Source: an uncultured Lysobacteraceae bacterium (GTDB lineage: Bacteria; Pseudomonadota; Gammaproteobacteria; Xanthomonadales; Xanthomonadaceae). Taken from it: a stretch of 64,000 nucleotides of DNA. The notes beneath the pieces are model-generated. The model was not told the origin of the DNA, did no database searches, and saw only the letters and a list, made by a program, of their open reading frames with translations. Below, one piece after another: positions 1-64,000 of this stretch. The stretch covers positions 186,001 to 250,000 of the forward strand of contig CADECF010000001.1 of assembly GCA_902825775.1 (NCBI GenBank), written 5' to 3'. Position 1 is the stretch's first letter. Each line of letters opens with the position of its first letter. The translations under genes and the position numbers were made by a program.

Positions 1-36
1 GTCGCATCGCGGCGCCAGCCATGAGGCGGAGGCACT

Positions 37-519
37 ATGAGCGGACATCAGCGCGAACTCGACTTCCGTTTCCTGGCCGAGCCCACCGACGTCAATTACG
101 GCGGCAAGGTGCACGGCGGCGTGGTGATGAAGTGGATCGACCAGGTGGGTTACGCCGCCGCGGTGGGCTGGAGCGGCAAATACAGCGTCACCGTCGCGGT
201 CGGCGGCATCCGCTTCGTCGCGCCGATCCGGATCAGCGATCTGGTCACCGTCTCGGCCAAGCTGGTCTACACCGGCACCAGCAGCATGCATTTTTCCGTC
301 GACGTGCGCGCGCGCGATCCGATGGACGACAAGGCCGACCGCCTATGCACGCATTGCGTGATCGTTTTCGTCGCGTTGGAGGGCGTCGAGGGCAAGCCCA
401 CGCCGGTGCCGGCCTGGGTGCCGCAGACCGACGACGACCGGCGCCTGGCCGAATACGCGACCAAGGTGATGGAATTGAGCAAGGGCATCGAGCAGACGGT
501 CGCGCGTTACCGCGTCTGA
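37..519 (+). CDS. acyl-CoA thioesterase (hotdog fold)
   Basis: A 160-residue single-domain hotdog thioesterase, predicted to hydrolyse acyl-CoA to free acid and CoA in the cytoplasm. The family signature is near the N-terminus: N20, the HGG turn at 26-28 and the acidic residue D35 in the KWID helix, as in YciA/BFIT-type acyl-CoA hydrolases. Length is normal for the family. The ATG at 37 follows a GGAGG ribosome site about 8 nt upstream. A second frame starting at 21 is Arg-rich and not a gene. Chain-length preference cannot be read from sequence. Confidence 0.85.
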   Translation: MSGHQRELDFRFLAEPTDVNYGGKVHGGVVMKWIDQVGYAAAVGWSGKYSVTVAVGGIRFVAPIRISDLVTVSAKLVYTGTSSMHFSVDVRARDPMDDKADRLCTHCVIVFVALEGVEGKPTPVPAWVPQTDDDRRLAEYATKVMELSKGIEQTVARYRV

Positions 520-601
520 GCTTTCGATCGAGCGGGTGCTGGCCGTTGCGCCGCGGTTTGGCGTTGATACCAGGAATGCCACGCAATGTCCGGGGGCGCT
601 G

Positions 602-1093
602 ATGAATAACGAATGGCGCGGGTCGTTGGTCGTTCTCGCGCTGGTATCGCCGGCGCTTTGGGCGCAATCGCCGGGAGCGCTGTCCGATGCGGACCGCGCG
701 GCCGTATTCGAGGCTGCGGGCGCGGTCCATCGCGGCGGCAAATGGATCGTCTGCAGCGACGACCCGGACCCGTCAGGGGCAAGCATCGAAACGGTGCGCG
801 ATCTCAACGGCGACGGCCGCCCGGAAGCGGTGATCACCGAAGGCGGCAGCTTCTGCTACGGCTTCACCGGCACCGGATTCCAACTGTTGAGCCAGCAGGC
901 CGACGGCGGTTGGCGGGTGATCACCGGCGATATCGGCATTCCGGAATTCTTGGCGAGCAAGGGCGCCGGCGGCTGGCCGGATATTTCCATCGGCGGCCCC
1001 GGATTTTGCTTTCCGGTGCAGCGCTGGAACGGCAAGGAATATGCGGTGGACCGTTACGAGTACGAAGGCAAGGCCTGTAAGCGCCAGCCGTGA
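602..1093 (+). CDS. secreted protein with FG-GAP-like Ca-binding motif
   Basis: A 163-residue protein of unknown function. The ATG at 602 is chosen over in-frame 536 because it starts a clean signal peptide (charged N-terminus, hydrophobic core, cleavage after the ALWAQ region). The mature part contains DLNGDGRPEAVI, a DxNxDGxxD-type calcium-binding loop as in FG-GAP/VCBS repeats. It also has three cysteines that could form disulfides in the periplasm. A hairpin terminator follows directly. The gene at 52176 encodes a similar exported protein with a DLDADGLDD motif, so the two may be distantly related. Confidence 0.65.
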   Translation: MNNEWRGSLVVLALVSPALWAQSPGALSDADRAAVFEAAGAVHRGGKWIVCSDDPDPSGASIETVRDLNGDGRPEAVITEGGSFCYGFTGTGFQLLSQQADGGWRVITGDIGIPEFLASKGAGGWPDISIGGPGFCFPVQRWNGKEYAVDRYEYEGKACKRQP

Positions 1094-1112
1094 TCTCGGA
1101 TCTTACGGATAC

Positions 1113-1142
1113 AAAAAAAGCCGCTGAAAAGCGGCTTTTTTG
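1113..1142. terminator. bidirectional intrinsic terminator
   Basis: An AAGCCGC/GCGGCTT stem with a short TGAAAA loop, flanked by an A-run on one side and a T-run on the other. It therefore works in both directions and separates the convergent genes ending at 1093 (+) and 1158 (-). Confidence 0.85.
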
Positions 1143-1157
1143 CGGATTCGCTGCCGG

Positions 1158-1841
1158 TCAGATATCGGCGACGCGCCTGGCCTGCATGTACTTGCGGCTC
1201 CAATAGCCGTCGGTGAGGCTGGACACGGTCACGTCGCGGCCGGTGCGCGGCGCATGCACGAAGCGGCCTTCGCCGACGTAGATGCCGACATGGTCGACGC
1301 GCTTGCCGCGGCGGCTGAAGAACACCAGGTCGCCGACCGCCAAAGCGGAACGCTCGACCTTCATGCCGTCTTTCGCCATCTCGCGCGACACGCGCGGCAG
1401 TTCGATGCCCAGCGCGCTGCGGAATACGTAGCCGACCATGCCGCTGCAGTCGAAGCCGCCGTCCGGCGACGTGCCGCCCCAGCGATAGGGCGTGCCGAGC
1501 AGGGCGAGGGCCTTCTGCAACAGGGTCTGCATCCGCCCGGAAGCGGGTACGGCGGTGTGGGTAGCCAAGGCCCCGCCATCAATCGCCACTGCACGCAGGT
1601 CGACTGCACGCAGGTCTACGGTGGCTTCCAGCAGGGCTCGGTCGGACAACGCCATCGCATCGGCCATAGCCGGGCTGGCGGTATTGGCATTGGTCAGGCT
1701 GCCGTTGTTGTCCAGCGTGGCCTGATTGGCCATGACCGGCAGCGAAGCGGCGCACAGGAGGGCGAGGAGGAGGAGGGAGCGGAGGCGACCCGGGCGGGGG
1801 AGACGGGTGGCGGCTTGGCGGCCGGAGTCGTTTGTCGTCAC
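1158..1841 (-). CDS. NlpC/P60 family peptidoglycan hydrolase
   Basis: A 227-residue exported cell-wall hydrolase, predicted to cut between D-Glu and the diamino acid of peptide stems. A signal peptide occupies about residues 20-40 (Leu-rich, ending VMANQ). The NlpC/P60 domain fills residues about 105-225, with catalytic C132 in DCSG, H184 in DHVGIY and H196 in HAP. A low-complexity linker precedes the domain and holds a short internal duplication (DLRAV twice, residues about 77-86). A paralog lies immediately upstream on the same strand (1953-2516), so the pair is probably a tandem duplication and may be co-transcribed. Confidence 0.9.
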   Translation of the reverse strand: MTTNDSGRQAATRLPRPGRLRSLLLLALLCAASLPVMANQATLDNNGSLTNANTASPAMADAMALSDRALLEATVDLRAVDLRAVAIDGGALATHTAVPASGRMQTLLQKALALLGTPYRWGGTSPDGGFDCSGMVGYVFRSALGIELPRVSREMAKDGMKVERSALAVGDLVFFSRRGKRVDHVGIYVGEGRFVHAPRTGRDVTVSSLTDGYWSRKYMQARRVADI

Positions 1842-1952
1842 GCGTCTTTCACTATTCCAAAGCAGGCCCGAATAGTGCCGGACAAAAACGAGGGTTATGT
1901 TCAGAAAAAGTTAAAGAAACGTAAAGATGGAACGATCGACGTCACTATTCCA

Positions 1953-2516
1953 TCACTGCAACACGCGCCGGGCACCGCTGTAATGGTCCCGCCAGTAGTA
2001 GCCGTCGAGGTGGTCCAGCCGCACGGTGCCGCCGGTGCTCGGCGCATGGACGAAGCGGCCTTCGCCGACATAAATGCCGACGTGGCTGACCCCGCCGCCG
2101 CTGCCGAAGAAGACCAGATCGGCCGCCGCCAGGCGTTCCGGCGCGATTTTGGGGCCTTGGACCTGGGCCAGCTCGCGCGAGGTGCGCGGCAGTTTCAGGT
2201 CCAGCATGTCGCGGTAGACGTAATTGACCAGCCCGCTGCAGTCGAAACCGCTCTGCGGCGTGTTGCCGCCGTAGCGGTAGGGCGTGCCGACCAGACTGAG
2301 CGCACGCATCAGCACGGCATTGGCGGCGGCAGGATTTTCGGGCGTGACCACCGGCCATTGGCGATGCGGCACGACGGCTCGGCCTTGGCGCGTGGGGCGC
2401 ACGTCTTCGCGCCCGCAGGCCGCGATCGCGCACAGCAAGGCCAGCATCAGGCAGGTCGCGGCCATGCGCGCTGGCGCGGGCAGGCGGGTGTCTGGATAAT
2501 GTGCGGCCTTCTTCAT
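1953..2516 (-). CDS. NlpC/P60 lipoprotein peptidoglycan hydrolase
   Basis: A 187-residue lipoprotein. Starting at the ATG at 2516, rather than 2552, gives an N-terminus of the MKK type, a hydrophobic stretch and a lipobox ending at C34 (AIAAC), so the mature protein should be lipid-anchored. The NlpC/P60 domain occupies about residues 65-187, with catalytic C93 (DCSG), H145 (SHVGIY) and H157 (HAP). It is paralogous to the gene at 1158-1841 and separated from it by about 110 bp. Probable role is remodelling of peptidoglycan stems, as in the MepS (Spr) type of endopeptidase. Confidence 0.88.
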   Translation of the reverse strand: MKKAAHYPDTRLPAPARMAATCLMLALLCAIAACGREDVRPTRQGRAVVPHRQWPVVTPENPAAANAVLMRALSLVGTPYRYGGNTPQSGFDCSGLVNYVYRDMLDLKLPRTSRELAQVQGPKIAPERLAAADLVFFGSGGGVSHVGIYVGEGRFVHAPSTGGTVRLDHLDGYYWRDHYSGARRVLQ

Positions 2517-2577
2517 CTGCGCATCTTGGCCGCAATCGGACGCGGTCGACAAGCTTGCGCGCCTGCCAGGGTTCCGA

Positions 2578-3072
2578 ATGAAAATCGAGAAAGACCGCGT
2601 CGTCAGTTTCCATTACACCCTTTTCGAAGGTCGCGTCTCCGAACAGGGCCAGGAAGCGCTGGAGAGCTCCAAGGAGCGCGAGCCGCTGCAGATCCTGATC
2701 GGCCACGGCAACATCATCCCGGGCTTGGAAAAGGCGCTCGAGGGTCACGAAGCGGGCGATGCGTTCGGCGTGGACGTGGCCGCCGCCGATGCTTACGGCG
2801 AACGCCGCGACGGTCTGACCCAGCGCGTGCCCAAGAAGCACTTCGGCGCACAGCGCCTGGAGCCTGGCATGCAGGTGGTGCTCAACACCAACTTCGGCCC
2901 GCGCGCGGTGACCATCGAGAAGGTCGGCATGAGCGTGGTCGATGTCGACCTCAACCATCCGATGGCGGGCAAGGCGCTGCATTTCGATATCGAAATCGTG
3001 GCCGTGCGCGAAGCCAGTGCGGAAGAGATCGAGCATGGGCATGTGCATGGCGAGGGTGGGCACGCGCACTGA
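2578..3072 (+). CDS. slyD: FKBP-type peptidyl-prolyl isomerase, SlyD-like
   Basis: A 164-residue cytoplasmic prolyl isomerase and chaperone of the SlyD group. The FKBP half-domain starts at the N-terminus (VSFHYTLFEG), and the insert-in-flap domain lies about residues 70-120. The C-terminus is His-rich (HGHVHGEGGHAH), consistent with SlyD's metal-binding tail, though shorter than in E. coli and without cysteines. It is divergent from the NlpC/P60 lipoprotein gene, with about 60 bp between starts. Confidence 0.87.
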   Translation: MKIEKDRVVSFHYTLFEGRVSEQGQEALESSKEREPLQILIGHGNIIPGLEKALEGHEAGDAFGVDVAAADAYGERRDGLTQRVPKKHFGAQRLEPGMQVVLNTNFGPRAVTIEKVGMSVVDVDLNHPMAGKALHFDIEIVAVREASAEEIEHGHVHGEGGHAH

Positions 3073-3093
3073 TTGATGGCGCGAAAAGCCGGA

Positions 3094-3142
3094 CCCTCTC
3101 CCTGGCCCTTAGGGCCTGTCCCTCTCCCATAAAGGGAGAGGG
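3094..3142. repeat. CCCTCTCCC-type intergenic palindrome
   Basis: Two direct CCCTCTCCC copies (about 3094-3102 and 3120-3128) plus an inverted GGGAGAGGG (3134-3142), giving a strong hairpin. The same motif family recurs at 37001-37038. Such elements are typical dispersed intergenic repeats in this lineage. Confidence 0.7.
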
Positions 3143-3153
3143 AAAAGCAAAGG

Positions 3154-3178
3154 CGGCCTGCGCGAGCGGGCCGTTTTT
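3154..3178 (+). terminator. intrinsic terminator after slyD
   Basis: A CGGCC/GGCCG stem with a 10-nt loop followed by a TTTTT run. It lies about 80 bp after the slyD stop, and the DUF418 gene begins about 80 bp later. Confidence 0.55.
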
Positions 3179-3260
3179 CGTTTTGGGCGGCGCTTGCGGC
3201 GACGGCCGGCACGGTGAATGATTCGGGCTCCGGGGATCGGCAGAGGGAGAGGGAATCCGC

Positions 3261-4520
3261 ATGAACCAGGACGCGCACTTGATGCCGGTCGCCGGCAACG
3301 AACGGATCCAGACCATGGACGTGCTGCGCGGTTTCGCGCTGCTCGGCATCCTGCTGATGAACATCGAGGGTTTCGTCGGCCCGCTGATGGAATCGCTCAC
3401 CGGGGTCAACGAGCGTTTCACCGGCGCCGACCGGACCATGGACGCGATCATCTATGTGCTGGTGCAGGGAAAATTCATCACCTTGTTCTCGCTGCTGTTC
3501 GGCATGGGCTTCGCGGTCATGCTCGAGCGCGCGCAATCGCGCGGCGGTACCGGCACGGGCCTGTATGCGCGGCGCTTGCTGGCGCTGCTCGGCATAGGCC
3601 TGGTGCATGTGCTGCTGATCTGGTCCGGCGACATCCTGGTGTCGTACGCCTTGCTCGGTTTCGTACTGCTGCTGTTCTTCCGCCGCACGCCGGTGTCGCG
3701 GCTGCCGAAGTGGGGCCTCGCGGCCGTGTTGCTGCCGCTGTTGCTGATGTGGTTGTGGGCGGGCAGCCTGCATCTGGCGCAGTCCGATCCGCAGGCCGCC
3801 GCCGAGGTGCAGAAGGGCATGGCCAAACAGGGCCAGGAAATCGCCGCGATGATCGAATCGCAGCGGCAGGCCTACGGTTCGGGTACCTACGCGCAGGCCG
3901 TGGCGCAACGCGCGCAGGATTTCGGTTTCATGATGTTCGGGCTGATGTTCTTCGGGCCGATGGTGCTGGGCATGTTCCTGTTCGGCGCCTGGTTCGTGCG
4001 CAGCGGCGCGATCCGCGACCCGGCTTCGCGTCTGCCGTTGTATCGACGCCTGCTGGCCATCGGGTTGGGGCTCGGGCTGCCGCTGATGCTGTGGTCGCTC
4101 TGGATGCATCCTACCCACAGCATGACCGAGATGAGCCTGGGTTCGGCGGCGTCGCAGACCGCGGGCCAGGTCGCGAACATATTGATGTGCTTCGCTTACT
4201 TCTCCGCCATCGTGCTGCTGATGCAGCGTCCCGCTTGGCGCGCGCGGCTGAGCTGGATCGCGCCGGCCGGACGCATGGCGCTGACCAATTATCTGATGCA
4301 GTCGGTGATCTGCACGGCGATCTTCTACGGCTACGGGCTGGGGTATTTCGAACAGTTGCCGCGCGCCTGGCAACCGTTGTTCGTGCTCGCCGTGTTCTTG
4401 CTGCAGGTGCTGCTCAGCCGCTGGTGGCTGTCGCGCTACCGCTATGGGCCGATGGAATGGCTGTGGCGTTGGCTCACCTATCTCGAACGCCCGGCGATGA
4501 GGCTCGCGCCGGCGCAGTGA
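3261..4520 (+). CDS. DUF418 family inner-membrane protein (YeiB-like)
   Basis: A 419-residue polytopic membrane protein with roughly ten hydrophobic segments. The N-terminal heparan-type motif RIQTMDVLRGFALLGILLMN is characteristic of YeiB/DUF418 proteins. The C-terminal DUF418 domain (about residues 240-405) contains AGRMALTNYLMQS and RWWLSRYRYGPMEWLWRWLTY. The family's biochemical role is not settled. A paralog follows 83 bp downstream, so the two are probably one transcription unit. The ATG at 3261 has a GGGA ribosome site. Confidence 0.85.
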   Translation: MNQDAHLMPVAGNERIQTMDVLRGFALLGILLMNIEGFVGPLMESLTGVNERFTGADRTMDAIIYVLVQGKFITLFSLLFGMGFAVMLERAQSRGGTGTGLYARRLLALLGIGLVHVLLIWSGDILVSYALLGFVLLLFFRRTPVSRLPKWGLAAVLLPLLLMWLWAGSLHLAQSDPQAAAEVQKGMAKQGQEIAAMIESQRQAYGSGTYAQAVAQRAQDFGFMMFGLMFFGPMVLGMFLFGAWFVRSGAIRDPASRLPLYRRLLAIGLGLGLPLMLWSLWMHPTHSMTEMSLGSAASQTAGQVANILMCFAYFSAIVLLMQRPAWRARLSWIAPAGRMALTNYLMQSVICTAIFYGYGLGYFEQLPRAWQPLFVLAVFLLQVLLSRWWLSRYRYGPMEWLWRWLTYLERPAMRLAPAQ

Positions 4521-4541
4521 GGCCATCGGTCAGAGTGACTT

Positions 4542-4562
4542 CCAGCCCGTGAAGCGGGCTGG
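4542..4562 (+). other. intergenic hairpin between DUF418 paralogs
   Basis: An 8-bp perfect stem (CCAGCCCG/CGGGCTGG) with a 5-nt loop and no following T-run. It is therefore unlikely to be a terminator and may set differential mRNA stability between the paralogs. Weak evidence. Confidence 0.35.
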
Positions 4563-4603
4563 CTGGCGTGCGCTAATCGTGCATCGCCAGGAGAGCATCG
4601 GCC

Positions 4604-6268
4604 ATGAATCAGACTGCAGTCGCGGAATTGAGGCCGGTCGCGGCGAGCGAACGCATCCAGGCGCTGGACGTGGTCCGCGGTTTCGCGCTGCTCGGCATCT
4701 TCCTGATGAACATCGAGTGGTTCAACCGGCCGCTGGCGGACCTGGGCGCAGGCATGGCCGCCGGCCACACCGGCATCGACTATGCGGTCAGCTGGTTCAT
4801 CGACGTGTTCGTGCGCGGCAAATTCTGGACCATGTTCTCGATGCTGTTCGGCATGGGTTTTGCGGTGATGCTGATGCGCGCGACGGCCGCGCAGCGCAGC
4901 TTCATCGCACCGTATCTGCGGCGCACGGCCGCCTTGGCCGCGATCGGTCTCGTGCACGGCGTGCTGATCTGGGGCGGCGACATCCTGCTCAGTTATGCGG
5001 CGGCGGCGGCGCTATTGCTGCTGACGCTGTTCGGCCGGTTCTGGCACGGTCTGCTGGTAGCGGCAGCGCTGGCCGCGCTGGGCTACGCCTTCAAGTCGCA
5101 AGGCGTGGGCAGTTTCGTGGCTGCGCTCGCGATCGCCTGCCTGGTCGCTTTGTATCTGCGCAACGACACCAAAGTGAAGATTGCCGGCCGCCAATGGCCG
5201 TTGCTCAGTCTGATCCTGGCCGTCGCGGCCGTCGCGGCCGTGGCGATCGCCATCGTGGTGGCGGTCATGGTCGCGACGAAGGGTTCGGGTTATGGAGGCT
5301 TGATGGGCACCGCGCTGTTGGGCCTGCTTGCGTGGCTGTCTGCGCGTTATCGAAATCCTCCTGAGAAGCGCACGCTGCGCGTCGGCGCGACGCTGTACCT
5401 GGGGCCGTTCGCCGCGATGCTGATCGGTGCCGCCATTGCCCTGGCGATGCCGGCGACGCCGGAAACCGCGTCCGCGCAAACCGCCGCCGAGCAGACCAAA
5501 GAAACGGCCGCGCAGAAGAAAGAAGCCGCCGAACAGGAACGCAAGAAACAGGAACGCCGCGCCGAACAGCGCAAGCAGGTGGCTACCGAAGCGCGGGTGA
5601 TGAGCGGCGGCACTTATCGGGAAGCGGTCGAGTTCCGCGCCGAATCCTATCTGGGCGATTTCGTGCAGCAAGGCGGATTCACGATCATGGTGATGGGGCT
5701 GTTCCTGGTCGGCGCCTGGTTCGTGCAGTCCGGCGCGATCCAGCATCCGCAGCAGTACCTAGGGATGTTCCGCAAGTTGGCCTGGATCGGGCTCCCTGTC
5801 GGTACGGCGCTGGCGGTGATCGCCAGTTTCATCGCCATGAGCCATGTACCGGGCGGGAACGACAAGCAGTGGCAGTTGGCGATCGGTCTGCAGAGCCTGG
5901 GCAACCTGCCGATGTCGCTGGGCTACATCTCGGCGATCGTATTGCTGCTGCAGAAGCGGACCTGGGCGAAGCTGCTGTCGTGGCTGGCGCCGGCCGGACG
6001 CATGGCGCTCACCAACTATCTGACCCAATCGGTGATCGCCAGTCTGTTCTTCTACGGCTACGGGTTAGGGCATTGGGGCGTGGGCCGGGCGTGGCAGATG
6101 CTGTTCGTCCTGGTCGTGTTCGGCCTGCAACTGCTGCTCAGCCGCTGGTGGCTGTCGAAGTTCCGTTACGGGCCGATGGAGTGGCTGTGGCGTTGGGCTA
6201 CCTACGCTCGGCGGCCGGCCATGCGGATCGCTCAGGAACGGCTGAGCGGAACGGCCGCCGCTCTGTAA
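4604..6268 (+). CDS. DUF418 family membrane protein with charged insert
   Basis: A 554-residue paralog of the preceding gene, sharing RIQALDVVRGFALLGIFLMN at the start and AGRMALTNYLTQS and SRWWLSKFRYGPMEWLWRWA at the end. It is about 135 residues longer. The extra sequence includes additional hydrophobic segments around residues 170-280 and a Lys/Glu/Gln/Ala-rich stretch at about 290-330 that should form a helix or coiled coil. Function is unknown, as for the family. The start is supported by CCAGGAGAGC upstream. Confidence 0.85.
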   Translation: MNQTAVAELRPVAASERIQALDVVRGFALLGIFLMNIEWFNRPLADLGAGMAAGHTGIDYAVSWFIDVFVRGKFWTMFSMLFGMGFAVMLMRATAAQRSFIAPYLRRTAALAAIGLVHGVLIWGGDILLSYAAAAALLLLTLFGRFWHGLLVAAALAALGYAFKSQGVGSFVAALAIACLVALYLRNDTKVKIAGRQWPLLSLILAVAAVAAVAIAIVVAVMVATKGSGYGGLMGTALLGLLAWLSARYRNPPEKRTLRVGATLYLGPFAAMLIGAAIALAMPATPETASAQTAAEQTKETAAQKKEAAEQERKKQERRAEQRKQVATEARVMSGGTYREAVEFRAESYLGDFVQQGGFTIMVMGLFLVGAWFVQSGAIQHPQQYLGMFRKLAWIGLPVGTALAVIASFIAMSHVPGGNDKQWQLAIGLQSLGNLPMSLGYISAIVLLLQKRTWAKLLSWLAPAGRMALTNYLTQSVIASLFFYGYGLGHWGVGRAWQMLFVLVVFGLQLLLSRWWLSKFRYGPMEWLWRWATYARRPAMRIAQERLSGTAAAL

Positions 6269-6299
6269 GTGGGACGGGCGTTGTCGTTAAACTGATCGC

Positions 6300-7562
6300 A
6301 TGAGCGATCGAAGCGATGTGGTGATCATCGGTGGCGGCGTGATCGGCCTGGCCAGCGCGTTGGCGCTGGTCGAAGCCGGGCGCAGCGTGCGCGTGCTGGA
6401 GGCCAGGACCGTGGGCAGCGGCAGCTCGCACGGCAACTGCGGCACGATCACGCCCAGTCACGCCCTGCCATTGGCCGCACCCGGCACCATCGGGCGCGCG
6501 ATGCGCTGGTTGCTCACGCCCGATGCGCCTTTGTACCTGAAGCCGCGGTTCGACCCTTCGTTGTGGGCTTGGCTGGCGCGCTTCTCCGCGCGCTGCAACA
6601 TGCGCGATTTGCGCCAGGCGACGGCGGCGAAGGCGGCGATCCTGTCGCATTCGCGCCAAGCCTTGCCGGCATGGCTGGCGCGCTACGGCATCGAATGCGA
6701 ATTCGCCGAATCCGGCACCGATCATGTGTTCCGCAATGCCGCTGCGTTCGACGAATTCGGCGAGGAAGCGCGTCTGCTCGCCGAATACGGCGTGGCCTCG
6801 GAAAAAATCGAAGGCGCCGCTTACGAGCGCGAAGAGCCGGCCGTGCTGCCGGGCGTGCACGGTGTGATCCGTTTCACTGGCGATGCCAGCCTGCGGCCGG
6901 ATCGTTACGTCGCCGGGCTGGCGCATGCGCTTCTGCAGAGCGGCGGCAAGATCGTCGAGCAGTGCGAAGTGCAGAGTCTGGCGCAGGACGGCGACGACTA
7001 CCGCATCGTCGGCGCGCAAGGCGTATTCCGCGCGCGCGATGTGCTGATCGCGACGGGCGCCTGGTCGTCGCGGCTGGCGAAATCGCTGGATGTCGCGTCG
7101 GCGCCGCTGGGCAAAGCGATGCAGCCCGGCAAAGGCTACTCGATCACCTATGACGCGCCGACGCTGATGCCGCGCCGGCCGGTGGTGCTGCACGAACGCA
7201 GCGTCTGCGTCACCGCCTGGGGCAGCGGTTTCCGGCTTGGCAGTACGATGGAATTCTCGGGTTACGACGAAGTCCTCAACCGCCGCCGCCTCGATGCGCT
7301 CGAGCGCGGCTCGCGCGAATACCTGCGGCAACCGGTCGGCCCCGCTAAACGCGAGGAATGGTTCGGCTGGCGGCCGATGACCTACGACGACCTGCCGATC
7401 ATCGGCCGTGTGCCGGGCCGCGAACGCCTGTGGCTGGCGACCGGGCATGGCATGCTCGGCGTCAGCATGAGCACCGGCACCGCGCAACTGACGGCGGATC
7501 TGATCTGCGGGCGCGAGTCCGCGTTGGATCCGAAACCCTATCGCGTCGAGCGTTTCGCGTGA
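6300..7562 (+). CDS. FAD-dependent D-amino-acid dehydrogenase-like oxidoreductase
   Basis: A 420-residue DadA/glycine-oxidase-type flavoprotein. The dinucleotide-binding motif VVIIGGGVIGLASALAL is at the N-terminus, and a second FAD contact, ATGHGMLGVSMSTGTAQL, lies near the C-terminus. Probable reaction is oxidation of a D-amino acid (or D-hydroxyproline, a known relative's substrate in Xanthomonas-type bacteria) with electrons passed to the membrane chain. No substrate-specific residues can be assigned here. Its stop overlaps the glutathione reductase start by 4 bp (GTGA), so the two are translationally coupled. Confidence 0.8.
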   Translation: MSDRSDVVIIGGGVIGLASALALVEAGRSVRVLEARTVGSGSSHGNCGTITPSHALPLAAPGTIGRAMRWLLTPDAPLYLKPRFDPSLWAWLARFSARCNMRDLRQATAAKAAILSHSRQALPAWLARYGIECEFAESGTDHVFRNAAAFDEFGEEARLLAEYGVASEKIEGAAYEREEPAVLPGVHGVIRFTGDASLRPDRYVAGLAHALLQSGGKIVEQCEVQSLAQDGDDYRIVGAQGVFRARDVLIATGAWSSRLAKSLDVASAPLGKAMQPGKGYSITYDAPTLMPRRPVVLHERSVCVTAWGSGFRLGSTMEFSGYDEVLNRRRLDALERGSREYLRQPVGPAKREEWFGWRPMTYDDLPIIGRVPGRERLWLATGHGMLGVSMSTGTAQLTADLICGRESALDPKPYRVERFA

Positions 7563-8911
7563 GCGGCGCCGACTTCGATCTGATCGTGGTCGGCGGCGGT
7601 TCCGGAGGCTTGGCCGGCGCCTTCCGCGCGGCTGCGCACGGCGCGCGCGTAGCGGTGCTGGAGCCGGGCGAACTCGGCGGCACCTGCGTCAATGTCGGCT
7701 GCGTGCCGAAGAAGGCGATGTGGCTAGCCGCGGACCTGTCGCAGAAGCTCGCGCTGGCCGCGCAGTTGGGCTTTGCGGTGGCGCCGCCGCAATTCGACTG
7801 GATCGAATTCGTCGCGCACCGCCAACGTTACATCGCCAACATCCACAACAGTTATCAGCAGAGGCTCGACAGCAACGGCATCGCGCTGCTGCGCACGCGC
7901 GGCTGCCTGCTGTCGCGCGACACGGTCGAAACCACCGAGGGCGTGCGGCTGCGCGCGCCGCATATCCTGATCGCGACCGGCGGCCATCCGCAGCGGCCGG
8001 ACATTCCCGGCGCCGAACACGGCATGGTCTCCGACGATTTCTTCAATCTTTGCGCCGCGCCCGAACGCGTGGCGATCGTTGGCGGCGGCTATATCGCGGT
8101 CGAGCTGGCCGGCGTGCTGCAGTCGCTCGGCAGCCGGGTCGATATGTTCGTGCGCGGCAGGCGGCTGTTGAACGGCTTCGACGAGGAATTGTGCCTGCAG
8201 CTGGCCGAAGACTACCGCCAATACGGCGTGCGCATGCATCTGGACTATCCGTTGCGCTCGGTCAGGCAGGAAGGCGCCCATTACGTGCTGCGTGACGGCG
8301 CGGGCGAAGACAGCGCGCCTTTCGACGCGCTGATCTATGCCACCGGGCGGCGTCCGAACAGCGATGTCTGCGGTGCGGCGAAAATCGGGATCAAGCTCGA
8401 CGCTAGCGGCCACGTGCATGTGGACGAATTCCAGAACACCAGCGTCGAGGGCATCTATGCCGTCGGCGACGTCACCGATCGCGTCGCGCTGACGCCGGTA
8501 GCCATCGCCGCCGCGCGGCGGCTGATGGATCGCGTGTTCGGCGGCAAGCCCGAATCGCGATTGGATTATTCCGACATCGCCACAGTCATCTTCAGCCATC
8601 CGCCGATAGGCCGGGTCGGCCTCACCGAGGAGGAGGCGCGCGCGCAATTCGGCGATGCGGTACGCGTTTACCGCAGCGGATTCCGCCCGATGCTGCATGC
8701 GCTGGCCGATTCTCCGCAGCGCAGCCTGTTCAAACTGATTTGCGTCGGCGAGGAGGAGCGGGTGATGGGCATCCATCTGCTGGGCGAGGGCGCCGATGAG
8801 ATATTGCAGGGTTTCGCGGTCGCGCTGAAACGCGGCATCACCAAGCGCGATCTGGACGATACGGTGGCGATCCATCCCACCAGCGCCGAAGAAGTCGTCT
8901 TGATGCGGTAA
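7559..8911 (+). CDS. gor: glutathione-disulfide reductase
   Basis: A 450-residue class I pyridine-nucleotide disulfide oxidoreductase that reduces GSSG with NADPH. The FAD motif VVGGGSGGLAGAFRAA is at residues about 10-25. The redox pair is C43/C48 in GGTCVNVGCVPKK, the NAD(P)H motif GGGYIAVELAG lies mid-protein, and the C-terminal active-site pair is H439/E444 (HPTSAEE). The start is the GTG at 7559, overlapping the upstream stop; upstream in-frame sequence belongs to the previous gene's shadow. N-formylglutamate deformylase follows 16 bp later. Confidence 0.9.
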   Translation: MSGADFDLIVVGGGSGGLAGAFRAAAHGARVAVLEPGELGGTCVNVGCVPKKAMWLAADLSQKLALAAQLGFAVAPPQFDWIEFVAHRQRYIANIHNSYQQRLDSNGIALLRTRGCLLSRDTVETTEGVRLRAPHILIATGGHPQRPDIPGAEHGMVSDDFFNLCAAPERVAIVGGGYIAVELAGVLQSLGSRVDMFVRGRRLLNGFDEELCLQLAEDYRQYGVRMHLDYPLRSVRQEGAHYVLRDGAGEDSAPFDALIYATGRRPNSDVCGAAKIGIKLDASGHVHVDEFQNTSVEGIYAVGDVTDRVALTPVAIAAARRLMDRVFGGKPESRLDYSDIATVIFSHPPIGRVGLTEEEARAQFGDAVRVYRSGFRPMLHALADSPQRSLFKLICVGEEERVMGIHLLGEGADEILQGFAVALKRGITKRDLDDTVAIHPTSAEEVVLMR

Positions 8912-8927
8912 CGCTTACAATGGGTCC

Positions 8928-9704
8928 ATGGACATCTTCGAACTGCATCGCGGCACCGCGCCGCTGCTGATCAGCGTCCCGCACGACGGCACGGCGGTGC
9001 CGGACGGGATCGCCGCCCGCTTCGTGGATACGGCGCGCCGCGTCCCCGATACCGATTGGCATGTCGCCCGCCTGTATGAATTCGCGCGCGGTTTGGGCGC
9101 ATCGATGATCGTGCCCAAGCATTCGCGCTACGTGGTCGATCTGAACCGGCCCGAGGACGATGTCTCGCTGTACCCGGGACAGAACACCACCGGCCTGTGT
9201 CCGATCGTGCAATTCACCGGCCAGCCGGTATACCGCGAAGGCCAGGCGCCGGATGAAGAAGAGGTCCGTGCGCGAGTCGAACGTTACTGGCGCCCGTACC
9301 ACCAGGCGCTGCGCGGCGAAATCGAACGCATGAAAGCCGAGCATGGCCGCATCGTATTGTGGGAAGGCCATTCGATCCGGGGCGAAGTGCCGTTCCTGTT
9401 CGAAGGCCGCTTGCCGGATTTGAATCTCGGCACCGCGGGCGGCGCCAGCTGCTCGCCGGAATTGCAGGCGCGTTTGGAATCGGTGCTGGCGGGGCAGGGC
9501 AGTTACGATTTCGTCGTCAACGGCCGCTTCAAAGGCGGCTACATCACCCGCCATTACGGCGACCGCGACAACGGCGTGGATGCGGTGCAGCTCGAGATCA
9601 GCCAGCGCATCTATATGGACGAGGAGTCGTTCGAGTACGACGAACTCAAAGCCGCGCAAGCGCAGACGGTGATCCGCGCGCTGCTGGACAACGCGCTTGC
9701 CTGA
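8928..9704 (+). CDS. hutG: N-formylglutamate deformylase
   Basis: A 258-residue FGase-family amidohydrolase, releasing formate and L-glutamate from N-formylglutamate, the last step of one histidine-degradation route. Family features seen include SVPHDGTAVPD near the N-terminus, HSRYVVDLNRPEDD, WEGHSIRG and GGYITRHYGD toward the C-terminus. Other hut genes are not present in this window, so assignment to histidine use rests on the family alone. It ends just before a hairpin shared with the convergent peptidase gene. Confidence 0.85.
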   Translation: MDIFELHRGTAPLLISVPHDGTAVPDGIAARFVDTARRVPDTDWHVARLYEFARGLGASMIVPKHSRYVVDLNRPEDDVSLYPGQNTTGLCPIVQFTGQPVYREGQAPDEEEVRARVERYWRPYHQALRGEIERMKAEHGRIVLWEGHSIRGEVPFLFEGRLPDLNLGTAGGASCSPELQARLESVLAGQGSYDFVVNGRFKGGYITRHYGDRDNGVDAVQLEISQRIYMDEESFEYDELKAAQAQTVIRALLDNALA

Positions 9705-9715
9705 CCGGCGGGCGA

Positions 9716-9744
9716 GAAAAAGGGCGGCCGAGGCCGCCCTTTCG
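9716..9744. terminator. terminator between hutG and S9 peptidase
   Basis: A 9-bp GC-rich stem (AGGGCGGCC/GGCCGCCCT) with a 2-nt gap. The minus-strand side runs into a T-tract (plus-strand A-run at 9717-9721), so it best terminates the minus-strand peptidase. On the plus side the T-run is weak. Confidence 0.7.
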
Positions 9745-9764
9745 GTGTCGCGCGAAGCGATGGA

Positions 9765-11711
9765 TCACTTCGCATTCGGACCGATGTGCTTGTCCAGGAA
9801 GACTTCCATCCTGCGGTACATCTCGGTGACGTTTTCAGGCTTGACCAAACCATGGCCTTCGCCGGGCGCCACGTAGGTTTCGACAGGCTTGCCCGCACCC
9901 TTCAGCGCGGACTCCATCGCCTTGTACTGGTTGAAGTCGGCGGTGGTGTCGTCGCGGCCGTGGATCAGCATCACCGGTACCTTGAGCTCGTTCACGCGCT
10001 GCACCGGCGACACGGCCGCCAACGCGGCCATGTCCGTGCCGAGCGTGCGGTCGAAGAAGCGCTTGGTGCGCTTGGACGCGCCGTTGTTGATGTCGGTCTT
10101 GCGCATCAGCGGCAGGTCGTAGACGCCGACGTAACCGATCGCGCACTTGTAGAGGTCGGGGTACAGGATCGGCTGGATCAGCGCCGAATAGCCGCCGAAG
10201 CTCGCACCGTACATGCAGATCTTGTTCGGGTCGGCCAGCTTGCTGTCGATCGTCCAGCGCACGCCGTCGGCGATATCTTCCTGCAGCTTGGTGCCCCAGC
10301 CCCGCCAGCCGGATTCCTCGAACGATTCGCCGCGGCCGCTGGAGCCGCGATAGTTGATCTGCAGCACCGCATAGCCGCGGCTGGCCAGGAACTGCGCGTC
10401 ATTATCGAAACCCCAGGTGTCGTGCACGCCGTACGGGCCGCCGTGCGGCATCACTACCAGCGGTTTCGGGCCGGTGCCCTTGGCCGTGTAGAAACCGAAC
10501 AGCTTCTGCCCGGCGCGGTTGGTGAATTCGATCGGCTTGGTCGCGGCCATGGCTTCGGGTTTCAGCCACGGCTTGTAGTCGATGACCTTCTGCGCGCGCT
10601 TGGCGACGCGGTCGTACACGTAATAGCTGCCGATATCGCGATCCGACCAGACGGTGAACATCACCTTGTTGCCGTCGCGGCTGAAGCTGCGGAAGCTCAG
10701 CATCTGGCCCGGGAACGACTTCATCAGGCCGGCATGCAGCTTGGCCCACTCCGAATTCGGGTTGATGTACTGCAACGACGGCTTGTCGGCGTCGTAAGTG
10801 ACGGCGAACGGAATGCCGTCCCGGCCTTCGTACATGAAGCCCGATACCGCCACATCGCTGCGTCCGGCGAGCTTGACGCGGGTGCCCGCCTGCAGGTCGA
10901 TCTTGTAGGCCTGCGCGGGCTCTTTGGCGTCGCTGACCAAGGCGTACAAGGTGTTGTTGTCGGCATCGAAGCGGGCCGAGGAGATCAGATAGCCGGCGAT
11001 GGATTTCGGCAGCGGCGCCCAGGCGCTGCCCTTGGTCGGCCGGTAGTGCAGCACCGGATCGTCCTTGTCGTCCAAGCTGGTGCGCAGGCGCGGTTCGCCG
11101 GTTTGATCGAAGCCGTAACTGGAACGCTTGTCGCCGCGTTCGATTTCCTTGCGTACGCCGGTGCGCGTGTCCACCTTGAAAACGACGGTGTCGGGTTCTT
11201 CGCCGCAGTTCCAGCAGGTGAAGTCGACCAAGGCCATGCCCGGTTCGCTATTGAGCACTTTGGCGACGTACGACCAGCCCTCATCCTTGCGGCGGCCGCG
11301 CTTGGTGCCGTCGTCGGGCACGTAGCCGAACAGCACGTCCTGGTTCTTGCCCTTGATATCGGACGTCATCAGCTCGCCAACGGTGAACGGACGCGCCTTG
11401 AGCGGTTCCATTTGCGCGCGCGAAACCACGACCTGATCGTCCGCCGTCCAGATCACGTCGATCACGTGCTGCTGGCGGGCGAATCGCAATGCCTGGGTCT
11501 TGCCGGTGGCGAGCTCGACGATTTCGAGCTTGGTCTCCATGCCGTCCGCGGTCGGCACGGCGATCGCCGCGTACTCGCCGGTCGGCGAAAGTTCGACTTC
11601 CCAGGCTTCGGGCCGCTTCGCGAAGTCGGATGCGGGAATTTCATTCTGCGCATTTGCCTGTGCGCACAGGACGGTCCCGAGCAGGATCGCCCAAGTGATC
11701 TGATTCTTCAT
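9765..11711 (-). CDS. S9 family prolyl oligopeptidase-type peptidase
   Basis: A 648-residue exported serine peptidase. A signal peptide is clear (MKNQ, a hydrophobic core, then AQANAQ). Residues about 35-390 form a beta-propeller-like region, and about 400-648 form the alpha/beta-hydrolase domain. The nucleophile is S504 in GASFGG, the acid D588 in HGRDDTT and the base H620 in GEGHG. An oxyanion-type HGGPYG motif is also present. It probably trims peptides in the periplasm. A strong -10 box lies just upstream of the start. Confidence 0.88.
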   Translation of the reverse strand: MKNQITWAILLGTVLCAQANAQNEIPASDFAKRPEAWEVELSPTGEYAAIAVPTADGMETKLEIVELATGKTQALRFARQQHVIDVIWTADDQVVVSRAQMEPLKARPFTVGELMTSDIKGKNQDVLFGYVPDDGTKRGRRKDEGWSYVAKVLNSEPGMALVDFTCWNCGEEPDTVVFKVDTRTGVRKEIERGDKRSSYGFDQTGEPRLRTSLDDKDDPVLHYRPTKGSAWAPLPKSIAGYLISSARFDADNNTLYALVSDAKEPAQAYKIDLQAGTRVKLAGRSDVAVSGFMYEGRDGIPFAVTYDADKPSLQYINPNSEWAKLHAGLMKSFPGQMLSFRSFSRDGNKVMFTVWSDRDIGSYYVYDRVAKRAQKVIDYKPWLKPEAMAATKPIEFTNRAGQKLFGFYTAKGTGPKPLVVMPHGGPYGVHDTWGFDNDAQFLASRGYAVLQINYRGSSGRGESFEESGWRGWGTKLQEDIADGVRWTIDSKLADPNKICMYGASFGGYSALIQPILYPDLYKCAIGYVGVYDLPLMRKTDINNGASKRTKRFFDRTLGTDMAALAAVSPVQRVNELKVPVMLIHGRDDTTADFNQYKAMESALKGAGKPVETYVAPGEGHGLVKPENVTEMYRRMEVFLDKHIGPNAK

Positions 11712-11734
11712 TAGCCCCTGTTCCTTTAAAGCAA

Positions 11735-11740
11735 ATTATA
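11735..11740 (-). promoter_or_regulatory. -10 box of the S9 peptidase promoter
   Basis: On the minus strand the sequence is a perfect TATAAT, 23 nt upstream of the start codon, followed by an AAAGGA ribosome site. The -35 region at 17-bp spacing is a poor match to consensus, so the promoter call rests mainly on the -10 box. Confidence 0.45.
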
Positions 11741-11743
11741 GAG

Positions 11744-11764
11744 AAAACGCCCTTCCCCAAGGGC
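11744..11764 (-). terminator. possible parE terminator
   Basis: A GCCCTT/AAGGGC stem with a CCCC loop (GGGG on the coding strand). On the minus strand it is followed by GTTTTCTC. It lies about 110 bp past the parE stop. The T-run is short. Confidence 0.45.
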
Positions 11765-11876
11765 AGCGATAGCCTAGCCGCAGCTACGGGCGAAATCCAA
11801 GCGTTTTCGGAACCGGCACGCCAGTTTTTGCCGCAGCGATCGGTAGGGCTTTGCCGCGCGGCGCCGGAAGTCCGCC

Positions 11877-13766
11877 TCAGACTTCCAGCGTAGCCAGGTC
11901 GCCCTTGGTTTCCAGCCAGTTTTTGCGATCGCCCGCACGTTTCTTGGCCAGCAGCATGTCCATCAGCGAGCGCGTTTCCGCATCGTCGTCGTTGGTCAGT
12001 TGCACCAGGCGCCGGGTATCGGGGTGAATGGTGGATTCGCGCAATTGCTGCGGATTCATCTCGCCCAGGCCCTTGAAACGGGTGACGTTGACCGCGCCCT
12101 TGAGCTTTTCGCGCTCGATGCGCTCCAGCAGCAGGCGTTTCTCCTCTTCGTCCAGCGCGTAGAACACCTGCTTGCCCACGTCGACGCGGAACAGCGGCGG
12201 CATCGCGACGAAGACATGTCCGGCCGCGACCAACGCGGGAAAATGTTTGAGGAACAGCGCAGTGAGCAGCGTGGCGATGTGCAATCCGTCGGAGTCGGCG
12301 TCGGCCAGGATCACGACCTTGCCGTAGCGCAGGCCGGAAATATCGTCCTTGCCCGGATCGCAGCCGATCGCCACCGCCAGATCGTGCACTTCGGTCGACG
12401 CCAGCACGCCACCGGAAGCCACTTCCCAGGTGTTGAGGATCTTGCCGCGCAGCGGCAGGATCGCCTGGAAGTCCTTGTCGCGCGCCTGCTTGGCGCTGCC
12501 GCCGGCCGAATCGCCTTCCACCAGGAACAGTTCGGTGCGCGAGAGATCTTGCGAAATGCAGTCGGCCAGCTTGCCGGGCAGGGCCGGGCCTTGCGTGACT
12601 TTCTTGCGCACGATCTGTTTTTCGGTCTTCAGGCGCGCGCTGGCGCGTTCGATCGCCAGTTGCGCGATCTTCTCGCCGAATTCGGTGTGCTGGTTCAGCC
12701 ATAGCGAGAACGCGTCGTGCGCGGCGCCTTCGACGAAACCCGCGGCCTGGCGCGAGGACAAACGTTCTTTGGTCTGGCCGCTGAATTGCGGATCGGTCAT
12801 CTTCACCGACAATACGAAAGCGACGCGATCCCACACGTCTTCCGGCGCCAGCTTGATGCCGCGCGGCAGCAGATTGCGGAAATCGCAGAATTCGCGCAGC
12901 GCATCGGTGAAGCCAGTGCGCAGGCCGTTGACGTGGGTGCCGTGTTGCGCGGTGGGGATCAGGTTGACGTAGCTTTCCTGCACCAGGTCGCCCTCCGGCA
13001 CCCAGGCTACGGCCCAGTCGACGATTTCGGTGTCCTTTTTCTGCTGGCCGACGAAAAGGTCCGGCGGCAGCAATTCGCGATCGATCAGTTCGCCCTTCAG
13101 ATAATCCCGCAGGCCGTCCTCGTAATGCCATTCGTCGCGTTCGCCGCTGGCGGCGTCGTGCAGTTTCACGGTCAGGCCGGGGCAGAGCACGGCCTTGGCG
13201 CGCAACAGGTGCCTGAGCGCGCGCAGATTGAACTTGGGCGTGTCGAAATACTTCGGATCGGGCCAGAAGCGCAGCCGGGTGCCGGTGTTCTTCTTGCCGA
13301 CGCCGCCGACGGCTTCGAGTTTCGACGCGCGATCGCCGTCCTTGAAACCCATGTGGTATTCGTTGCCGTCGCGCTTGATGAACACGTCGACTTTCTTCGA
13401 CAACGCATTCACCACACTGACGCCGACGCCGTGCAGCCCGCCGCTGAAGGTGTAGTTCTTGTTGCTGAACTTGCCGCCGGCATGCAGGCGGGTGAGGATC
13501 AGTTCGACGCCGGGGATCTTTTCCTCGGGATGGATATCCACCGGCATGCCGCGGCCGTCGTCGGAGACCTCGCAGCTGCCGTCGGCGTGCAGCGTCACTT
13601 CGATCTCGCCGGCGTGGCCGGCCAGGGCTTCGTCGACGGCGTTGTCGACCACTTCCTGCGCCAGGTGGTTGGGGCGGGTGGTGTCGGTGTACATGCCCGG
13701 GCGGCGTTTGACCGGATCCAGGCCGGAGAGGACTTCGATATCGGCGGCGTTGTAGCGGGTGCTCAT
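11877..13766 (-). CDS. parE: DNA topoisomerase IV subunit B
   Basis: A 629-residue ATPase subunit of topoisomerase IV, which decatenates replicated chromosomes together with ParC. The GHKL ATPase domain shows QEVVDNAVDEALAG, the DDGRGMPVDIHPEE loop and the GGLHGVGVSVVNALS motif. The TOPRIM domain has LVEGDSAGGSAKQ and DADSDGLHIATLL. Length matches ParE, not the longer GyrB. The ATG at 13766 (MSTRYNAADIEVL) is chosen because the longer frame to 13901 runs through an intergenic palindromic repeat. parC is not in the window. Confidence 0.95.
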   Translation of the reverse strand: MSTRYNAADIEVLSGLDPVKRRPGMYTDTTRPNHLAQEVVDNAVDEALAGHAGEIEVTLHADGSCEVSDDGRGMPVDIHPEEKIPGVELILTRLHAGGKFSNKNYTFSGGLHGVGVSVVNALSKKVDVFIKRDGNEYHMGFKDGDRASKLEAVGGVGKKNTGTRLRFWPDPKYFDTPKFNLRALRHLLRAKAVLCPGLTVKLHDAASGERDEWHYEDGLRDYLKGELIDRELLPPDLFVGQQKKDTEIVDWAVAWVPEGDLVQESYVNLIPTAQHGTHVNGLRTGFTDALREFCDFRNLLPRGIKLAPEDVWDRVAFVLSVKMTDPQFSGQTKERLSSRQAAGFVEGAAHDAFSLWLNQHTEFGEKIAQLAIERASARLKTEKQIVRKKVTQGPALPGKLADCISQDLSRTELFLVEGDSAGGSAKQARDKDFQAILPLRGKILNTWEVASGGVLASTEVHDLAVAIGCDPGKDDISGLRYGKVVILADADSDGLHIATLLTALFLKHFPALVAAGHVFVAMPPLFRVDVGKQVFYALDEEEKRLLLERIEREKLKGAVNVTRFKGLGEMNPQQLRESTIHPDTRRLVQLTNDDDAETRSLMDMLLAKKRAGDRKNWLETKGDLATLEV

Positions 13767-13829
13767 CGTGACTTCGGCGAATGCGACGCCGAGTAGTTTA
13801 ACGATTGCCTCGCCTCCGCCGTTGTTTTT

Positions 13830-13910
13830 GTAGCCCGGGTGGAGCGAAGCGATACCCGGGAAGCGCGCCGCGACCCATCCCCAGGTATCGCTTCGCTCCA
13901 CCCGGGCTAC
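13830..13910. repeat. GTAGCCCGGGTGGAGCGAAG-type inverted repeat
   Basis: A copy of about 29 bp beginning GTAGCCCGGGTGGAGCGAAG at 13830 and its inverse ending at 13910, separated by about 22 bp. The inverse half recurs at 61331-61409, and a related form beginning GTAGCCCGGGTAAG is at 22378. The inverted pair lies between the divergent parE and small-protein genes. Confidence 0.8.
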
Positions 13911-14006
13911 GCATGGTCGTGCGTTATTCAGTTGCCGGCCAACATCCAGGGCATATCGTGCGCGGAAGCGATAACGCGAGACCGGCCTTCGGGCCTGGAG
14001 GCAACA

Positions 14007-14255
14007 ATGAAAACCCGCAAATTACTGCTTACCGCCCTGATCGCCGCCGCCGTGGCGGCCCCGGCCATGCTGATGGCGCAAAACAGCCAGCAGGCCGACA
14101 AGAAGGCCCAGGACGCCGAGCAGCAGGCCGCGGCCGCCAAGAAACAGGCCGCCGAAGCCGAGAAGAAGGCCGAGCAGGCGCGCAAGAAAGCCAATGCCGC
14201 CGCGGCCGAGCCGGAGGAAGAAGAAGAGGAAGAAGAGCGCCGCAGAAAGCCGTAA
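14007..14255 (+). CDS. small exported Ala/Lys/Glu-rich protein
   Basis: An 82-residue protein. Residues 1-24 are a convincing signal peptide (MKTRKLL, a hydrophobic Ala-rich core, then AMLMAQ). The mature part is a continuous K/A/E/Q helix resembling TolA- or murein-lipoprotein-like coiled coils, and it ends in eight glutamates followed by RRRKP. There is no lipobox. It is preceded by GGAGGCAAC and followed by a terminator, so it is an independent gene. Function unknown. Confidence 0.6.
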   Translation: MKTRKLLLTALIAAAVAAPAMLMAQNSQQADKKAQDAEQQAAAAKKQAAEAEKKAEQARKKANAAAAEPEEEEEEEERRRKP

Positions 14256-14280
14256 ACGCGCCTGCCAGCAAGCTTTCAAG

Positions 14281-14312
14281 ACGCCCCGGGATGCCTGGGG
14301 CGTTTCTTTTTG
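14281..14312 (+). terminator. intrinsic terminator after small exported protein
   Basis: An ACGCCCC/GGGGCGT stem followed by TTTCTTTTT, 25 bp after the stop codon at 14255 and upstream of pyrG. Confidence 0.8.
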
Positions 14313-14360
14313 TGGCGCCGGCGGGCGGCGGCGCGGGCCAATTTCATCGCTTGCCTGTAG

Positions 14361-16073
<1,713 letters not shown>

Positions 16074-16088
16074 CATGTACCCTCAGGC

Positions 16089-16178
16089 TGTCATCCCGAG
16101 CGCAGCGAGGGATCTGCTTCACCGCTTTTACCGGACTTCCAAAACAACAACAGATCCCTCACTTCGTTCGGGATGACA
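16089..16178. repeat. GTCATCCCGAGCGCAGCGAG-type inverted repeat
   Basis: A copy starting GTCATCCCGAGCGCAGCGAG at 16089 and an inverted copy ending TTCGGGATGACA at 16178, with about 33 bp between. The same family recurs at 25600-25678 and 30844-30920. It lies inside the pyrG-kdsA gap, so the pyrG transcript may fold here. Confidence 0.85.
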
Positions 16179-16197
16179 ACATCAAGGGAGTGAGCGA

Positions 16198-17026
16198 ATG
16201 AAGCTCTGCGGTTTCGACATCGGCCTCGACAAGCCGTTCTTTTTGATCGCCGGCCCGTGCGTGGTCGAATCCGAACAACTGCAGATCGACGTCGCCGGCA
16301 AGCTGAAGGAAATCACCGGCGAACTCGGCATCAACTTCATCTTCAAGTCCAGCTTCGATAAGGCCAACCGTACCTCCGGCACCAGCTTCCGCGGCCCGGG
16401 CATGGAAGAAGGCTTGCGCGTGCTGGCCGAAGTGAAGCGCCAGCTCGGCGTGCCGGTGCTGACCGACGTGCACGAATACACGCCGATGGACGAAGTCGCT
16501 TCGGTCGTCGATGTGCTGCAGACGCCGGCCTTCCTCGTCCGCCAGACCGATTTCATCACCAAGGTCTGCCAGGCCGGCAAGCCGGTCAACATCAAGAAAG
16601 GCCAATTCTTGTCGCCGTGGGAAATGAAGCCTGTGGTGGAGAAAGCCAAGGCCACCGGCAACCAGGACATCATGGTCTGCGAGCGCGGCGCCAGCTTCGG
16701 CTACAACAATCTGGTCAGCGACATGCGCTCGCTGACGGTGATGCGCAATACCGGTTGCCCGGTCGTATTCGACGCCACCCATTCGGTGCAGTTGCCGGGC
16801 GGGCAGGGCACGTCCAGCGGCGGCCAGCGCGAATTCGTGCCGGTGCTTTCGCGCGCGGCAGTCGCTGTCGGTGTGTCCGGCGTGTTCATGGAAACTCATC
16901 CGAAACCTGAAGAGGCTTTGAGCGACGGGCCCAACGCGTGGCCGTTGCCGAAGGTGAGGACGTTGCTCGAGACGTTGCTGGAGCTCGATGCCGTCACCAA
17001 AAAGAACGGATTCTTGGAGTCGGCAT

Positions 17027-17034
<8 letters not shown>
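16198..17034 (+). CDS. kdsA: 3-deoxy-8-phosphooctulonate synthase
   Basis: A 278-residue KDO-8-phosphate synthase that condenses phosphoenolpyruvate with arabinose-5-phosphate for lipopolysaccharide inner core synthesis. Family motifs include [13 protein letters not shown] at the N-terminus, [32 protein letters not shown] and [11 protein letters not shown]. The ATG at 16198 follows AAGGGAG. The stop overlaps the start of the next small gene. Confidence 0.97.
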
Positions 17035-18858
<1,824 letters not shown>

Positions 18859-18864
18859 GGATCG

Positions 18865-19203
18865 ATGCGAGCGTTGCGCATCGTCCTGCTGCTGTTGGTC
18901 GCGCTGCTGGCGTGGCTGCAGTACCGCCTGTGGCTGGGCGGCGGCGGTCAAGGCGAGGTGCAGGCGCTGCAGCAACAGGTGAGCAAGCAGGTTCGCGACA
19001 ACAGCGGCCTGCAACAGCGCAACGACGCGCTGGCCGCCGAAGTGAAGGATCTGAAGAACGAAGGCGGCGGCGAAGCCATCGAGGAACGCGCGCGCAGCGA
19101 GCTGGGCATGATCAAACCCGGCGAAAAGTTCTACCGGGTGGTCGAACAGGCCAATCCGGCGCCTGCGGATCAGGCGGACAAGCCCGAGGAAAAACGGGAG
19201 TGA
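18865..19203 (+). CDS. ftsB: cell division protein FtsB
   Basis: A 112-residue single-pass divisome protein. A short cytoplasmic tip is followed by a transmembrane helix (residues about 4-20) and a periplasmic coiled coil (about 28-75, [19 protein letters not shown]). The conserved region [18 protein letters not shown] follows. In other bacteria FtsB forms a complex with FtsL and FtsQ. The position between eno and ispD is the classical one. Its stop overlaps the GTG of ispD by 4 bp. Confidence 0.93.
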
Positions 19204-19913
19204 CCCCGGTTCATGCCCGGGGCGGGCTCTGGGCCGTCGTGCCGGCAGCAGGCCGCGGCACCCGCTTCGGCGGCGACGTACCCAAGCAATATCTGCTAGT
19301 CGCCGGCGAGCCGCTGATCGCGCACACGTTGCGCGCATTGTGTTCGCATCCCGGCGTCGACGGCGTGGTTGTGGTGTTGGCGCAGGATGATGCGTATTGG
19401 CCGGGCTCGTCGAAGATCGCAGGCAAGCCGATCGCGACCTGCACCGGCGGCGGCGAACGCGCCGATTCGGTGCTGGCCGGACTCGCTGCGCTGCCGGACA
19501 GCGTGCGCGCCGACGACTTCGTGCTGGTGCACGATGCGGCGCGCCCCAACCTGCAGCGCGAAGATCTGGACCGTCTGCTCGAATACGGTCGCAACGACCC
19601 TGTCGGCGCCATACTGGCGGCACCGGTGCGCGATACGCTCAAACGCGCCGGCGACGACGGCGGTATCGACGGCACCGAATCCCGCGAACGCCTCTGGCGC
19701 GCGTTCACGCCGCAGTTGTTCCGGCGTCTGCAGCTCACGCGGGCCATGGAAGCCGCGCGCGAGGCCGGCATCGCCGTCACCGACGAGGCGATGGCGATGG
19801 AACGGCAGGGGCTGCGGCCGTTGCTGATCGAAGGCCGCGAGGACAATTTGAAGGTGACTACGGCGGCGGATCTGGTTCTGTTCGAGTTCCTGATGGCTCG
19901 AAATGCGAGCTAG
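19200..19913 (+). CDS. ispD: 2-C-methyl-D-erythritol 4-phosphate cytidylyltransferase
   Basis: A 237-residue MEP-pathway enzyme that transfers CMP to methylerythritol phosphate. The nucleotidyltransferase motif [17 protein letters not shown] is near the N-terminus, and VHDAARPN and [13 protein letters not shown] follow. The start is the GTG at 19200 overlapping the ftsB stop (GTGA); the longer upstream frame is only an eno shadow. ispF, the next-but-one pathway enzyme, lies about 140 bp downstream beyond a palindromic repeat. Confidence 0.95.
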
Positions 19914-19926
19914 ATATCCCCGGTTC

Positions 19927-20017
19927 GTCATCCCAGCGAAAGCTGGGACCCAACTTGATCTTGCTTTGTTTCATCGAAGGAAAATAAAAATGGGTCCCAG
20001 CTTTCGCTGGGATGACG
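19927..20017. repeat. GTCATCCCAGCGAAAGCTGG-type inverted repeat
   Basis: A 26-bp copy at 19927 and a perfect inverse at 19991-20017, separated by about 38 bp. The family recurs at 31872-31967, with a variant at 24039-24128. It sits between ispD and ispF within the operon. Confidence 0.88.
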
Positions 20018-20053
20018 GGAAAAAATAATTCTCCTATCTTCGGGCTCGCAATC

Positions 20054-20554
20054 ATGGCTACCCAGTCTCCATCGCCGGCCATCCGCATCGGCCAAGGCTT
20101 CGACGTCCACGCCTTCGGCGACGGCGACCACGTGATGATCGGCGGCGTGCGCGTTCCGCACGAACGCGGCGTCCTGGCGCATAGCGACGGAGACGTCGTA
20201 TTGCATGCGCTTTGCGATGCGATGCTGGGTGCGTTGGCGCTGGGCGATATCGGCCGGCATTTCCCGCCGTCAGATCCGCAATGGAAAGGCGCCGACAGCC
20301 GCGCCTTCGTTCGCCACTGCAACCAGCTGCTGGCCGAGCAGGGCTGGCGGATCGGCAACGCCGACGTCACCGTGATCTGCGAGAAGCCCAAGATCGGTCC
20401 GCATGCGCAGGCGATGCGCGCGGCGATCGCGGACGACCTGGGCATCGCGCTCGACGCGGTCAGCGTCAAAGCCACCACCACCGAAACACTCGGCTTCGCC
20501 GGCCGCGGCGAAGGCATCGCCGCGCAAGCCGTCTGCCTGCTGGTCCGCGCGTGA
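20054..20554 (+). CDS. ispF: 2-C-methyl-D-erythritol 2,4-cyclodiphosphate synthase
   Basis: A 166-residue MEP-pathway cyclase. The metal-ligand motif GFDVHAF is at the N-terminus, with [23 protein letters not shown] (family signature SDGD..LHA) and a C-terminal [19 protein letters not shown] block. Starting at the ATG at 20054 gives a standard length; the in-frame ATG at 20012 would put the N-terminus inside the palindromic repeat. The stop overlaps the truD GTG by 4 bp. Confidence 0.96.
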
Positions 20555-21600
20555 GCGAGGCCGATTTGCCGCGCGCCCTCGGCGCGCCCGTGTTGTCGGC
20601 CCGGTTCCGCGCTTCGCCCGAGGACTTTCTGGTCGAGGAAATCGACGGATTCGAAGCCAGCGGCGGCGGCGAACATCTGCTGTTGACCATCGAAAAACGA
20701 GGGATGAACACGGCCTTCGCCGCCAAACGCATCGCGCAGTGGGCGCGCGTGCCGGAACTCGCGATCGGCTATGCCGGCCTCAAGGATCGCCACGCCGTTA
20801 CCCGGCAACGTTTCAGCGTGCATCTGCCCAAGCGCGTCGCGCCGGACCTGCAATCGCTGCAATCCGACGATTTGCGCGTGCTCGCTTCGGAATGGCATGC
20901 CAAGAAACTGCCGCGCGGCGCGCTCGCGGGCAATCGTTTCGTGCTGGCGCTGCGCGAAGCGCAAGGCGATCGCGGCGCGATCGAACGCCGCCTGGAAGCG
21001 ATCGCGGCGCGCGGCGTGCCGAACTATTTCGGCGAGCAGCGCTTCGGCCGCGACGGCGACAACGTCGCCAACGCCCTGGCGATGTTCGGCGGCCGGCGCG
21101 TGCGCCGCGAGCAGCGCACGATGCTGCTGTCGGCCGCGCGGTCCGAACTGTTCAATCGGGTCCTGGCCGATCGCGTCGCGGCCGGCAGTTGGGACAGGGG
21201 CCTCGAAGGCGAGGTGTGGATGCTCGACGGCAGCCGCAGCGTGTTCGGCCCCGAACCGTGGAGCGATGCGCTGGCGGCGCGACTGACTGCCTTCGACATC
21301 CATCCCAGCGGGCCATTGTGGGGTGCGGGTGAATTGCGCACCGAGTCTGCTGCGCGAGAGGTGGAATTGTCGGCTTTGGCCGGCGATTCCGCGCCGGCGC
21401 TGCGCGCGGGCCTCGAAACCGCCGGGCTCAAACAGGAGCGGCGCGCGCTGCGGCTCAAGCCGCAGCAGTTGCAGTGGCGATGGCTGCAGGATGAAGCGCT
21501 GGAATTGCAGTTCGTATTGCCGCCCGGCACCTACGCGACCGTGGTGCTGCGAGAGTTGGGCGATATCGGCAACGCAGCGGTTACCGCTCCGGCTTTGTAG
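20551..21600 (+). CDS. truD: tRNA pseudouridine(13) synthase
   Basis: A 349-residue TruD-family synthase modifying U13 of tRNA-Glu. The catalytic aspartate lies in [12 protein letters not shown], and other family blocks are [13 protein letters not shown] near the start, [13 protein letters not shown] and [12 protein letters not shown] near the end. The start is the GTG at 20551 (GTGA overlap with ispF). The TAG stop is part of an intergenic TGTAGAGCGGGG repeat, so the element provides the stop codon. Confidence 0.94.
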
Positions 21601-21766
21601 AGCGGGGCTTGCTCCGCTGCTTTTGCTTTTGTAGAGCGTAGCTTGCTGCGCTGTCGCTTTACCGAAAGAGTAGCGGAGCAAGCCCCGCTCTACAAAGCAA
21701 GGGCAGCGCAGCAAGCTACGCTCTACAAAAGCAATAGCGGTGCAGCACGCTACGCCCTACAAAAGA
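21595..21766. repeat. cluster of TGTAGAGCGGGG-type repeats
   Basis: At least five related units: two forward (about 21595-21620 and 21630-21655) and three inverted (about 21671-21696, 21702-21727, 21735-21765). Each contains a GAGC(G)GGGCTTGCTCCGC-like core. The family recurs at 37083-37153 and 61856-62339. The first unit overlaps the truD stop codon. Confidence 0.85.
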
Positions 21767-21777
21767 CGAAGCGGGTT

Positions 21778-22314
21778 TCAGCGCTTGGCCAGCAGCACCA
21801 GAACGGCACCGGTGCCGCCCTGGGCAGCCGGTGCGGAATGAAAGGCCAGCACATCGGCGCGATGGCGCAATACCCGGTCGACCAGATTCTTCAGCACGGG
21901 AATAGCGCTGTCCGAATTCAGACCTTTGCCATGGATGACGCGCACGCAACCGAAGCCGGCGTGACGCGCATGCTGGAGGAAGGTCCGCAACAAGCTTTCC
22001 GCAGCCTGCGCGTCGCTGTGATGCAGATCGAGTTCGTCTTGCGCCGCATACAGGCCCCGGCGCAGGCGCTGCAGCACGCGCGGCGGCACGTCGTCGCGCC
22101 GGTAGGACAGCGCGTCTCCGGCTTCCAGCTCGTCCTGCGCCATCGCGCGGCGGAATTCGCTCAGCGCTTCGGATTCGTCGCGTTCGGCCATCGCCGCCCG
22201 CGCTTTGGGCCTGGGTTTCGCTGGCGGCGGCGCGGCCGCGGGCAGTTCCCGGACCGGGCCGATGGCCTGGCGGAACAGCTCGGAATCGTCCGGATTGCGG
22301 TCGTCTTTAGCCAT
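21778..22314 (-). CDS. Smr domain protein
   Basis: A 178-residue protein with a C-terminal Smr domain (residues about 88-178). Domain marks are DELDLHHSDAQAAESLL, the HGKG motif and the terminal GGTGAVLVLLAKR. Bacterial Smr proteins are nucleases or nucleic-acid-binding proteins. The N-terminal half is Pro/Ala/Arg-rich and probably disordered. The start is the ATG at 22314 (MAKDDRNPDD); the longer frame enters a palindromic repeat. It is divergent from surE. Confidence 0.85.
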   Translation of the reverse strand: MAKDDRNPDDSELFRQAIGPVRELPAAAPPPAKPRPKARAAMAERDESEALSEFRRAMAQDELEAGDALSYRRDDVPPRVLQRLRRGLYAAQDELDLHHSDAQAAESLLRTFLQHARHAGFGCVRVIHGKGLNSDSAIPVLKNLVDRVLRHRADVLAFHSAPAAQGGTGAVLVLLAKR

Positions 22315-22377
22315 CGCATGAACAATGTAGCGCCCGAATCGGCGGAAACAAGCATGCGTAACGCTCTTGTGGAGAGC

Positions 22378-22454
22378 GTAGCCCGGGTAAGCGCAGCGCA
22401 CCCGGGGCCACGACGCGACGTGATCCCGGGTGCGCTGCGCTTACCCGGGCTACG
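22378..22454. repeat. GTAGCCCGGGTAAGCGCAGC-type inverted repeat
   Basis: A 30-bp sequence at 22378-22407 and its exact inverse at 22425-22454, with a 17-bp spacer. It lies in the divergent gap between the Smr gene and surE. Its core resembles the 13830 and 61331 family but with a different inner arm. Confidence 0.88.
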
Positions 22455-22544
22455 GTCCTACGTAGCCTCTCGCTCGCCGGAACCGCATTCGCGGATACCT
22501 GCAATCCGCATTCGGTATCATGGGCGCAGAACAAGAGGAGTCCC

Positions 22545-23336
22545 ATGCGCGTTCTAGTGAGTAACGACGACGGCGTCGACGCCCCCGGCATCCGCATCCT
22601 GGCCGAGGGCCTACGCGCCGCCGGGCACGAAGTAAAAGTGGTCGCGCCCGACCGCGACCGCTCGGGCGCCAGCAATTCGCTCACTTTGGACATGCCGGTA
22701 CGCGTAGTGCGCCTCGACGAGCGCACCTGGCGCGTGGCCGGCACGCCGACCGATTGCGTGCATCTGGCGCTGACCGGCATGTTCGGCGAAGAGGACGAGC
22801 CCGACATCGTGGTGTCCGGGATCAACAATTCCGCCAACCTGGGCGACGATGTCATCTATTCAGGCACCGTCTCCGCGGCGATGGAAGGGCGTTTCCTCGG
22901 CCTGCCTGCGGTGGCCGTTTCGCTGGTGACGACCGAACACAAGGCGATGCACTACGAAACCGCGGCGCGCGCCGCCGTCGAAATCGTGGCGCGCCTGAAA
23001 GCCGATCCTTTGCCCGCCGACACTATCCTCAACGTCAACGTGCCCGACCGCGCTTGGGACGATATCGCCGGATTCGAAGTGACCCGGCTCGGCAACCGCC
23101 ACCGTTCCGAGCCGTGCGTACCGGCGCAGGATCCGCGCGGCCGCAGCCTGTTCTGGATCGGCCCCGCCGGCCGCGAGCAGGACGCCGGTCCCGGCACCGA
23201 TTTCCACGCGGTGCGTACGGGCCATATTTCGATCACGCCGATCCACGTCGATTTGACGCGCTATCAGGCGCTGGAGCAGGTCGCCAGCTGGGTCGGCAGC
23301 CTGGCCGAAGAGCTCAAGCAGGGCAGCACCGCATGA
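22545..23336 (+). CDS. surE: 5'/3'-nucleotidase SurE
   Basis: A 263-residue metal-dependent nucleoside monophosphatase. The family signature [12 protein letters not shown] gives metal ligands D8 and D9, followed by the serine in RSGASNSLT and the asparagine in [20 protein letters not shown]. In many proteobacteria surE forms an operon with pcm and nlpD, as here. The stop overlaps the pcm ATG by 4 bp. The start ATG at 22545 is preceded by AAGAGGAG. Confidence 0.96.
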
Positions 23337-24013
23337 CTGCGCGTTTGCGTCTGCAGCCCGAAGCGATCGGCATGGGCATGACCTCGCAGCGCGTGCGCGA
23401 CCGACTGATCGAGCGCTTGCGCAGCAACGGCATCGTCGACGAGCGCGTGCTCAATGCGATCCGCACCGTGCCGCGCCATCTGTACGTCGACGAAGCGCTG
23501 GCCACGCGCGCTTATGAAGACACCGCGTTGCCGATCGGCCACGGCCAGACCATTTCGCAACCATGGGTAGTGGCCAAAATGACCGAGGCCATCCTCGACG
23601 GCGCATCGCCCAAGAAAGTGTTGGAAATCGGCACCGGTTCCGGTTACCAGGCCACGATCCTGGCCGCGCTGGGCATGGAGGTCTACACCGTCGAGCGCAT
23701 CGGCGAATTGCTGCGCATCGCGCGCAAACGCTTCCGCAGCTTAGGCTTGAACGTGCGCAGCAAGCACGACGACGGCCGCATCGGCTGGGCCGAGGAAGGT
23801 CCATTCGATGCGATCGTCGTCACCGCCGGCGCGCCGGCGCTGGTCGACGCGTTGAACGATCAGCTCGCGCCCGGCGGCACGCTGGTGGCGCCGGTCGGCG
23901 GCGCGTCGTCGCAATCGCTGCTCAAGTTGCGCAAGCGCGAGGACGGCAGCATCGAACAAACCGATTTGGCGCCGGTGGTCTTCGTTCCGTTGTTGTCGGG
24001 CATGATCGATTGA
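23333..24013 (+). CDS. pcm: protein-L-isoaspartate O-methyltransferase
   Basis: A 226-residue repair methyltransferase that methylates isoaspartyl residues using S-adenosylmethionine. Motif [17 protein letters not shown], sits mid-protein. Other family blocks are [30 protein letters not shown] and the C-terminal LVAPVGG. The start overlaps the surE stop (ATGA). A palindromic repeat separates it from yqaA. Confidence 0.96.
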
Positions 24014-24038
24014 GCGCGGCGCACGGTTCTTTTCAGCC

Positions 24039-24128
24039 GTCATCCCGGCGAAAGCCGGGACCCAGGCATTTTTGCGGATGCGTCAAGTTGCGTCGGACTT
24101 CCTGGACCCCGGCTTTCGCCGGGATGAC
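24039..24128. repeat. GTCATCCCGGCGAAAGCCGG-type inverted repeat
   Basis: A 28-bp copy at 24039-24066 and a near-perfect inverse at 24101-24128. It differs from the 19927 family by compensatory A/T to G/C changes in the stem, so RNA-level pairing appears conserved between subfamilies. Confidence 0.85.
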
Positions 24129-24146
24129 AGGTGAAGGGGGGCGTGA

Positions 24147-24761
24147 GTGAAACTCTTCGGCCCGCTTTATCAGCGTGCGTTGACCTGGGCCCGCCACCCG
24201 CGCGCACCGGCGCTGCTCGCCGGCCTGAGCTTCGTCGAAGCGATCATCTTCCCCGTGATGCCCGAAGTGATGCTCGCGCCGATGTGCCTGTCGCAGCCCA
24301 AGCGCGGTTTCTGGTTCGCCACGCTGAGCCTGGCCGGTTCGATGGCCGGCGCGGTCGTAGGCTATCTGCTGGGCCATTACGCGTTCGAATTGGCCAAGCC
24401 GCTGTTCGAAACGCTCGGTTGGTTGGATGCGATCGAAGCGGGCATTCAGACTGTCCGCGAGAAGATGGCGGCGTCGCCGTGGTCTGTGTTCTGGTTCCTC
24501 GTCGCCGGCGGTTTCGCGCCGATTCCGATGAAGGTCTTCACCTGGGCTTCCGGTGTGGTGGGCGTTCCGTGGGTACCCTATCTGGCCAGCATGGCGATCG
24601 GTCGCGGTAAGCGCGTCTACTTGCTGGCGCTGGCGATCCGGCTCGGCGGCGAGCGCGCGGAAAAGGCGCTGCATCGCTACATCGAACCGATCGGCTGGGT
24701 CGCATTGGTGTTGTTGGTATTGGGCATCGGCTATTTGCTGTACAGGACGAACGCAGGATGA
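24147..24761 (+). CDS. yqaA: YqaA family membrane protein (DedA/SNARE-associated)
   Basis: A 204-residue inner-membrane protein of the DedA/VTT-like superfamily, with hydrophobic segments at about 20-45, 60-80, 115-140 and 180-200. Family marks are SFVEAIIFPVMPEVMLAPM and the F.PIPMKVFTWASGV re-entrant-like region. Relatives are implicated in lipid scrambling or transport, but this branch is poorly defined. The GTG at 24147 is the likely start. It is coupled to nlpD by ATGA overlap. Confidence 0.8.
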   Translation: MKLFGPLYQRALTWARHPRAPALLAGLSFVEAIIFPVMPEVMLAPMCLSQPKRGFWFATLSLAGSMAGAVVGYLLGHYAFELAKPLFETLGWLDAIEAGIQTVREKMAASPWSVFWFLVAGGFAPIPMKVFTWASGVVGVPWVPYLASMAIGRGKRVYLLALAIRLGGERAEKALHRYIEPIGWVALVLLVLGIGYLLYRTNAG

Positions 24762-25519
24762 AGACGATGATCCGTGCATTGATCTGTCTGCTGATCGTGG
24801 CATTGATGGCCGCTTGCGCAAGCAGCCATGTGGTGCGCGAGGGCGGCGCACGCGGCCCGGTGCGGGTATCCACGCCCAAATACGGCTCGACCGTGGTCGT
24901 GCAGCGCGGACAGACGCTGTACCGCATCGCCACCAACAACGGGATCAGTCCGCTGGATCTTGCGATGTGGAACAGCGTGCCGCCGCCGTACACGATTTAT
25001 CCGGGCCAGCGCCTGCGCCTGTACCCCAGCACCAGCCGCGCGCCGTTGCCCAATCCGAGCCGGCCGATTTCGCAGCCGACGCGGCCCACCGCGGCGACAC
25101 CGCGTCCGCCGCCGCCGGAAGCGCCGGTGGTCGCGCCGGCCTCCAGTCCGGTGCCATGGCGTTGGCCGACCGAAGGCCAGCTGATCGGCCGCTATGTGAG
25201 CGGCGAACCGACCAAGCAAGGTATCGATATCGCCGGCTCCGGCGGCCAAGCCATACGTGCGGCAGGCGATGGCGTGGTGGTGTATTCGGGTTCCGGCCTG
25301 GTCGGCTACGGCGAATTGATCATCGTCAAGCACAACGAGCAGTGGCTGTCGGCTTACGGTCACAACCGTTCGCGCCTGGTCAACGAAGGCCAGATCGTCA
25401 AGGCCGGCCAGCAGATCGCGGAAATGGGCCGCAGCGGCGCGGCACGCGACATGCTGCATTTCGAGATCCGCTACAACGGCAAGCCGGTGGATCCGTTGGC
25501 GTATTTGCCCAAGAAATAG
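24758..25519 (+). CDS. nlpD: murein hydrolase activator NlpD-like lipoprotein
   Basis: A 253-residue lipoprotein with a lipobox ending MAAC at about residue 21. A LysM domain follows (about 46-92, VVVQRGQTLYRIATNNGIS), then a Pro-rich linker (95-130) and an M23/LytM domain (about 135-250). The LytM site is degenerate: the first ligand position reads KQGIDIAG without the usual His, and the HxH motif is reduced to MLHFEIR. That matches the non-enzymatic NlpD/EnvC group, which activates amidases during septum splitting. rpoS, often next, is absent here. Confidence 0.9.
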   Translation: MKTMIRALICLLIVALMAACASSHVVREGGARGPVRVSTPKYGSTVVVQRGQTLYRIATNNGISPLDLAMWNSVPPPYTIYPGQRLRLYPSTSRAPLPNPSRPISQPTRPTAATPRPPPPEAPVVAPASSPVPWRWPTEGQLIGRYVSGEPTKQGIDIAGSGGQAIRAAGDGVVVYSGSGLVGYGELIIVKHNEQWLSAYGHNRSRLVNEGQIVKAGQQIAEMGRSGAARDMLHFEIRYNGKPVDPLAYLPKK

Positions 25520-25560
25520 TGTCGCTTCGCTTCTGGCGAGCGGCATCGTCGAGCCGGTTT

Positions 25561-25678
25561 TTGTGGGAGCGGCTTCAGCCGCGAGTTCTTGATTCTGCTG
25601 TCATCCCGAGCGTAGCCAGGGATCTGCTCGATCGCTCTGTACGTGCAAGCAGATCCCTGGCTACGCTCGGGATGACAA
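25561..25678. repeat. compound intergenic repeat (two families)
   Basis: A unit starting TTGTGGGAGCGGCTTCAGCC (25561-25585) is followed by an inverted pair of the GTCATCCCGAGCGTAGCCAG family (25600-25628 and 25649-25678). The first family recurs at 47169 and 58025-58132. Confidence 0.85.
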
Positions 25679-25783
25679 TCCCGTAAGGACGTGGGCCTTG
25701 CAACGATTCGCCGTTCTCATGCATCCATATTCGAATGCCGCCGCCGCGGCGGGGCCTTGCCAGCCACACAGGGAGCGCATCGG

Positions 25784-27094
25784 ATGAAACGAAGCCCGTC
25801 CGCATTCCTCGTTTCGGCCTTATTTCTGGCCGCATTTCACGCCGCCGCATCCGAACCCATTCCTATCGATGCCGCGCGCGAGGTCTTCGCGCAGGCCAAG
25901 GCCGTCTGCGAACGCGACGCAGGCCGCTTGTGGGGCATTTCGCTCTGCGGGCCGATCATGCTGGTCGACCCGCAAAGCCGGCAGCTGATCGCCAGCCACG
26001 CCGATGGGAAAGGCGAATTGAAGGCGCGCGATGGCGTCTTCGTCGGGGCGCTGCCCGCCGACCAGAACGTCGCCAATACCGCGATGGAATGGTCCGGCAC
26101 GCGCTGGACGCAGATGCTCTGGCCGCTGCATGCGGAGCCGGACACGCGCGGCACGTTGATCGCGCACGAATTGTTCCATCGCATCCAGCCGCAATTGAAA
26201 CTGCCGAAGCTGGAATCGGGCGAAAACGCACAGTTGGACACGCTCGACGGCCGCTACTACCTGCAATTGGAATGGCGCGCGTTGGCGCGCGCGTTGCAAG
26301 CGAGCGAAGAGACGGCACGCAGGCTGGCAGCGGCCGATGCCATCGCGTTCCGCGCCGAACGCTATCGGCTGTTTCCGGACGCCGCAGCGCAGGAGCAAGA
26401 GCTGGAACAGAACGAAGGCTTGGCCGAGTACACAGGCGTGATCGCCGGCAATGCGACCGAGCAGGGACGCATCCAAGCGGCGCTGCACGATCTGTCCGCG
26501 CATGCCGGCAATCCGAGTTTCGTGCGCTCTTTCGCGTATGCGACCGGGCCCGCTTACGGCCTGCTGCTCGACCGCTACGCACCGGGCTGGCGACAGCAAC
26601 TGGCGGGCGGCCTTCGCTTCGACACGAAACTTCAACAGGCGCTCGGCATCGAGGCGCCGACCGACGTGCAACGGTTCGCCAAACAGCGCGCGCAGCTGTA
26701 CGGCGGCGCTGCGCTGCGCGTTTCGGAAACCGAGCGCGAGAACAAGCGCCAGCAGGCGATCGCTGCGAATCGCGAGAAGTTCGTCGACGGCCCGGTGCTG
26801 CTGCTTCCGTTCCAGCGCATGAAGGTGCAATTCAATCCGAGCAACCTGCAACCGCTCGGCGAGCACGGCACGGTGTATCCGACCATGCGCATCAGCGACG
26901 ATTGGGGCGTGCTGGAAGCCAGCGAAGGCGCATTGATGAAATCGGACTGGAGCGCGGTGACCGTAGTCGCGCCCGCGACATCGGCCGGCAGCGATCTGAA
27001 AGGCCAAGGTTGGACGCTGCGGCTCAAACCGGGCTGGCGCCTGGTGCCCGGTGCGCGCAAAGGCGATCTGTTGTTGGAAAAACCGGCGCAGTAG
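25784..27094 (+). CDS. secreted putative zinc metallopeptidase (HExxH)
   Basis: A 436-residue exported protein. The ATG at 25784 gives a signal peptide (MKRSPSAFLVSALFLAAFHAAAS). The sequence LIAHELFHRIQ contains an HExxH zinc motif (H128, E129, H132), and the later QNEGLAEYTG (E211) fits a gluzincin third ligand. The C-terminal third has no recognised domain. I infer a periplasmic or outer-envelope metallopeptidase, but no named family was identified. Upstream is nlpD across a repeat; downstream is a convergent gene. Confidence 0.65.
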   Translation: MKRSPSAFLVSALFLAAFHAAASEPIPIDAAREVFAQAKAVCERDAGRLWGISLCGPIMLVDPQSRQLIASHADGKGELKARDGVFVGALPADQNVANTAMEWSGTRWTQMLWPLHAEPDTRGTLIAHELFHRIQPQLKLPKLESGENAQLDTLDGRYYLQLEWRALARALQASEETARRLAAADAIAFRAERYRLFPDAAAQEQELEQNEGLAEYTGVIAGNATEQGRIQAALHDLSAHAGNPSFVRSFAYATGPAYGLLLDRYAPGWRQQLAGGLRFDTKLQQALGIEAPTDVQRFAKQRAQLYGGAALRVSETERENKRQQAIAANREKFVDGPVLLLPFQRMKVQFNPSNLQPLGEHGTVYPTMRISDDWGVLEASEGALMKSDWSAVTVVAPATSAGSDLKGQGWTLRLKPGWRLVPGARKGDLLLEKPAQ

Positions 27095-27115
27095 CCGGAT
27101 TCAGCCGATCCGGAT

Positions 27116-27487
27116 TCAGCCGATCAGAAACCCGGCCACCACGCGCCGGCCTTCCGCTGCCAGCACATTGAACGTGCGCGCCGCCGCACTGTTGGTCATC
27201 GTTTCCAGGCCGATGCCGCGGCTCAGGCAAGCTGCGACCGTCTGCGCGGGCGGAAATGCCTGGCTCGCGCCGGCGCCGAGCAGGATCACTTCCGGCTGCA
27301 AGGCCAGCAAGAGTTCGAGATCTTCGGGCGTCAGTGCGGTCACGTCGCGGGCCGGCCAATCCTCGATCAGTTGGTTCGGCGCGACGATGAAGCTGCGGGT
27401 GAGGGTGCGGTCGTTGACCAGCGCATGGCCGCCGTCGGCGCCGCGCAGCGAGAATTCGTAATCGGGACGTTCGAAGTTCAGTTGCAT
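27116..27487 (-). CDS. Mth938-like domain protein (DUF498)
   Basis: A 123-residue single-domain protein of the Mth938/NDUFAF3-like family. Family blocks are PDYEFSLRG, RSFIVAPNQLIEDWP, LQPEVILLGAGAS and GLETMTNSAAARTFNVL. The eukaryotic relative assists respiratory complex I assembly; the bacterial role is unknown. The reading frame ends within a short tandem duplication (CCGGATTCAGCCGAT, twice, about 27095-27124), so its last codons lie in the repeated unit. Confidence 0.85.
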   Translation of the reverse strand: MQLNFERPDYEFSLRGADGGHALVNDRTLTRSFIVAPNQLIEDWPARDVTALTPEDLELLLALQPEVILLGAGASQAFPPAQTVAACLSRGIGLETMTNSAAARTFNVLAAEGRRVVAGFLIG

Positions 27488-27566
27488 GATGGATTCGCTG
27501 GCTGCGCCTAATCTATGCCATGCCGACCTTACTCACTGTGCAGGGCGGGATGACGACACGGTCGGC

Positions 27567-27872
27567 TCAGGCCCGCGGCAACACGATCTGGCGATGGTCC
27601 TTGGAGGGCCGGTACAGGATCGCCACATGACCGATTCGCTGCACCAGCGCGGCATCGGTGCGTTTGGCCAGGTCGCCGATCATCGCATCGCGCGCCTCGC
27701 GATCCTCGCTGGCCACTTTCACCTTGATCAGCTCGTGATGCTCCAGAGCGACGTCCACTTCGGCCACCACGGCGTCGGTCAGACCTTTGCCGCCCATCTG
27801 CAGCATGGCTTTCAGGCCATGGGCCTGGCCGCGCAGGAAACGGTTCTGGGAGGCGGTCAGGACGGTCGTCAT
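27567..27872 (-). CDS. yhbY: YhbY family RNA-binding protein (CRM domain)
   Basis: A 101-residue CRM-domain protein that associates with pre-50S ribosomal subunits in E. coli. Family marks are LTASQNRFLRGQAHGLKAML, the GGKGLTD loop resembling GxxG, HELIKVKV and GHVAILYR. It is divergent from rlmE across 66 bp, the arrangement also found in E. coli, supporting a shared ribosome-assembly role. Confidence 0.94.
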   Translation of the reverse strand: MTTVLTASQNRFLRGQAHGLKAMLQMGGKGLTDAVVAEVDVALEHHELIKVKVASEDREARDAMIGDLAKRTDAALVQRIGHVAILYRPSKDHRQIVLPRA

Positions 27873-27938
27873 ACGAGCGTAAACAAGGTTCAGGCGGGCG
27901 CACAGGGTATCATGGAGGCCCTAACTCGTTGATTTGCC

Positions 27939-28589
27939 ATGGCGCGCAGCAAGAGCAGCCAACGCTGGCTCAAAGAACACTTCGCCGACCCCTACGTCAA
28001 AAAGGCGCAGGCGGAAGGGTTGCGTTCGCGCGCAGCCTACAAACTCGAGGAATTGGTCGAACGCGACCAATTGCTCAGGCCCGGCATGGTGGTCGTGGAT
28101 CTGGGCGCGGCGCCGGGCGGATGGTCGCAGTGGGTGCGGCAGGCGCTGGGCAGCCTCGATCAGGCAAATCCGGGCCGCGTAGTGGCCCTGGACATCCTGG
28201 AGATGCCGCCGTTGGCCGGGGTGGAGTTTCTTCATGGCGATTTCAGGGAGGATGCGGTCTTATCGGCCCTGGAGACGACGCTGCGCGGCCAGCCGGTCGA
28301 CCTTGTCCTGTCCGATATGGCCCCCAATAAGAGTGGTGTCGATTCCGTGGACCTGCCGCGGGCGATGTACCTGGCGGAGCTGGCGATGGATTTCGCCGAC
28401 CGCCAGTTGCGTCCCGGCGGCGCCCTGCTGATCAAGCTGTTCCAGGGCGTGGGGTTCGACGAATACGTGCGGCAGTTGCGGCGGCGTTATGCCAAAGTGT
28501 CGATTCGAAAGCCGGCGGCGTCGCGCAAGCGTTCGCCGGAAGTGTATGCCCTGGCTCAGGGCAAACACGCGCAAAATGAACACGCCTGA
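27939..28589 (+). CDS. rlmE: 23S rRNA 2'-O-methyltransferase (Um2552)
   Basis: A 216-residue FtsJ/RrmJ methyltransferase acting on U2552 of 23S rRNA. The SAM motif [14 protein letters not shown] is followed by [13 protein letters not shown] and [14 protein letters not shown], and the K-D-K-E tetrad is consistent with position. It begins [15 protein letters not shown], typical for the family. ftsH follows after about 50 bp. Confidence 0.96.
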
Positions 28590-28639
28590 TTGAAGCTGGC
28601 GTAATTGAAGTGGGGCGTCGCGAGGCGCCGGAGAACCTG

Positions 28640-30544
28640 ATGAACGATTTGGTCAAGAATCTGCTGCTTTGGGTCGTCGTCGCCGTCGTGCTGATGGTGG
28701 TGTTCCAGAGCTTCAGCCCCAAGGCGGCCGGCGCCGGCGGCGAGGTGGTGTACTCGCAGTTCGTCTCCGACGTGCAGAACGACCGGGTGAAACAGGTCGA
28801 TATCGCCAGCGACGAAAAGAGCATCAAGTTCGAGCGCAAGGACGGTAGCAAGGGCACCACTACTGCGCCGCGCCGCGACGAGCGCTTGATCGACGATTTG
28901 ATCATCCACAAAGTCGAGATCAAGCAGGCGCCGCCCGAGAGCGGCATCTCGCTGTGGAGCATCCTGATCAACTTCCTGCCGATCCTGCTGATCATCGGTT
29001 TCTGGATTTTCGTGATGCGGCAAATGCAGCAGGGCGGCAGCAAGGGCGCGATGTCCTTCGGCCGTTCGCGCGCCAAGCTGCAGGGCGAGGACCAAGTGAA
29101 GGTGACCTTCGCCGACGTCGCCGGCTGCGACGAGGCCAAGGAAGAAGTGGCCGAGCTGGTCGAATTCCTGCGCGATCCCACCAAATTCCAGAAGCTCGGC
29201 GGCCGCATCCCGCGCGGCGTGCTGATGGTCGGCTCGCCCGGCACCGGCAAGACGCTGCTGGCGAAAGCCATCGCCGGCGAAGCCAAGGTGCCGTTCTTCT
29301 CGATTTCCGGTTCCGATTTCGTGGAGATGTTCGTAGGCGTCGGCGCCAGCCGCGTGCGCGACATGTTCGAGCAGGCCAAGAAGCACGCGCCTTGCATCAT
29401 CTTCATCGACGAAATCGACGCGGTCGGCCGCCATCGCGGCGCCGGCCTGGGTGGCGGTCACGACGAGCGCGAGCAGACCCTCAACCAGCTGCTGGTGGAG
29501 ATGGACGGCTTCGAAGGCGGCGAAGGCGTGATCGTGATCGCCGCGACCAACCGTCCCGACGTGCTCGATCCTGCTTTGTTGCGGCCGGGCCGTTTCGACC
29601 GCCAGGTGGTGGTCGGCCTGCCCGACGTGAAGGGCCGCGAACAGATCCTGAAAGTGCATATGCGCAAGGTGCCGCTGGCCGACGATGTCGACGCGATGGT
29701 CGTCGCGCGCGGTACGCCCGGCTTCAGCGGCGCGGACCTGGCCAACCTGGTCAACGAAGCGGCGTTGTTCGCGGCGCGCGAGAGCGCCAAGGACGTGCGC
29801 ATGGAACACTTCGACAAGGCGCGCGACAAGATCATGATGGGCGCCGAGCGCCGTTCGATGGCGATGAGCGAGCAGGAAAAGACGCTCACCGCCTACCACG
29901 AGGCCGGCCACGCCATCGTCGGTCGCCTGGTGCCCGAGCACGACCCGGTCTACAAGGTCACGATCATTCCGCGCGGCCGCGCGCTGGGCGTGACCATGTA
30001 CCTGCCCGAAGGCGACAAGTACAGCTACAACCGCACCGCGATCGAATCGCAGTTGTGCTCGCTTTACGGCGGCCGCGTCGCCGAAGAACTGATCTTCGGC
30101 AACGACAAGGTCACCACCGGCGCTTCCAACGACATCGAGCGCGCGACCAAGATGGCGCGCAACATGGTCACCAAGTGGGGCCTGTCCGACGAGCTCGGCC
30201 CGATCGCCTACGGCGAAGAGGACGACGAGGTGTTCCTCGGCCGTTCGGTCACGCAGCATAAGAGCGTGTCCGACGATACCGCGCGCAAGATCGACGAGGT
30301 GGTGCGCAGCATCCTGGACAAGGCATATACGCGCACCAAGGCCATCCTCACCGAGAACCTGGACAAGCTGCACGTGATGGCCAAGCTGTTGCTGGAATAC
30401 GAAACCATCGACGTGCCGCAGATCGACGCGGTGATGGAAGGCCGCCAGCCGCCGCCTCCGATGGGTTGGGGCAAGACCAACGGCAAGGACAAGGACGACG
30501 TGCGTCCGCTGCCGCCGATCGGCGGGCCCGCCGCGCAGACCTGA
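28640..30544 (+). CDS. ftsH: ATP-dependent zinc metalloprotease FtsH
   Basis: A 634-residue membrane AAA+ protease for quality control and turnover of regulatory proteins. Transmembrane helices are at about 5-23 and 103-126. The AAA+ domain has Walker A GSPGTGKT (198-205), Walker B IIFIDEID, and the SRH region. The zinc site is HEAGH at 420-424. The C-terminus is acidic-basic and proline-containing. The ATG at 28640 is preferred over in-frame 28610. hflK and hflC, encoding FtsH modulators, lie 4.3 kb downstream. Confidence 0.97.
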
Positions 30545-30569
30545 GCGCGACTTGTCAGCGATGACCGAA

Positions 30570-30596
30570 AAGGCCAGAGTTCGCTCTGGCCTTTTT
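30570..30596 (+). terminator. intrinsic terminator after ftsH
   Basis: An AAGGCCAGAG/CTCTGGCCTT stem with a TTCG tetraloop and a T-run, 26 bp after the ftsH stop. It lies immediately before the small glycine-zipper gene. Confidence 0.88.
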
Positions 30597-30610
30597 CTTT
30601 GGATCGCACC

Positions 30611-30793
30611 ATGGACGAACCCGGAAAACCCGAACAGAAGACCGGTTTGGCGATGGGCATCGCTTTGGGTGTCGCCATCGGCGCCGGTATGGGCGTGGCG
30701 ATGGGCAATATCGCGATGGGTATCGGTGTGGGGATCGCGATCGGCATCGCGCTGGGGCTGGCGATCGATAACAAGAACGGCAAGGGCGGCTGA
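30611..30793 (+). CDS. small glycine-zipper membrane protein
   Basis: A 60-residue protein with a short acidic/polar N-terminus and a long run of GxxxG/AxxxG-spaced hydrophobics (residues about 14-52, MGIALGVAIGAGMGVAMGN), ending in NKNGKGG. This is the pattern of glycine-zipper membrane proteins. It follows the ftsH terminator, so it would need its own promoter or read-through. The ATG at 30611 is preferred over a TTG at 30599. Function unknown. Confidence 0.55.
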   Translation: MDEPGKPEQKTGLAMGIALGVAIGAGMGVAMGNIAMGIGVGIAIGIALGLAIDNKNGKGG

Positions 30794-30843
30794 CATTCCC
30801 TTCACCCTGCCATCTTTCGCTTCGTCATCGTCTTTTTCACTTT

Positions 30844-30920
30844 GTCATCCCGAACGTGGCGAGCGATCTGCTTGCACGATGCTCGCGAACAGTAGATCCC
30901 TCGCTGCACTCGGGATGACA
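30844..30920. repeat. GTCATCCCGAACGTGGCGAG-type inverted repeat
   Basis: A GTCATCCCGA unit at 30844 and an inverse ending CTCGGGATGACA at 30920. It is the most degenerate member of its family in this window (compare 16089 and 25600). It lies between the small protein gene and folP. Confidence 0.75.
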
Positions 30921-30955
30921 ATGTGGTTGTTTCGGATTACTCCGGCGAGGTCCGC

Positions 30956-31858
30956 ATGTTCGACATCACTCCCCAACTGGACTGCGCCGGCCGAGCGATC
31001 AAGCTCGACCGCCCGCGCGTGCTCGGCATCGTCAACGTCACGCCGGACTCGTTCTCCGACGGCGGCGAACACGCCACGCTCGAGACTGCCGTCGCGCACG
31101 GCCTGAAGCTGGCGGAAGAGGGCGCGGATGCGCTCGACATCGGCGGCGAGTCGACGCGACCCGGCGCACAGGACGTCTCCGCCGAAGAAGAAATCAGGCG
31201 CGTGGTGCCGGTGATCGAACGGTTGACGAAGGAAACCTTACTGCCGATCGGCGTCGACACGTCCAAACCCGAAGTGATGCGCGCCGCGGTGATTGCGGGG
31301 GCCGGCCTGATCAACGACGTCTACGCGCTGCGACGCGAAGGCGCCCTGGAAGCCGCCGCCGAACTCGGCGTGCCGGTGATACTGATGCACATGCTGGGCG
31401 AGCCGCGCTCGATGCAGGATTCACCGCAGTACGACGACGTGGTCGCCGAGGTGCACCGTTTCCTGGCCGAGCGCATCTTCGCTGCCGAGATGGCGGGCAT
31501 CGCCAAGAAGCGCATCGTGGTCGACCCCGGTTTCGGCTTCGGCAAGAACCGCGAGCACAACCTGCAACTGCTCGCGCAGCTGGAACGCTTCACCGAACTC
31601 GAAGTGCCCGTGCTCGCCGGCCTGTCCCGCAAGCGCACGATCGGCGACCTCACCGGCCGCGAGAATCCGCACGACCGCATCCACGGTTCCGTGGCCGCCG
31701 CGCTGATCGCCGCGCAGCGCGGCGCGAAGCTGCTGCGGGTGCACGATGTCGCGGCGACGGTGGATGCGTTGAAAGTGTGGAATGCGGTGGCGGCGGTGCC
31801 GATGCCTCGCGCGGCGTCATCGTCCACGCCGTCCATCCGCTGGCCGGATGAGGACTAA
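30956..31858 (+). CDS. folP: dihydropteroate synthase
   Basis: A 300-residue folate-pathway enzyme that joins p-aminobenzoate to the pterin diphosphate. The first signature, VLGIVNVTPDSFSDGG, and the second, DALDIGGESTRPGA, are both present, as are VDPGFGFGKNREHN and the C-terminal HDVAATVDAL. The ATG at 30956 gives an MFDITPQL start; an in-frame GTG at 30923 lies in the repeat and is rejected. In E. coli folP also follows ftsH. Confidence 0.96.
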   Translation: MFDITPQLDCAGRAIKLDRPRVLGIVNVTPDSFSDGGEHATLETAVAHGLKLAEEGADALDIGGESTRPGAQDVSAEEEIRRVVPVIERLTKETLLPIGVDTSKPEVMRAAVIAGAGLINDVYALRREGALEAAAELGVPVILMHMLGEPRSMQDSPQYDDVVAEVHRFLAERIFAAEMAGIAKKRIVVDPGFGFGKNREHNLQLLAQLERFTELEVPVLAGLSRKRTIGDLTGRENPHDRIHGSVAAALIAAQRGAKLLRVHDVAATVDALKVWNAVAAVPMPRAASSSTPSIRWPDED

Positions 31859-31871
31859 CATCTCGCAAACC

Positions 31872-31967
31872 GTCATCCCAGCGAAAGCTGGGACCCATCT
31901 TGATCTTGTTCTTTGATATGAATCCAGTGCAAAAGCAAAATGGGTCCCAGCTTTCGCTGGGATGACG
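31872..31967. repeat. GTCATCCCAGCGAAAGCTGG-type inverted repeat
   Basis: A copy at 31872 and a perfect inverse at 31941-31967, identical in both arms to the 19927-20017 element, although the spacer differs. It lies between folP and miaA. Confidence 0.88.
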
Positions 31968-31998
31968 GCAAAAAGCAACCACGGAAGCGACTCCAAGC

Positions 31999-32955
31999 GT
32001 GCCCGCCGACTCCCGCCCAACCGCCATCGCCCTCATGGGTCCCACCGCGTCGGGCAAAACCGCGCTCGCGCTGGCGTGGGCCGAGCGATACGGCGGCGAA
32101 ATCGTCAGCGTCGATTCGGCTCTGGTCTATCGCGGGCTCGACATCGGCGCGGCCAAACCTTCGGCCGAAGAACTCGCGCGCGTGCCGCATCATCTGATCG
32201 ATGTGCGCGAGCCTTGGCAGCCGTACTCGGCCGCCGAATTCGCCGCCGATGCGCGCGCGGCCATCGACGGCATCGTCGCGCGCGGCAAATTGCCGATCCT
32301 CGCCGGCGGCACCGGCCTGTACTTCCAGGCCCTGCTGCAGGGCCTGTCGCCGATGCCCGAAGCCGACGCCGAAACGCGCGCGGGCATCGAAACCGAAGCC
32401 GCTGAGCAGGGCTGGCCCGCGATGCATGCGCAACTGGCGCGCATCGACCCGCAAGCCGCCGCTCGCATCCACGCGACCGACCCGCAACGCATCCAGCGCG
32501 CGCTCGAGGTCTACCGGCTCAGCGGCAAACCGATCAGCGAATGGCAGCGCGATGGCCGCGCCGCCGACCCGCTGCCGTTGCGCGTGCTGCAGCTGGCCGT
32601 GGCGCCGGCCGATCGTGCGGTGCTGCACCAGCGCATCGAAGCCCGCTTCGACGCGATGCTGCAGGCCGGCTTCCTGGACGAAATGCATCGCCTGCGCGCG
32701 ATCCCGGAACTGCGCGCCCATCCGCGCCCGCTGGATCTGCCGGCACTGCGCGCGGTCGGCTACCGCCAGGCCTGGGAGCATCTGGACGGCGTCGCCACCG
32801 CCGAGGCCTTCCGCGACCAGGCCATCTTCGCCACCCGCCAGCTCGCCAAGCGTCAACTGACTTGGCTGCGCGGGCGTCCGGCACTGCGCTGGTTCGATCC
32901 GGGCCGCGAACCCGAGCGGCTGCAGGCGGCCCTGACGATGTTCATGGGCCGATGA
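31999..32955 (+). CDS. miaA: tRNA dimethylallyltransferase
   Basis: A 318-residue enzyme that adds a dimethylallyl group to A37 of tRNAs reading UNN codons. The P-loop [12 protein letters not shown] is at the N-terminus, with [18 protein letters not shown] and the C-terminal [15 protein letters not shown]. The start is a GTG at 31999. It sits immediately upstream of hfq, as in E. coli. Confidence 0.95.
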
Positions 32956-33384
<429 letters not shown>

Positions 33385-33420
33385 CCGCACGTTCACCGGG
33401 CGGATGCGACAATACCGCCG

Positions 33421-34731
33421 ATGAAAGACATGTTCGACCGCGGCCGCAAAGGCGAGCACGCGCTGCTGATCCAGCCCCACGCCGGCGGCCCGCCGGCGGA
33501 CGGGGCTCTGGAAGAATTCACCGATCTGGCGCGCTCCGCGGGCGCCAGCATCGCGACCGTGCTCACGGCACGCATCGAGAAGCCCAATCCCGCTACCCTG
33601 ATCGGCAGCGGCAAGCTGGAAGAGGTCAAGGCCGCGGCCGACGCCACCGGCGCCGACCTGATCCTGGTCAACCATGCCTTGAGCCCCGTGCAGGAGCGAA
33701 ACCTGGAGAAGGCGCTGGAGCGGCGCGTGGTCGACCGCACCGGGCTGATCCTGGATATCTTCGCCCAGCGCGCGCGCAGCCACGAAGGCAAGTTGCAGGT
33801 CGAACTGGCCCAGCTCAAACACATGGCCACGCGCCTGGTCCGCGGTTGGACCCACTTGGAACGCCAGCGCAGCGCGATCGGCATGCGCGGCCCGGGCGAA
33901 ACCCAGCTCGAAACCGACCGGCGCCTGCTGCAGAAACGCGTCGACCAACTGCAGAAGCGACTGGAAAAAGTCGAAGTGCAGCACACCCAGATGCGCCGCG
34001 CCCGCGTCCGCAGCGAAGTGCCGCGCGTGGCGCTGGTGGGCTACACCAACGCCGGCAAGTCGACGCTGTTCAACGCACTGACCGGCGCCGAGGCGTATGC
34101 CGCCGATCAGTTGTTCGCAACGCTCGATCCCACCGTGCGCAGGCTCGTGTTGCCCGGCGGCACGCTGCTGTTGGCCGATACGGTCGGCTTCGTCCGCGAC
34201 CTGCCGCACGAACTGGTCGCCGCGTTCCGTTCGACCTTGTCCGAAGCGCGCGAGGCCGATCTGCTGCTGCATGTGATCGATGCCGCCGATCCGTTGCGCA
34301 ACGAGCGCGTCGCACAGGTCGATGCCGTGCTCGGCGAAATCGGCGCCGGCGATCTGCCGCAATTGCTCGTCTACAACAAAATCGATCGTGTGGAAGGCGC
34401 CGAACCCCGTTACGAAAAGCCGAACGAGGGCCGCGCCCGCATCTGGCTGTCGGCGCAGGAAGGCACCGGCCTGGATCAATTGCGCCAGGCACTGGCCGAT
34501 GCGCTGGATTTGCGCCGGGTGGTCGGCGAGGTCGTGCTGCCCAACGGCGCCGCGCGCCTGCGCTCGCGCCTGCACGACCTGAACGCTATCCGCGCCGAAA
34601 GCCACGACGAGCAGGGCTGGCACCTCAGCGTGGATCTGGCCGTCACCGACGCCGCGCGCCTGGCCGCCGCCGAGGACGGCGAAGCGCTGCGCGGCCTCTT
34701 GCCCGCCGGCACAAGCAGCCCCACCTTGTAG
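33421..34731 (+). CDS. hflX: ribosome-associated GTPase HflX
   Basis: A 436-residue GTPase that binds 50S subunits and splits ribosomes under stress in other bacteria. The N-terminal HflX domain is at about 1-185, with GPGETQLETDRR. The G-domain includes the P-loop GYTNAGKSTLFNAL, the DTVGFVRDLP G3 region and the NKIDR G4 motif. It lies between hfq and hflK as in the conserved cluster. Confidence 0.96.
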   Translation: MKDMFDRGRKGEHALLIQPHAGGPPADGALEEFTDLARSAGASIATVLTARIEKPNPATLIGSGKLEEVKAAADATGADLILVNHALSPVQERNLEKALERRVVDRTGLILDIFAQRARSHEGKLQVELAQLKHMATRLVRGWTHLERQRSAIGMRGPGETQLETDRRLLQKRVDQLQKRLEKVEVQHTQMRRARVRSEVPRVALVGYTNAGKSTLFNALTGAEAYAADQLFATLDPTVRRLVLPGGTLLLADTVGFVRDLPHELVAAFRSTLSEAREADLLLHVIDAADPLRNERVAQVDAVLGEIGAGDLPQLLVYNKIDRVEGAEPRYEKPNEGRARIWLSAQEGTGLDQLRQALADALDLRRVVGEVVLPNGAARLRSRLHDLNAIRAESHDEQGWHLSVDLAVTDAARLAAAEDGEALRGLLPAGTSSPTL

Positions 34732-34823
34732 AATCAGACGACTGCGTCCGGCCGTGAAGCCGGGCGCAGCGCAACGCGCCAGGGCCGGGACGGGTTGGCG
34801 CTTCCTTTGGATGTGGAGCAGGC

Positions 34824-35936
34824 ATGGCCTGGAATATTCCCGGTAGCGGTTCTGGCAAAAACGGCGGCAGAGGCGGGCAGGGCAACGGTTCCGGCCGTAG
34901 CGGCGGGGGCGGCAATCCCGTCGATGCCATCCTCGGCTCGCTGCGCAACATGTTCGGCGGCGGTGGCGGCGGCGCGTTGCGCTGGGTCGGCATCGTGGTC
35001 GTACTGTGGCTGGCCTTCAGTTCGTTCGTGCTGATCACCGAGCAGCAACGCGGCGTGGTGCTGCGTTTCGGCCACTTCGCGCGGGTCATGCAACCCGGCC
35101 CCAACTTCAAGCTGCCTTGGCCGATCGAAAGCGTGGCCAAGGTCAACGCCACCCAGATCAACAACTTCAACCAGACTTTGCCGGTGCTGACCCGCGACGA
35201 GAACATCGTCAACGTCGAAGTCAACGTGCAGTACAAGATCACCGACCCGGTGCTGTATTTGTTCGGCACGCGCCAGGCCGTGGATGTGCTGGAACAGGCC
35301 GCGCTCAGCGCCGTGCGCGAGCAGGTCGGCCGCAGCGAGCTGGACACCGTGCTCAGCGCGCGCCCGGCCCTGGCCACCGCATCGCGCACGCGCCTGCAGG
35401 GCATGCTCGATGCCTATCAGACCGGCTTGGCCGTGACCGGCATGAGCCTGCCCAACGCGCGTCCGCCGGAAGAAGTGAAGCCGGCTTTCGACGATGTGAA
35501 CAGTGCCCAGCAGGACAAGGACCGCCGCGTCAGCGAAGCGCGCGCGTACGCCGCGAAAGTCGTGCCCGAAGCGCGCGGCGAAGCGCAGCGCGTGCTGACC
35601 ACCGCCGAGGGCTACAAGACCGCCGCCGTCGCGCGCGCGCGCGGCGATGCGGATCGCTTCACGCTGCTCGTCGACCAGTACAAGGCCGCGCCGGAAGTCA
35701 CCCGCAAGCGCCTGTGGCTGGACACCGTGCAACAGGTGCTGGCCGACAACCGCAAGGTGATCGGCGGCGACGGCCGCCAGCTGATCTACGTGCCGATGGG
35801 CGCGCAGCCGCAGAACAACACCAGCTCGCTGCCGCTGATGGCGCCGGACATCGTCGCGCCCACGGTAGAAGCCACCCTCAACGAATCCAGGCCCGAACGC
35901 TCCGCGCGACCCGGCCGTGAGGAGCCGACCCGATGA
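34824..35936 (+). CDS. hflK: FtsH protease regulatory subunit HflK
   Basis: A 370-residue SPFH/band-7 membrane protein that, with HflC, encases and modulates FtsH. The N-terminal region is Gly-rich and low-complexity (residues 1-50), followed by a transmembrane helix (about 55-75) and a band-7 domain (about 80-270, TEQQRGVVLRFGHF). The C-terminus lengthens with an NTSSLPLMAP tail. Its stop overlaps the hflC start (ATGA). Confidence 0.95.
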   Translation: MAWNIPGSGSGKNGGRGGQGNGSGRSGGGGNPVDAILGSLRNMFGGGGGGALRWVGIVVVLWLAFSSFVLITEQQRGVVLRFGHFARVMQPGPNFKLPWPIESVAKVNATQINNFNQTLPVLTRDENIVNVEVNVQYKITDPVLYLFGTRQAVDVLEQAALSAVREQVGRSELDTVLSARPALATASRTRLQGMLDAYQTGLAVTGMSLPNARPPEEVKPAFDDVNSAQQDKDRRVSEARAYAAKVVPEARGEAQRVLTTAEGYKTAAVARARGDADRFTLLVDQYKAAPEVTRKRLWLDTVQQVLADNRKVIGGDGRQLIYVPMGAQPQNNTSSLPLMAPDIVAPTVEATLNESRPERSARPGREEPTR

Positions 35937-36796
35937 GACCTTCCGGATGGATCGCACTGGCCGTCGCCGCGCTGCTGGCGCTGCTCGGCTCGGTGTACGT
36001 GGTGCGCGAAGGCCAGACCGCCATCGTGCTGAACCTGGGCCGCGTCGCCCGCTGGGACATCGGCCCGGGCCTGCATTTCAAGGTGCCGCTGCTGGAAAGC
36101 GCGCGCGTCTACGACCGCAGGCTGAAAGTGATCAACGCCCCGCCCGAGCGCTACCTCACCTCCGAGAACAAGGACGTGAGCGTGGACTTCTTCGTGGTCG
36201 GCCGCATCGACGACGTGCGCGCGTTCTATCGCGCCACCGGCGGCAATGAAGAAACGGCTGAAAGCCGCCTGGCGCCGATCATCCGCGACTCGCTGCGCAA
36301 CGAGATCAATTCGCGCACGCTGCAGCAGGTGGTGTCGGGCAACCGCTCCGAAGTGGTGGGCAAGCAACTGGCCACGATCAACCGCGGCGCGGCGACGCTG
36401 GGCATCAAGGTGCTCGACATCGGCATCAAGCAGATCGACCTGCCCACCGACAGCAAGGTGATCGGCGACGTCTACAACCGCATGCGCGCCCAGCGCCAGC
36501 AGGTGGCCAGCAAGCTGCGCGCCGAAGGCGAAGAGCAGGCATTGGCCGTACGCGCGCAGGCCGATCGCGAGAAGACCGTGATCGTGGCCGAAGCCGAACG
36601 CGACGCGCAGAAACTGCGCGGCGAGGGCGACGCCGATGCTGCCCGCATCTACAGCGAAGCCGCCAACCGCGACCCGTCGTTCTTCGCTTTCCAGCGCAGC
36701 CTGGAGGCGTACCGCAAGGCCTTCGCCGACGGCAACAGCGTGATCGTGCTGGAGCGCAACGACCCGTTCCTGCAATACATGCGCGACGACCGGTAA
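35933..36796 (+). CDS. hflC: FtsH protease regulatory subunit HflC
   Basis: A 287-residue partner of HflK with an N-terminal signal-anchor (residues about 5-23) and an SPFH domain (VREGQTAIVLNLGRVARWD onward). A coiled-coil region follows at about 180-250 (RMRAQRQQVASKLRAEGEEQ). The start overlaps the hflK stop. The DUF2065 gene begins 8 bp after the stop. Confidence 0.96.
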   Translation: MRPSGWIALAVAALLALLGSVYVVREGQTAIVLNLGRVARWDIGPGLHFKVPLLESARVYDRRLKVINAPPERYLTSENKDVSVDFFVVGRIDDVRAFYRATGGNEETAESRLAPIIRDSLRNEINSRTLQQVVSGNRSEVVGKQLATINRGAATLGIKVLDIGIKQIDLPTDSKVIGDVYNRMRAQRQQVASKLRAEGEEQALAVRAQADREKTVIVAEAERDAQKLRGEGDADAARIYSEAANRDPSFFAFQRSLEAYRKAFADGNSVIVLERNDPFLQYMRDDR

Positions 36797-36803
36797 CGCA
36801 TTC

Positions 36804-36989
36804 ATGAGCGATCTGTGGTCTGCGCTGTGCCTGGTCGCGGTGCTGGAAGGCCTGTGGCTATTCGCCGCCCCCGGCGTATGGAAGCGGGCGATGGAGCAAA
36901 TGCAGCAGTTGCCGGAACGGCAACTGCGCGCCGTCGGCGGCTTCGTTCTGATCGCCGGCTTGATCTCGCTCTACCTCGTCCGCGGCTAG
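36804..36989 (+). CDS. yjeT: DUF2065 small membrane protein (YjeT-like)
   Basis: A 61-residue protein with two hydrophobic segments (about 5-22 and 42-58) separated by WKRAMEQMQQLPERQLRAVGG, typical of DUF2065. In E. coli its homolog yjeT lies between hflC and purA, exactly as here. No function is established. Confidence 0.85.
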   Translation: MSDLWSALCLVAVLEGLWLFAAPGVWKRAMEQMQQLPERQLRAVGGFVLIAGLISLYLVRG

Positions 36990-37000
36990 CTCGCCGCTTT

Positions 37001-37038
37001 AGCCCTCTCCCGCTTGCGGGAGAGGGTTGGGTGAGGGC
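37001..37038. repeat. CCCTCTCCC palindromic repeat
   Basis: CCCTCTCCCGCTTGCGGGAGAGGG forms a perfect hairpin, followed by a TTGGGTGAGGGC tail. It is the same class as the 3094-3142 element and lies between yjeT and purA. Confidence 0.8.
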
Positions 37039-37064
37039 GCGCGCCGCCATAAATCGCGTCGTGA

Positions 37065-38564
<1,500 letters not shown>

Positions 38565-38588
38565 CCGAGTCGAGAAAATGCTTCTTGA

Positions 38589-38616
38589 AAGCCCCGCCAG
38601 TAGCGGGGCTTTTTTG
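38589..38616 (+). terminator. intrinsic terminator after purA
   Basis: An AGCCCCGC/GCGGGGCT stem with a CAGTA loop and a T-run, 25 bp after the purA stop. Confidence 0.9.
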
Positions 38617-38790
38617 TTCGGACGATGAGCTCTTCTCTTTCATTTTCTTAAGCCTTCATCGTTTTCAAAAAATCGCATCAATCGATGTGCCGATCAGATT
38701 CGTAAAGATATGAAATGAGAGGCTCATCGCATATTTGAATGAATTCCGTAATCCCTGAGTTTGGAAGGCCGCCGCTGGCGGCCTTTTTCG
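38617..38790 (+). other. gene-free A+T-rich segment ending in a terminator
   Basis: The gap between purA and the Rhs gene holds no convincing reading frame. It includes an A+T-rich stretch and, at 38766-38789, a second terminator (AAGGCCGCC/GGCGGCCTT stem with TTTTT). A hairpin with no gene before it might end a small RNA, but no promoter is clear. The remaining segment up to 38890 shows nothing recognisable. Confidence 0.4.
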
Positions 38791-38890
38791 TCTTTGAACC
38801 CGCATCGCAATCCGAGATGGCTTCGTCGTCGGACGCATGCGCTGGGGAGGCGAGCAGGACGCAATGCCTGTAATTCACATGGGAATATGT

Positions 38891-41800
38891 ATGAAGCATT
38901 TCGCGATAGCCCAGCGTATCGCGTTGGGATTCCTCATCGTAACACCGCTGTTTCCTCTGTTAGTTTGGGCAGAAAAAACTGAAGATCTGCCCAAAGTTAC
39001 ATCTCACGGTCAGTGGCCTTATCCCGGGAATACAGTAGGCGAATGGCCCAGCCACTTGTTCATTGGTAACGCTAGCAACGGGCCGACTATTGAGAATGTC
39101 GACTATGGCTCTGACGCCTTCATCAGCAATCCCGGGACGGTAGATGACGGCCAGGACGCCGCCCAAAAAGACTGCGGCTTAGGCAACCCGATCCTGCCAT
39201 CCACCGGCAACAAGATCGAACCAGAGACCGATTTCGTCTCCACCGGCGAAATGCCGCTATTCCTCAAGCGCACCTACAACCGCTACTGGGACCAGAAAGG
39301 CCTGTTCGGCTACTACTGGCTGAGCAATTTCGACCTGCGCATCGCCAAGACGCCGGACAACAAGATCATCACCGCCTACCGCAGCGACGGCCGCAAGGTG
39401 AAGTACGTCTACAGCGCCGTGCCCAGCGCCGGCTGGTACGAGAACAAGGCGCAGGCGGTGTCGCGCATCGTCGCCAGTGGTAGCGGCTATCTCCTTTACG
39501 GCGAAGACGACAGCCTCGAGACGTATAACGCCGCGGGGCAAATCACCAGCCTCAAGAATCAGCAAGGCATCGGCAATACGTTCGCCTATTCCGGAGGCCG
39601 CCTGCAGCAGGCCACTCACACTTCGGGCCGCAAGGTGCTATTCGCGTGGACCGGCGATCTGTTGACCAGCGTCACCGATCCGGCCGGCAACGTGTTCACT
39701 TATAGCTACTGGAATTCGGCGCCGGGCATCCACCAGCTGGTGTTCGCTTCCCAGCCCGGCACTCCGATTACGACGATCACCTATCACTACGAAATGCCTT
39801 TCAACCCGGGTGCGCTGACCGGCAAGAGCTACAGCGGCGTGCGGTATTCCACCTTCACCTACGATGGCCTCAACTACGCCACCAGCAGCGTGCACAGTGG
39901 CGGTGCCGACAAGCACACCTTCGTTTACAGTTTCGTCAACGGCACGACCAGCGTCCTGCACACCAACCCGTTGGGCAAGAAGACCACGCTGGTGTTCAAG
40001 GGCGGCAAGCTGCAGTCCGAGACCGGTCAGGCTTCTTTGTATTGTCCGGGCGCGACTTATCGCGAGATCACCTACGACGCCAACGGTTACCAGGACAAAG
40101 CTACCGACTTCGCCGACGGCATCACCGACTACGACTACAACGCCAAGGGCCAATTGCTGAAGAAGACCGAGGCGGCCGGCATGCCCTATGCCCGGGTGAC
40201 GCAGTACCAATGGGATCCGGTCAAGAACCGCATCACCCGCGAGACGGCGACCGGCTACCGGCAGACCGACTACACCTACACCGCCAATGGCCGCCCCTAC
40301 CAGATCAAAGTCACCAACCTCAGCGGCAAGGGTGTCGCCAACCAGGTGCATACCACCACTTACAGCTACACCACCCACCCCAACGGCCTGTTGAAGACGG
40401 TCGCGACAGACGGGCCGCTGTCCGGCGATGGCGATGCCGTCACGCAGGAGTACGACGCGTTGGGCAATCAGATCGCGGTCCGCAACAAGCTGAGTCACGC
40501 GGTGAGCTACAGCAATTTCAACGGGCTCGGGTTGCCGGGCCGCATCACCGGTATCAACGGCGCCATCGTCGATTACACCTACGACGCCCGCGGCCGGGTG
40601 CTGGCCGAGAAGCATTACGTCTCCGGCGTTTGGGTCACCACCACGAACGTTTACGACAACCGCGGCCGACGGATCAAAACCACCTCGCCCGATGGCGTGA
40701 CCACCACCTACGCCTACGACGCCAACAACCGTCTGGTGACCATCACCCGGCCGGACAAGCATTCGGCATATGCATCGCTGGGTTCGGACTTCGTCGCGTT
40801 CGAGCGGTTCTTCTACGACCTGGCCGGCAATCCGATCAAGATCGAAAAGGGCGTCGATTACCTGCCCTTGAACGGCTTCGCGCCGCCTGAAGCGTCCGAC
40901 GCCGAAGAACCCGGGTTGTGCCACCCACAGCCCGATTGCGAGATGGATCCGCCCAACCCGCAACCTGCGCGCAAAGTGCTGGTGACTTGGCGCACCTTCA
41001 TCGACTACGACGAACTGGGCCGGGTCCGCGCCCGCCGCGGCAATGCCGGCCAGAACGTGCGGTATACCTACGATGCCAACGGCAACGTCAAGACCCTTGT
41101 CGACTCGTTGAACAAGACCACCACGCTGGCCTACGACGCCCTGGGCCAGCTGATCCAGTCCACCGACCCCAAGGCCGGCATTACGAAGTTCGCGTATGAC
41201 GCCGGCGGCCAGCTGATCCAGGTCACCGATCCGCGCAACGTCATCACCCGCTACGACCTGGACGGCTTCGGCCAGTTGTGGAAGCAGACCAGCCCGGACA
41301 GCGGTACCAGCACGTTCCAATACAATGCGGCCGGGCAGCGCACCCAACTCACCCGCGCGGATGGCGCGGCCACGACCTATGCCTACAACGATCCGCTGGG
41401 CCGCTTGACCGGCATCACGGCGGCCGGGCAAGTGCAGGGCTTTACCTACGATGCCTGCACGGGCGGCAAAGGGCTGCTGTGCCGGGTCACCGATCCCAAC
41501 GGCCAGCTGGATTACACCTACTCGCCGCAAGGCTGGCGGCTGACCCAGAAGCAGAAGATCGGCGCCAGCGGCATCGCCTTCGATCAAGCCTACGCTTACG
41601 ACGTCCAGGGCCGGCTCACCGGTATCAGCTATCCCGGCAATATCGGGGTGGGCTACGGCTACGCCGACGGGCAATTGGCCGCGATGACGGTGAACCTCAA
41701 CGGTAGCGTGAAGACGGTGGTGAATGGCCTGACCTATCAACCGTTCGGTCCGGCCGCCAGTTGGAATTATGGCAACGGTCTGGCCCGCGGCTTCAACCAC

Positions 41801-43174
41801 GACCTGGACGGCCGCGTGTTTGGGCTCAGCACCAAGAACGCCAACAGCGTGCTGCAAAGCCTGACCTACGCGTTCAACGCCAACGATGCTGTCACCAAGA
41901 TCACCAACGGCGCCAATGCCGGTCTCACGCAGACCTACGGTTACGACGAGCTATCGCGGCTGACCACAGTCACGGCGACCAACGCCAACCAGAGTTTGGG
42001 TTACGACAAAACCGGCAACCGCACCAGCCACACCTGGGGCGGGCTGGTGGATACCTACGCCACCGCCGGCATCAGCAACAAGCTCGCCGCCATCAGCGGG
42101 CCGCGCGCCAAGACGTTCATGCACAGCGCCAACGGCAATATCACCTCCGTCGGAGGTGTCGCCTATGCCTACAATGCCTTCAACCGCTTGGGCACCGCGA
42201 CCAAGGACGGCATCAACACAAACTATTGGGTCAATGCCCTGGGCCAGCGCACCTACAAGACCCAGGGCGCACCGAAGGCGAAGGGCTTCATGTACGGCCT
42301 GGGCGGCGAACTGGCCGTGGAGTACGACTGGAGCGGCCCCGGCTGGACCCATTACCTGCGCCTGGGCGGGGAACCGATCGCGATCGTGCGCGGCAGCCAG
42401 TTGTATTTCGTGCACAACGATCATCTCGGGCGGCCGGAACTGGCCACCAACAGCGCCAAAGTGGCGGTGTGGCGCGCCAGCAACTACGCATTCGACCGCA
42501 CAGTGACGCTGGACAGCATCGGCGGGCTCAACCTCGGGTTCCCGGGGCAGTATTACGATGCAGAGACTGGCAACTGGCATAACGGGTTCCGCGATTACGA
42601 CAAGAGCATCGGACGGTATTTGCAGACCGATCCGATTGGGTTGGCGGGTGGGCTGAATACCTACGCCTACGTTGAAGCGAATCCAGTGAATCTGACCGAT
42701 CGTTTTGGGCTCGAATCGGGGGCAGGGTATGCAACTGGTGCATACCAGATGGCCCAACCATCTATGAACGACTGCCAAGCAGAAGCCACGGTGGATTTTG
42801 CAATTAACCTAACCGAAGTCGGTGCAATCGCTCAAATTGCAATGGACGCGCTAGGTGTTGATGTAGACGTAGTAGGAGGGCTGGATGTCTCCGTTGGAGA
42901 ATATGGCGAGATAGACACTCCAGCCGCAGCAGCGGGTCATATAGCCGATGGAGTAGCGCGGCGTTACGAACAAAGAGCCAACCAGCAAGCGGCTAGAGCG
43001 GGTCAGCGCGGAATTCACTATTCCGTTGCAAACGGCAGGCTAAATCGATCGCTGGCATCCCGCGCTAAGGCTGCAATTATTAAGCGTGGGACCGGAGCCT
43101 TAGGTCCGGCAGGTGCTATTGCTCAGTGGGGTATGGACACAAGTAAATGTGGCTGTAGTGGGAGTGATAAATGA
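38891..43174 (+). CDS. Sec-exported Rhs/YD-repeat protein with variable C-terminal tip
   Basis: A 1427-residue Rhs-family protein. Starting at the ATG at 38891 gives a signal peptide (MKHFAIAQRIALGFLIV, cleaved near VWAEK). A DUF6531-like entry follows (GNPILPSTGNKIEPETDFVS), then dozens of YD repeats (YDANG, YDALG and similar) to about residue 1250. The core ends GRYLQTDPIGLAGGLNTYAY, then NPVNLTDRFGLESG. The last 150 or so residues change composition and look like a polymorphic tip: Ala/Gly-rich, then a GIHYSVANGRLNRS segment and a CGCSG end. There is no PAAR or VgrG domain. The tip's activity is not recognised. Its stop overlaps the next gene (ATGA). Confidence 0.85.
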   Translation: MKHFAIAQRIALGFLIVTPLFPLLVWAEKTEDLPKVTSHGQWPYPGNTVGEWPSHLFIGNASNGPTIENVDYGSDAFISNPGTVDDGQDAAQKDCGLGNPILPSTGNKIEPETDFVSTGEMPLFLKRTYNRYWDQKGLFGYYWLSNFDLRIAKTPDNKIITAYRSDGRKVKYVYSAVPSAGWYENKAQAVSRIVASGSGYLLYGEDDSLETYNAAGQITSLKNQQGIGNTFAYSGGRLQQATHTSGRKVLFAWTGDLLTSVTDPAGNVFTYSYWNSAPGIHQLVFASQPGTPITTITYHYEMPFNPGALTGKSYSGVRYSTFTYDGLNYATSSVHSGGADKHTFVYSFVNGTTSVLHTNPLGKKTTLVFKGGKLQSETGQASLYCPGATYREITYDANGYQDKATDFADGITDYDYNAKGQLLKKTEAAGMPYARVTQYQWDPVKNRITRETATGYRQTDYTYTANGRPYQIKVTNLSGKGVANQVHTTTYSYTTHPNGLLKTVATDGPLSGDGDAVTQEYDALGNQIAVRNKLSHAVSYSNFNGLGLPGRITGINGAIVDYTYDARGRVLAEKHYVSGVWVTTTNVYDNRGRRIKTTSPDGVTTTYAYDANNRLVTITRPDKHSAYASLGSDFVAFERFFYDLAGNPIKIEKGVDYLPLNGFAPPEASDAEEPGLCHPQPDCEMDPPNPQPARKVLVTWRTFIDYDELGRVRARRGNAGQNVRYTYDANGNVKTLVDSLNKTTTLAYDALGQLIQSTDPKAGITKFAYDAGGQLIQVTDPRNVITRYDLDGFGQLWKQTSPDSGTSTFQYNAAGQRTQLTRADGAATTYAYNDPLGRLTGITAAGQVQGFTYDACTGGKGLLCRVTDPNGQLDYTYSPQGWRLTQKQKIGASGIAFDQAYAYDVQGRLTGISYPGNIGVGYGYADGQLAAMTVNLNGSVKTVVNGLTYQPFGPAASWNYGNGLARGFNHDLDGRVFGLSTKNANSVLQSLTYAFNANDAVTKITNGANAGLTQTYGYDELSRLTTVTATNANQSLGYDKTGNRTSHTWGGLVDTYATAGISNKLAAISGPRAKTFMHSANGNITSVGGVAYAYNAFNRLGTATKDGINTNYWVNALGQRTYKTQGAPKAKGFMYGLGGELAVEYDWSGPGWTHYLRLGGEPIAIVRGSQLYFVHNDHLGRPELATNSAKVAVWRASNYAFDRTVTLDSIGGLNLGFPGQYYDAETGNWHNGFRDYDKSIGRYLQTDPIGLAGGLNTYAYVEANPVNLTDRFGLESGAGYATGAYQMAQPSMNDCQAEATVDFAINLTEVGAIAQIAMDALGVDVDVVGGLDVSVGEYGEIDTPAAAAGHIADGVARRYEQRANQQAARAGQRGIHYSVANGRLNRSLASRAKAAIIKRGTGALGPAGAIAQWGMDTSKCGCSGSDK

Positions 43175-43611
43175 AATATATTCAGATTCCTCTGGGGCTT
43201 GCTTCAGCCGCGATTACTGTCATGCAACTTTATTATGTGATGGGTGTCGGCAATAGGACCTCGAACAATCAACCTCTTACTGCCTTGTTCTATATATTGT
43301 TCTTCTGGGTATTGTGGGCATACGCACGCATCCCTGCGTACATTCGACCAGTAATTACGCTTAGCAACGCCTCCGTTAGGTGGGCAGCAGCAGTCCTTGC
43401 TTTGGTAGGCAGCGCTGTCAGCCTACATTCCTGCTTGAAAAGTCCAGAGTCATTGGCGGCCATGAGTAATTTCGGAGTACTCAATGTCGCCCTCATGTTT
43501 GGCTATTCGTTAGTTTTTCTTGTTCTTATTTTTGGAGATATATGGCTCGGTTTTTTTGCAAAACTACTAAAGTTTGGCCGGAGATTTCCTGAGAGCAAGA
43601 ACGGTGTATAG
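43171..43611 (+). CDS. small membrane protein, candidate Rhs-tip immunity protein
   Basis: A 146-residue protein with four hydrophobic segments (about 5-25, 37-55, 70-88 and 105-130) and basic ends. Its ATG overlaps the Rhs stop codon by 4 bp, so it is translated with the toxin-like tip, the arrangement of an immunity gene. A membrane immunity protein would suit a membrane-active tip, but this is inference from context. Codon use is visibly more A+T-rich than the flanking housekeeping genes. Confidence 0.6.
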   Translation: MKYIQIPLGLASAAITVMQLYYVMGVGNRTSNNQPLTALFYILFFWVLWAYARIPAYIRPVITLSNASVRWAAAVLALVGSAVSLHSCLKSPESLAAMSNFGVLNVALMFGYSLVFLVLIFGDIWLGFFAKLLKFGRRFPESKNGV

Positions 43612-43622
43612 ATGACCGCTAA

Positions 43623-43670
43623 TATGCCTATGTTGGAGGGAATCCAATTAGCTTCGTCGATCCATATGGG
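43623..43670 (+). pseudogene. end of a lost Rhs core, fused to the next ORF
   Basis: Immediately after an in-frame TAA, this stretch reads YAYVGGNPISFVDPYG, the diagnostic end of an Rhs core. It runs without a break into the reading frame starting at 43671. The rest of the core is missing, so this is the 3' scar of a replaced or excised Rhs core. Compare YAYVEANPVNLTDRFG in the complete Rhs gene. Confidence 0.75.
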
Positions 43671-44093
43671 ATGGATCGAGCGATGCTTACTGCAAGTTAT
43701 TGGAGGAACTTTGGCAGTGGCGCGTACAGCGTATGGGTGGGTTTGGAGAGAGGTGCGAGTACGCTAGGCGCGGCAACCGGATTGCGCGGCGACGCTGCTC
43801 ATCAGAATTATTGGCAAAATCGAGCAAGGGTCGGCAAATTTAATGACAAATATGCGAATGATCCTTGCTTTCGCGCAGAAGTAAACAATGCCTTGAAAAA
43901 GGCATTCAAAGAATTAGACAAAGAGTTAGGGGTGAATGGCGATCTTAGAGGTTATGTTGCGGGCCGTGTCTTGACAGGAACCCTTACATACACTGGGCCG
44001 TTTGCGATAGCAGGGGATACTGGCTACTACGTAGAGCAGGGCATGAGTATGGATCAATCCATCATTGAAGGAATGATCGGAGTATCGCCATGA
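43671..44093 (+). CDS. orphan Rhs C-terminal tip (candidate toxin domain)
   Basis: A 140-residue frame directly continuing a 16-codon Rhs core remnant, so it is a displaced Rhs tip. As an independent gene it could start at the ATG at 43671 (MDRAML), though no good ribosome site is seen. It has an aromatic/glycine-rich N-terminal part, a basic helical middle (NNALKKAFKELDKELGVNGD) and a hydrophobic end (TYTGPFAIAGDTGYYVEQGM). No known toxin motif is recognised. It ends ATGA-overlapping the next membrane-protein gene. Confidence 0.6.
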   Translation: MDRAMLTASYWRNFGSGAYSVWVGLERGASTLGAATGLRGDAAHQNYWQNRARVGKFNDKYANDPCFRAEVNNALKKAFKELDKELGVNGDLRGYVAGRVLTGTLTYTGPFAIAGDTGYYVEQGMSMDQSIIEGMIGVSP

Positions 44094-44326
44094 GCAAAGA
44101 GAATGTTCGGACGGGACAGTATGTTGTCTTCGCACTATTGCTCGTATCCGCGCTCTCATACTGGCTAGCCAAGAGTTGGACAGTGCACTATGTTCTGCTT
44201 GCCCCATTGATTCTATTTCCATGCATCTGGGTATGTGTCGCTAAGGCATCGAACTTGAGAGCAAGGTTGATTTCTGGTGCTGTATTGACGGGATTTATAG
44301 TTCCTGCTCTGTTGGTCGCCATTTAA
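44090..44326 (+). CDS. small membrane protein, candidate immunity for orphan tip
   Basis: A 78-residue protein with three hydrophobic stretches (about 12-28, 33-50 and 60-77). Its start overlaps the orphan Rhs tip's stop by 4 bp, repeating the layout of 43171-43611. It has no similarity in sequence to that protein visible by eye, as expected for immunity proteins matched to different tips. Function inferred from position only. Confidence 0.55.
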   Translation: MSKENVRTGQYVVFALLLVSALSYWLAKSWTVHYVLLAPLILFPCIWVCVAKASNLRARLISGAVLTGFIVPALLVAI

Positions 44327-44328
44327 TT

Positions 44329-44496
44329 ATGCGATTTATGCCGTCGATATCGATAGTCTTGAGTATCTGGATTTTTGTCTGGATCGTTCTCGTTGCTCTG
44401 CTTATCTTGTATTGGAATTCGTTGCCGATGTATGTCTCATGGTCACTTGCAATTCTTGAAGCTCTGCTGGTGCCTGACATACGGACCATAAAGTGA
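44329..44496 (+). CDS. tiny membrane protein (55 residues)
   Basis: Too short for usual gene callers. The ATG at 44329 lies 2 bp after the preceding stop. The product (MRFMPSISIVLSIWIFVWIV at its start) has two hydrophobic stretches (about 7-28 and 33-48) and a basic end. Tight spacing and A+T-rich composition match the adjacent island genes. It may be an extra immunity-like protein or a decayed fragment. Confidence 0.4.
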   Translation: MRFMPSISIVLSIWIFVWIVLVALLILYWNSLPMYVSWSLAILEALLVPDIRTIK

Positions 44497-44585
44497 CATA
44501 TCCTGAAGATAGATGATCCACGGCCAAAACGGGGCCTCTAATCAGATGTCGACCCAAACACTGAGAGCGTTGTTCGAAGTCAACG

Positions 44586-44622
44586 GCTCATGTACGGCCT
44601 GGGCGGCGAGCTGGCCGTGGAG
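44586..44622 (+). pseudogene. short Rhs core fragment (MYGLGGELAVE)
   Basis: About 35 bp matching the complete Rhs gene at 42288-42321 with one mismatch, encoding the same MYGLGGELAVE peptide. It ends abruptly at a palindromic repeat. It is a fragment left by recombination between Rhs copies, and is not translated in a useful frame. Confidence 0.7.
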
Positions 44623-44623
44623 G

Positions 44624-44710
44624 GCCGTAGGCTGGGTTGGCTTCACTAACCCAGCGCATAGCTTGGAAGGTCGTGACGCTGGGTTGATGAAGCCAACCCA
44701 GCCTACGGTC
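44624..44710. repeat. GGCCGTAGGCTGGGTTGGCT-type inverted repeat
   Basis: A unit starting GGCCGTAGGCTGGGTTGGCT and an inverse ending AACCCAGCCTACGG, with about 30 bp between. A partial relative is at 45263-45335. It abuts the Rhs fragment on its left and a secreted-protein gene on its right. Together with that fragment it accounts for most of the 230-bp gap 44497-44728. Confidence 0.8.
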
Positions 44711-44728
44711 CTTCATTAAGGTGAATAT

Positions 44729-45247
44729 ATGCGGCTGAAAATTGCAGAGATTTTCTTAATAGCAATGAGCTTGTTGTTCTCAACAGTATCACGAGCTGAT
44801 GAGGGCAGTGCTTTTGTTCCAGAATTGGTTCTAAAGAACGACTTCGCTGAGTACAAATACTGGCCGGAGCGCCAAGTCCGCCTGGGTTCTAACAAAATAG
44901 AGTTCTGTGGCGGAGATTGGTGTCAATTGGTGGTCGCGCGAAATAAACATTCAATGGCAGCGGCATGGGAAGCGGTCTTCACGATGTTCTATTTCTACGA
45001 CGCTAATAAAGAATACGTATCTCGCAGAGCGGGCTTGGCGCAGAGCATACTCGCTAAGTACAGCGAACGCTGCGCGGATGCTGTGACATCTGATGATAAG
45101 GCGTCTTGCGTTTTGTCCCAGCTGCAAGCGGCGCATCATCTTGAGTATTGGAGAGTTCAATACGATGTTAGCCATAGGTGCGTAAGTGGTTTCAGTTCAA
45201 AGCCGCCTCATTTTACAGGGCGTGGAAAATGTAAGCCGATCAGGTAA
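44729..45247 (+). CDS. secreted protein of unknown function
   Basis: A 172-residue protein. A signal peptide is clear (MRLKIAEIFLIAMSLLFSTV, cleaved near SRADE). The mature region has six cysteines, likely forming disulfides, and begins EGSAFVPELVLKN. No domain is recognised. A+T-rich codon use resembles the upstream island genes, so it probably belongs to the same acquired block. The ribosome site TAAGGTGA precedes the ATG. Confidence 0.6.
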   Translation: MRLKIAEIFLIAMSLLFSTVSRADEGSAFVPELVLKNDFAEYKYWPERQVRLGSNKIEFCGGDWCQLVVARNKHSMAAAWEAVFTMFYFYDANKEYVSRRAGLAQSILAKYSERCADAVTSDDKASCVLSQLQAAHHLEYWRVQYDVSHRCVSGFSSKPPHFTGRGKCKPIR

Positions 45248-45262
45248 AGGGCGGCCTTAAGT

Positions 45263-45335
45263 CAGGGTTGCCTCACTGCCCAGCGCACAGCGAAATCGTG
45301 GCGCTGGGTTGATGAAACCAGCCAGCCTACGGCCT
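45263..45335. repeat. partial CCAGCGC/GCGCTGG repeat
   Basis: A shortened relative of the 44624-44710 element, containing GCGCTGGGTTGATGAAACCAG and a GCCTACGGCC end. The two copies bracket the secreted-protein gene at 44729, which raises the possibility of a cassette boundary. Confidence 0.65.
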
Positions 45336-45379
45336 TACAGCTTTGCGGCTTTGTTGAATTTGTCGTTAGAGTGGTTCCC

Positions 45380-47170
45380 ATGCAGGCACCATCCCAGACT
45401 GGCTGGCTTGAATCCCGCGCCCGGAAGGCATGGTTCGAATTCCGGGCCAATGGACTGCGTATATCCCGTATGGTCAGGGACACCGCCGAACGCATCGGCA
45501 GCCACCCGGTCAGAAGGGTGCCGCGGAAATCCACCGGCTTGTCCGGCAGCATGCTTCTAGCAGAATCCGAGAGCGCGCTCTGGGCCTCTTTGTTCGACGA
45601 CCAAACTGCGATGGTGGCGGGCAAGGTGCAGAACCTTCGCGTCGCCGTGGCACGCTTGAACGGCCTGACGGTCGAGGCTGGAGACGTTTTCAGTTTCTGG
45701 AAAGCCGTGGGGCGCCCGGTAAGAAGCCGCGGCTTTGTCGAAGGCCGGGAGCTGCGCGAAGGCTGCATGATCGCCAGCGTGGGCGGCGGCCTATGCCAAT
45801 TGTCCAACGCGCTCTACTCTGCTGCGCTGGCCGCGGGCATGGAGATCATCGAACGCCATGCCCATTCCCAGGTGGTGCAGGGTTCGCTGGCCGAGCACGG
45901 TCGAGATGCGACCGTGTTTTGGAATTACCTCGACCTGAGGTTCCGCTCGCCTGAAGATTTCGTCGTCGAAACCAAGTTGACCAGGGATCGACTCATCGTC
46001 CGGTTCCATGGCAACGGGCGCTCGCCTGCGGCTGCTTCAACCAGGCGGACTGCATCGCACCCCATGCCGGTAACGCTGGTCGGAAAAGTTTCGGCAGCGC
46101 TCAACGACTGCGGCGATTGCGGGCAAAGCGAATGCGTCGAGCGCTTCGAACCCGAACCCAGAAACGGCAGGACCGCCTACTTGCTCGACGAGGTTTGGCC
46201 CGAATTCGACCGTTGGACCGGCGCACAGGCGCAAGCCGGCGACCTCGCGTTCTTGCCGATGGATGGCGTTCGCCGCAAACGCCCTGGTTACACATGGCCT
46301 TCGCTCAGGAAGGAGGGCGTAAAACTGACCGAGCACCGTTGGTTGACGTTGCGCCGCAGCTTCGCCTCCCGGCGCTTGAAGGCACAAGGCGCTCAGCGAC
46401 AGAAGAAGTTGCTCGCCTTCGACGCCATGTTCGCGCAAGCCTATGCGAAAGCCGTGCCGTACGACATTGAGCGTCTGGTGGTCCCGATCGGCATGCTTGC
46501 CGAGCTTTGGCGTAGCGGTGTGTTGGGCGGTAGGCATGACACGGTATTGATGACCCGCGCGCCCATTGCCATGCTGCAAAGGGATCTCGACCGTGCGGCA
46601 GCGCTTCACCCGGATTCGCCGACCTTGGGTGACTTCAGGGCAGACGAAGCGCTCGTGCAGTGCGAAGATTCCGCGCTGGGGAATGCGGATGGCATCGTTA
46701 CCCCGCACGCAGCGGTCGCGGATTTCTTGGTCGAACGATACGGCATTGCGGCCACCCGCTTGGACTGGGTAGTTCCGGGCCGCGTTGAGAAGTCGGCTCC
46801 CGGTGGACGCGTATTGTTTCCGGCCTCCGCCCTTGGCCGCAAAGGCGCGTACGAAGTCAGGTCGGCGTGCGCCGCTCTGGACTTGGAAGTCTGCGTCATG
46901 GGCAACGCGAACGAAGGCGATCATTTCTGGCGAGGCGTGCGGACATATCCTGTGCGCCCTGCGGCATTATTCGAAGACGTAGGCTGCGTGGTATTGCCGG
47001 CTTTCGTCGAGCATCGTCCGAGATTGCTGTTGAAAGCATGCGCAGCCGGCATCCCGGTGGTTTGCACGCCCGAATGCGGAATACCTGCCGGCTATCCCGG
47101 TGTGACTTTGGTATCCGCGGGCGACGCGCAGGCGCTTGAGGCTTCTTTGAGGATAATTTTCAGCGCTTGA
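45380..47170 (+). CDS. VanW domain fused to glycosyltransferase-like domain
   Basis: A 596-residue fusion. VanW (about residues 80-220) is clear from FSFWKAVG, GFVEGRELREGCM, VGGGLCQLSNALYS and the HAHS motif. A C-x2-C-x4-C cluster (C244, C247, C252) follows. The C-terminal half (about 365-596) resembles a GT-B glycosyltransferase: GRVLFPASALGRKG, FEDVGCVVLPAFVEHRPRLL, a CAAGIPVVCT loop and a final VSAGDAQALEASL. VanW has no settled function. No signal peptide is seen. The ATG at 45380 is preferred over an in-frame GTG at 45371, with AGAGTGG as ribosome site. Confidence 0.72.
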   Translation: MQAPSQTGWLESRARKAWFEFRANGLRISRMVRDTAERIGSHPVRRVPRKSTGLSGSMLLAESESALWASLFDDQTAMVAGKVQNLRVAVARLNGLTVEAGDVFSFWKAVGRPVRSRGFVEGRELREGCMIASVGGGLCQLSNALYSAALAAGMEIIERHAHSQVVQGSLAEHGRDATVFWNYLDLRFRSPEDFVVETKLTRDRLIVRFHGNGRSPAAASTRRTASHPMPVTLVGKVSAALNDCGDCGQSECVERFEPEPRNGRTAYLLDEVWPEFDRWTGAQAQAGDLAFLPMDGVRRKRPGYTWPSLRKEGVKLTEHRWLTLRRSFASRRLKAQGAQRQKKLLAFDAMFAQAYAKAVPYDIERLVVPIGMLAELWRSGVLGGRHDTVLMTRAPIAMLQRDLDRAAALHPDSPTLGDFRADEALVQCEDSALGNADGIVTPHAAVADFLVERYGIAATRLDWVVPGRVEKSAPGGRVLFPASALGRKGAYEVRSACAALDLEVCVMGNANEGDHFWRGVRTYPVRPAALFEDVGCVVLPAFVEHRPRLLLKACAAGIPVVCTPECGIPAGYPGVTLVSAGDAQALEASLRIIFSA

Positions 47171-47189
47171 AGCCGCTCCCACAAAGAGC
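47169..47189 (-). repeat. half copy of the GTGGGAGCGGCTTC repeat
   Basis: GAAGCCGCTCCCACAAAGAGC overlaps the end of the VanW-fusion gene and belongs to the family at 25561 and 58025. Only one arm is present. Confidence 0.7.
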
Positions 47190-47257
47190 ACGAGGCTGCG
47201 GCGAATGGCTTTTGCTACAGTGTCCCGCACGTAGTCGGGCACGCCCGGGGGCGCAGG

Positions 47258-48370
47258 ATGACAGGCACGACACCGCCGCTTGACGAACTGATCCAGCAGT
47301 ACGACCCGCAACTGCCGCTGGCCGAGGCCAGCACCATTCCGTCGTCGTGGTACATCGACGAGCGCATCGCGGCGCTGGAAAGGCGGACCACGTTCTCGCG
47401 CACTTGGCAACTGGCCGGACGCGTGGACCAGTTGCGCGAGACCGGTGAGTACGTCACTTGCGAGATCGCGGGCGAGCCGATCCTGGTGGTGCGCGGCGAT
47501 GACCGCGTGCTACGCGGCTTCTTCAACGTCTGCCGGCACCACGCCGCGGCGGTGATGACGGCGCCGCAGGGTTGCGCGCAGAACCTGCGCTGTCCTTACC
47601 ACGGCTGGACCTACACGCTGCAGGGCGCGCTGAAGGGAACGCCCAGCTTCAACAGCGAATGCGATTTCGATCGCAGCGCGCACGGGCTGGTGCCGGTGGC
47701 TACCGCAGTGTGGGAAAATTGGGTGTTCGTGCGGCTGGATGCGGAAGGCCCCGGCCTCGAGGAATTCCTCGGCCAGCCGCTGATCGACGAAATCGCGGCG
47801 CTGCGGCTGGACCGGCTGCACTGGTTCGAACGTCGCCATTACTTCTTCGACTGCAACTGGAAAGTGTTCGTCGACAACTACCTCGATGGCGGCTACCACG
47901 TGCCGCACCTGCACAAAGGTTTGAACAGCGTCCTGGATTTCAAGAACTACACCATCGAGAACGGCAGGCACCATTGCCTGCAGTCCAGTCCGATGGTCAA
48001 GGAAGGCGATGCGCAATTCGCAGCGGTGCGCGGCGGCGACCGCGCGATGTACTACTGGCTGCATCCCAACTTCATGGTCAATTGGTATGAGGGCACCATG
48101 GACACGAACCTGGTGCTGCCGCTGGGCCTGGACCGCACCGAAGTGATCTTCGACTTCTACTTCGCCGACGTGTCCGAAGCGGCGCGCGAGCGCAACCGGG
48201 CCAGCATCGACGTCGGCAACATCATCCAGGACGAGGACATGGCGATCTGCAAATCGGTGCAGCGCGGCCTGAACTCGCGCGCTTACTCCACGGGACGCCT
48301 GTCGGTGCGGCGCGAGGCTGGAGAGCATTTGTTCCATCGCCTGCTGCATGCCGAGTTGTCGGCGGGGTAG
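47258..48370 (+). CDS. Rieske aromatic ring-hydroxylating oxygenase alpha subunit
   Basis: A 370-residue oxygenase. The Rieske 2Fe-2S ligands are C92, H94, C112 and H115 (VCRHH, CPYHGW). The mononuclear iron site is in the DNYLDGGYHVPHLH block (H214 and a later His) with an acidic ligand likely in QDEDMAICKSVQRG. The overall layout resembles the choline/carnitine monooxygenase group more than large aromatic dioxygenases, but substrate is not deducible. No reductase partner is adjacent. Confidence 0.88.
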   Translation: MTGTTPPLDELIQQYDPQLPLAEASTIPSSWYIDERIAALERRTTFSRTWQLAGRVDQLRETGEYVTCEIAGEPILVVRGDDRVLRGFFNVCRHHAAAVMTAPQGCAQNLRCPYHGWTYTLQGALKGTPSFNSECDFDRSAHGLVPVATAVWENWVFVRLDAEGPGLEEFLGQPLIDEIAALRLDRLHWFERRHYFFDCNWKVFVDNYLDGGYHVPHLHKGLNSVLDFKNYTIENGRHHCLQSSPMVKEGDAQFAAVRGGDRAMYYWLHPNFMVNWYEGTMDTNLVLPLGLDRTEVIFDFYFADVSEAARERNRASIDVGNIIQDEDMAICKSVQRGLNSRAYSTGRLSVRREAGEHLFHRLLHAELSAG

Positions 48371-48420
48371 GCGTAGGTTGGGGTGAAACCCCGGCATCGC
48401 GACAAGTCGGGCGCCAACGA

Positions 48421-48879
48421 TCATCGGATCAGATGTCTTCTCGGATCAGATGTCTTCCTTGATCGACTGCACCTCCCATCCCTGACTTCGATCGGCACCG
48501 TCTTGCCGTTGCGGTAATACTCGAAACGTTCGCCGGCGACCGCGCCGAAGCGGTTCTGCTGCTCGACGATGCGATCGGGCTTGCCGATCAGTCGGTAGAC
48601 CTTGCCGACGGAGTCGCCATCGGTGAGCACGCTGGAGCCGACGGCCAGCGTGTCCGTCAAGGCGGGCGTGGCCAAGGCGGCTGCGGCGCCGGTATGTTCG
48701 TTGTAAGCGGCGCCTCTTTCGCGATACGCATAGTTGCCCGTGTAAAAGTCGGCGATGCCGCCGCGTTGTCCTGCGGCATAGGTGCCGGCATTGGCGTCGT
48801 ATATCGCGGTCGGGCCTGCAGCGGAAATGATCTTCGGTTCGCCCTTGGAGCGGTGGGCGGATGCGGCGTAGCGGAACAT
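48421..48879 (-). pseudogene. DUF2845-like gene with C-terminal frameshift
   Basis: A 152-codon frame. The second half (from LAVGSSVLTDGDSVGKVYRL through IGKPDRIV to RFEYYRNGKTVPIEV) fits the DUF2845 pattern. The end then leaves frame: inserting one G in the AGGTGC after RDG would continue as RVQSIKEDI and a TGA stop, a much more typical ending. As read now the frame ends RDGRCSRSRKTSDPRRHLIR. The N-terminus lacks a recognisable signal peptide, unlike usual members, so it may be damaged too. It may still be expressed with an altered end. Confidence 0.55.
48424..48457. repeat. 17-bp exact tandem duplication
   Basis: TCGGATCAGATGTCTTC occurs twice in tandem (48424-48440 and 48441-48457). It lies at the 3' end of the frameshifted DUF2845-like gene and duplicates its original stop-codon region. 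Confidence 0.9.
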
Positions 48880-49137
48880 GAGGATGGCTCGCGTTGGAGG
48901 TCGATGCGCAGGCTAGGGGAGCCCGTCCATCTATTGCCTACTTATTCGGATTTCGGCGCGCGTAGGCGGTTCGGCAGCTATTTAGGCTTTAGGCCCCTCC
49001 ACAGCTGCCGACGGACCTCTCGCTTCTTCGCAGGCGTCGAAGTTGACCCCTTCGTCACATTCCGGCGCCTAATAGTTTGCCGGCCCGTTCTTCACATGGT
49101 TATCTTCCCAATTCCAGCAGAAGGACTCTGACCGGGT

Positions 49138-52110
49138 ATGCGCGAGGAAGGCCGCACACCAGTAGGTTCGGCGCGCACGTTGATGATCGTCGGGCTTCTG
49201 TTGGGCCTGGCGATCACCATCGGACTCGCCGTTGCCGTGCTGCACGACCGCACCGCGCGGCTCGATGCGGCGCGCCGGCAGAGCACGACCTTGGCCGCGG
49301 GCACCGACCGTCTCTTGATGTACGAAATGCGCAACCTGGAGCGGGCGATGACCGGTATCGCCGCCGATGGCGATGCATTCTTCCGCACCGCCGCGGCGCA
49401 GGCGCCGGCCTTGCTGTCAGAAGCGATAGCGGGCGTGGTGCTCAGGCATCCGGAAATCGAGTCGATCGTGCTGTACGACCCTGCCGGCCGAGCGCTCAGC
49501 GTGGGCGATGCCGACCCTGCATTGCCGCAATGGATCGCCGCCGCGCCCAAAGCTCCGCGCCCGCTGTTGGTAGGTCCGCTGCGCAAAGGCCTCGGCGGCG
49601 GCTGGGTAGTGCCGGTGGCCTTGCGCACGCGCGAGGGCAACTGGTTGGTAACGCGTCTGCGCACGTCCGAATTCGAACGCATGATCGGGCGCTTGGATCT
49701 CGGGCGCGATGGCAGCATGTCGGTCGTGGACCGGCACGGTACCTTGCTAGCGCGGAGCGGGGGACGCGGCGATTACATAGGACGCCGCGTGGCACTGCCG
49801 GACTTGGGGATGGCGCGCGCCGACATCCTGGCGCGCGACATGGTCAGCGAATTCGACGGCATCGCACGGACGGCCACCTTCAGCTCAGCCAGCGGCTATC
49901 CCGTGATCGTCGTCGCCGGCATCGGTATGCGCGAAGCTTTGGCGCCATGGCGCCTGTATGCCGGTACCGCCGCCGCGCTGATGACGCTCTACTGGCTGGG
50001 CCTGCTGTTTCTGGTGCGGCGGATGCGCGCCGGCGAAACCGCGCGCGAAGCCATGCTCGGCGAGCTGCAGGCCAATACCGACTGGTTGCGGCAGGCGCAG
50101 CTGGCATCGCGTACCGGCGTATGGCGGTTGGAGCACGAGCAAGGCCAGATCCGCGCATCGGAGCAGGCCACGGCGTTGTTCGGTTTTCCGCCGACATCGG
50201 GCAATCTCCCGCTGCAAAGCGTCTTCGACCGCATGCACGACGACGACCGTCCGCGCGTCGAAGCCGAATTCATGACGGCCCGCGAACACGGGTCGCCTTT
50301 CAAGTCCGAATACCGCATCGTGCTGCCCGACGGCCGGATCCGCTGGATCAAAGCGAACGGCGCGCTGGCCACGGATAGCCGCGGACACCGGCGGATGACG
50401 GGCACCATCGTCGACATCACCGAGCGGCGCGAAGCCGTCGCGCGGGTCGAACGCGCCGAAACGCAGTTCCGCGAATTGTTCGAGCGCAATCCGCTGCCGT
50501 TCTGGGTCTTCGACGAGAAAACGTTGCGGTTCCTGGCCGTCAACGAGACGGCCATCCGCAATTACGGCTATACGCGCGAAGAATTCCTCGCGATGACGAT
50601 TCTGCAGATACGCCCCGAACAGGATGCGGACGCAGTGCGCGAATCCCTGTTCGCGAATCAGGGCCGGGGCTACGACGACCGGGCATGGGTGCACCTGACG
50701 CGCGATCGCCGCCGCATCGAAACCCGGGTGCACAGCAGCCGCATCGAGTTCGCCGGACGCGCCGCGCGGCTGGTGCTGGCCGAAGACGTGAGCGAACGCG
50801 CCGCTTACGAGCGCGACCTGGCCTGGCGCGCCACGCACGACACCACGACCGGCATGTTGACGGTGGAAGCGCTGGTGCATCGTGTCGATGCGCTGCCGTG
50901 CGCCGAAACCGGCTATGCCATCGCCTACGTGCAGTTGCGCGATCTGGAAATGGTGGCGCCGACGCTGGGCCGCCATGCGGGCGAAGCGATCGTGCGGGCC
51001 GCCGCGGCACGCTTCGACGCGGTCGGGCAGAAGTACGGATTGGCCGCCTATCTGCCGGCCGACTCGTTCGTGATCGTGGCGGCGGATCCCGCCCAGCGCG
51101 AGGACATGCTGGCCGGCCTGGCGAGCGCCACCGCCACGCCCGTGCATGGCGAAAACGGCACCCATCCATTGGAAGCCTGGATCGGATTGGCGGACGGGCC
51201 GCAAGACGGCGGTGCCGAACAGGTGATCGGCAATGCGGCATTGGCCGCGATGCAGGCGCGGCGCGACAGCGTGGCTATCGTCCGCTTCGACGCGACGATG
51301 GCGGCCCAGGCGAGCGGCCGCTTGGCGCTTGCGGGCCGCTTGCGGCAAGCGCTCGAGCGGCGGGAGTTCGAACTGTTCTTTCAGCCGATCAGGCGCTTGG
51401 ACGACGGGCGGGTGATGTCTCTCGAGGCGCTGCTGCGCTGGCGTCAGGCCGATGGGGATTTCGTGCCGACCGCTCAGTTCATTTCGCTTTGCGAAGAGTC
51501 CGGGTTCATCGTTCCGTTGGGCGAGTGGGTGCTGCAGGAAGCCGCGCGTTGCCACGGCCAGTTGTTCTCGCATGGATACGGCGATGTGGCCATCGCAGTC
51601 AACGTGTCGGCAGTCCAGTTCCTTTCAGAAACGTTACCGCGATCGCTGCGCGAATTGCGCCAGGCGCATGGCCTGCCGCGAGGCGCGTTGCAGCTCGAGC
51701 TGACGGAAAGCGCCGTGCTGCGCCGGCCCGAAGCCGCGCGCGAGGCGATGAGGGAGTTGCGAAACGAAGGCGTATGCATCTCCATCGACGATTTCGGCAC
51801 GGGTTTTTCGAGCATGGCCTATCTGAAGGACCTGCCGCTGGACTTCCTCAAGATCGACCGCGCGTTCGTCGCCGACGTGCATCGCGACAAGCGCAATGCC
51901 GCGATCTGCGCCGCGCTGATCGCGCTGGGCCATGGCCTGGATCTGAAGATCATCGCCGAGGGCGTCGAATGCGAGGCGCAGCGGGACTGGCTGCGCGCGC
52001 AAGGTTGCGACCAGGCCCAAGGTTTCCTGTTGGGCCGGCCCGCGCCGCTGGCCGAGGTGCTTTCGTCGATAGGACAAGCGAAGCCTTTGTCGCGCCGATC
52101 CGCGACCTGA
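49138..52110 (+). CDS. PAS-GGDEF-EAL cyclic-di-GMP phosphodiesterase
   Basis: A 990-residue membrane signalling protein. A transmembrane helix (about 12-35), a periplasmic sensor region (about 40-270) and a second helix (about 275-300) are followed by two PAS domains (about 320-435 and 445-565). The GGDEF domain (about 570-730) is degenerate: LPADS replaces the signature (residues 639-643), so cyclase activity is unlikely. The EAL domain (about 745-985) has intact SLEALLRWR (E763), ELTESAVL, DDFGTGFSS (D884/D885) and AEGVECEAQ, so it should hydrolyse cyclic di-GMP. Confidence 0.9.
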   Translation: MREEGRTPVGSARTLMIVGLLLGLAITIGLAVAVLHDRTARLDAARRQSTTLAAGTDRLLMYEMRNLERAMTGIAADGDAFFRTAAAQAPALLSEAIAGVVLRHPEIESIVLYDPAGRALSVGDADPALPQWIAAAPKAPRPLLVGPLRKGLGGGWVVPVALRTREGNWLVTRLRTSEFERMIGRLDLGRDGSMSVVDRHGTLLARSGGRGDYIGRRVALPDLGMARADILARDMVSEFDGIARTATFSSASGYPVIVVAGIGMREALAPWRLYAGTAAALMTLYWLGLLFLVRRMRAGETAREAMLGELQANTDWLRQAQLASRTGVWRLEHEQGQIRASEQATALFGFPPTSGNLPLQSVFDRMHDDDRPRVEAEFMTAREHGSPFKSEYRIVLPDGRIRWIKANGALATDSRGHRRMTGTIVDITERREAVARVERAETQFRELFERNPLPFWVFDEKTLRFLAVNETAIRNYGYTREEFLAMTILQIRPEQDADAVRESLFANQGRGYDDRAWVHLTRDRRRIETRVHSSRIEFAGRAARLVLAEDVSERAAYERDLAWRATHDTTTGMLTVEALVHRVDALPCAETGYAIAYVQLRDLEMVAPTLGRHAGEAIVRAAAARFDAVGQKYGLAAYLPADSFVIVAADPAQREDMLAGLASATATPVHGENGTHPLEAWIGLADGPQDGGAEQVIGNAALAAMQARRDSVAIVRFDATMAAQASGRLALAGRLRQALERREFELFFQPIRRLDDGRVMSLEALLRWRQADGDFVPTAQFISLCEESGFIVPLGEWVLQEAARCHGQLFSHGYGDVAIAVNVSAVQFLSETLPRSLRELRQAHGLPRGALQLELTESAVLRRPEAAREAMRELRNEGVCISIDDFGTGFSSMAYLKDLPLDFLKIDRAFVADVHRDKRNAAICAALIALGHGLDLKIIAEGVECEAQRDWLRAQGCDQAQGFLLGRPAPLAEVLSSIGQAKPLSRRSAT

Positions 52111-52175
52111 TGGTCAGGGGCTGCAGACGGCGTCGCAGGGTGCGATCATGCCGCAACGGCGATGGGGAAACGGTC

Positions 52176-52904
52176 ATGCATATCCGTTTTTGTCTGGCGG
52201 CGCTCTTGCTGTTGCCGTGGTCGTGCGCTTGGGCGCAGGACGACGACGCGCCGCCGGTGCGATATCCGGCCATGCCCGTGCAGGCCGGCGGGCCCGACGG
52301 TTTCGTGCCGGCGGGGTGGCGGATGGAGTACTGGCAGCGCGGCGATCTGGATGCCGATGGCCTCGACGACCTGCTGATGGTGGTACGCATGCGCGATCCG
52401 AAGAACGTGCTGCGCAACGAAGGCCTCGGTCGGGACGAATTCGACACCAATCCCCGCATCCTGGCCGTCGCGTTCGCGGACGACACGGGTTACCGGCTGC
52501 AATTCCAGAACCATGCGTTGATCCCGCGGCCGGATTCGCCGGTGATGGACGATTATCTGGAAGGCCCCGAATCGTTGAAGATCGCGCGCGGCGCGTTCCA
52601 AGTGACTTTGCATTCGTTCGCCAGCGCCGGATCGTGGAGCATGGGCAATGCCACGTTCACCTTCCGCTATCAGGCCGGCTGCTTCCGCCTGATCGGTTAC
52701 GACGACGACGGCACGCAACGCAACACGGGCGAAACCACCGATATCAGCGTCAATTTCATCACCGGCGAGGCCATCGTCACCACCGGCAGCATCGAAAACG
52801 ACAAGACCCGGGCCAAAACGCATGCGTTGGGCAAAAAGCCGTTGAGATGCATCGCCGAAGTCGGCGACGGCTTCGAGTTCGATCCGGGCGTGCCCGATCG
52901 CTGA
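52176..52904 (+). CDS. exported FG-GAP-like protein of unknown function
   Basis: A 242-residue exported protein. The ATG at 52176 gives a signal peptide (MHIRFCLAALLLLPWSCAWA). The sequence YWQRGDLDADGLDDLLMVV contains a DxDxDGxxD motif as in FG-GAP/VCBS repeats, probably binding calcium. No enzyme motif is visible. The long upstream in-frame extension is a shadow of the phosphodiesterase gene. It may be distantly related to the gene at 602-1093. Confidence 0.65.
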   Translation: MHIRFCLAALLLLPWSCAWAQDDDAPPVRYPAMPVQAGGPDGFVPAGWRMEYWQRGDLDADGLDDLLMVVRMRDPKNVLRNEGLGRDEFDTNPRILAVAFADDTGYRLQFQNHALIPRPDSPVMDDYLEGPESLKIARGAFQVTLHSFASAGSWSMGNATFTFRYQAGCFRLIGYDDDGTQRNTGETTDISVNFITGEAIVTTGSIENDKTRAKTHALGKKPLRCIAEVGDGFEFDPGVPDR

Positions 52905-52925
52905 ACGGAAGCCTCGGGCAAGCGC

Positions 52926-53330
52926 ATGATCGTCGACATCACCTGCTGCACCGACCGCTTCAATTTGTCCGTCCCCGGCGCGGATTTCGTCAACGATTGC
53001 TGTTACGGCGAGGACTTCTCGAAGTGGTTGGTTGCGGCGCTTTCCAACATCGGCGTCGAGGCCGACCTGGTGTGCATGGAGGACTTCGGCTGGGCCAACC
53101 AGGCGAGCTATCGGGGCGTGGACTATCTGATGTGCGTAGCCGGAAATTCGGAAGAGGATCCCGCTCGGCCGGATTACGGCACCTGGCACGTGATGCTGGA
53201 ACGCAGCCGTACCCTGAAGGAAAAATTCCTGGGCAAGAACAAGACCAGCCGGACGACGCCATTTGCGGCAAGGTTGTGCAAGTGCTGGAACAAGCGGGTT
53301 TCGAACAGGTCGCGATCGAGCGCTAAATAG
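52926..53330 (+). pseudogene. unknown-family gene with C-terminal frameshift
   Basis: A 134-codon frame of no recognised family, with Cys/Asp-rich N-terminal part (MIVDITCCTDRFNL). After KEKFLGKNK (about 53240) the frame becomes Arg/Lys/Ser-rich. The +1 frame instead reads EQDQPDDAICGKVVQVLEQA and ends GFEQVAIER with a TAA stop at 53324-53326, a far more protein-like ending. One base was probably lost near 53238-53242. The true protein likely ends VAIER. It may be natural decay or an assembly error. Confidence 0.55.
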
Positions 53331-53448
53331 CCCGGGATTCCATTTCGGATAAAGCGGCCATGACTTCCGGCGGTGTTTCGCACCGCCTCCCCGCGTCACC
53401 ATCGGCGATGTTCAGCGGCCCGCCGGGCTGCCGCTTTGAGGAAGTCGC

Positions 53449-56106
53449 ATGCGCCGCACCCTGGTTTCCGCTATCGCGCTGGCGCTGGCCGGCTTGTCCG
53501 CCCCCGCCTTGGCGCAGACGCCCGCCGCGTCTTCCTCCATCGCCCGCCAGGCCACCACCCAATTGCCGCGCGACGTGCGGCCGGTCCGCTACGACGTGGC
53601 CGTGGTGCCGCACGCCGACAAACTCGCCTTCGACGGCAAGGTGACGATCACGCTCGACGTGCTCGAACCGACCGACAAGATCGTGCTCAATGCCGTCGAC
53701 ATGACGTTCTCGTCGGTGAAGCTGGCGCCCGCTTCGGGCACGGCGGCTTATCCCGCGCCGCAGGTCGAGATCGATGCGCAGGCGCAGACCGCCACTTTCT
53801 CCGTGCCGCAGCCGCTGCCGGTCGGGCAGTATCAATTGTCGATGGATTACACCGGCAAGATCGGCACTCAGGCCAACGGCCTGTTCGCGATCGATTACGA
53901 CACCAAAGCCGGCAAGAAGCGCGCGCTGTACACGCAGTTCGAGAATTCGGATGCGCGCAAGTTCGTGCCTTCGTGGGACGAGCCCAACCACAAGGCCGTC
54001 TTCGACCTGACCGCGACCGTGCCCGCCGATCAGATGGCGGTGAGCAACATGCCGGTGGCCAAAACCGAAGAGCTGGGCAACGGCCTCAAGCGCGTGCAGT
54101 TCGCCACCTCGCCGAAGATGTCCACCTATCTGCTGTTCTTCGGCTTGGGCGAATTCGATCGCGCCACCGCCAAAGTCGGCGATACCGAAGTCGGCGTGGT
54201 CACGCAGAAAGGGTTGTCCGACCAGGCCGCGTTCGCGCTGGAAGCTTCGCGCGTGGTGTTGAAGGAATACAACGATTACTTCGGCACGCCGTATCCGCTG
54301 CCCAAGCTGGACAATATCGCCTCGCCCGGCCGCAGCCAGTTCTTCGCGGCCATGGAGAACTGGGGCGCCATCTACACGTTCGAATACGCGATGCTGATCG
54401 ACCCGAGCATCTCCACTCAATCCGACAAGCAGGGCATCTTCTCGATCGCCGCGCACGAAATCGCGCACCAGTGGTTCGGCGATCTGGTGACGATGAGCTG
54501 GTGGGACGACCTGTGGCTCAACGAAGGCTTCGCCTCGTGGATGGCCAGCCGCACCACCGAGAAACTGCATCCGGAATGGAACACCAAGCTGTACAGCGTG
54601 GGATCGCGCGAAGCGGCGATGAACCGCGATGCGGTCGCCACCACGCACCCGGTCGTGCAGCACGTGGAAACGGTGGAGCAGGCCAGCCAGGCTTTCGATG
54701 CGATCACCTATTCCAAGGGCGAAGCCGTCATCCACATGCTGGAAGGCTATGTCGGCGCCGACGCCTGGCGCGAAGGCGTGCGCCGTTACATGAAGGCGCA
54801 TGCCTACGGCAATACCGTCTCCGACGACTTGTGGAAGGAGATCGAAGCTGCGGCCGATAAACCCATCCTGGCCATCGCCCACGATTTCACCCTGCAACCC
54901 GGCGTGCCGCTGATCCGCGTGGAATCGGCGCAGTGCGATGGCGGCAAGACCGCGCTCAAGCTGACCCAGGGCGAATTCACCAAGGATCGCCCCGACAAAA
55001 CATCGCTCGCGTGGCGCGTACCGGTCATCGCGCAAACGCTCGGCGGTGCGCCGGTGCGCACCGTGGTCACCGGCGGCAAGGCCGAGATGGCATTGCCCGG
55101 CTGCGGTCCCGTGGTCGTCAACGCGGGACAGAGCGGCTACTACCGCACGCTGTATGCGCCGCAGCAGTTCAAGGCGGTCAGCGACGGGTTCGCCAATCTC
55201 GAGCCGATCGACCAACTGGGCCTGATGAACGACGTCTGGGCGCTGGGCATGGCCGGTTTGCAGCCGGCATCGGATTACCTGGACCTGGCCAAATCGACGG
55301 CCGCCGATGCCGACCCGCAGATCTGGGCCGACATCGCCGGCAGCTTCGGCAGCCTCAATGCGTATTACCGCGACGACAAAGCCCGGCAAGCCACGTTCCA
55401 GAAGTTCGCGATCGCGCGTTTGGCGCCGGTGTTCGAACGCATCGGCTGGGAAGGGCGCGCCAACGAGGGCGACCCGACCACGATCCTGCGCGCGCAGCTG
55501 ATCGGAACGTTGAGCGATCTGGGCGACGAGAAAACGATCGCAGAAGCGCGCCGCCGTTACGCCGCGCAGAAGGCCGATCCGAACGCGGTGCCGGCCGAGT
55601 TGCGCAAAACCATCCTGAGCGTGGTGGCTAAACACGCCGATGCCGCCACGTGGGACGAATTGCACGCCGCGGCGAAGGCCGAGAAGACGCCGCTGGTGAA
55701 GGACGAGTTCTATTCGTTGCTGTCGTCGGCCGACGACGACGCGCTGGCCAAGCGCGCGCTGGATCTGGCGCTCACCGACGAGCCCGGCGCCACCAATAGC
55801 GCCGATATGATTTCCACGGTGTCGTACGGCCATTCGGACATGGCCTTCGACTATGCGGTCGCGCATCGCGCGCAAGTGGACAAATTGGTCGATTCCACTT
55901 CGCGCAGCAGTTGGTATCCCGCATTGGGCAACGGCTCGCTGGAGCCGGCGATGGTGGGCAAGATCAAAGCCTACGCCGACGCGCATATCGCCGCCGGTTC
56001 GCGTCGCGCGGCCGAAACGGCCATCGCCAACATCACTTACCGCAGCAAGGTGCGCAAGGAGCGCCTGCCGGAAGTGGACGCCTGGTTGAAGAAGAACGGC
56101 GGCTGA
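53449..56106 (+). CDS. M1 family aminopeptidase
   Basis: An 885-residue exported aminopeptidase removing N-terminal residues from peptides. A signal peptide is present (MRRTLVSAIALALAGLSAPA, then LAQTP). The substrate-binding motif is AMENWG (301-306, GAMEN family) and the zinc site is HEIAHQWFGD with H336, E337, H340 and E359 (LNEGF). A C-terminal ERAP1-like domain follows (about 530-880). An export signal distinguishes it from cytoplasmic PepN. Confidence 0.93.
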   Translation: MRRTLVSAIALALAGLSAPALAQTPAASSSIARQATTQLPRDVRPVRYDVAVVPHADKLAFDGKVTITLDVLEPTDKIVLNAVDMTFSSVKLAPASGTAAYPAPQVEIDAQAQTATFSVPQPLPVGQYQLSMDYTGKIGTQANGLFAIDYDTKAGKKRALYTQFENSDARKFVPSWDEPNHKAVFDLTATVPADQMAVSNMPVAKTEELGNGLKRVQFATSPKMSTYLLFFGLGEFDRATAKVGDTEVGVVTQKGLSDQAAFALEASRVVLKEYNDYFGTPYPLPKLDNIASPGRSQFFAAMENWGAIYTFEYAMLIDPSISTQSDKQGIFSIAAHEIAHQWFGDLVTMSWWDDLWLNEGFASWMASRTTEKLHPEWNTKLYSVGSREAAMNRDAVATTHPVVQHVETVEQASQAFDAITYSKGEAVIHMLEGYVGADAWREGVRRYMKAHAYGNTVSDDLWKEIEAAADKPILAIAHDFTLQPGVPLIRVESAQCDGGKTALKLTQGEFTKDRPDKTSLAWRVPVIAQTLGGAPVRTVVTGGKAEMALPGCGPVVVNAGQSGYYRTLYAPQQFKAVSDGFANLEPIDQLGLMNDVWALGMAGLQPASDYLDLAKSTAADADPQIWADIAGSFGSLNAYYRDDKARQATFQKFAIARLAPVFERIGWEGRANEGDPTTILRAQLIGTLSDLGDEKTIAEARRRYAAQKADPNAVPAELRKTILSVVAKHADAATWDELHAAAKAEKTPLVKDEFYSLLSSADDDALAKRALDLALTDEPGATNSADMISTVSYGHSDMAFDYAVAHRAQVDKLVDSTSRSSWYPALGNGSLEPAMVGKIKAYADAHIAAGSRRAAETAIANITYRSKVRKERLPEVDAWLKKNGG

Positions 56107-56146
56107 GCCGATCGCGCGACGCCGCACCTGCGGCGGCGCGCGGCCA

Positions 56147-57097
56147 TCAGCTATCGTTCGCCGGATGTGCGATGCGGCGGCTTTTCGCCTCGAAAGCCGC
56201 ATACGACGCGGTGGCCGCGATGAGCGGCCCGAGATAATAAAAGGCGCGATAAACCAGCAGGGCCGCAACCAGTTGCGGCTGCGCGACAGTCGCGCCGAGC
56301 AGGGCGAGAAAGACCGCTTCCAATACGCCGATACCGGCGGGAATATGCGCGATCGCCGTCGCCACCGCAGCCAGCAGCAGCGCACCGAGCACCATCGTGT
56401 AATCGATCTGCGGCGGCAGCAGCAGATAAACGATGGCCGCCATCACCGACCAGTTGATCGCAGCCAATGCCAGCTGCAGCAAAGCCAGGCGCGGCGAGGG
56501 CAGGCGGAAATGGTGTCCGCGCACATGCAAAATCCGTCCGTGCGACCACCCGCAGGCGATGAGGTAAGCCAGCACGGCCGCCAGCATCGCCAAACCCAGC
56601 GCCTGCAGTCCCGTGGCGCCTATTTTCCAATCGGCGGGCAACGCGACGCTGCGCGTAACGAACAGCGCGCCGGCGAGCAGCAGATAGCCCAGCCAATTGC
56701 TCGACACGCTGAAGGCGACGATGCGATTGATCGAGCCCATGCTCAATCCCGAGCGCGAATAAAGCCGATAGCGGAAACCGGCGCTGCCGACCACCGCACC
56801 GATATTGAGTGCGAAGGCATAGCTGATCGCTGCGATCAGCATCACCCGTCGCGTCGAAAGCGCATGATGCGCATAAGCCCGCGCCGCCAGATCGTAACCG
56901 CCATAGATCAGATAACTCAGCAACGCCAGCGCCGCTGCGATCGACAGTTCGCCGGCGCTGTAACCGGCGATAGCTGCGGTCACGGCGGCCCAATCGACCG
57001 ATCGCGCATAGAGCGCCAGCAGCACGGCCACGGTCGCCAGGAACGCGACGAACGCGATGCGTCCGATCCGTTTCCAGTAGGGGTGACGGGATCTCAT
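56147..57097 (-). CDS. ybhN: YbhN-type UPF0104 membrane protein
   Basis: A 316-residue polytopic membrane protein of the lysylphosphatidylglycerol synthase N-terminal-domain family (UPF0104). About eight hydrophobic segments are seen, with family marks in SYAFALNIGAVVGSAGFRYR and AHIPAGIGVLEAVFLALLG. The start at 57097 overlaps the upstream 35-codon clsB stub by 4 bp (ATGA). In E. coli ybhN follows ybhP and clsB; the order is the same here. Confidence 0.85.
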   Translation of the reverse strand: MRSRHPYWKRIGRIAFVAFLATVAVLLALYARSVDWAAVTAAIAGYSAGELSIAAALALLSYLIYGGYDLAARAYAHHALSTRRVMLIAAISYAFALNIGAVVGSAGFRYRLYSRSGLSMGSINRIVAFSVSSNWLGYLLLAGALFVTRSVALPADWKIGATGLQALGLAMLAAVLAYLIACGWSHGRILHVRGHHFRLPSPRLALLQLALAAINWSVMAAIVYLLLPPQIDYTMVLGALLLAAVATAIAHIPAGIGVLEAVFLALLGATVAQPQLVAALLVYRAFYYLGPLIAATASYAAFEAKSRRIAHPANDS

Positions 57098-57201
57098 GGC
57101 GCTTCGGCGAAAGCGGCGGGGAAGAATTCTTCGCCGTTCTCCAGCAGGGGCACGCGATTGCCGTCGCGCCAGACGCCGTCGCGGCGGACGGGCTGCGTCA
57201 T
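57094..57201 (-). pseudogene. clsB (cardiolipin synthase B) stub, 35 codons
   Basis: The product MTQPVRRDGVWRDGNRVPLL, followed by ENGEEFFPAAFAEAP, matches the N-terminus of ClsB-type phospholipase D proteins, in which WRDGNR.LLENGEEFFPAVF leads into the catalytic domains. Both HKD motifs are missing. It keeps the 4-bp ATGA overlap with ybhP at its start and with ybhN at its stop, so the operon frame is preserved, as if all internal codons were deleted. Catalytic activity is not possible. It could still serve as a translation coupler. Confidence 0.7.
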
Positions 57202-57941
57202 AGTTCGATACCCGCGAATAACGGCGCATGGTCGGACAGATGCGACCACGGTCGCGAGGACAGCACGCGCGGCGCCATGGCGCGGGCGTTGCGCAGGTAG
57301 ATGCGATCCACCGGCAGCAAAGGCCATCGCGCAGGAAAGGTGCGTGCGACGCGGCCGTGCGCCCGCTCGAAGGCCTCGTGCAAGCCGCAACGCAGCATCA
57401 GCGCATGGCCGCGCACGCGCCAGTCGTTGAAGTCGCCGGCGACGATCAGCGGGGCGTCTGCCGGAATCTCTTCGTCCAAGATTCCGCATAGCAGGCCGAG
57501 TTGGCGCCGGCGATGGCTTTCGCGCAGGCCCAGATGCACGCAGATCGTATGCAGCGCCGTTTTCGGCGACGGGATTTCGACCACGCAATGCAGCAAGCCG
57601 CGCTCTTCGTGGCCGTGGAGCGACACGTCGCGGTTCTCGTGCGACAGGATCGGGAATTTGGACAGCACCGCATTGCCGTGGTGGCCGTGCGGATACGCGG
57701 CATTGCGGCCGTAGGCATACTGCTCCCACAGCGTGTCGGCCAGGAATTCGTATTGCGATCCTTGCGGCCAGTCCGAATGGCGTCGCGCGTGACCGGCATG
57801 CTCGCCGAGCACTTCCTGCAGGAATACCAGGTCCGCAGAAACCTCGCGGATGGCCTCGCGCAGTTGCGGCAGGATGAACCGGCGTTTGAACAGATTGAAG
57901 CCCATGTGGGCGTTCACGGTCAGCACGTTGAGCGCGGGCAT
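57198..57941 (-). CDS. ybhP: endonuclease/exonuclease/phosphatase family protein (YbhP-like)
   Basis: A 247-residue EEP-fold phosphodiesterase-like protein. Catalytic marks: N10 (LTVNAHMG), E43 (FLQEV), the VAGDFNDW motif and the terminal SDHAPL (D237, H238). In E. coli ybhP is next to clsB, as here. Substrate is unknown; nucleic acid, phosphoinositide or sphingolipid-type phosphodiesters are hydrolysed by relatives. The ATG at 57941 gives MPALNVLTVN. Confidence 0.85.
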   Translation of the reverse strand: MPALNVLTVNAHMGFNLFKRRFILPQLREAIREVSADLVFLQEVLGEHAGHARRHSDWPQGSQYEFLADTLWEQYAYGRNAAYPHGHHGNAVLSKFPILSHENRDVSLHGHEERGLLHCVVEIPSPKTALHTICVHLGLRESHRRRQLGLLCGILDEEIPADAPLIVAGDFNDWRVRGHALMLRCGLHEAFERAHGRVARTFPARWPLLPVDRIYLRNARAMAPRVLSSRPWSHLSDHAPLFAGIEL

Positions 57942-58024
57942 GCGCGGGCCTTTGCCGGGATCCGTCGCGTATTGTCGGCAGACGGGCGTGATGGCCGCGC
58001 CACGCTGCTTGTAGCAGCGACTTC

Positions 58025-58132
58025 TGTAGGAGCGGCTCTTGTGGGAGCGGCTTCAGCCGCGAGCTCTTAAGGCTGCACTAAAGATCAAGAGCTCGCGGCT
58101 GAAGCCGCTCCCACGAAAGCCGCTCCCACGAA
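58025..58132. repeat. GTGGGAGCGGCTTCAGCCGC-type inverted repeat
   Basis: An inverted pair whose arms read GTGGGAGCGGCTTCAGCCGC then GAGCTCTT, and the complement, followed by an extra half-unit. It lies between the ybhP start and the gcvP stop. Members also at 25561 and 47169. Confidence 0.85.
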
Positions 58133-58159
58133 GAAAAATCGGCAGGCGGAGCCTATCGA

Positions 58160-61057
58160 TCACATCACGTTGGGCTCGCTGAACGCCTCGATCTCGCCCG
58201 CGAAAGCCTCGATCGGCACGCAGCTGCAGAACACGTTCTTGTCGCCGTAGACGTTGTCCACGCGCGCCACCGGCGGCCAGTACTTCTGCTGCTTGAGCAC
58301 AGGCAGCGGGAACGCGGCCAGCTCGCGCGGGTAGGCGTGGTTCCACTCGCTGCCGGCGACCATGACGGCGGTGTGCGGCGCGTGCTTGAGCGGGTTGTCC
58401 TCGCGGTCGAGCTTGCCTTCCTCGATGGCGCGGATCTCGTCGCGGATCTGGATCATCGCGTCGATGAAGCGGTCCAGCTCGTGCAGCGATTCGCTCTCGG
58501 TCGGTTCGACCATCAGCGTGCCGGCGACGGGGAAGCTCAGCGTCGGCGCGTGGAAGCCGAAATCGATCAGGCGCTTGGCCACATCTTCGGCGCTGATGCC
58601 GGTGGCGTCCTTGAGCGGACGCAGGTCGAGGATGCACTCGTGCGCGACCAAGCCATTGCGGCCGGTGTACAGCGTGTCGAAATGCGGTTCCAGGCGCTTG
58701 GCGATGTAGTTGGCGTTGAGCAAAGCCACTTGCGTCGCTTTGCGCAGGCCGGCATTGCCCATCATCGTGACGTACATCCAGGAGATCGGCAGGATCGAGG
58801 CCGAGCCGTAGCTGGCCGCGCTGACCATGCCGACTTCGCCGTCGCCGCCGAGCGTGCGCGGCAGGAACGGCGCCAGGTGCGACTTCACCGCGCACGGACC
58901 GACACCGGGGCCGCCGCCGCCGTGCGGAATGCAGAACGTCTTGTGCAGGTTGAGGTGCGATACGTCCGAACCCCATTTGCCGGGCTTGGCGACGCCGACC
59001 AACGCGTTCATGTTGGCGCCGTCGGTGTACACCTGACCGCCGTGCGCGTGCACGATCTCGCAGATCTCGACGATGTCTTCCTCGAACACGCCATGCGTGG
59101 ACGGGTAGGTGATCATCAGCGCGGCGAGACGGCTGGCGTATTTCTCGGCGGCGCGGCGGATGTCTTCGACATCGACATTGCCGTTGGCGTCGCACTTGGT
59201 CACCACCACGTTCATGCCGCACATCTGCGCCGAAGCCGGGTTGGTGCCGTGCGCGGATTCCGGGATCAGGCAGATGTCGCGATGGCCTTCGTTGCGCGAG
59301 CGGTGATAGGCGCGGATCGCCAGCAGGCCGGCGAACTCGCCCTGCGCGCCGGAATTGGGCTGCAGGCTGACCGCGTCGTAGCCGGTGCACTCGACCAGCA
59401 TCGCTTCGAGTTCTTCGACCAGCTGCTTGTAGCCGGCGGTCTGCGAAAGCGGCGCCAGCGGATGCATATTGCCGAATTCGGGCCAGGTGACCGGAATCAT
59501 TTCGGCGGTGGCGTTGAGCTTCATGGTGCAGGAGCCGAGCGGGATCATGGTGCGATCCATCGCCAGGTCCTTGTCGGCCAGGGAGCGCATGTAGCGCAGC
59601 AGTTCGTGTTCGCTGTGATGGGTGTTGAATACCGGATGCTTCAGGAAATCGCTTTTGCGCAGCAGGCCGGCGGGCAGGGCGTCGGCGGTGGCGGCGTCGA
59701 GCGCATCGATATCTTGCTCGGAAACGGCTGCGCCGAACAGCGCGGCCATGGCGGCCACGTCCGCGCGGGTGGTGGTTTCGTCCAGGCTGACGCCGAGGCT
59801 GCGGTCGTCGATCTTGCGCAGGTTGAGCCCTGCTTTTTCCGCTTTGGCATGGATCGCAGCGGCGTCGATGTCGATCGCATGCAAAGTATCGAAGAAATCC
59901 GGGCCGACGGCGACGCCGGCCTTGCGCAGCGCTTCGGCCAGGATCGCGGCCAGGCGGTGCGTGCGGCGGGCGATGCGGGTCAGGCCTTCGGGGCCGTGGT
60001 AGACGGCGTACATGCTGGCCATCACTGCGAGCAGCACCTGCGCGGTGCAGATGTTGGACGTGGCCTTTTCGCGGCGGATGTGCTGCTCGCGGGTTTGCAG
60101 CGTCAATCGATAGGCGGGTTTGCCTTCGGCGTCGATCGATACGCCGATCAGGCGGCCGGGCATCGAGCGCTTGAACGCATCGCGGCAGGCCATGAACGCG
60201 GCGTGCGGGCCGCCGAAACCGAACGGCACGCCGAAGCGTTGCGTATTGCCGACCACGATGTCCGCGCCCCATTCGCCGGGCGCGGCGATCAGCGTCAGCG
60301 CCAGCAAGTCGGTGGCCACGGCGACCAGCGCGCCGCGCGCGTGCACGGCATCGGCCAGCGCCTTGTGATCGTGGATCTGGCCGTAGGTGTCGGGGTATTG
60401 CAGCAGCACGCCGAAGCTGTCGACGTTGGCCGCTTCGCTGTCGTCGCCGACATGCAGTTCGATGTCCAAGCCGCCGGCGCGCGTGCGCAGCACTTCCAGC
60501 GTTTGCGGGTGCACGTTCTTCGATACGAAGAACACGTTGGATTTCGATTTGGCCGAACGCTTGGCCAGCGTCATCGCTTCGGCCGCCGCGGTGCCTTCAT
60601 CCAGCAACGACGCGTTGGCGATCTCCATGCCGGTGAGGTCGGCGCACATGGTCTGGAAGTTGATCAGCGCTTCCATGCGGCCCTGCGAAATCTCGGCCTG
60701 ATACGGCGTATAGGCCGTGTACCACGCCGGGTTCTCCAGGATGTTGCGCAGGATCACGTTCGGCGTGTGGGTGCCGTAATAGCCCTGGCCGATGAAGCTG
60801 CGGAAGACCTGGTTCTTGTCGGCGATCGCGCGGATCTTGGCGAGCGCCTCGACCTCGGTGACCGGGTCGGGCAGGGCCAGCGGCGACGGAGACTTGATCT
60901 TCGCGGGGACGATGGCGTCGGTCATCGCGTCCAGTGACGCATGGCCGACTACGCGCAGCATTTGCGCGATCTCGCCGTCGTTGGGGCCGATGTGGCGTTC
61001 GATGAACGCGGAATGGTGTTCGAGCTCGCGCAGGCTGGGCGTGGCGTTATGGGGCAT
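58160..61057 (-). CDS. gcvP: glycine dehydrogenase (decarboxylating), P protein
   Basis: A 965-residue PLP enzyme of the glycine cleavage system that decarboxylates glycine and passes the aminomethyl group to lipoyl-H protein. The long single-chain form fuses both halves. The PLP lysine is K706 in [17 protein letters not shown], with [10 protein letters not shown] upstream. The N-terminus [10 protein letters not shown] is typical. The ATG at 61057 is preferred over in-frame 61141, which falls inside the riboswitch. Regulation is by the riboswitch immediately upstream. gcvT and gcvH are not in the window. Confidence 0.96.
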
Positions 61058-61100
61058 GACGGGCGTCCGGTGGTGACGTGCAAGCTGCACGTAGGGCGCC

Positions 61101-61315
61101 CCTCTGTCCTTTTGCCTGAGAGTTTCAAAACGCTTTCCCAACCGCAGGCAGGGGGAGGGTCCGCGTTTCTTGCCCCTTCGGCGCCGGATTCAACCGGTCT
61201 CTCCAGAGTGTGTGGCACGCGGCGGTCTGGGGCCTGAGCGATTACGGGCGTTGCGCCTTCGGCAGCGGCCCGGGCCTATCGAGGCCGGCCGCTTCTCCCG
61301 CTGCGTGCTGCGGGA
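61101..61315 (-). promoter_or_regulatory. tandem glycine riboswitch upstream of gcvP
   Basis: On the minus strand two aptamers follow one another. Aptamer 1 has GCGGGAGAAGCGG (61290-61302), GCCGAAGGCGCAACG (61249-61263) and CGCTCAGGCCCCAGAC (61225-61240). Aptamer 2 has CTCTGGAGAGACC (61196-61208), GCCGAAGGGGCAAG (61169-61182) and CTCTCAGGCAAAAGGACAG (61104-61122). These are the conserved glycine-riboswitch cores, with GCCGAAGG and CAGGCAAAAGGAC diagnostic. Aptamer 1's closing core is less canonical. It ends about 44 nt before the gcvP start, and in this context should switch gcvP on with glycine. Confidence 0.9.
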
Positions 61316-61330
61316 AGGATTATAACCCGC

Positions 61331-61409
61331 CGTAGCCCGGGTGGCGGCCGCAGGCCGGTACCCGGGACTCCGCGGGCCCCGGGTATCGCTTCGCTCCACC
61401 CGGGCTACA
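61331..61409. repeat. GTAGCCCGGGTGG-type inverted repeat
   Basis: An inverted pair whose right arm (GTATCGCTTCGCTCCACCCG then GGCTAC, ending 61409) matches the 13881-13910 arm, and whose left arm begins CGTAGCCCGGGTGG at 61331 but has a different inner part. Between the riboswitch and the VOC gene. Confidence 0.82.
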
Positions 61410-61436
61410 GTGTTCTTCCCCCTGAAGGAGCATGCC

Positions 61437-61859
61437 ATGCCCTCACGTCCGCCATTCGCCGTCCGCCAGATCGACCACATCGTGTTGCGCGTGCGCGACG
61501 CGGCCGCCATGCAGTCCTTCTACTGCGACGTGCTCGGCTGCACCGTCGAGCGCCATCAGCAGGAGATCGGATTGTTGCAACTGCGCGCGGGCGGTTCGCT
61601 GATCGACTTGGTCCCGGTCGACGGCAAACTCGGCCGCATGGGCGGGGCGGCGCCGGGCGCCGAGGGCCGCAATCTGGATCATCTGTGCCTGCGCGTGAAC
61701 CCCTTCGATCGCGACGCGATCGTCGCGCACCTGCAGGCCAACGGCGTACGCGTCGGCGATTTCGGTTCGCGCTACGGCGCCGAAGGGGAAGGGCCGTCGC
61801 AGTACCTGTTCGATCCGGAAGACAACATGGTCGAACTGAAAGGTCCGCCTGCCTCGTAG
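61437..61859 (+). CDS. VOC (glyoxalase/bleomycin-resistance fold) family protein
   Basis: A 140-residue VOC-fold protein. The N-terminal QIDHIVLRVRD and the mid-protein NLDHLCLRVNPFD give the paired metal-ligand His, and PEDNMVELKG at the C-terminus gives a probable Glu ligand. Members include glyoxalases, dioxygenases and resistance proteins, and this one cannot be placed. The ATG at 61437 follows AAGGAG. The stop codon TAG lies in a GTAGAGCGGGG repeat, like truD. Confidence 0.85.
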   Translation: MPSRPPFAVRQIDHIVLRVRDAAAMQSFYCDVLGCTVERHQQEIGLLQLRAGGSLIDLVPVDGKLGRMGGAAPGAEGRNLDHLCLRVNPFDRDAIVAHLQANGVRVGDFGSRYGAEGEGPSQYLFDPEDNMVELKGPPAS

Positions 61860-62345
61860 AGCGGGGCTTGCTCCGCTGCTTATGCTTTGTAGAGCGGGGC
61901 TTGCTCCGCTGCTGTTGCTTTAAGCCGCCATCCCAGCGAACGCTGGGCCCATGTTGCTCTTGCCCTTAAGCCGTCGTCCCCGCGAAGGCGGGGATCCAGT
62001 GACTTGGCTCTTCGCTCTTGCTCTTGGCCAAGCCGACGTGGCCGGCGCCTGACGCAGCGACTCGCGCTATGGAAGGTTTCTGCGCTGGCCCAAAGAAAGT
62101 AACCAAAGAAGGGACTCGAAGCTTAAGCGATTCGACGCCCCCGAAAGAAAATAACCCGGCCGTGTTATTAGCGGACGGAATCCCGGCCTGAAAGGCCGGC
62201 AGATCGCGAGAACCCAACAGCAAAGAGCAGCGGAGCAAGCTCCGCTCTACAGAGCGACAGCAATGTTGCCGGATTCTGGCGTTCGCCGGGATAACGGGCT
62301 TGAAGGCAAGAGCAGCGGAGCAAGCCCCGCTCTACAAAGCCGGAG
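61856..62345. repeat. repeat-dense gene-free region
   Basis: A gap of about 640 bp (61860-62497) with no convincing gene. It holds two forward TGTAGAGCGGGG units (61856-61880, 61889-61912), two inverted ones (62226-62250, 62311-62339), and degraded members of the CATCCCAGCGAA and GTCCCCGCGAAGG families (61928-61952, 61972-62000, 62268-62297). A stretch around 62080-62160 has the AAAGAAAGTAACCAAAGAAG motif. From 62346 to 62497 I see nothing further. Confidence 0.75.
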
Positions 62346-62497
62346 CAAAGCCACTGGATCATCGCCTGCGCGAGACAAGCAGAGTGCTTTCAATGCTCGC
62401 CACGCTCGGCAGTCAGAGCCAAAGCCATGCCAAAGCCAGAGCCGATGCCATGCACATCCGACTATCGGCATGGCGGGTTCGGGCTTATGCTTGCGTG

Positions 62498-63778
62498 GTG
62501 AACGATACGAAGTCCTCGCAGGAAAACGAGACCGCTCCGAAGATTTCCTTGCGCAGCCTGGCGCTGCTGCTCGGCGGCTTGGCGATGTTCGGGCCGTTCT
62601 CGATCGATACGATCTTCCCGGCGTTCGAGCACATGGGCCGGCAACTCGGCGCCGACAAGGTGGCGATGCAGCAGACGATCAGCGTCTACCTGCTCGCTTA
62701 TGCGCTGATGAGCGTGGTGCACGGCCCGCTGTCCGATGCGATCGGCCGGCGCAAAGTGATCATCGGCGGTCTGATCGTCTTCACGCTCGCTTCCGCAGGC
62801 TGCGCCTTGTCGCGCGATCTGCCGACTTTGCTCGCGTTCCGTGCGTTGCAGGGCCTGTCGGCGGGCGTCGGCCTGATCGTGGGCCGCGCGCTGATCCGCG
62901 ATGTGTTGCAAGGCCACGATGCGCAGCGCCTGATGAGCCAGGTGTCGATGATCTTCGGCGTGGCGCCGGCGATCGCGCCGATCATCGGCGGCTGGATCTT
63001 GGGCTGGGGACACTGGTCGGCGATCTTCTGGTTCCTGGTCGGCTTCTCGCTGCTGCTGCTGGCCGCGGTATGGATCGCGTTGCCGGAGACGCATCCGCCG
63101 CAAGCGCGCTTGTCGTTGGCGCCCAAGCGGCTGCTGCGCGACTACTGGGCGATCTTCGTCAATCCGCGTTTCCAACGGCTGGCGGCGTCGGGCACGTTCA
63201 ATTTCGGCGCGCTGTTCCTGTACATCTCGTCCGCGCCAGCGTTCGTGCTCGATCTGCTGCGGCTCAACGAACGCCAGTTCGCCTGGTTCTTCGTGCCGAT
63301 GATCGGCGGCATGATGCTCGGGGCGTACACGTCCGGGCGCACGGCCGGCAAGATCAGCGGCGCGCGTCTGGCCAATATCGGCTTCGTCTGCTGCGGCATC
63401 GGTGCGGTCGTCAACGTGGCCTACAACGCGCTGGTACCGACCATTTCGATCCCGTGGGCGGTGCTGCCGATGATGATCGGTTCGTTCGGCATCGCGTTGG
63501 TGTTTCCGATCCTGACCCTGGCCGTGCTCGACATGTATCCGCGCCAGCGCGGCTCGGCGTCGTCGCTGCAGGCATTCACCAGTTTGGTGATGAATGCCAT
63601 CGTGGCCGGCGTGCTGTCGCCGCTGCTGAGCCATAAGGGACTGCATCTGGCCCTAGGCGCGGCCGCGTTCTCGCTGCTCGGATGGTTGTTCTGGCGATGG
63701 GAGACGCGATCGGGACAGGGCGTGCCCGAATCTCCGCCGGAAGCGGCGGTGGTGCTGGAACCCACCGAGCGGTTCTAA
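62498..63778 (+). CDS. Bcr/CflA family multidrug efflux MFS transporter
   Basis: A 426-residue 12-helix major facilitator. The Bcr/CflA mark is the first helix with FSIDTIFPAFEHMGRQLGA and the loop GPLSDAIGRRKVIIGG, where acidic D in loop 2-3 is the family's motif A. It should export drugs or small metabolites by proton antiport. I place the start at the GTG at 62498; alternatives are a GTG at 62495 and an ATG at 62450, because the upstream region is repeat-rich and no ribosome site is decisive. It overlaps the convergent permease by 4 bp at the stop. Confidence 0.85.
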   Translation: MNDTKSSQENETAPKISLRSLALLLGGLAMFGPFSIDTIFPAFEHMGRQLGADKVAMQQTISVYLLAYALMSVVHGPLSDAIGRRKVIIGGLIVFTLASAGCALSRDLPTLLAFRALQGLSAGVGLIVGRALIRDVLQGHDAQRLMSQVSMIFGVAPAIAPIIGGWILGWGHWSAIFWFLVGFSLLLLAAVWIALPETHPPQARLSLAPKRLLRDYWAIFVNPRFQRLAASGTFNFGALFLYISSAPAFVLDLLRLNERQFAWFFVPMIGGMMLGAYTSGRTAGKISGARLANIGFVCCGIGAVVNVAYNALVPTISIPWAVLPMMIGSFGIALVFPILTLAVLDMYPRQRGSASSLQAFTSLVMNAIVAGVLSPLLSHKGLHLALGAAAFSLLGWLFWRWETRSGQGVPESPPEAAVVLEPTERF

Positions 63779-64000
63779 GCGGATTCGTTCCGCGCCCGCC
63801 GATTGCGCCACTGGTTCAACCAGTGGAATGGCAGGCCGAACAACACCAACGCGGCACCCCACAACAAGGCTTCGGTGCCGGTGCCGATCAACGCATACAC
63901 GCTGTAGAGCAGGGCGAGTGCGGCTACGATCCGGCCCGTGCCGTCGTTGCGGCGCAGCCATGCCGCGCTGCTGACGACGTAGGGCAACAGGCAGGCCGCC
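63775..64000 (-). CDS. C-terminal end of an amino-acid permease (partial)
   Basis: About 75 codons of an amino-acid/polyamine permease (APC superfamily) entering from the right edge. It contains part of a helix ending LLPYVVSSAAWL, two further hydrophobic helices (IVAALALLYSVYALIG and ALLWGAALVLFGLPFHWLNQ) and a basic tail (RNRRARNESA), typical of the APC C-terminus. The start lies outside the window, so substrate class is unknown. Its stop overlaps the MFS stop by convergent arrangement. Confidence 0.75.
   Translation of the reverse strand, partial: AACLLPYVVSSAAWLRRNDGTGRIVAALALLYSVYALIGTGTEALLWGAALVLFGLPFHWLNQWRNRRARNESA

Follow-up and report, generated by a model that had tools for sequence, protein, structure and literature searches.

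The window, a 64,000-nucleotide stretch of DNA, carries an Rhs/YD-repeat gene with its C-terminal tip and a small membrane protein, followed by a second tip with a partner of its own and by further remnants (Table 1). The shell protein encoded by this gene contains RHS repeats (PF05593, E 4.5e-59) and DUF6531 (E 2.5e-17) in Pfam and the Rhs-associated core in NCBIfam (TIGR03696, E 1.8e-20), which places it among the Rhs polymorphic toxins. Counted from the ATG at 38891, its N-terminus resembles a secretion signal as judged by eye. The Rhs-associated core ends in DPIG-X19-DRFG-L; both Asp residues of the putative protease motif are kept, and Arg replaces Pro in the second box (DRFG, not DPxG). 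Cleavage of the shell between L and E, directly after DRFGL, is predicted by analogy with Pseudomonas aeruginosa Tse5 as presented in the available part of PMC10684867. One promoter-like site was observed as against 3.4 in shuffles, and four terminator-like sites as against 1.9. An Rfam scan of 42000-46000 at the gathering threshold gave no match.

Table 1. Features of the Rhs locus (positions within the window)
Feature	Coordinates	Strand	Remarks
Rhs/YD-repeat gene	38837..43174	+	1445 aa; ORF list, Pfam, NCBIfam
Tip 1 (variable region at the C-terminus, following ...DRFGL)	42713..43171	+	153 aa, exactly three Cys
Cys codon near start of tip 1	42773..42775	+	tip residue 21; kept in relative
Cys-Gly-Cys at C-terminus of tip 1	43148..43156	+	tip residues 146-148; kept in relative
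Candidate immunity protein 1 (partner 1)	43171..43611	+	146 aa, 3-4 membrane spans, ATGA overlap
Displaced (orphan) tip 2	43623..44093	+	last 17 Rhs core residues; open after TAA
Candidate immunity protein 2 (partner 2)	44090..44326	+	78 aa, 3 membrane spans, ATGA overlap
Hydrophobic ORF	44329..44496	+	55 aa, directly after immunity 2
Core scar	44575..44622	+	50-column alignment, 90% identical to intact core 42273-42322
REP-like palindrome, first copy	44618..44715		
Orphan immunity-type gene of third, lost tip	44729..45247	+	172 aa, signal-peptide-like by eye
REP-like palindrome, second copy	45265..45336		81% to first copy

According to the preliminary description, the Rhs gene ends in a composition shift and runs through an ATGA junction into a membrane protein. 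Both points are borne out: GC3 falls from 0.82 in the core (0.85 in purA, upstream) to 0.42 in tip 1, and the Rhs stop overlaps the next ATG at 43171-43174. GC3 is 0.47 in partner 1, 0.46 in tip 2 and 0.50 in partner 2. ATGA coupling is not rare as such, being present at 32 of 141 sampled tips under the ORF choice rule of that set. By the Kyte-Doolittle rule partner 1 has three spans; a four-span protein, as originally described, is plausible because its relative in another genome, G089, has four.

Among 247 genomes, tip 1 matched in four (its own, G089 and two weak matches judged to be chance) and partner 1 in three (its own, G089 and one weak match). In G089 the relatives of tip 1 (62-66% identical) and of partner 1 (44% identical) lie within one locus, joined by the same ATGA. 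The G089 core is only 46% identical to that of the window over the part present. Because the sole convincing relatives share one ATGA-joined locus, pair 1 is well supported, at the level of sequence comparison, as a putative toxin plus immunity protein. Joint inheritance of tip and downstream gene was seen for pair 1 only, in one relative. The weak tip 1 matches, L010 and L011, are low-complexity frames with stops and lack a nearby Rhs-like ORF. A further candidate, L160, has only the first 27 residues in common with tip 1, and L030 appears by eye to be a TonB-receptor-like gene. No Rhs-like ORF lies near the weak partner matches L175 and L176 or in the locus of the weak partner 1 match L179. 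The contig of the G089 locus is the same as one of a Lysobacterales MAG, SH_71_25. The genome from which the window comes shares its family with a Lysobacterales MAG.

Tip 2 ends at 44093 with ATGA into the three-span protein at 44090-44326 and falls outside the blastp cluster of tip 1, in agreement with the earlier claims that the second tip is coupled to a three-span protein and that the tips are unlike each other. It had also been said to lack its core; most of the core is indeed absent, but its last 17 residues remain after the TAA (positions 60-76 of the NCBIfam Rhs core model, E 0.012). With this remnant and a partner, behind a full-length gene, tip 2 has the layout of a displaced rhs-CT/rhsI module. 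The searches, among them one of genome contigs for tip 2, gave no relative of tip 2 and no convincing relative of partner 2; the pairing is therefore positional. Of the two toxin/immunity pairs proposed, the first is upheld by joint inheritance, and the second is put forward from its architecture. Family matches to tip 2 extend little or not at all beyond the 17-residue core remnant, and the tips behind them, where read, are unrelated by eye. The Pfam match of tip 2 to DUF4180 is weak (E 0.068, below cut-off), and viral and plasmid searches with tip 1 and tip 2 gave no match. The 55-aa hydrophobic ORF, which had no family match in Pfam or NCBIfam, could belong to the module or be a chance frame. 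It is very improbable that tip 2 and its partner are themselves chance ORFs in decayed sequence and form no toxin/immunity pair. An in-frame stop does precede the core remnant, the first in-frame ATG comes only at 43671, and both proteins are without convincing relatives; against this, the 17 core residues are in frame, 139 open codons lead from them to the ATGA overlap, and tip 2 overlaps a three-span ORF just as the intact pair does.

The locus is layered: behind an intact shell with pair 1 come the displaced second pair, then a core scar, then an immunity-type gene left as an orphan. Of the three relatives of the 172-aa protein encoded by this last gene, two directly follow either the tip or the core end of an Rhs gene; its Pfam matches to DUF6345 and DUF4167 are weak and below cut-off. 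Variation of the tips between relatives, predicted in the preliminary description, is seen in a genome of the same genus (G032), in which a 4-kb core 82% identical to that of the window bears a different tip and array, with three further partial-core matches behind the core. A conserved core whose C-terminal tip varies is a feature of Rhs polymorphic toxins. The G032 core occupies another chromosomal place, since its flanking ORFs of at least 100 aa have no match in the window.

The locus follows the known Rhs displacement pattern. Orphan arrays of rhs-CT/rhsI and cdiA-CT/cdiI modules are treated in Poole et al. 2011 (PMC3150448). In those arrays, as here, each displaced C-terminal region behind a full-length gene has its own immunity gene, orphan tips have variable core length and usually no start signal, and array content varies from strain to strain. 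Unlike those arrays, the shell here is signal-like at its N-terminus and VipB is absent in four genomes of the genus; neither tips nor partners are matched above the curated cut-off in Pfam or NCBIfam, or at E 0.05 in PHROGs or PADLOC, and tip 1 bears a three-cysteine bracket. An immunity-type gene that outlives its toxin is also found in the orphan immunity arrays of the Vibrio cholerae T6SS, as far as the accessible text of PMC5361080 goes, whereas here the retained gene belongs to an Rhs locus, has a core scar nearby and is flanked by REP-like palindromes. With Tse5, in the sections at hand of PMC10684867, the locus shares a YD-repeat shell, a small C-terminal toxin and a 19-residue spacing between the two boxes of a putative aspartyl protease motif; it differs in its second box and in the lack of VipB in the four genomes, and no sequence relation of the tips was found among solved structures. 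Bacterial teneurin-like toxins, some of which have signal peptides, likewise have a YD shell with a C-terminal toxin that varies and an immunity gene downstream (PMC13018210, in the part available).

The three cysteines of tip 1 are arranged as a bracket, one near the N-terminus and a CxC within the last 11 residues, and the arrangement is kept in its relative; tip 2, with a single Cys, has none. The frequency of the bracket was determined in two sets of tips, which are not a random sample. The family set (loci up to L169) comprises earlier matches, 30 returned loci and 80 hand-picked among the matches listed; of 190 matches, 6 stopped short of the core end, and the remaining 184 core ends gave 141 tips after removal of 9 open-ended ones, 1 short one and repeats. 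The class set covers other families of the class (30 loci and 56 among the matches listed). Its 102 entries were reduced to 87 by removal of 9 open-ended tips, repeats and short ones, and to 81 by setting aside six further tips of the window's own genome, which have DPDG boxes and no CxC. Usable downstream ORFs were lacking for 3 family tips and 7 class tips.

A CxC within the last 11 residues was present in 23 of the 141 family tips as compared to 0.64 in shuffles (maximum 4, 2000 shuffles), and to 4 of 1781 other windows. Exactly three Cys are found in 22 of the 23, and in 20 a Cys falls within the first 25 residues (shuffle mean 4.5, maximum 12, 5000 shuffles), as against 50 of the 118 family tips without CxC. 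The 11-residue limit was picked after the first examples, and the class sample, which serves as the check, gave 8 of 81 as against 0.63 expected (maximum 4, 1000 shuffles), six of the eight having exactly three Cys. The CxC ends are spread over 19 of 153 sequence clusters; with one tip per cluster they number 17 of 153 versus 1.02 (maximum 5, 1000 shuffles). The exact three-cysteine layout occurs on 28 of the 222 sampled tips, and the remaining three of the 31 CxC tips (L116, L213, L263) have five Cys. Thus, the bracket recurs on sequence-unrelated Rhs tips. A recombination seam does not account for the common CxC ends, as the Cys codons are mixed and the flanking DNA is unalike. Of 13 CxC tips scanned, six matched peptidase-type families, three of them above the curated cut-off, and none of the Cys of these six falls within the matched stretch. 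No description of the bracket as a common requirement of tips was found in the literature searched.

The bracket would be a disulfide or metal clasp. Tentatively, unrelated Rhs toxin domains may share it as a portable end-clasp that ties both ends of the cargo. An odd number of Cys misfits a simple set of disulfides. CxC is a common spacing for metal binding. The odd thiol number and the spacing, together with the occurrence of tips without bracket on similar shells, would also suit three cysteines that form a metal site by themselves or that, while export is under way, tether the tip to its shell or to some partner with a thiol. This is possible, though doubtful: two relatives of CxC-ended tips have the reverse arrangement, CxC...C, as would be expected of a site to which the two ends of the tip itself contribute.

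Since both partners are multi-span membrane proteins, the tips had been suggested to act on membranes, and there are known Rhs and CDI toxins that form pores (PMC10684867, PMC11630599). It appears unlikely that both tips are pore-forming or depolarising toxins whose partners block the pore, in the manner of Tse5 and the CDI ionophores. In peak hydrophobicity tip 1 takes rank 121 among the 141 tips, but a clear transmembrane segment is absent from both tips, the most hydrophobic 19-residue windows (Kyte-Doolittle) reaching 1.48 in tip 1 and 0.91 in tip 2 against a threshold of 1.6, which is no more than an indication against membrane insertion. A phmmer search of PDB sequences revealed no toxin up to E 1, and with it no relation to a known pore-forming tip; the best matches, ribosomal S3 for tip 1 (E 0.29) and FabG for tip 2 (E 0.025), were taken as chance. 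The step from membrane partners to membrane-acting tips is not supported: of 138 family tips, 90 have an envelope-type partner downstream, those behind the six peptidase-matching CxC tips included, according to an ad hoc hydrophobicity rule that visibly errs in some individual cases. By the same rule they are more frequent behind CxC tips in the family sample (20/23 versus 70/115 for others, p 0.017), a difference not repeated in the class sample (6/8 versus 41/66), which weakens CxC as a mark of envelope-acting tips.

The membrane partners may reflect the route of export: a shell exported to the periplasm would force the producer to guard its own envelope, whatever the action of the tip. The frequency of envelope-type partners agrees with this, as do the signal-like N-termini of this shell and of 17 among 19 full-length relatives (by eye, two partial frames set aside). 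The Pfam matches of the shell protein include no PAAR domain, and VipB (PF05943), the one T6SS gene family searched, was found in none of four genomes of the genus; neither feature of a PAAR-Rhs type VI effector was thus seen. On the other hand, 48 of the 138 family partners were classed as soluble; therefore, partner type is not set by the export route alone.

We consider it likely that the window holds an Rhs polymorphic-toxin locus, probably Sec-exported and not type VI, with a cysteine-bracketed tip 1 and a history of displacement that has three layers. The shell would be exported through the inner membrane and would cut itself after DRFGL, freeing tip 1, a putative antibacterial domain, which partner 1 in the inner membrane of the producer would block. 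Pair 2 and the third gene may be retained as immunity against relatives still using those tips. The bracket would form after export and, as a disulfide or thiolate-metal clasp, pin both ends of the intervening domain. As a clear fossil record of toxin replacement the locus is of a known kind; new here is the three-cysteine bracket, met while testing the locus. If the clasp exists, the unit of exchange would be a bracketed tip with its immunity gene, not merely a tip with its immunity gene, and the bracket would be a common requirement for folding after export, protease protection or entry. It provides a simple sequence rule linking unknown and peptidase-like Rhs tips and predicts a shared structural step that can be tested with ordinary laboratory proteins. 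A point against this reading is one CxC tip, that of L192, GIY-YIG-like by eye only, at which there is no signal-like N-terminus and the downstream ORF is classed as soluble.

The core of the Rhs protein ends in DPIG-X19-DRFG-L, the same aspartyl protease layout as that described for Tse5 (PMC10684867), except that Arg takes the place of Pro in the second box. Third-position GC drops from 0.82 in the core to 0.42 past the core end, and the stop codon of the C-terminal region that follows (tip 1, 153 aa) sits within the ATGA that opens the gene of a multi-span protein (partner 1). At the other end of the Rhs protein, the N-terminus read from the ATG at 38891 resembles a secretion signal by eye. 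Eleven bases past the partner 1 gene, a 17-residue remnant of a core end (E 0.012 against the Rhs core model) is open in frame after a TAA and continues into tip 2. This tip is unrelated to tip 1 and also ends in ATGA, leading into a three-span protein (partner 2). The preliminary description of two tips, each ATGA-joined to a small membrane protein, was thus right; its second tip, said to lack its core, retains these 17 core residues.

Features of the Rhs locus (window coordinates)
Feature	Position	Remarks
Rhs gene, 1,445 aa	38837-43174	domains: DUF6531, RHS repeats, Rhs-associated core
Partner 1, 146 aa, multi-span	43171-43611	ATGA overlap with tip 1
Pair 2 (core remnant, tip 2, 78-aa three-span protein)	43623-44326	
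Hydrophobic ORF, 55 aa	44329-44496	starts two bases after partner 2
Core scar	44575-44622	90% identity with intact core over 50 columns
Signal-peptide-like protein, 172 aa	44729-45247	between two REP-like palindromes
REP-like palindromes, two	44618-44715 and 45265-45336	one on each side of the 172-aa gene

The 172-aa protein has relatives in three of the other 246 genomes searched. Two of these are encoded immediately downstream of an Rhs tip or core end; around the third, neither was found within the 1.5 kb read. The gene is best read as an immunity gene remaining from a third, lost tip. Displaced Rhs and CdiA tips together with immunity genes (PMC3150448), orphan immunity arrays (PMC5361080) and teneurin-like toxin shells bearing signal peptides (PMC13018210) have been described, and the locus belongs among such displaced-module Rhs systems as a new example. 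The two palindromes may have contributed to the movement or preservation of the orphan immunity-type gene. The 55-aa ORF could be a second small membrane protein of its module, or could have arisen by chance.

Neither tips nor partners matched Pfam or NCBIfam above the curated cut-off, or PHROGs or PADLOC at E 0.05. Among 247 genomes, tip 1 and partner 1 each have one convincing relative, both in the same locus of a genome of another genus (G089) and joined by the same ATGA; their contig is the same as a contig of a Lysobacterales MAG. Identity is 62-66% for the tips, 44% for the partners and 46% for the core, of which that contig holds a part. Tip 1 is therefore better conserved than its own core, as expected for an exchanged module. 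Other weak matches to tip 1 were discarded as low-complexity frames containing stops, and the single weak match to partner 1 (G186) has no Rhs-like ORF nearby. Of the two toxin/immunity pairs proposed earlier, pair 1 thus probably is one: the support is good, although it comes from a single relative. The searches gave no relatives for pair 2, which stands as a candidate pair on its architecture.

The genus itself provides an example of exchange at the core boundary. G032 has a 4-kb stretch of core, 82% identical, that carries a different tip and has chromosomal flanks unlike those of the window. Behind it lie three more matches to parts of the core, accompanied by other tips and small downstream ORFs. 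At this locus (L052; G032:C1:752001-770000, reverse strand), the 5′ part of the core is in a different frame from the rest.

It had also been proposed that the tips act on membranes, since their partners are membrane proteins. Partner location alone does not tell. By a simple rule (multi-span, signal peptide, lipoprotein or single span), the downstream gene is of envelope type at 90 of 138 classifiable positions among 141 distinct family tips, and at 47 of 74 in a class-level sample of other families. The peak hydrophobic windows of tip 1 (1.48) and tip 2 (0.91) both lie under the transmembrane threshold of 1.6. VipB was found in none of four genus genomes, the window Rhs protein lacks PAAR, and a signal-like start was judged by eye to be present in 17 of 19 full-length relatives; the toxins would therefore cross the producer's own periplasm. 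Such an export route would account more simply for the envelope partners.

Tip 1 and its relative contain exactly three Cys each: a lone Cys, at residue 21 of tip 1 and residue 19 of the relative, and a Cys-x-Cys (CxC) near the end. Tips unrelated in sequence share this bracket. CxC occurs in the last 11 residues of 23/141 family tips (shuffle mean 0.64, maximum 4 in 2000 shuffles) and in 4/1781 other 11-residue windows of the same tips. Exactly three Cys are present in 22 of the 23. A Cys falls within the first 25 residues in 20 of the 23 (shuffle mean 4.5, maximum 12 in 5000), compared with 50/118 other tips; in the middle of the tip Cys is nearly missing, at 0.0012 per residue compared with 0.014 for other tips. 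In the class sample, collected once the CxC rule was fixed, 8/81 tips have CxC ends (0.63 expected, maximum 4 in 1000 shuffles), and exactly three Cys are found in 6/8 of these versus 18/73 others. When each sequence cluster is represented by a single tip, 17/153 have CxC ends (1.02 expected). The exact C...CxC layout is seen in 28 of the pooled 222 tips and the mirror CxC...C in two, L109 (ending DCD) and L101 (ending GCD), which share a blastp cluster with CxC-ended L116 and L096. The Cys codons show an even mixture and their surrounding DNA is unalike, so the bracket is kept at the protein level. When 13 CxC tips were scanned against Pfam or NCBIfam, six had matches with E no higher than 0.05 (SprT-like, M15, M12-like, M6/M7-like and, twice, eCIS-core). 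Three of the six exceeded the curated cut-off. Every Cys of these six tips falls outside the part of the tip that matched, and all partners of these peptidase-type tips are of envelope class. No report of the bracket was found in full-text searches of an open-access library, including passages of PMC11630599, PMC3482391 and PMC13018210; one may exist in subscription papers.

The analysis shows the anatomy of the modules, their exchange and displacement, and the bracket statistics. By analogy with known families, the Rhs shell would be exported, cut itself and release the tip, the partner protecting the producer. In this analysis only, we infer that the bracket may tie both tip ends by a disulfide or metal after exit from the cytoplasm. 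Against such a tie, the number of thiols is odd and 3/31 CxC tips have five Cys. Also against it, the association of CxC with envelope partners in the family (20/23 versus 70/115) was not repeated in the class sample (6/8 versus 41/66), and a bracketed tip, L192, has a downstream ORF classed as soluble and a shell without a signal-like start. Tip 2, with a single Cys, is outside the bracket set. Elsewhere in the window's own genome (L250; G000:C8:1-8200), four more Rhs core ends, which have DPDG boxes, lie within 7 kb, and their tips have no CxC. Another Cys layout is seen in the three tips L017, L062 and L111, with seven Cys each in similar places and ends in CxxxC or CC.
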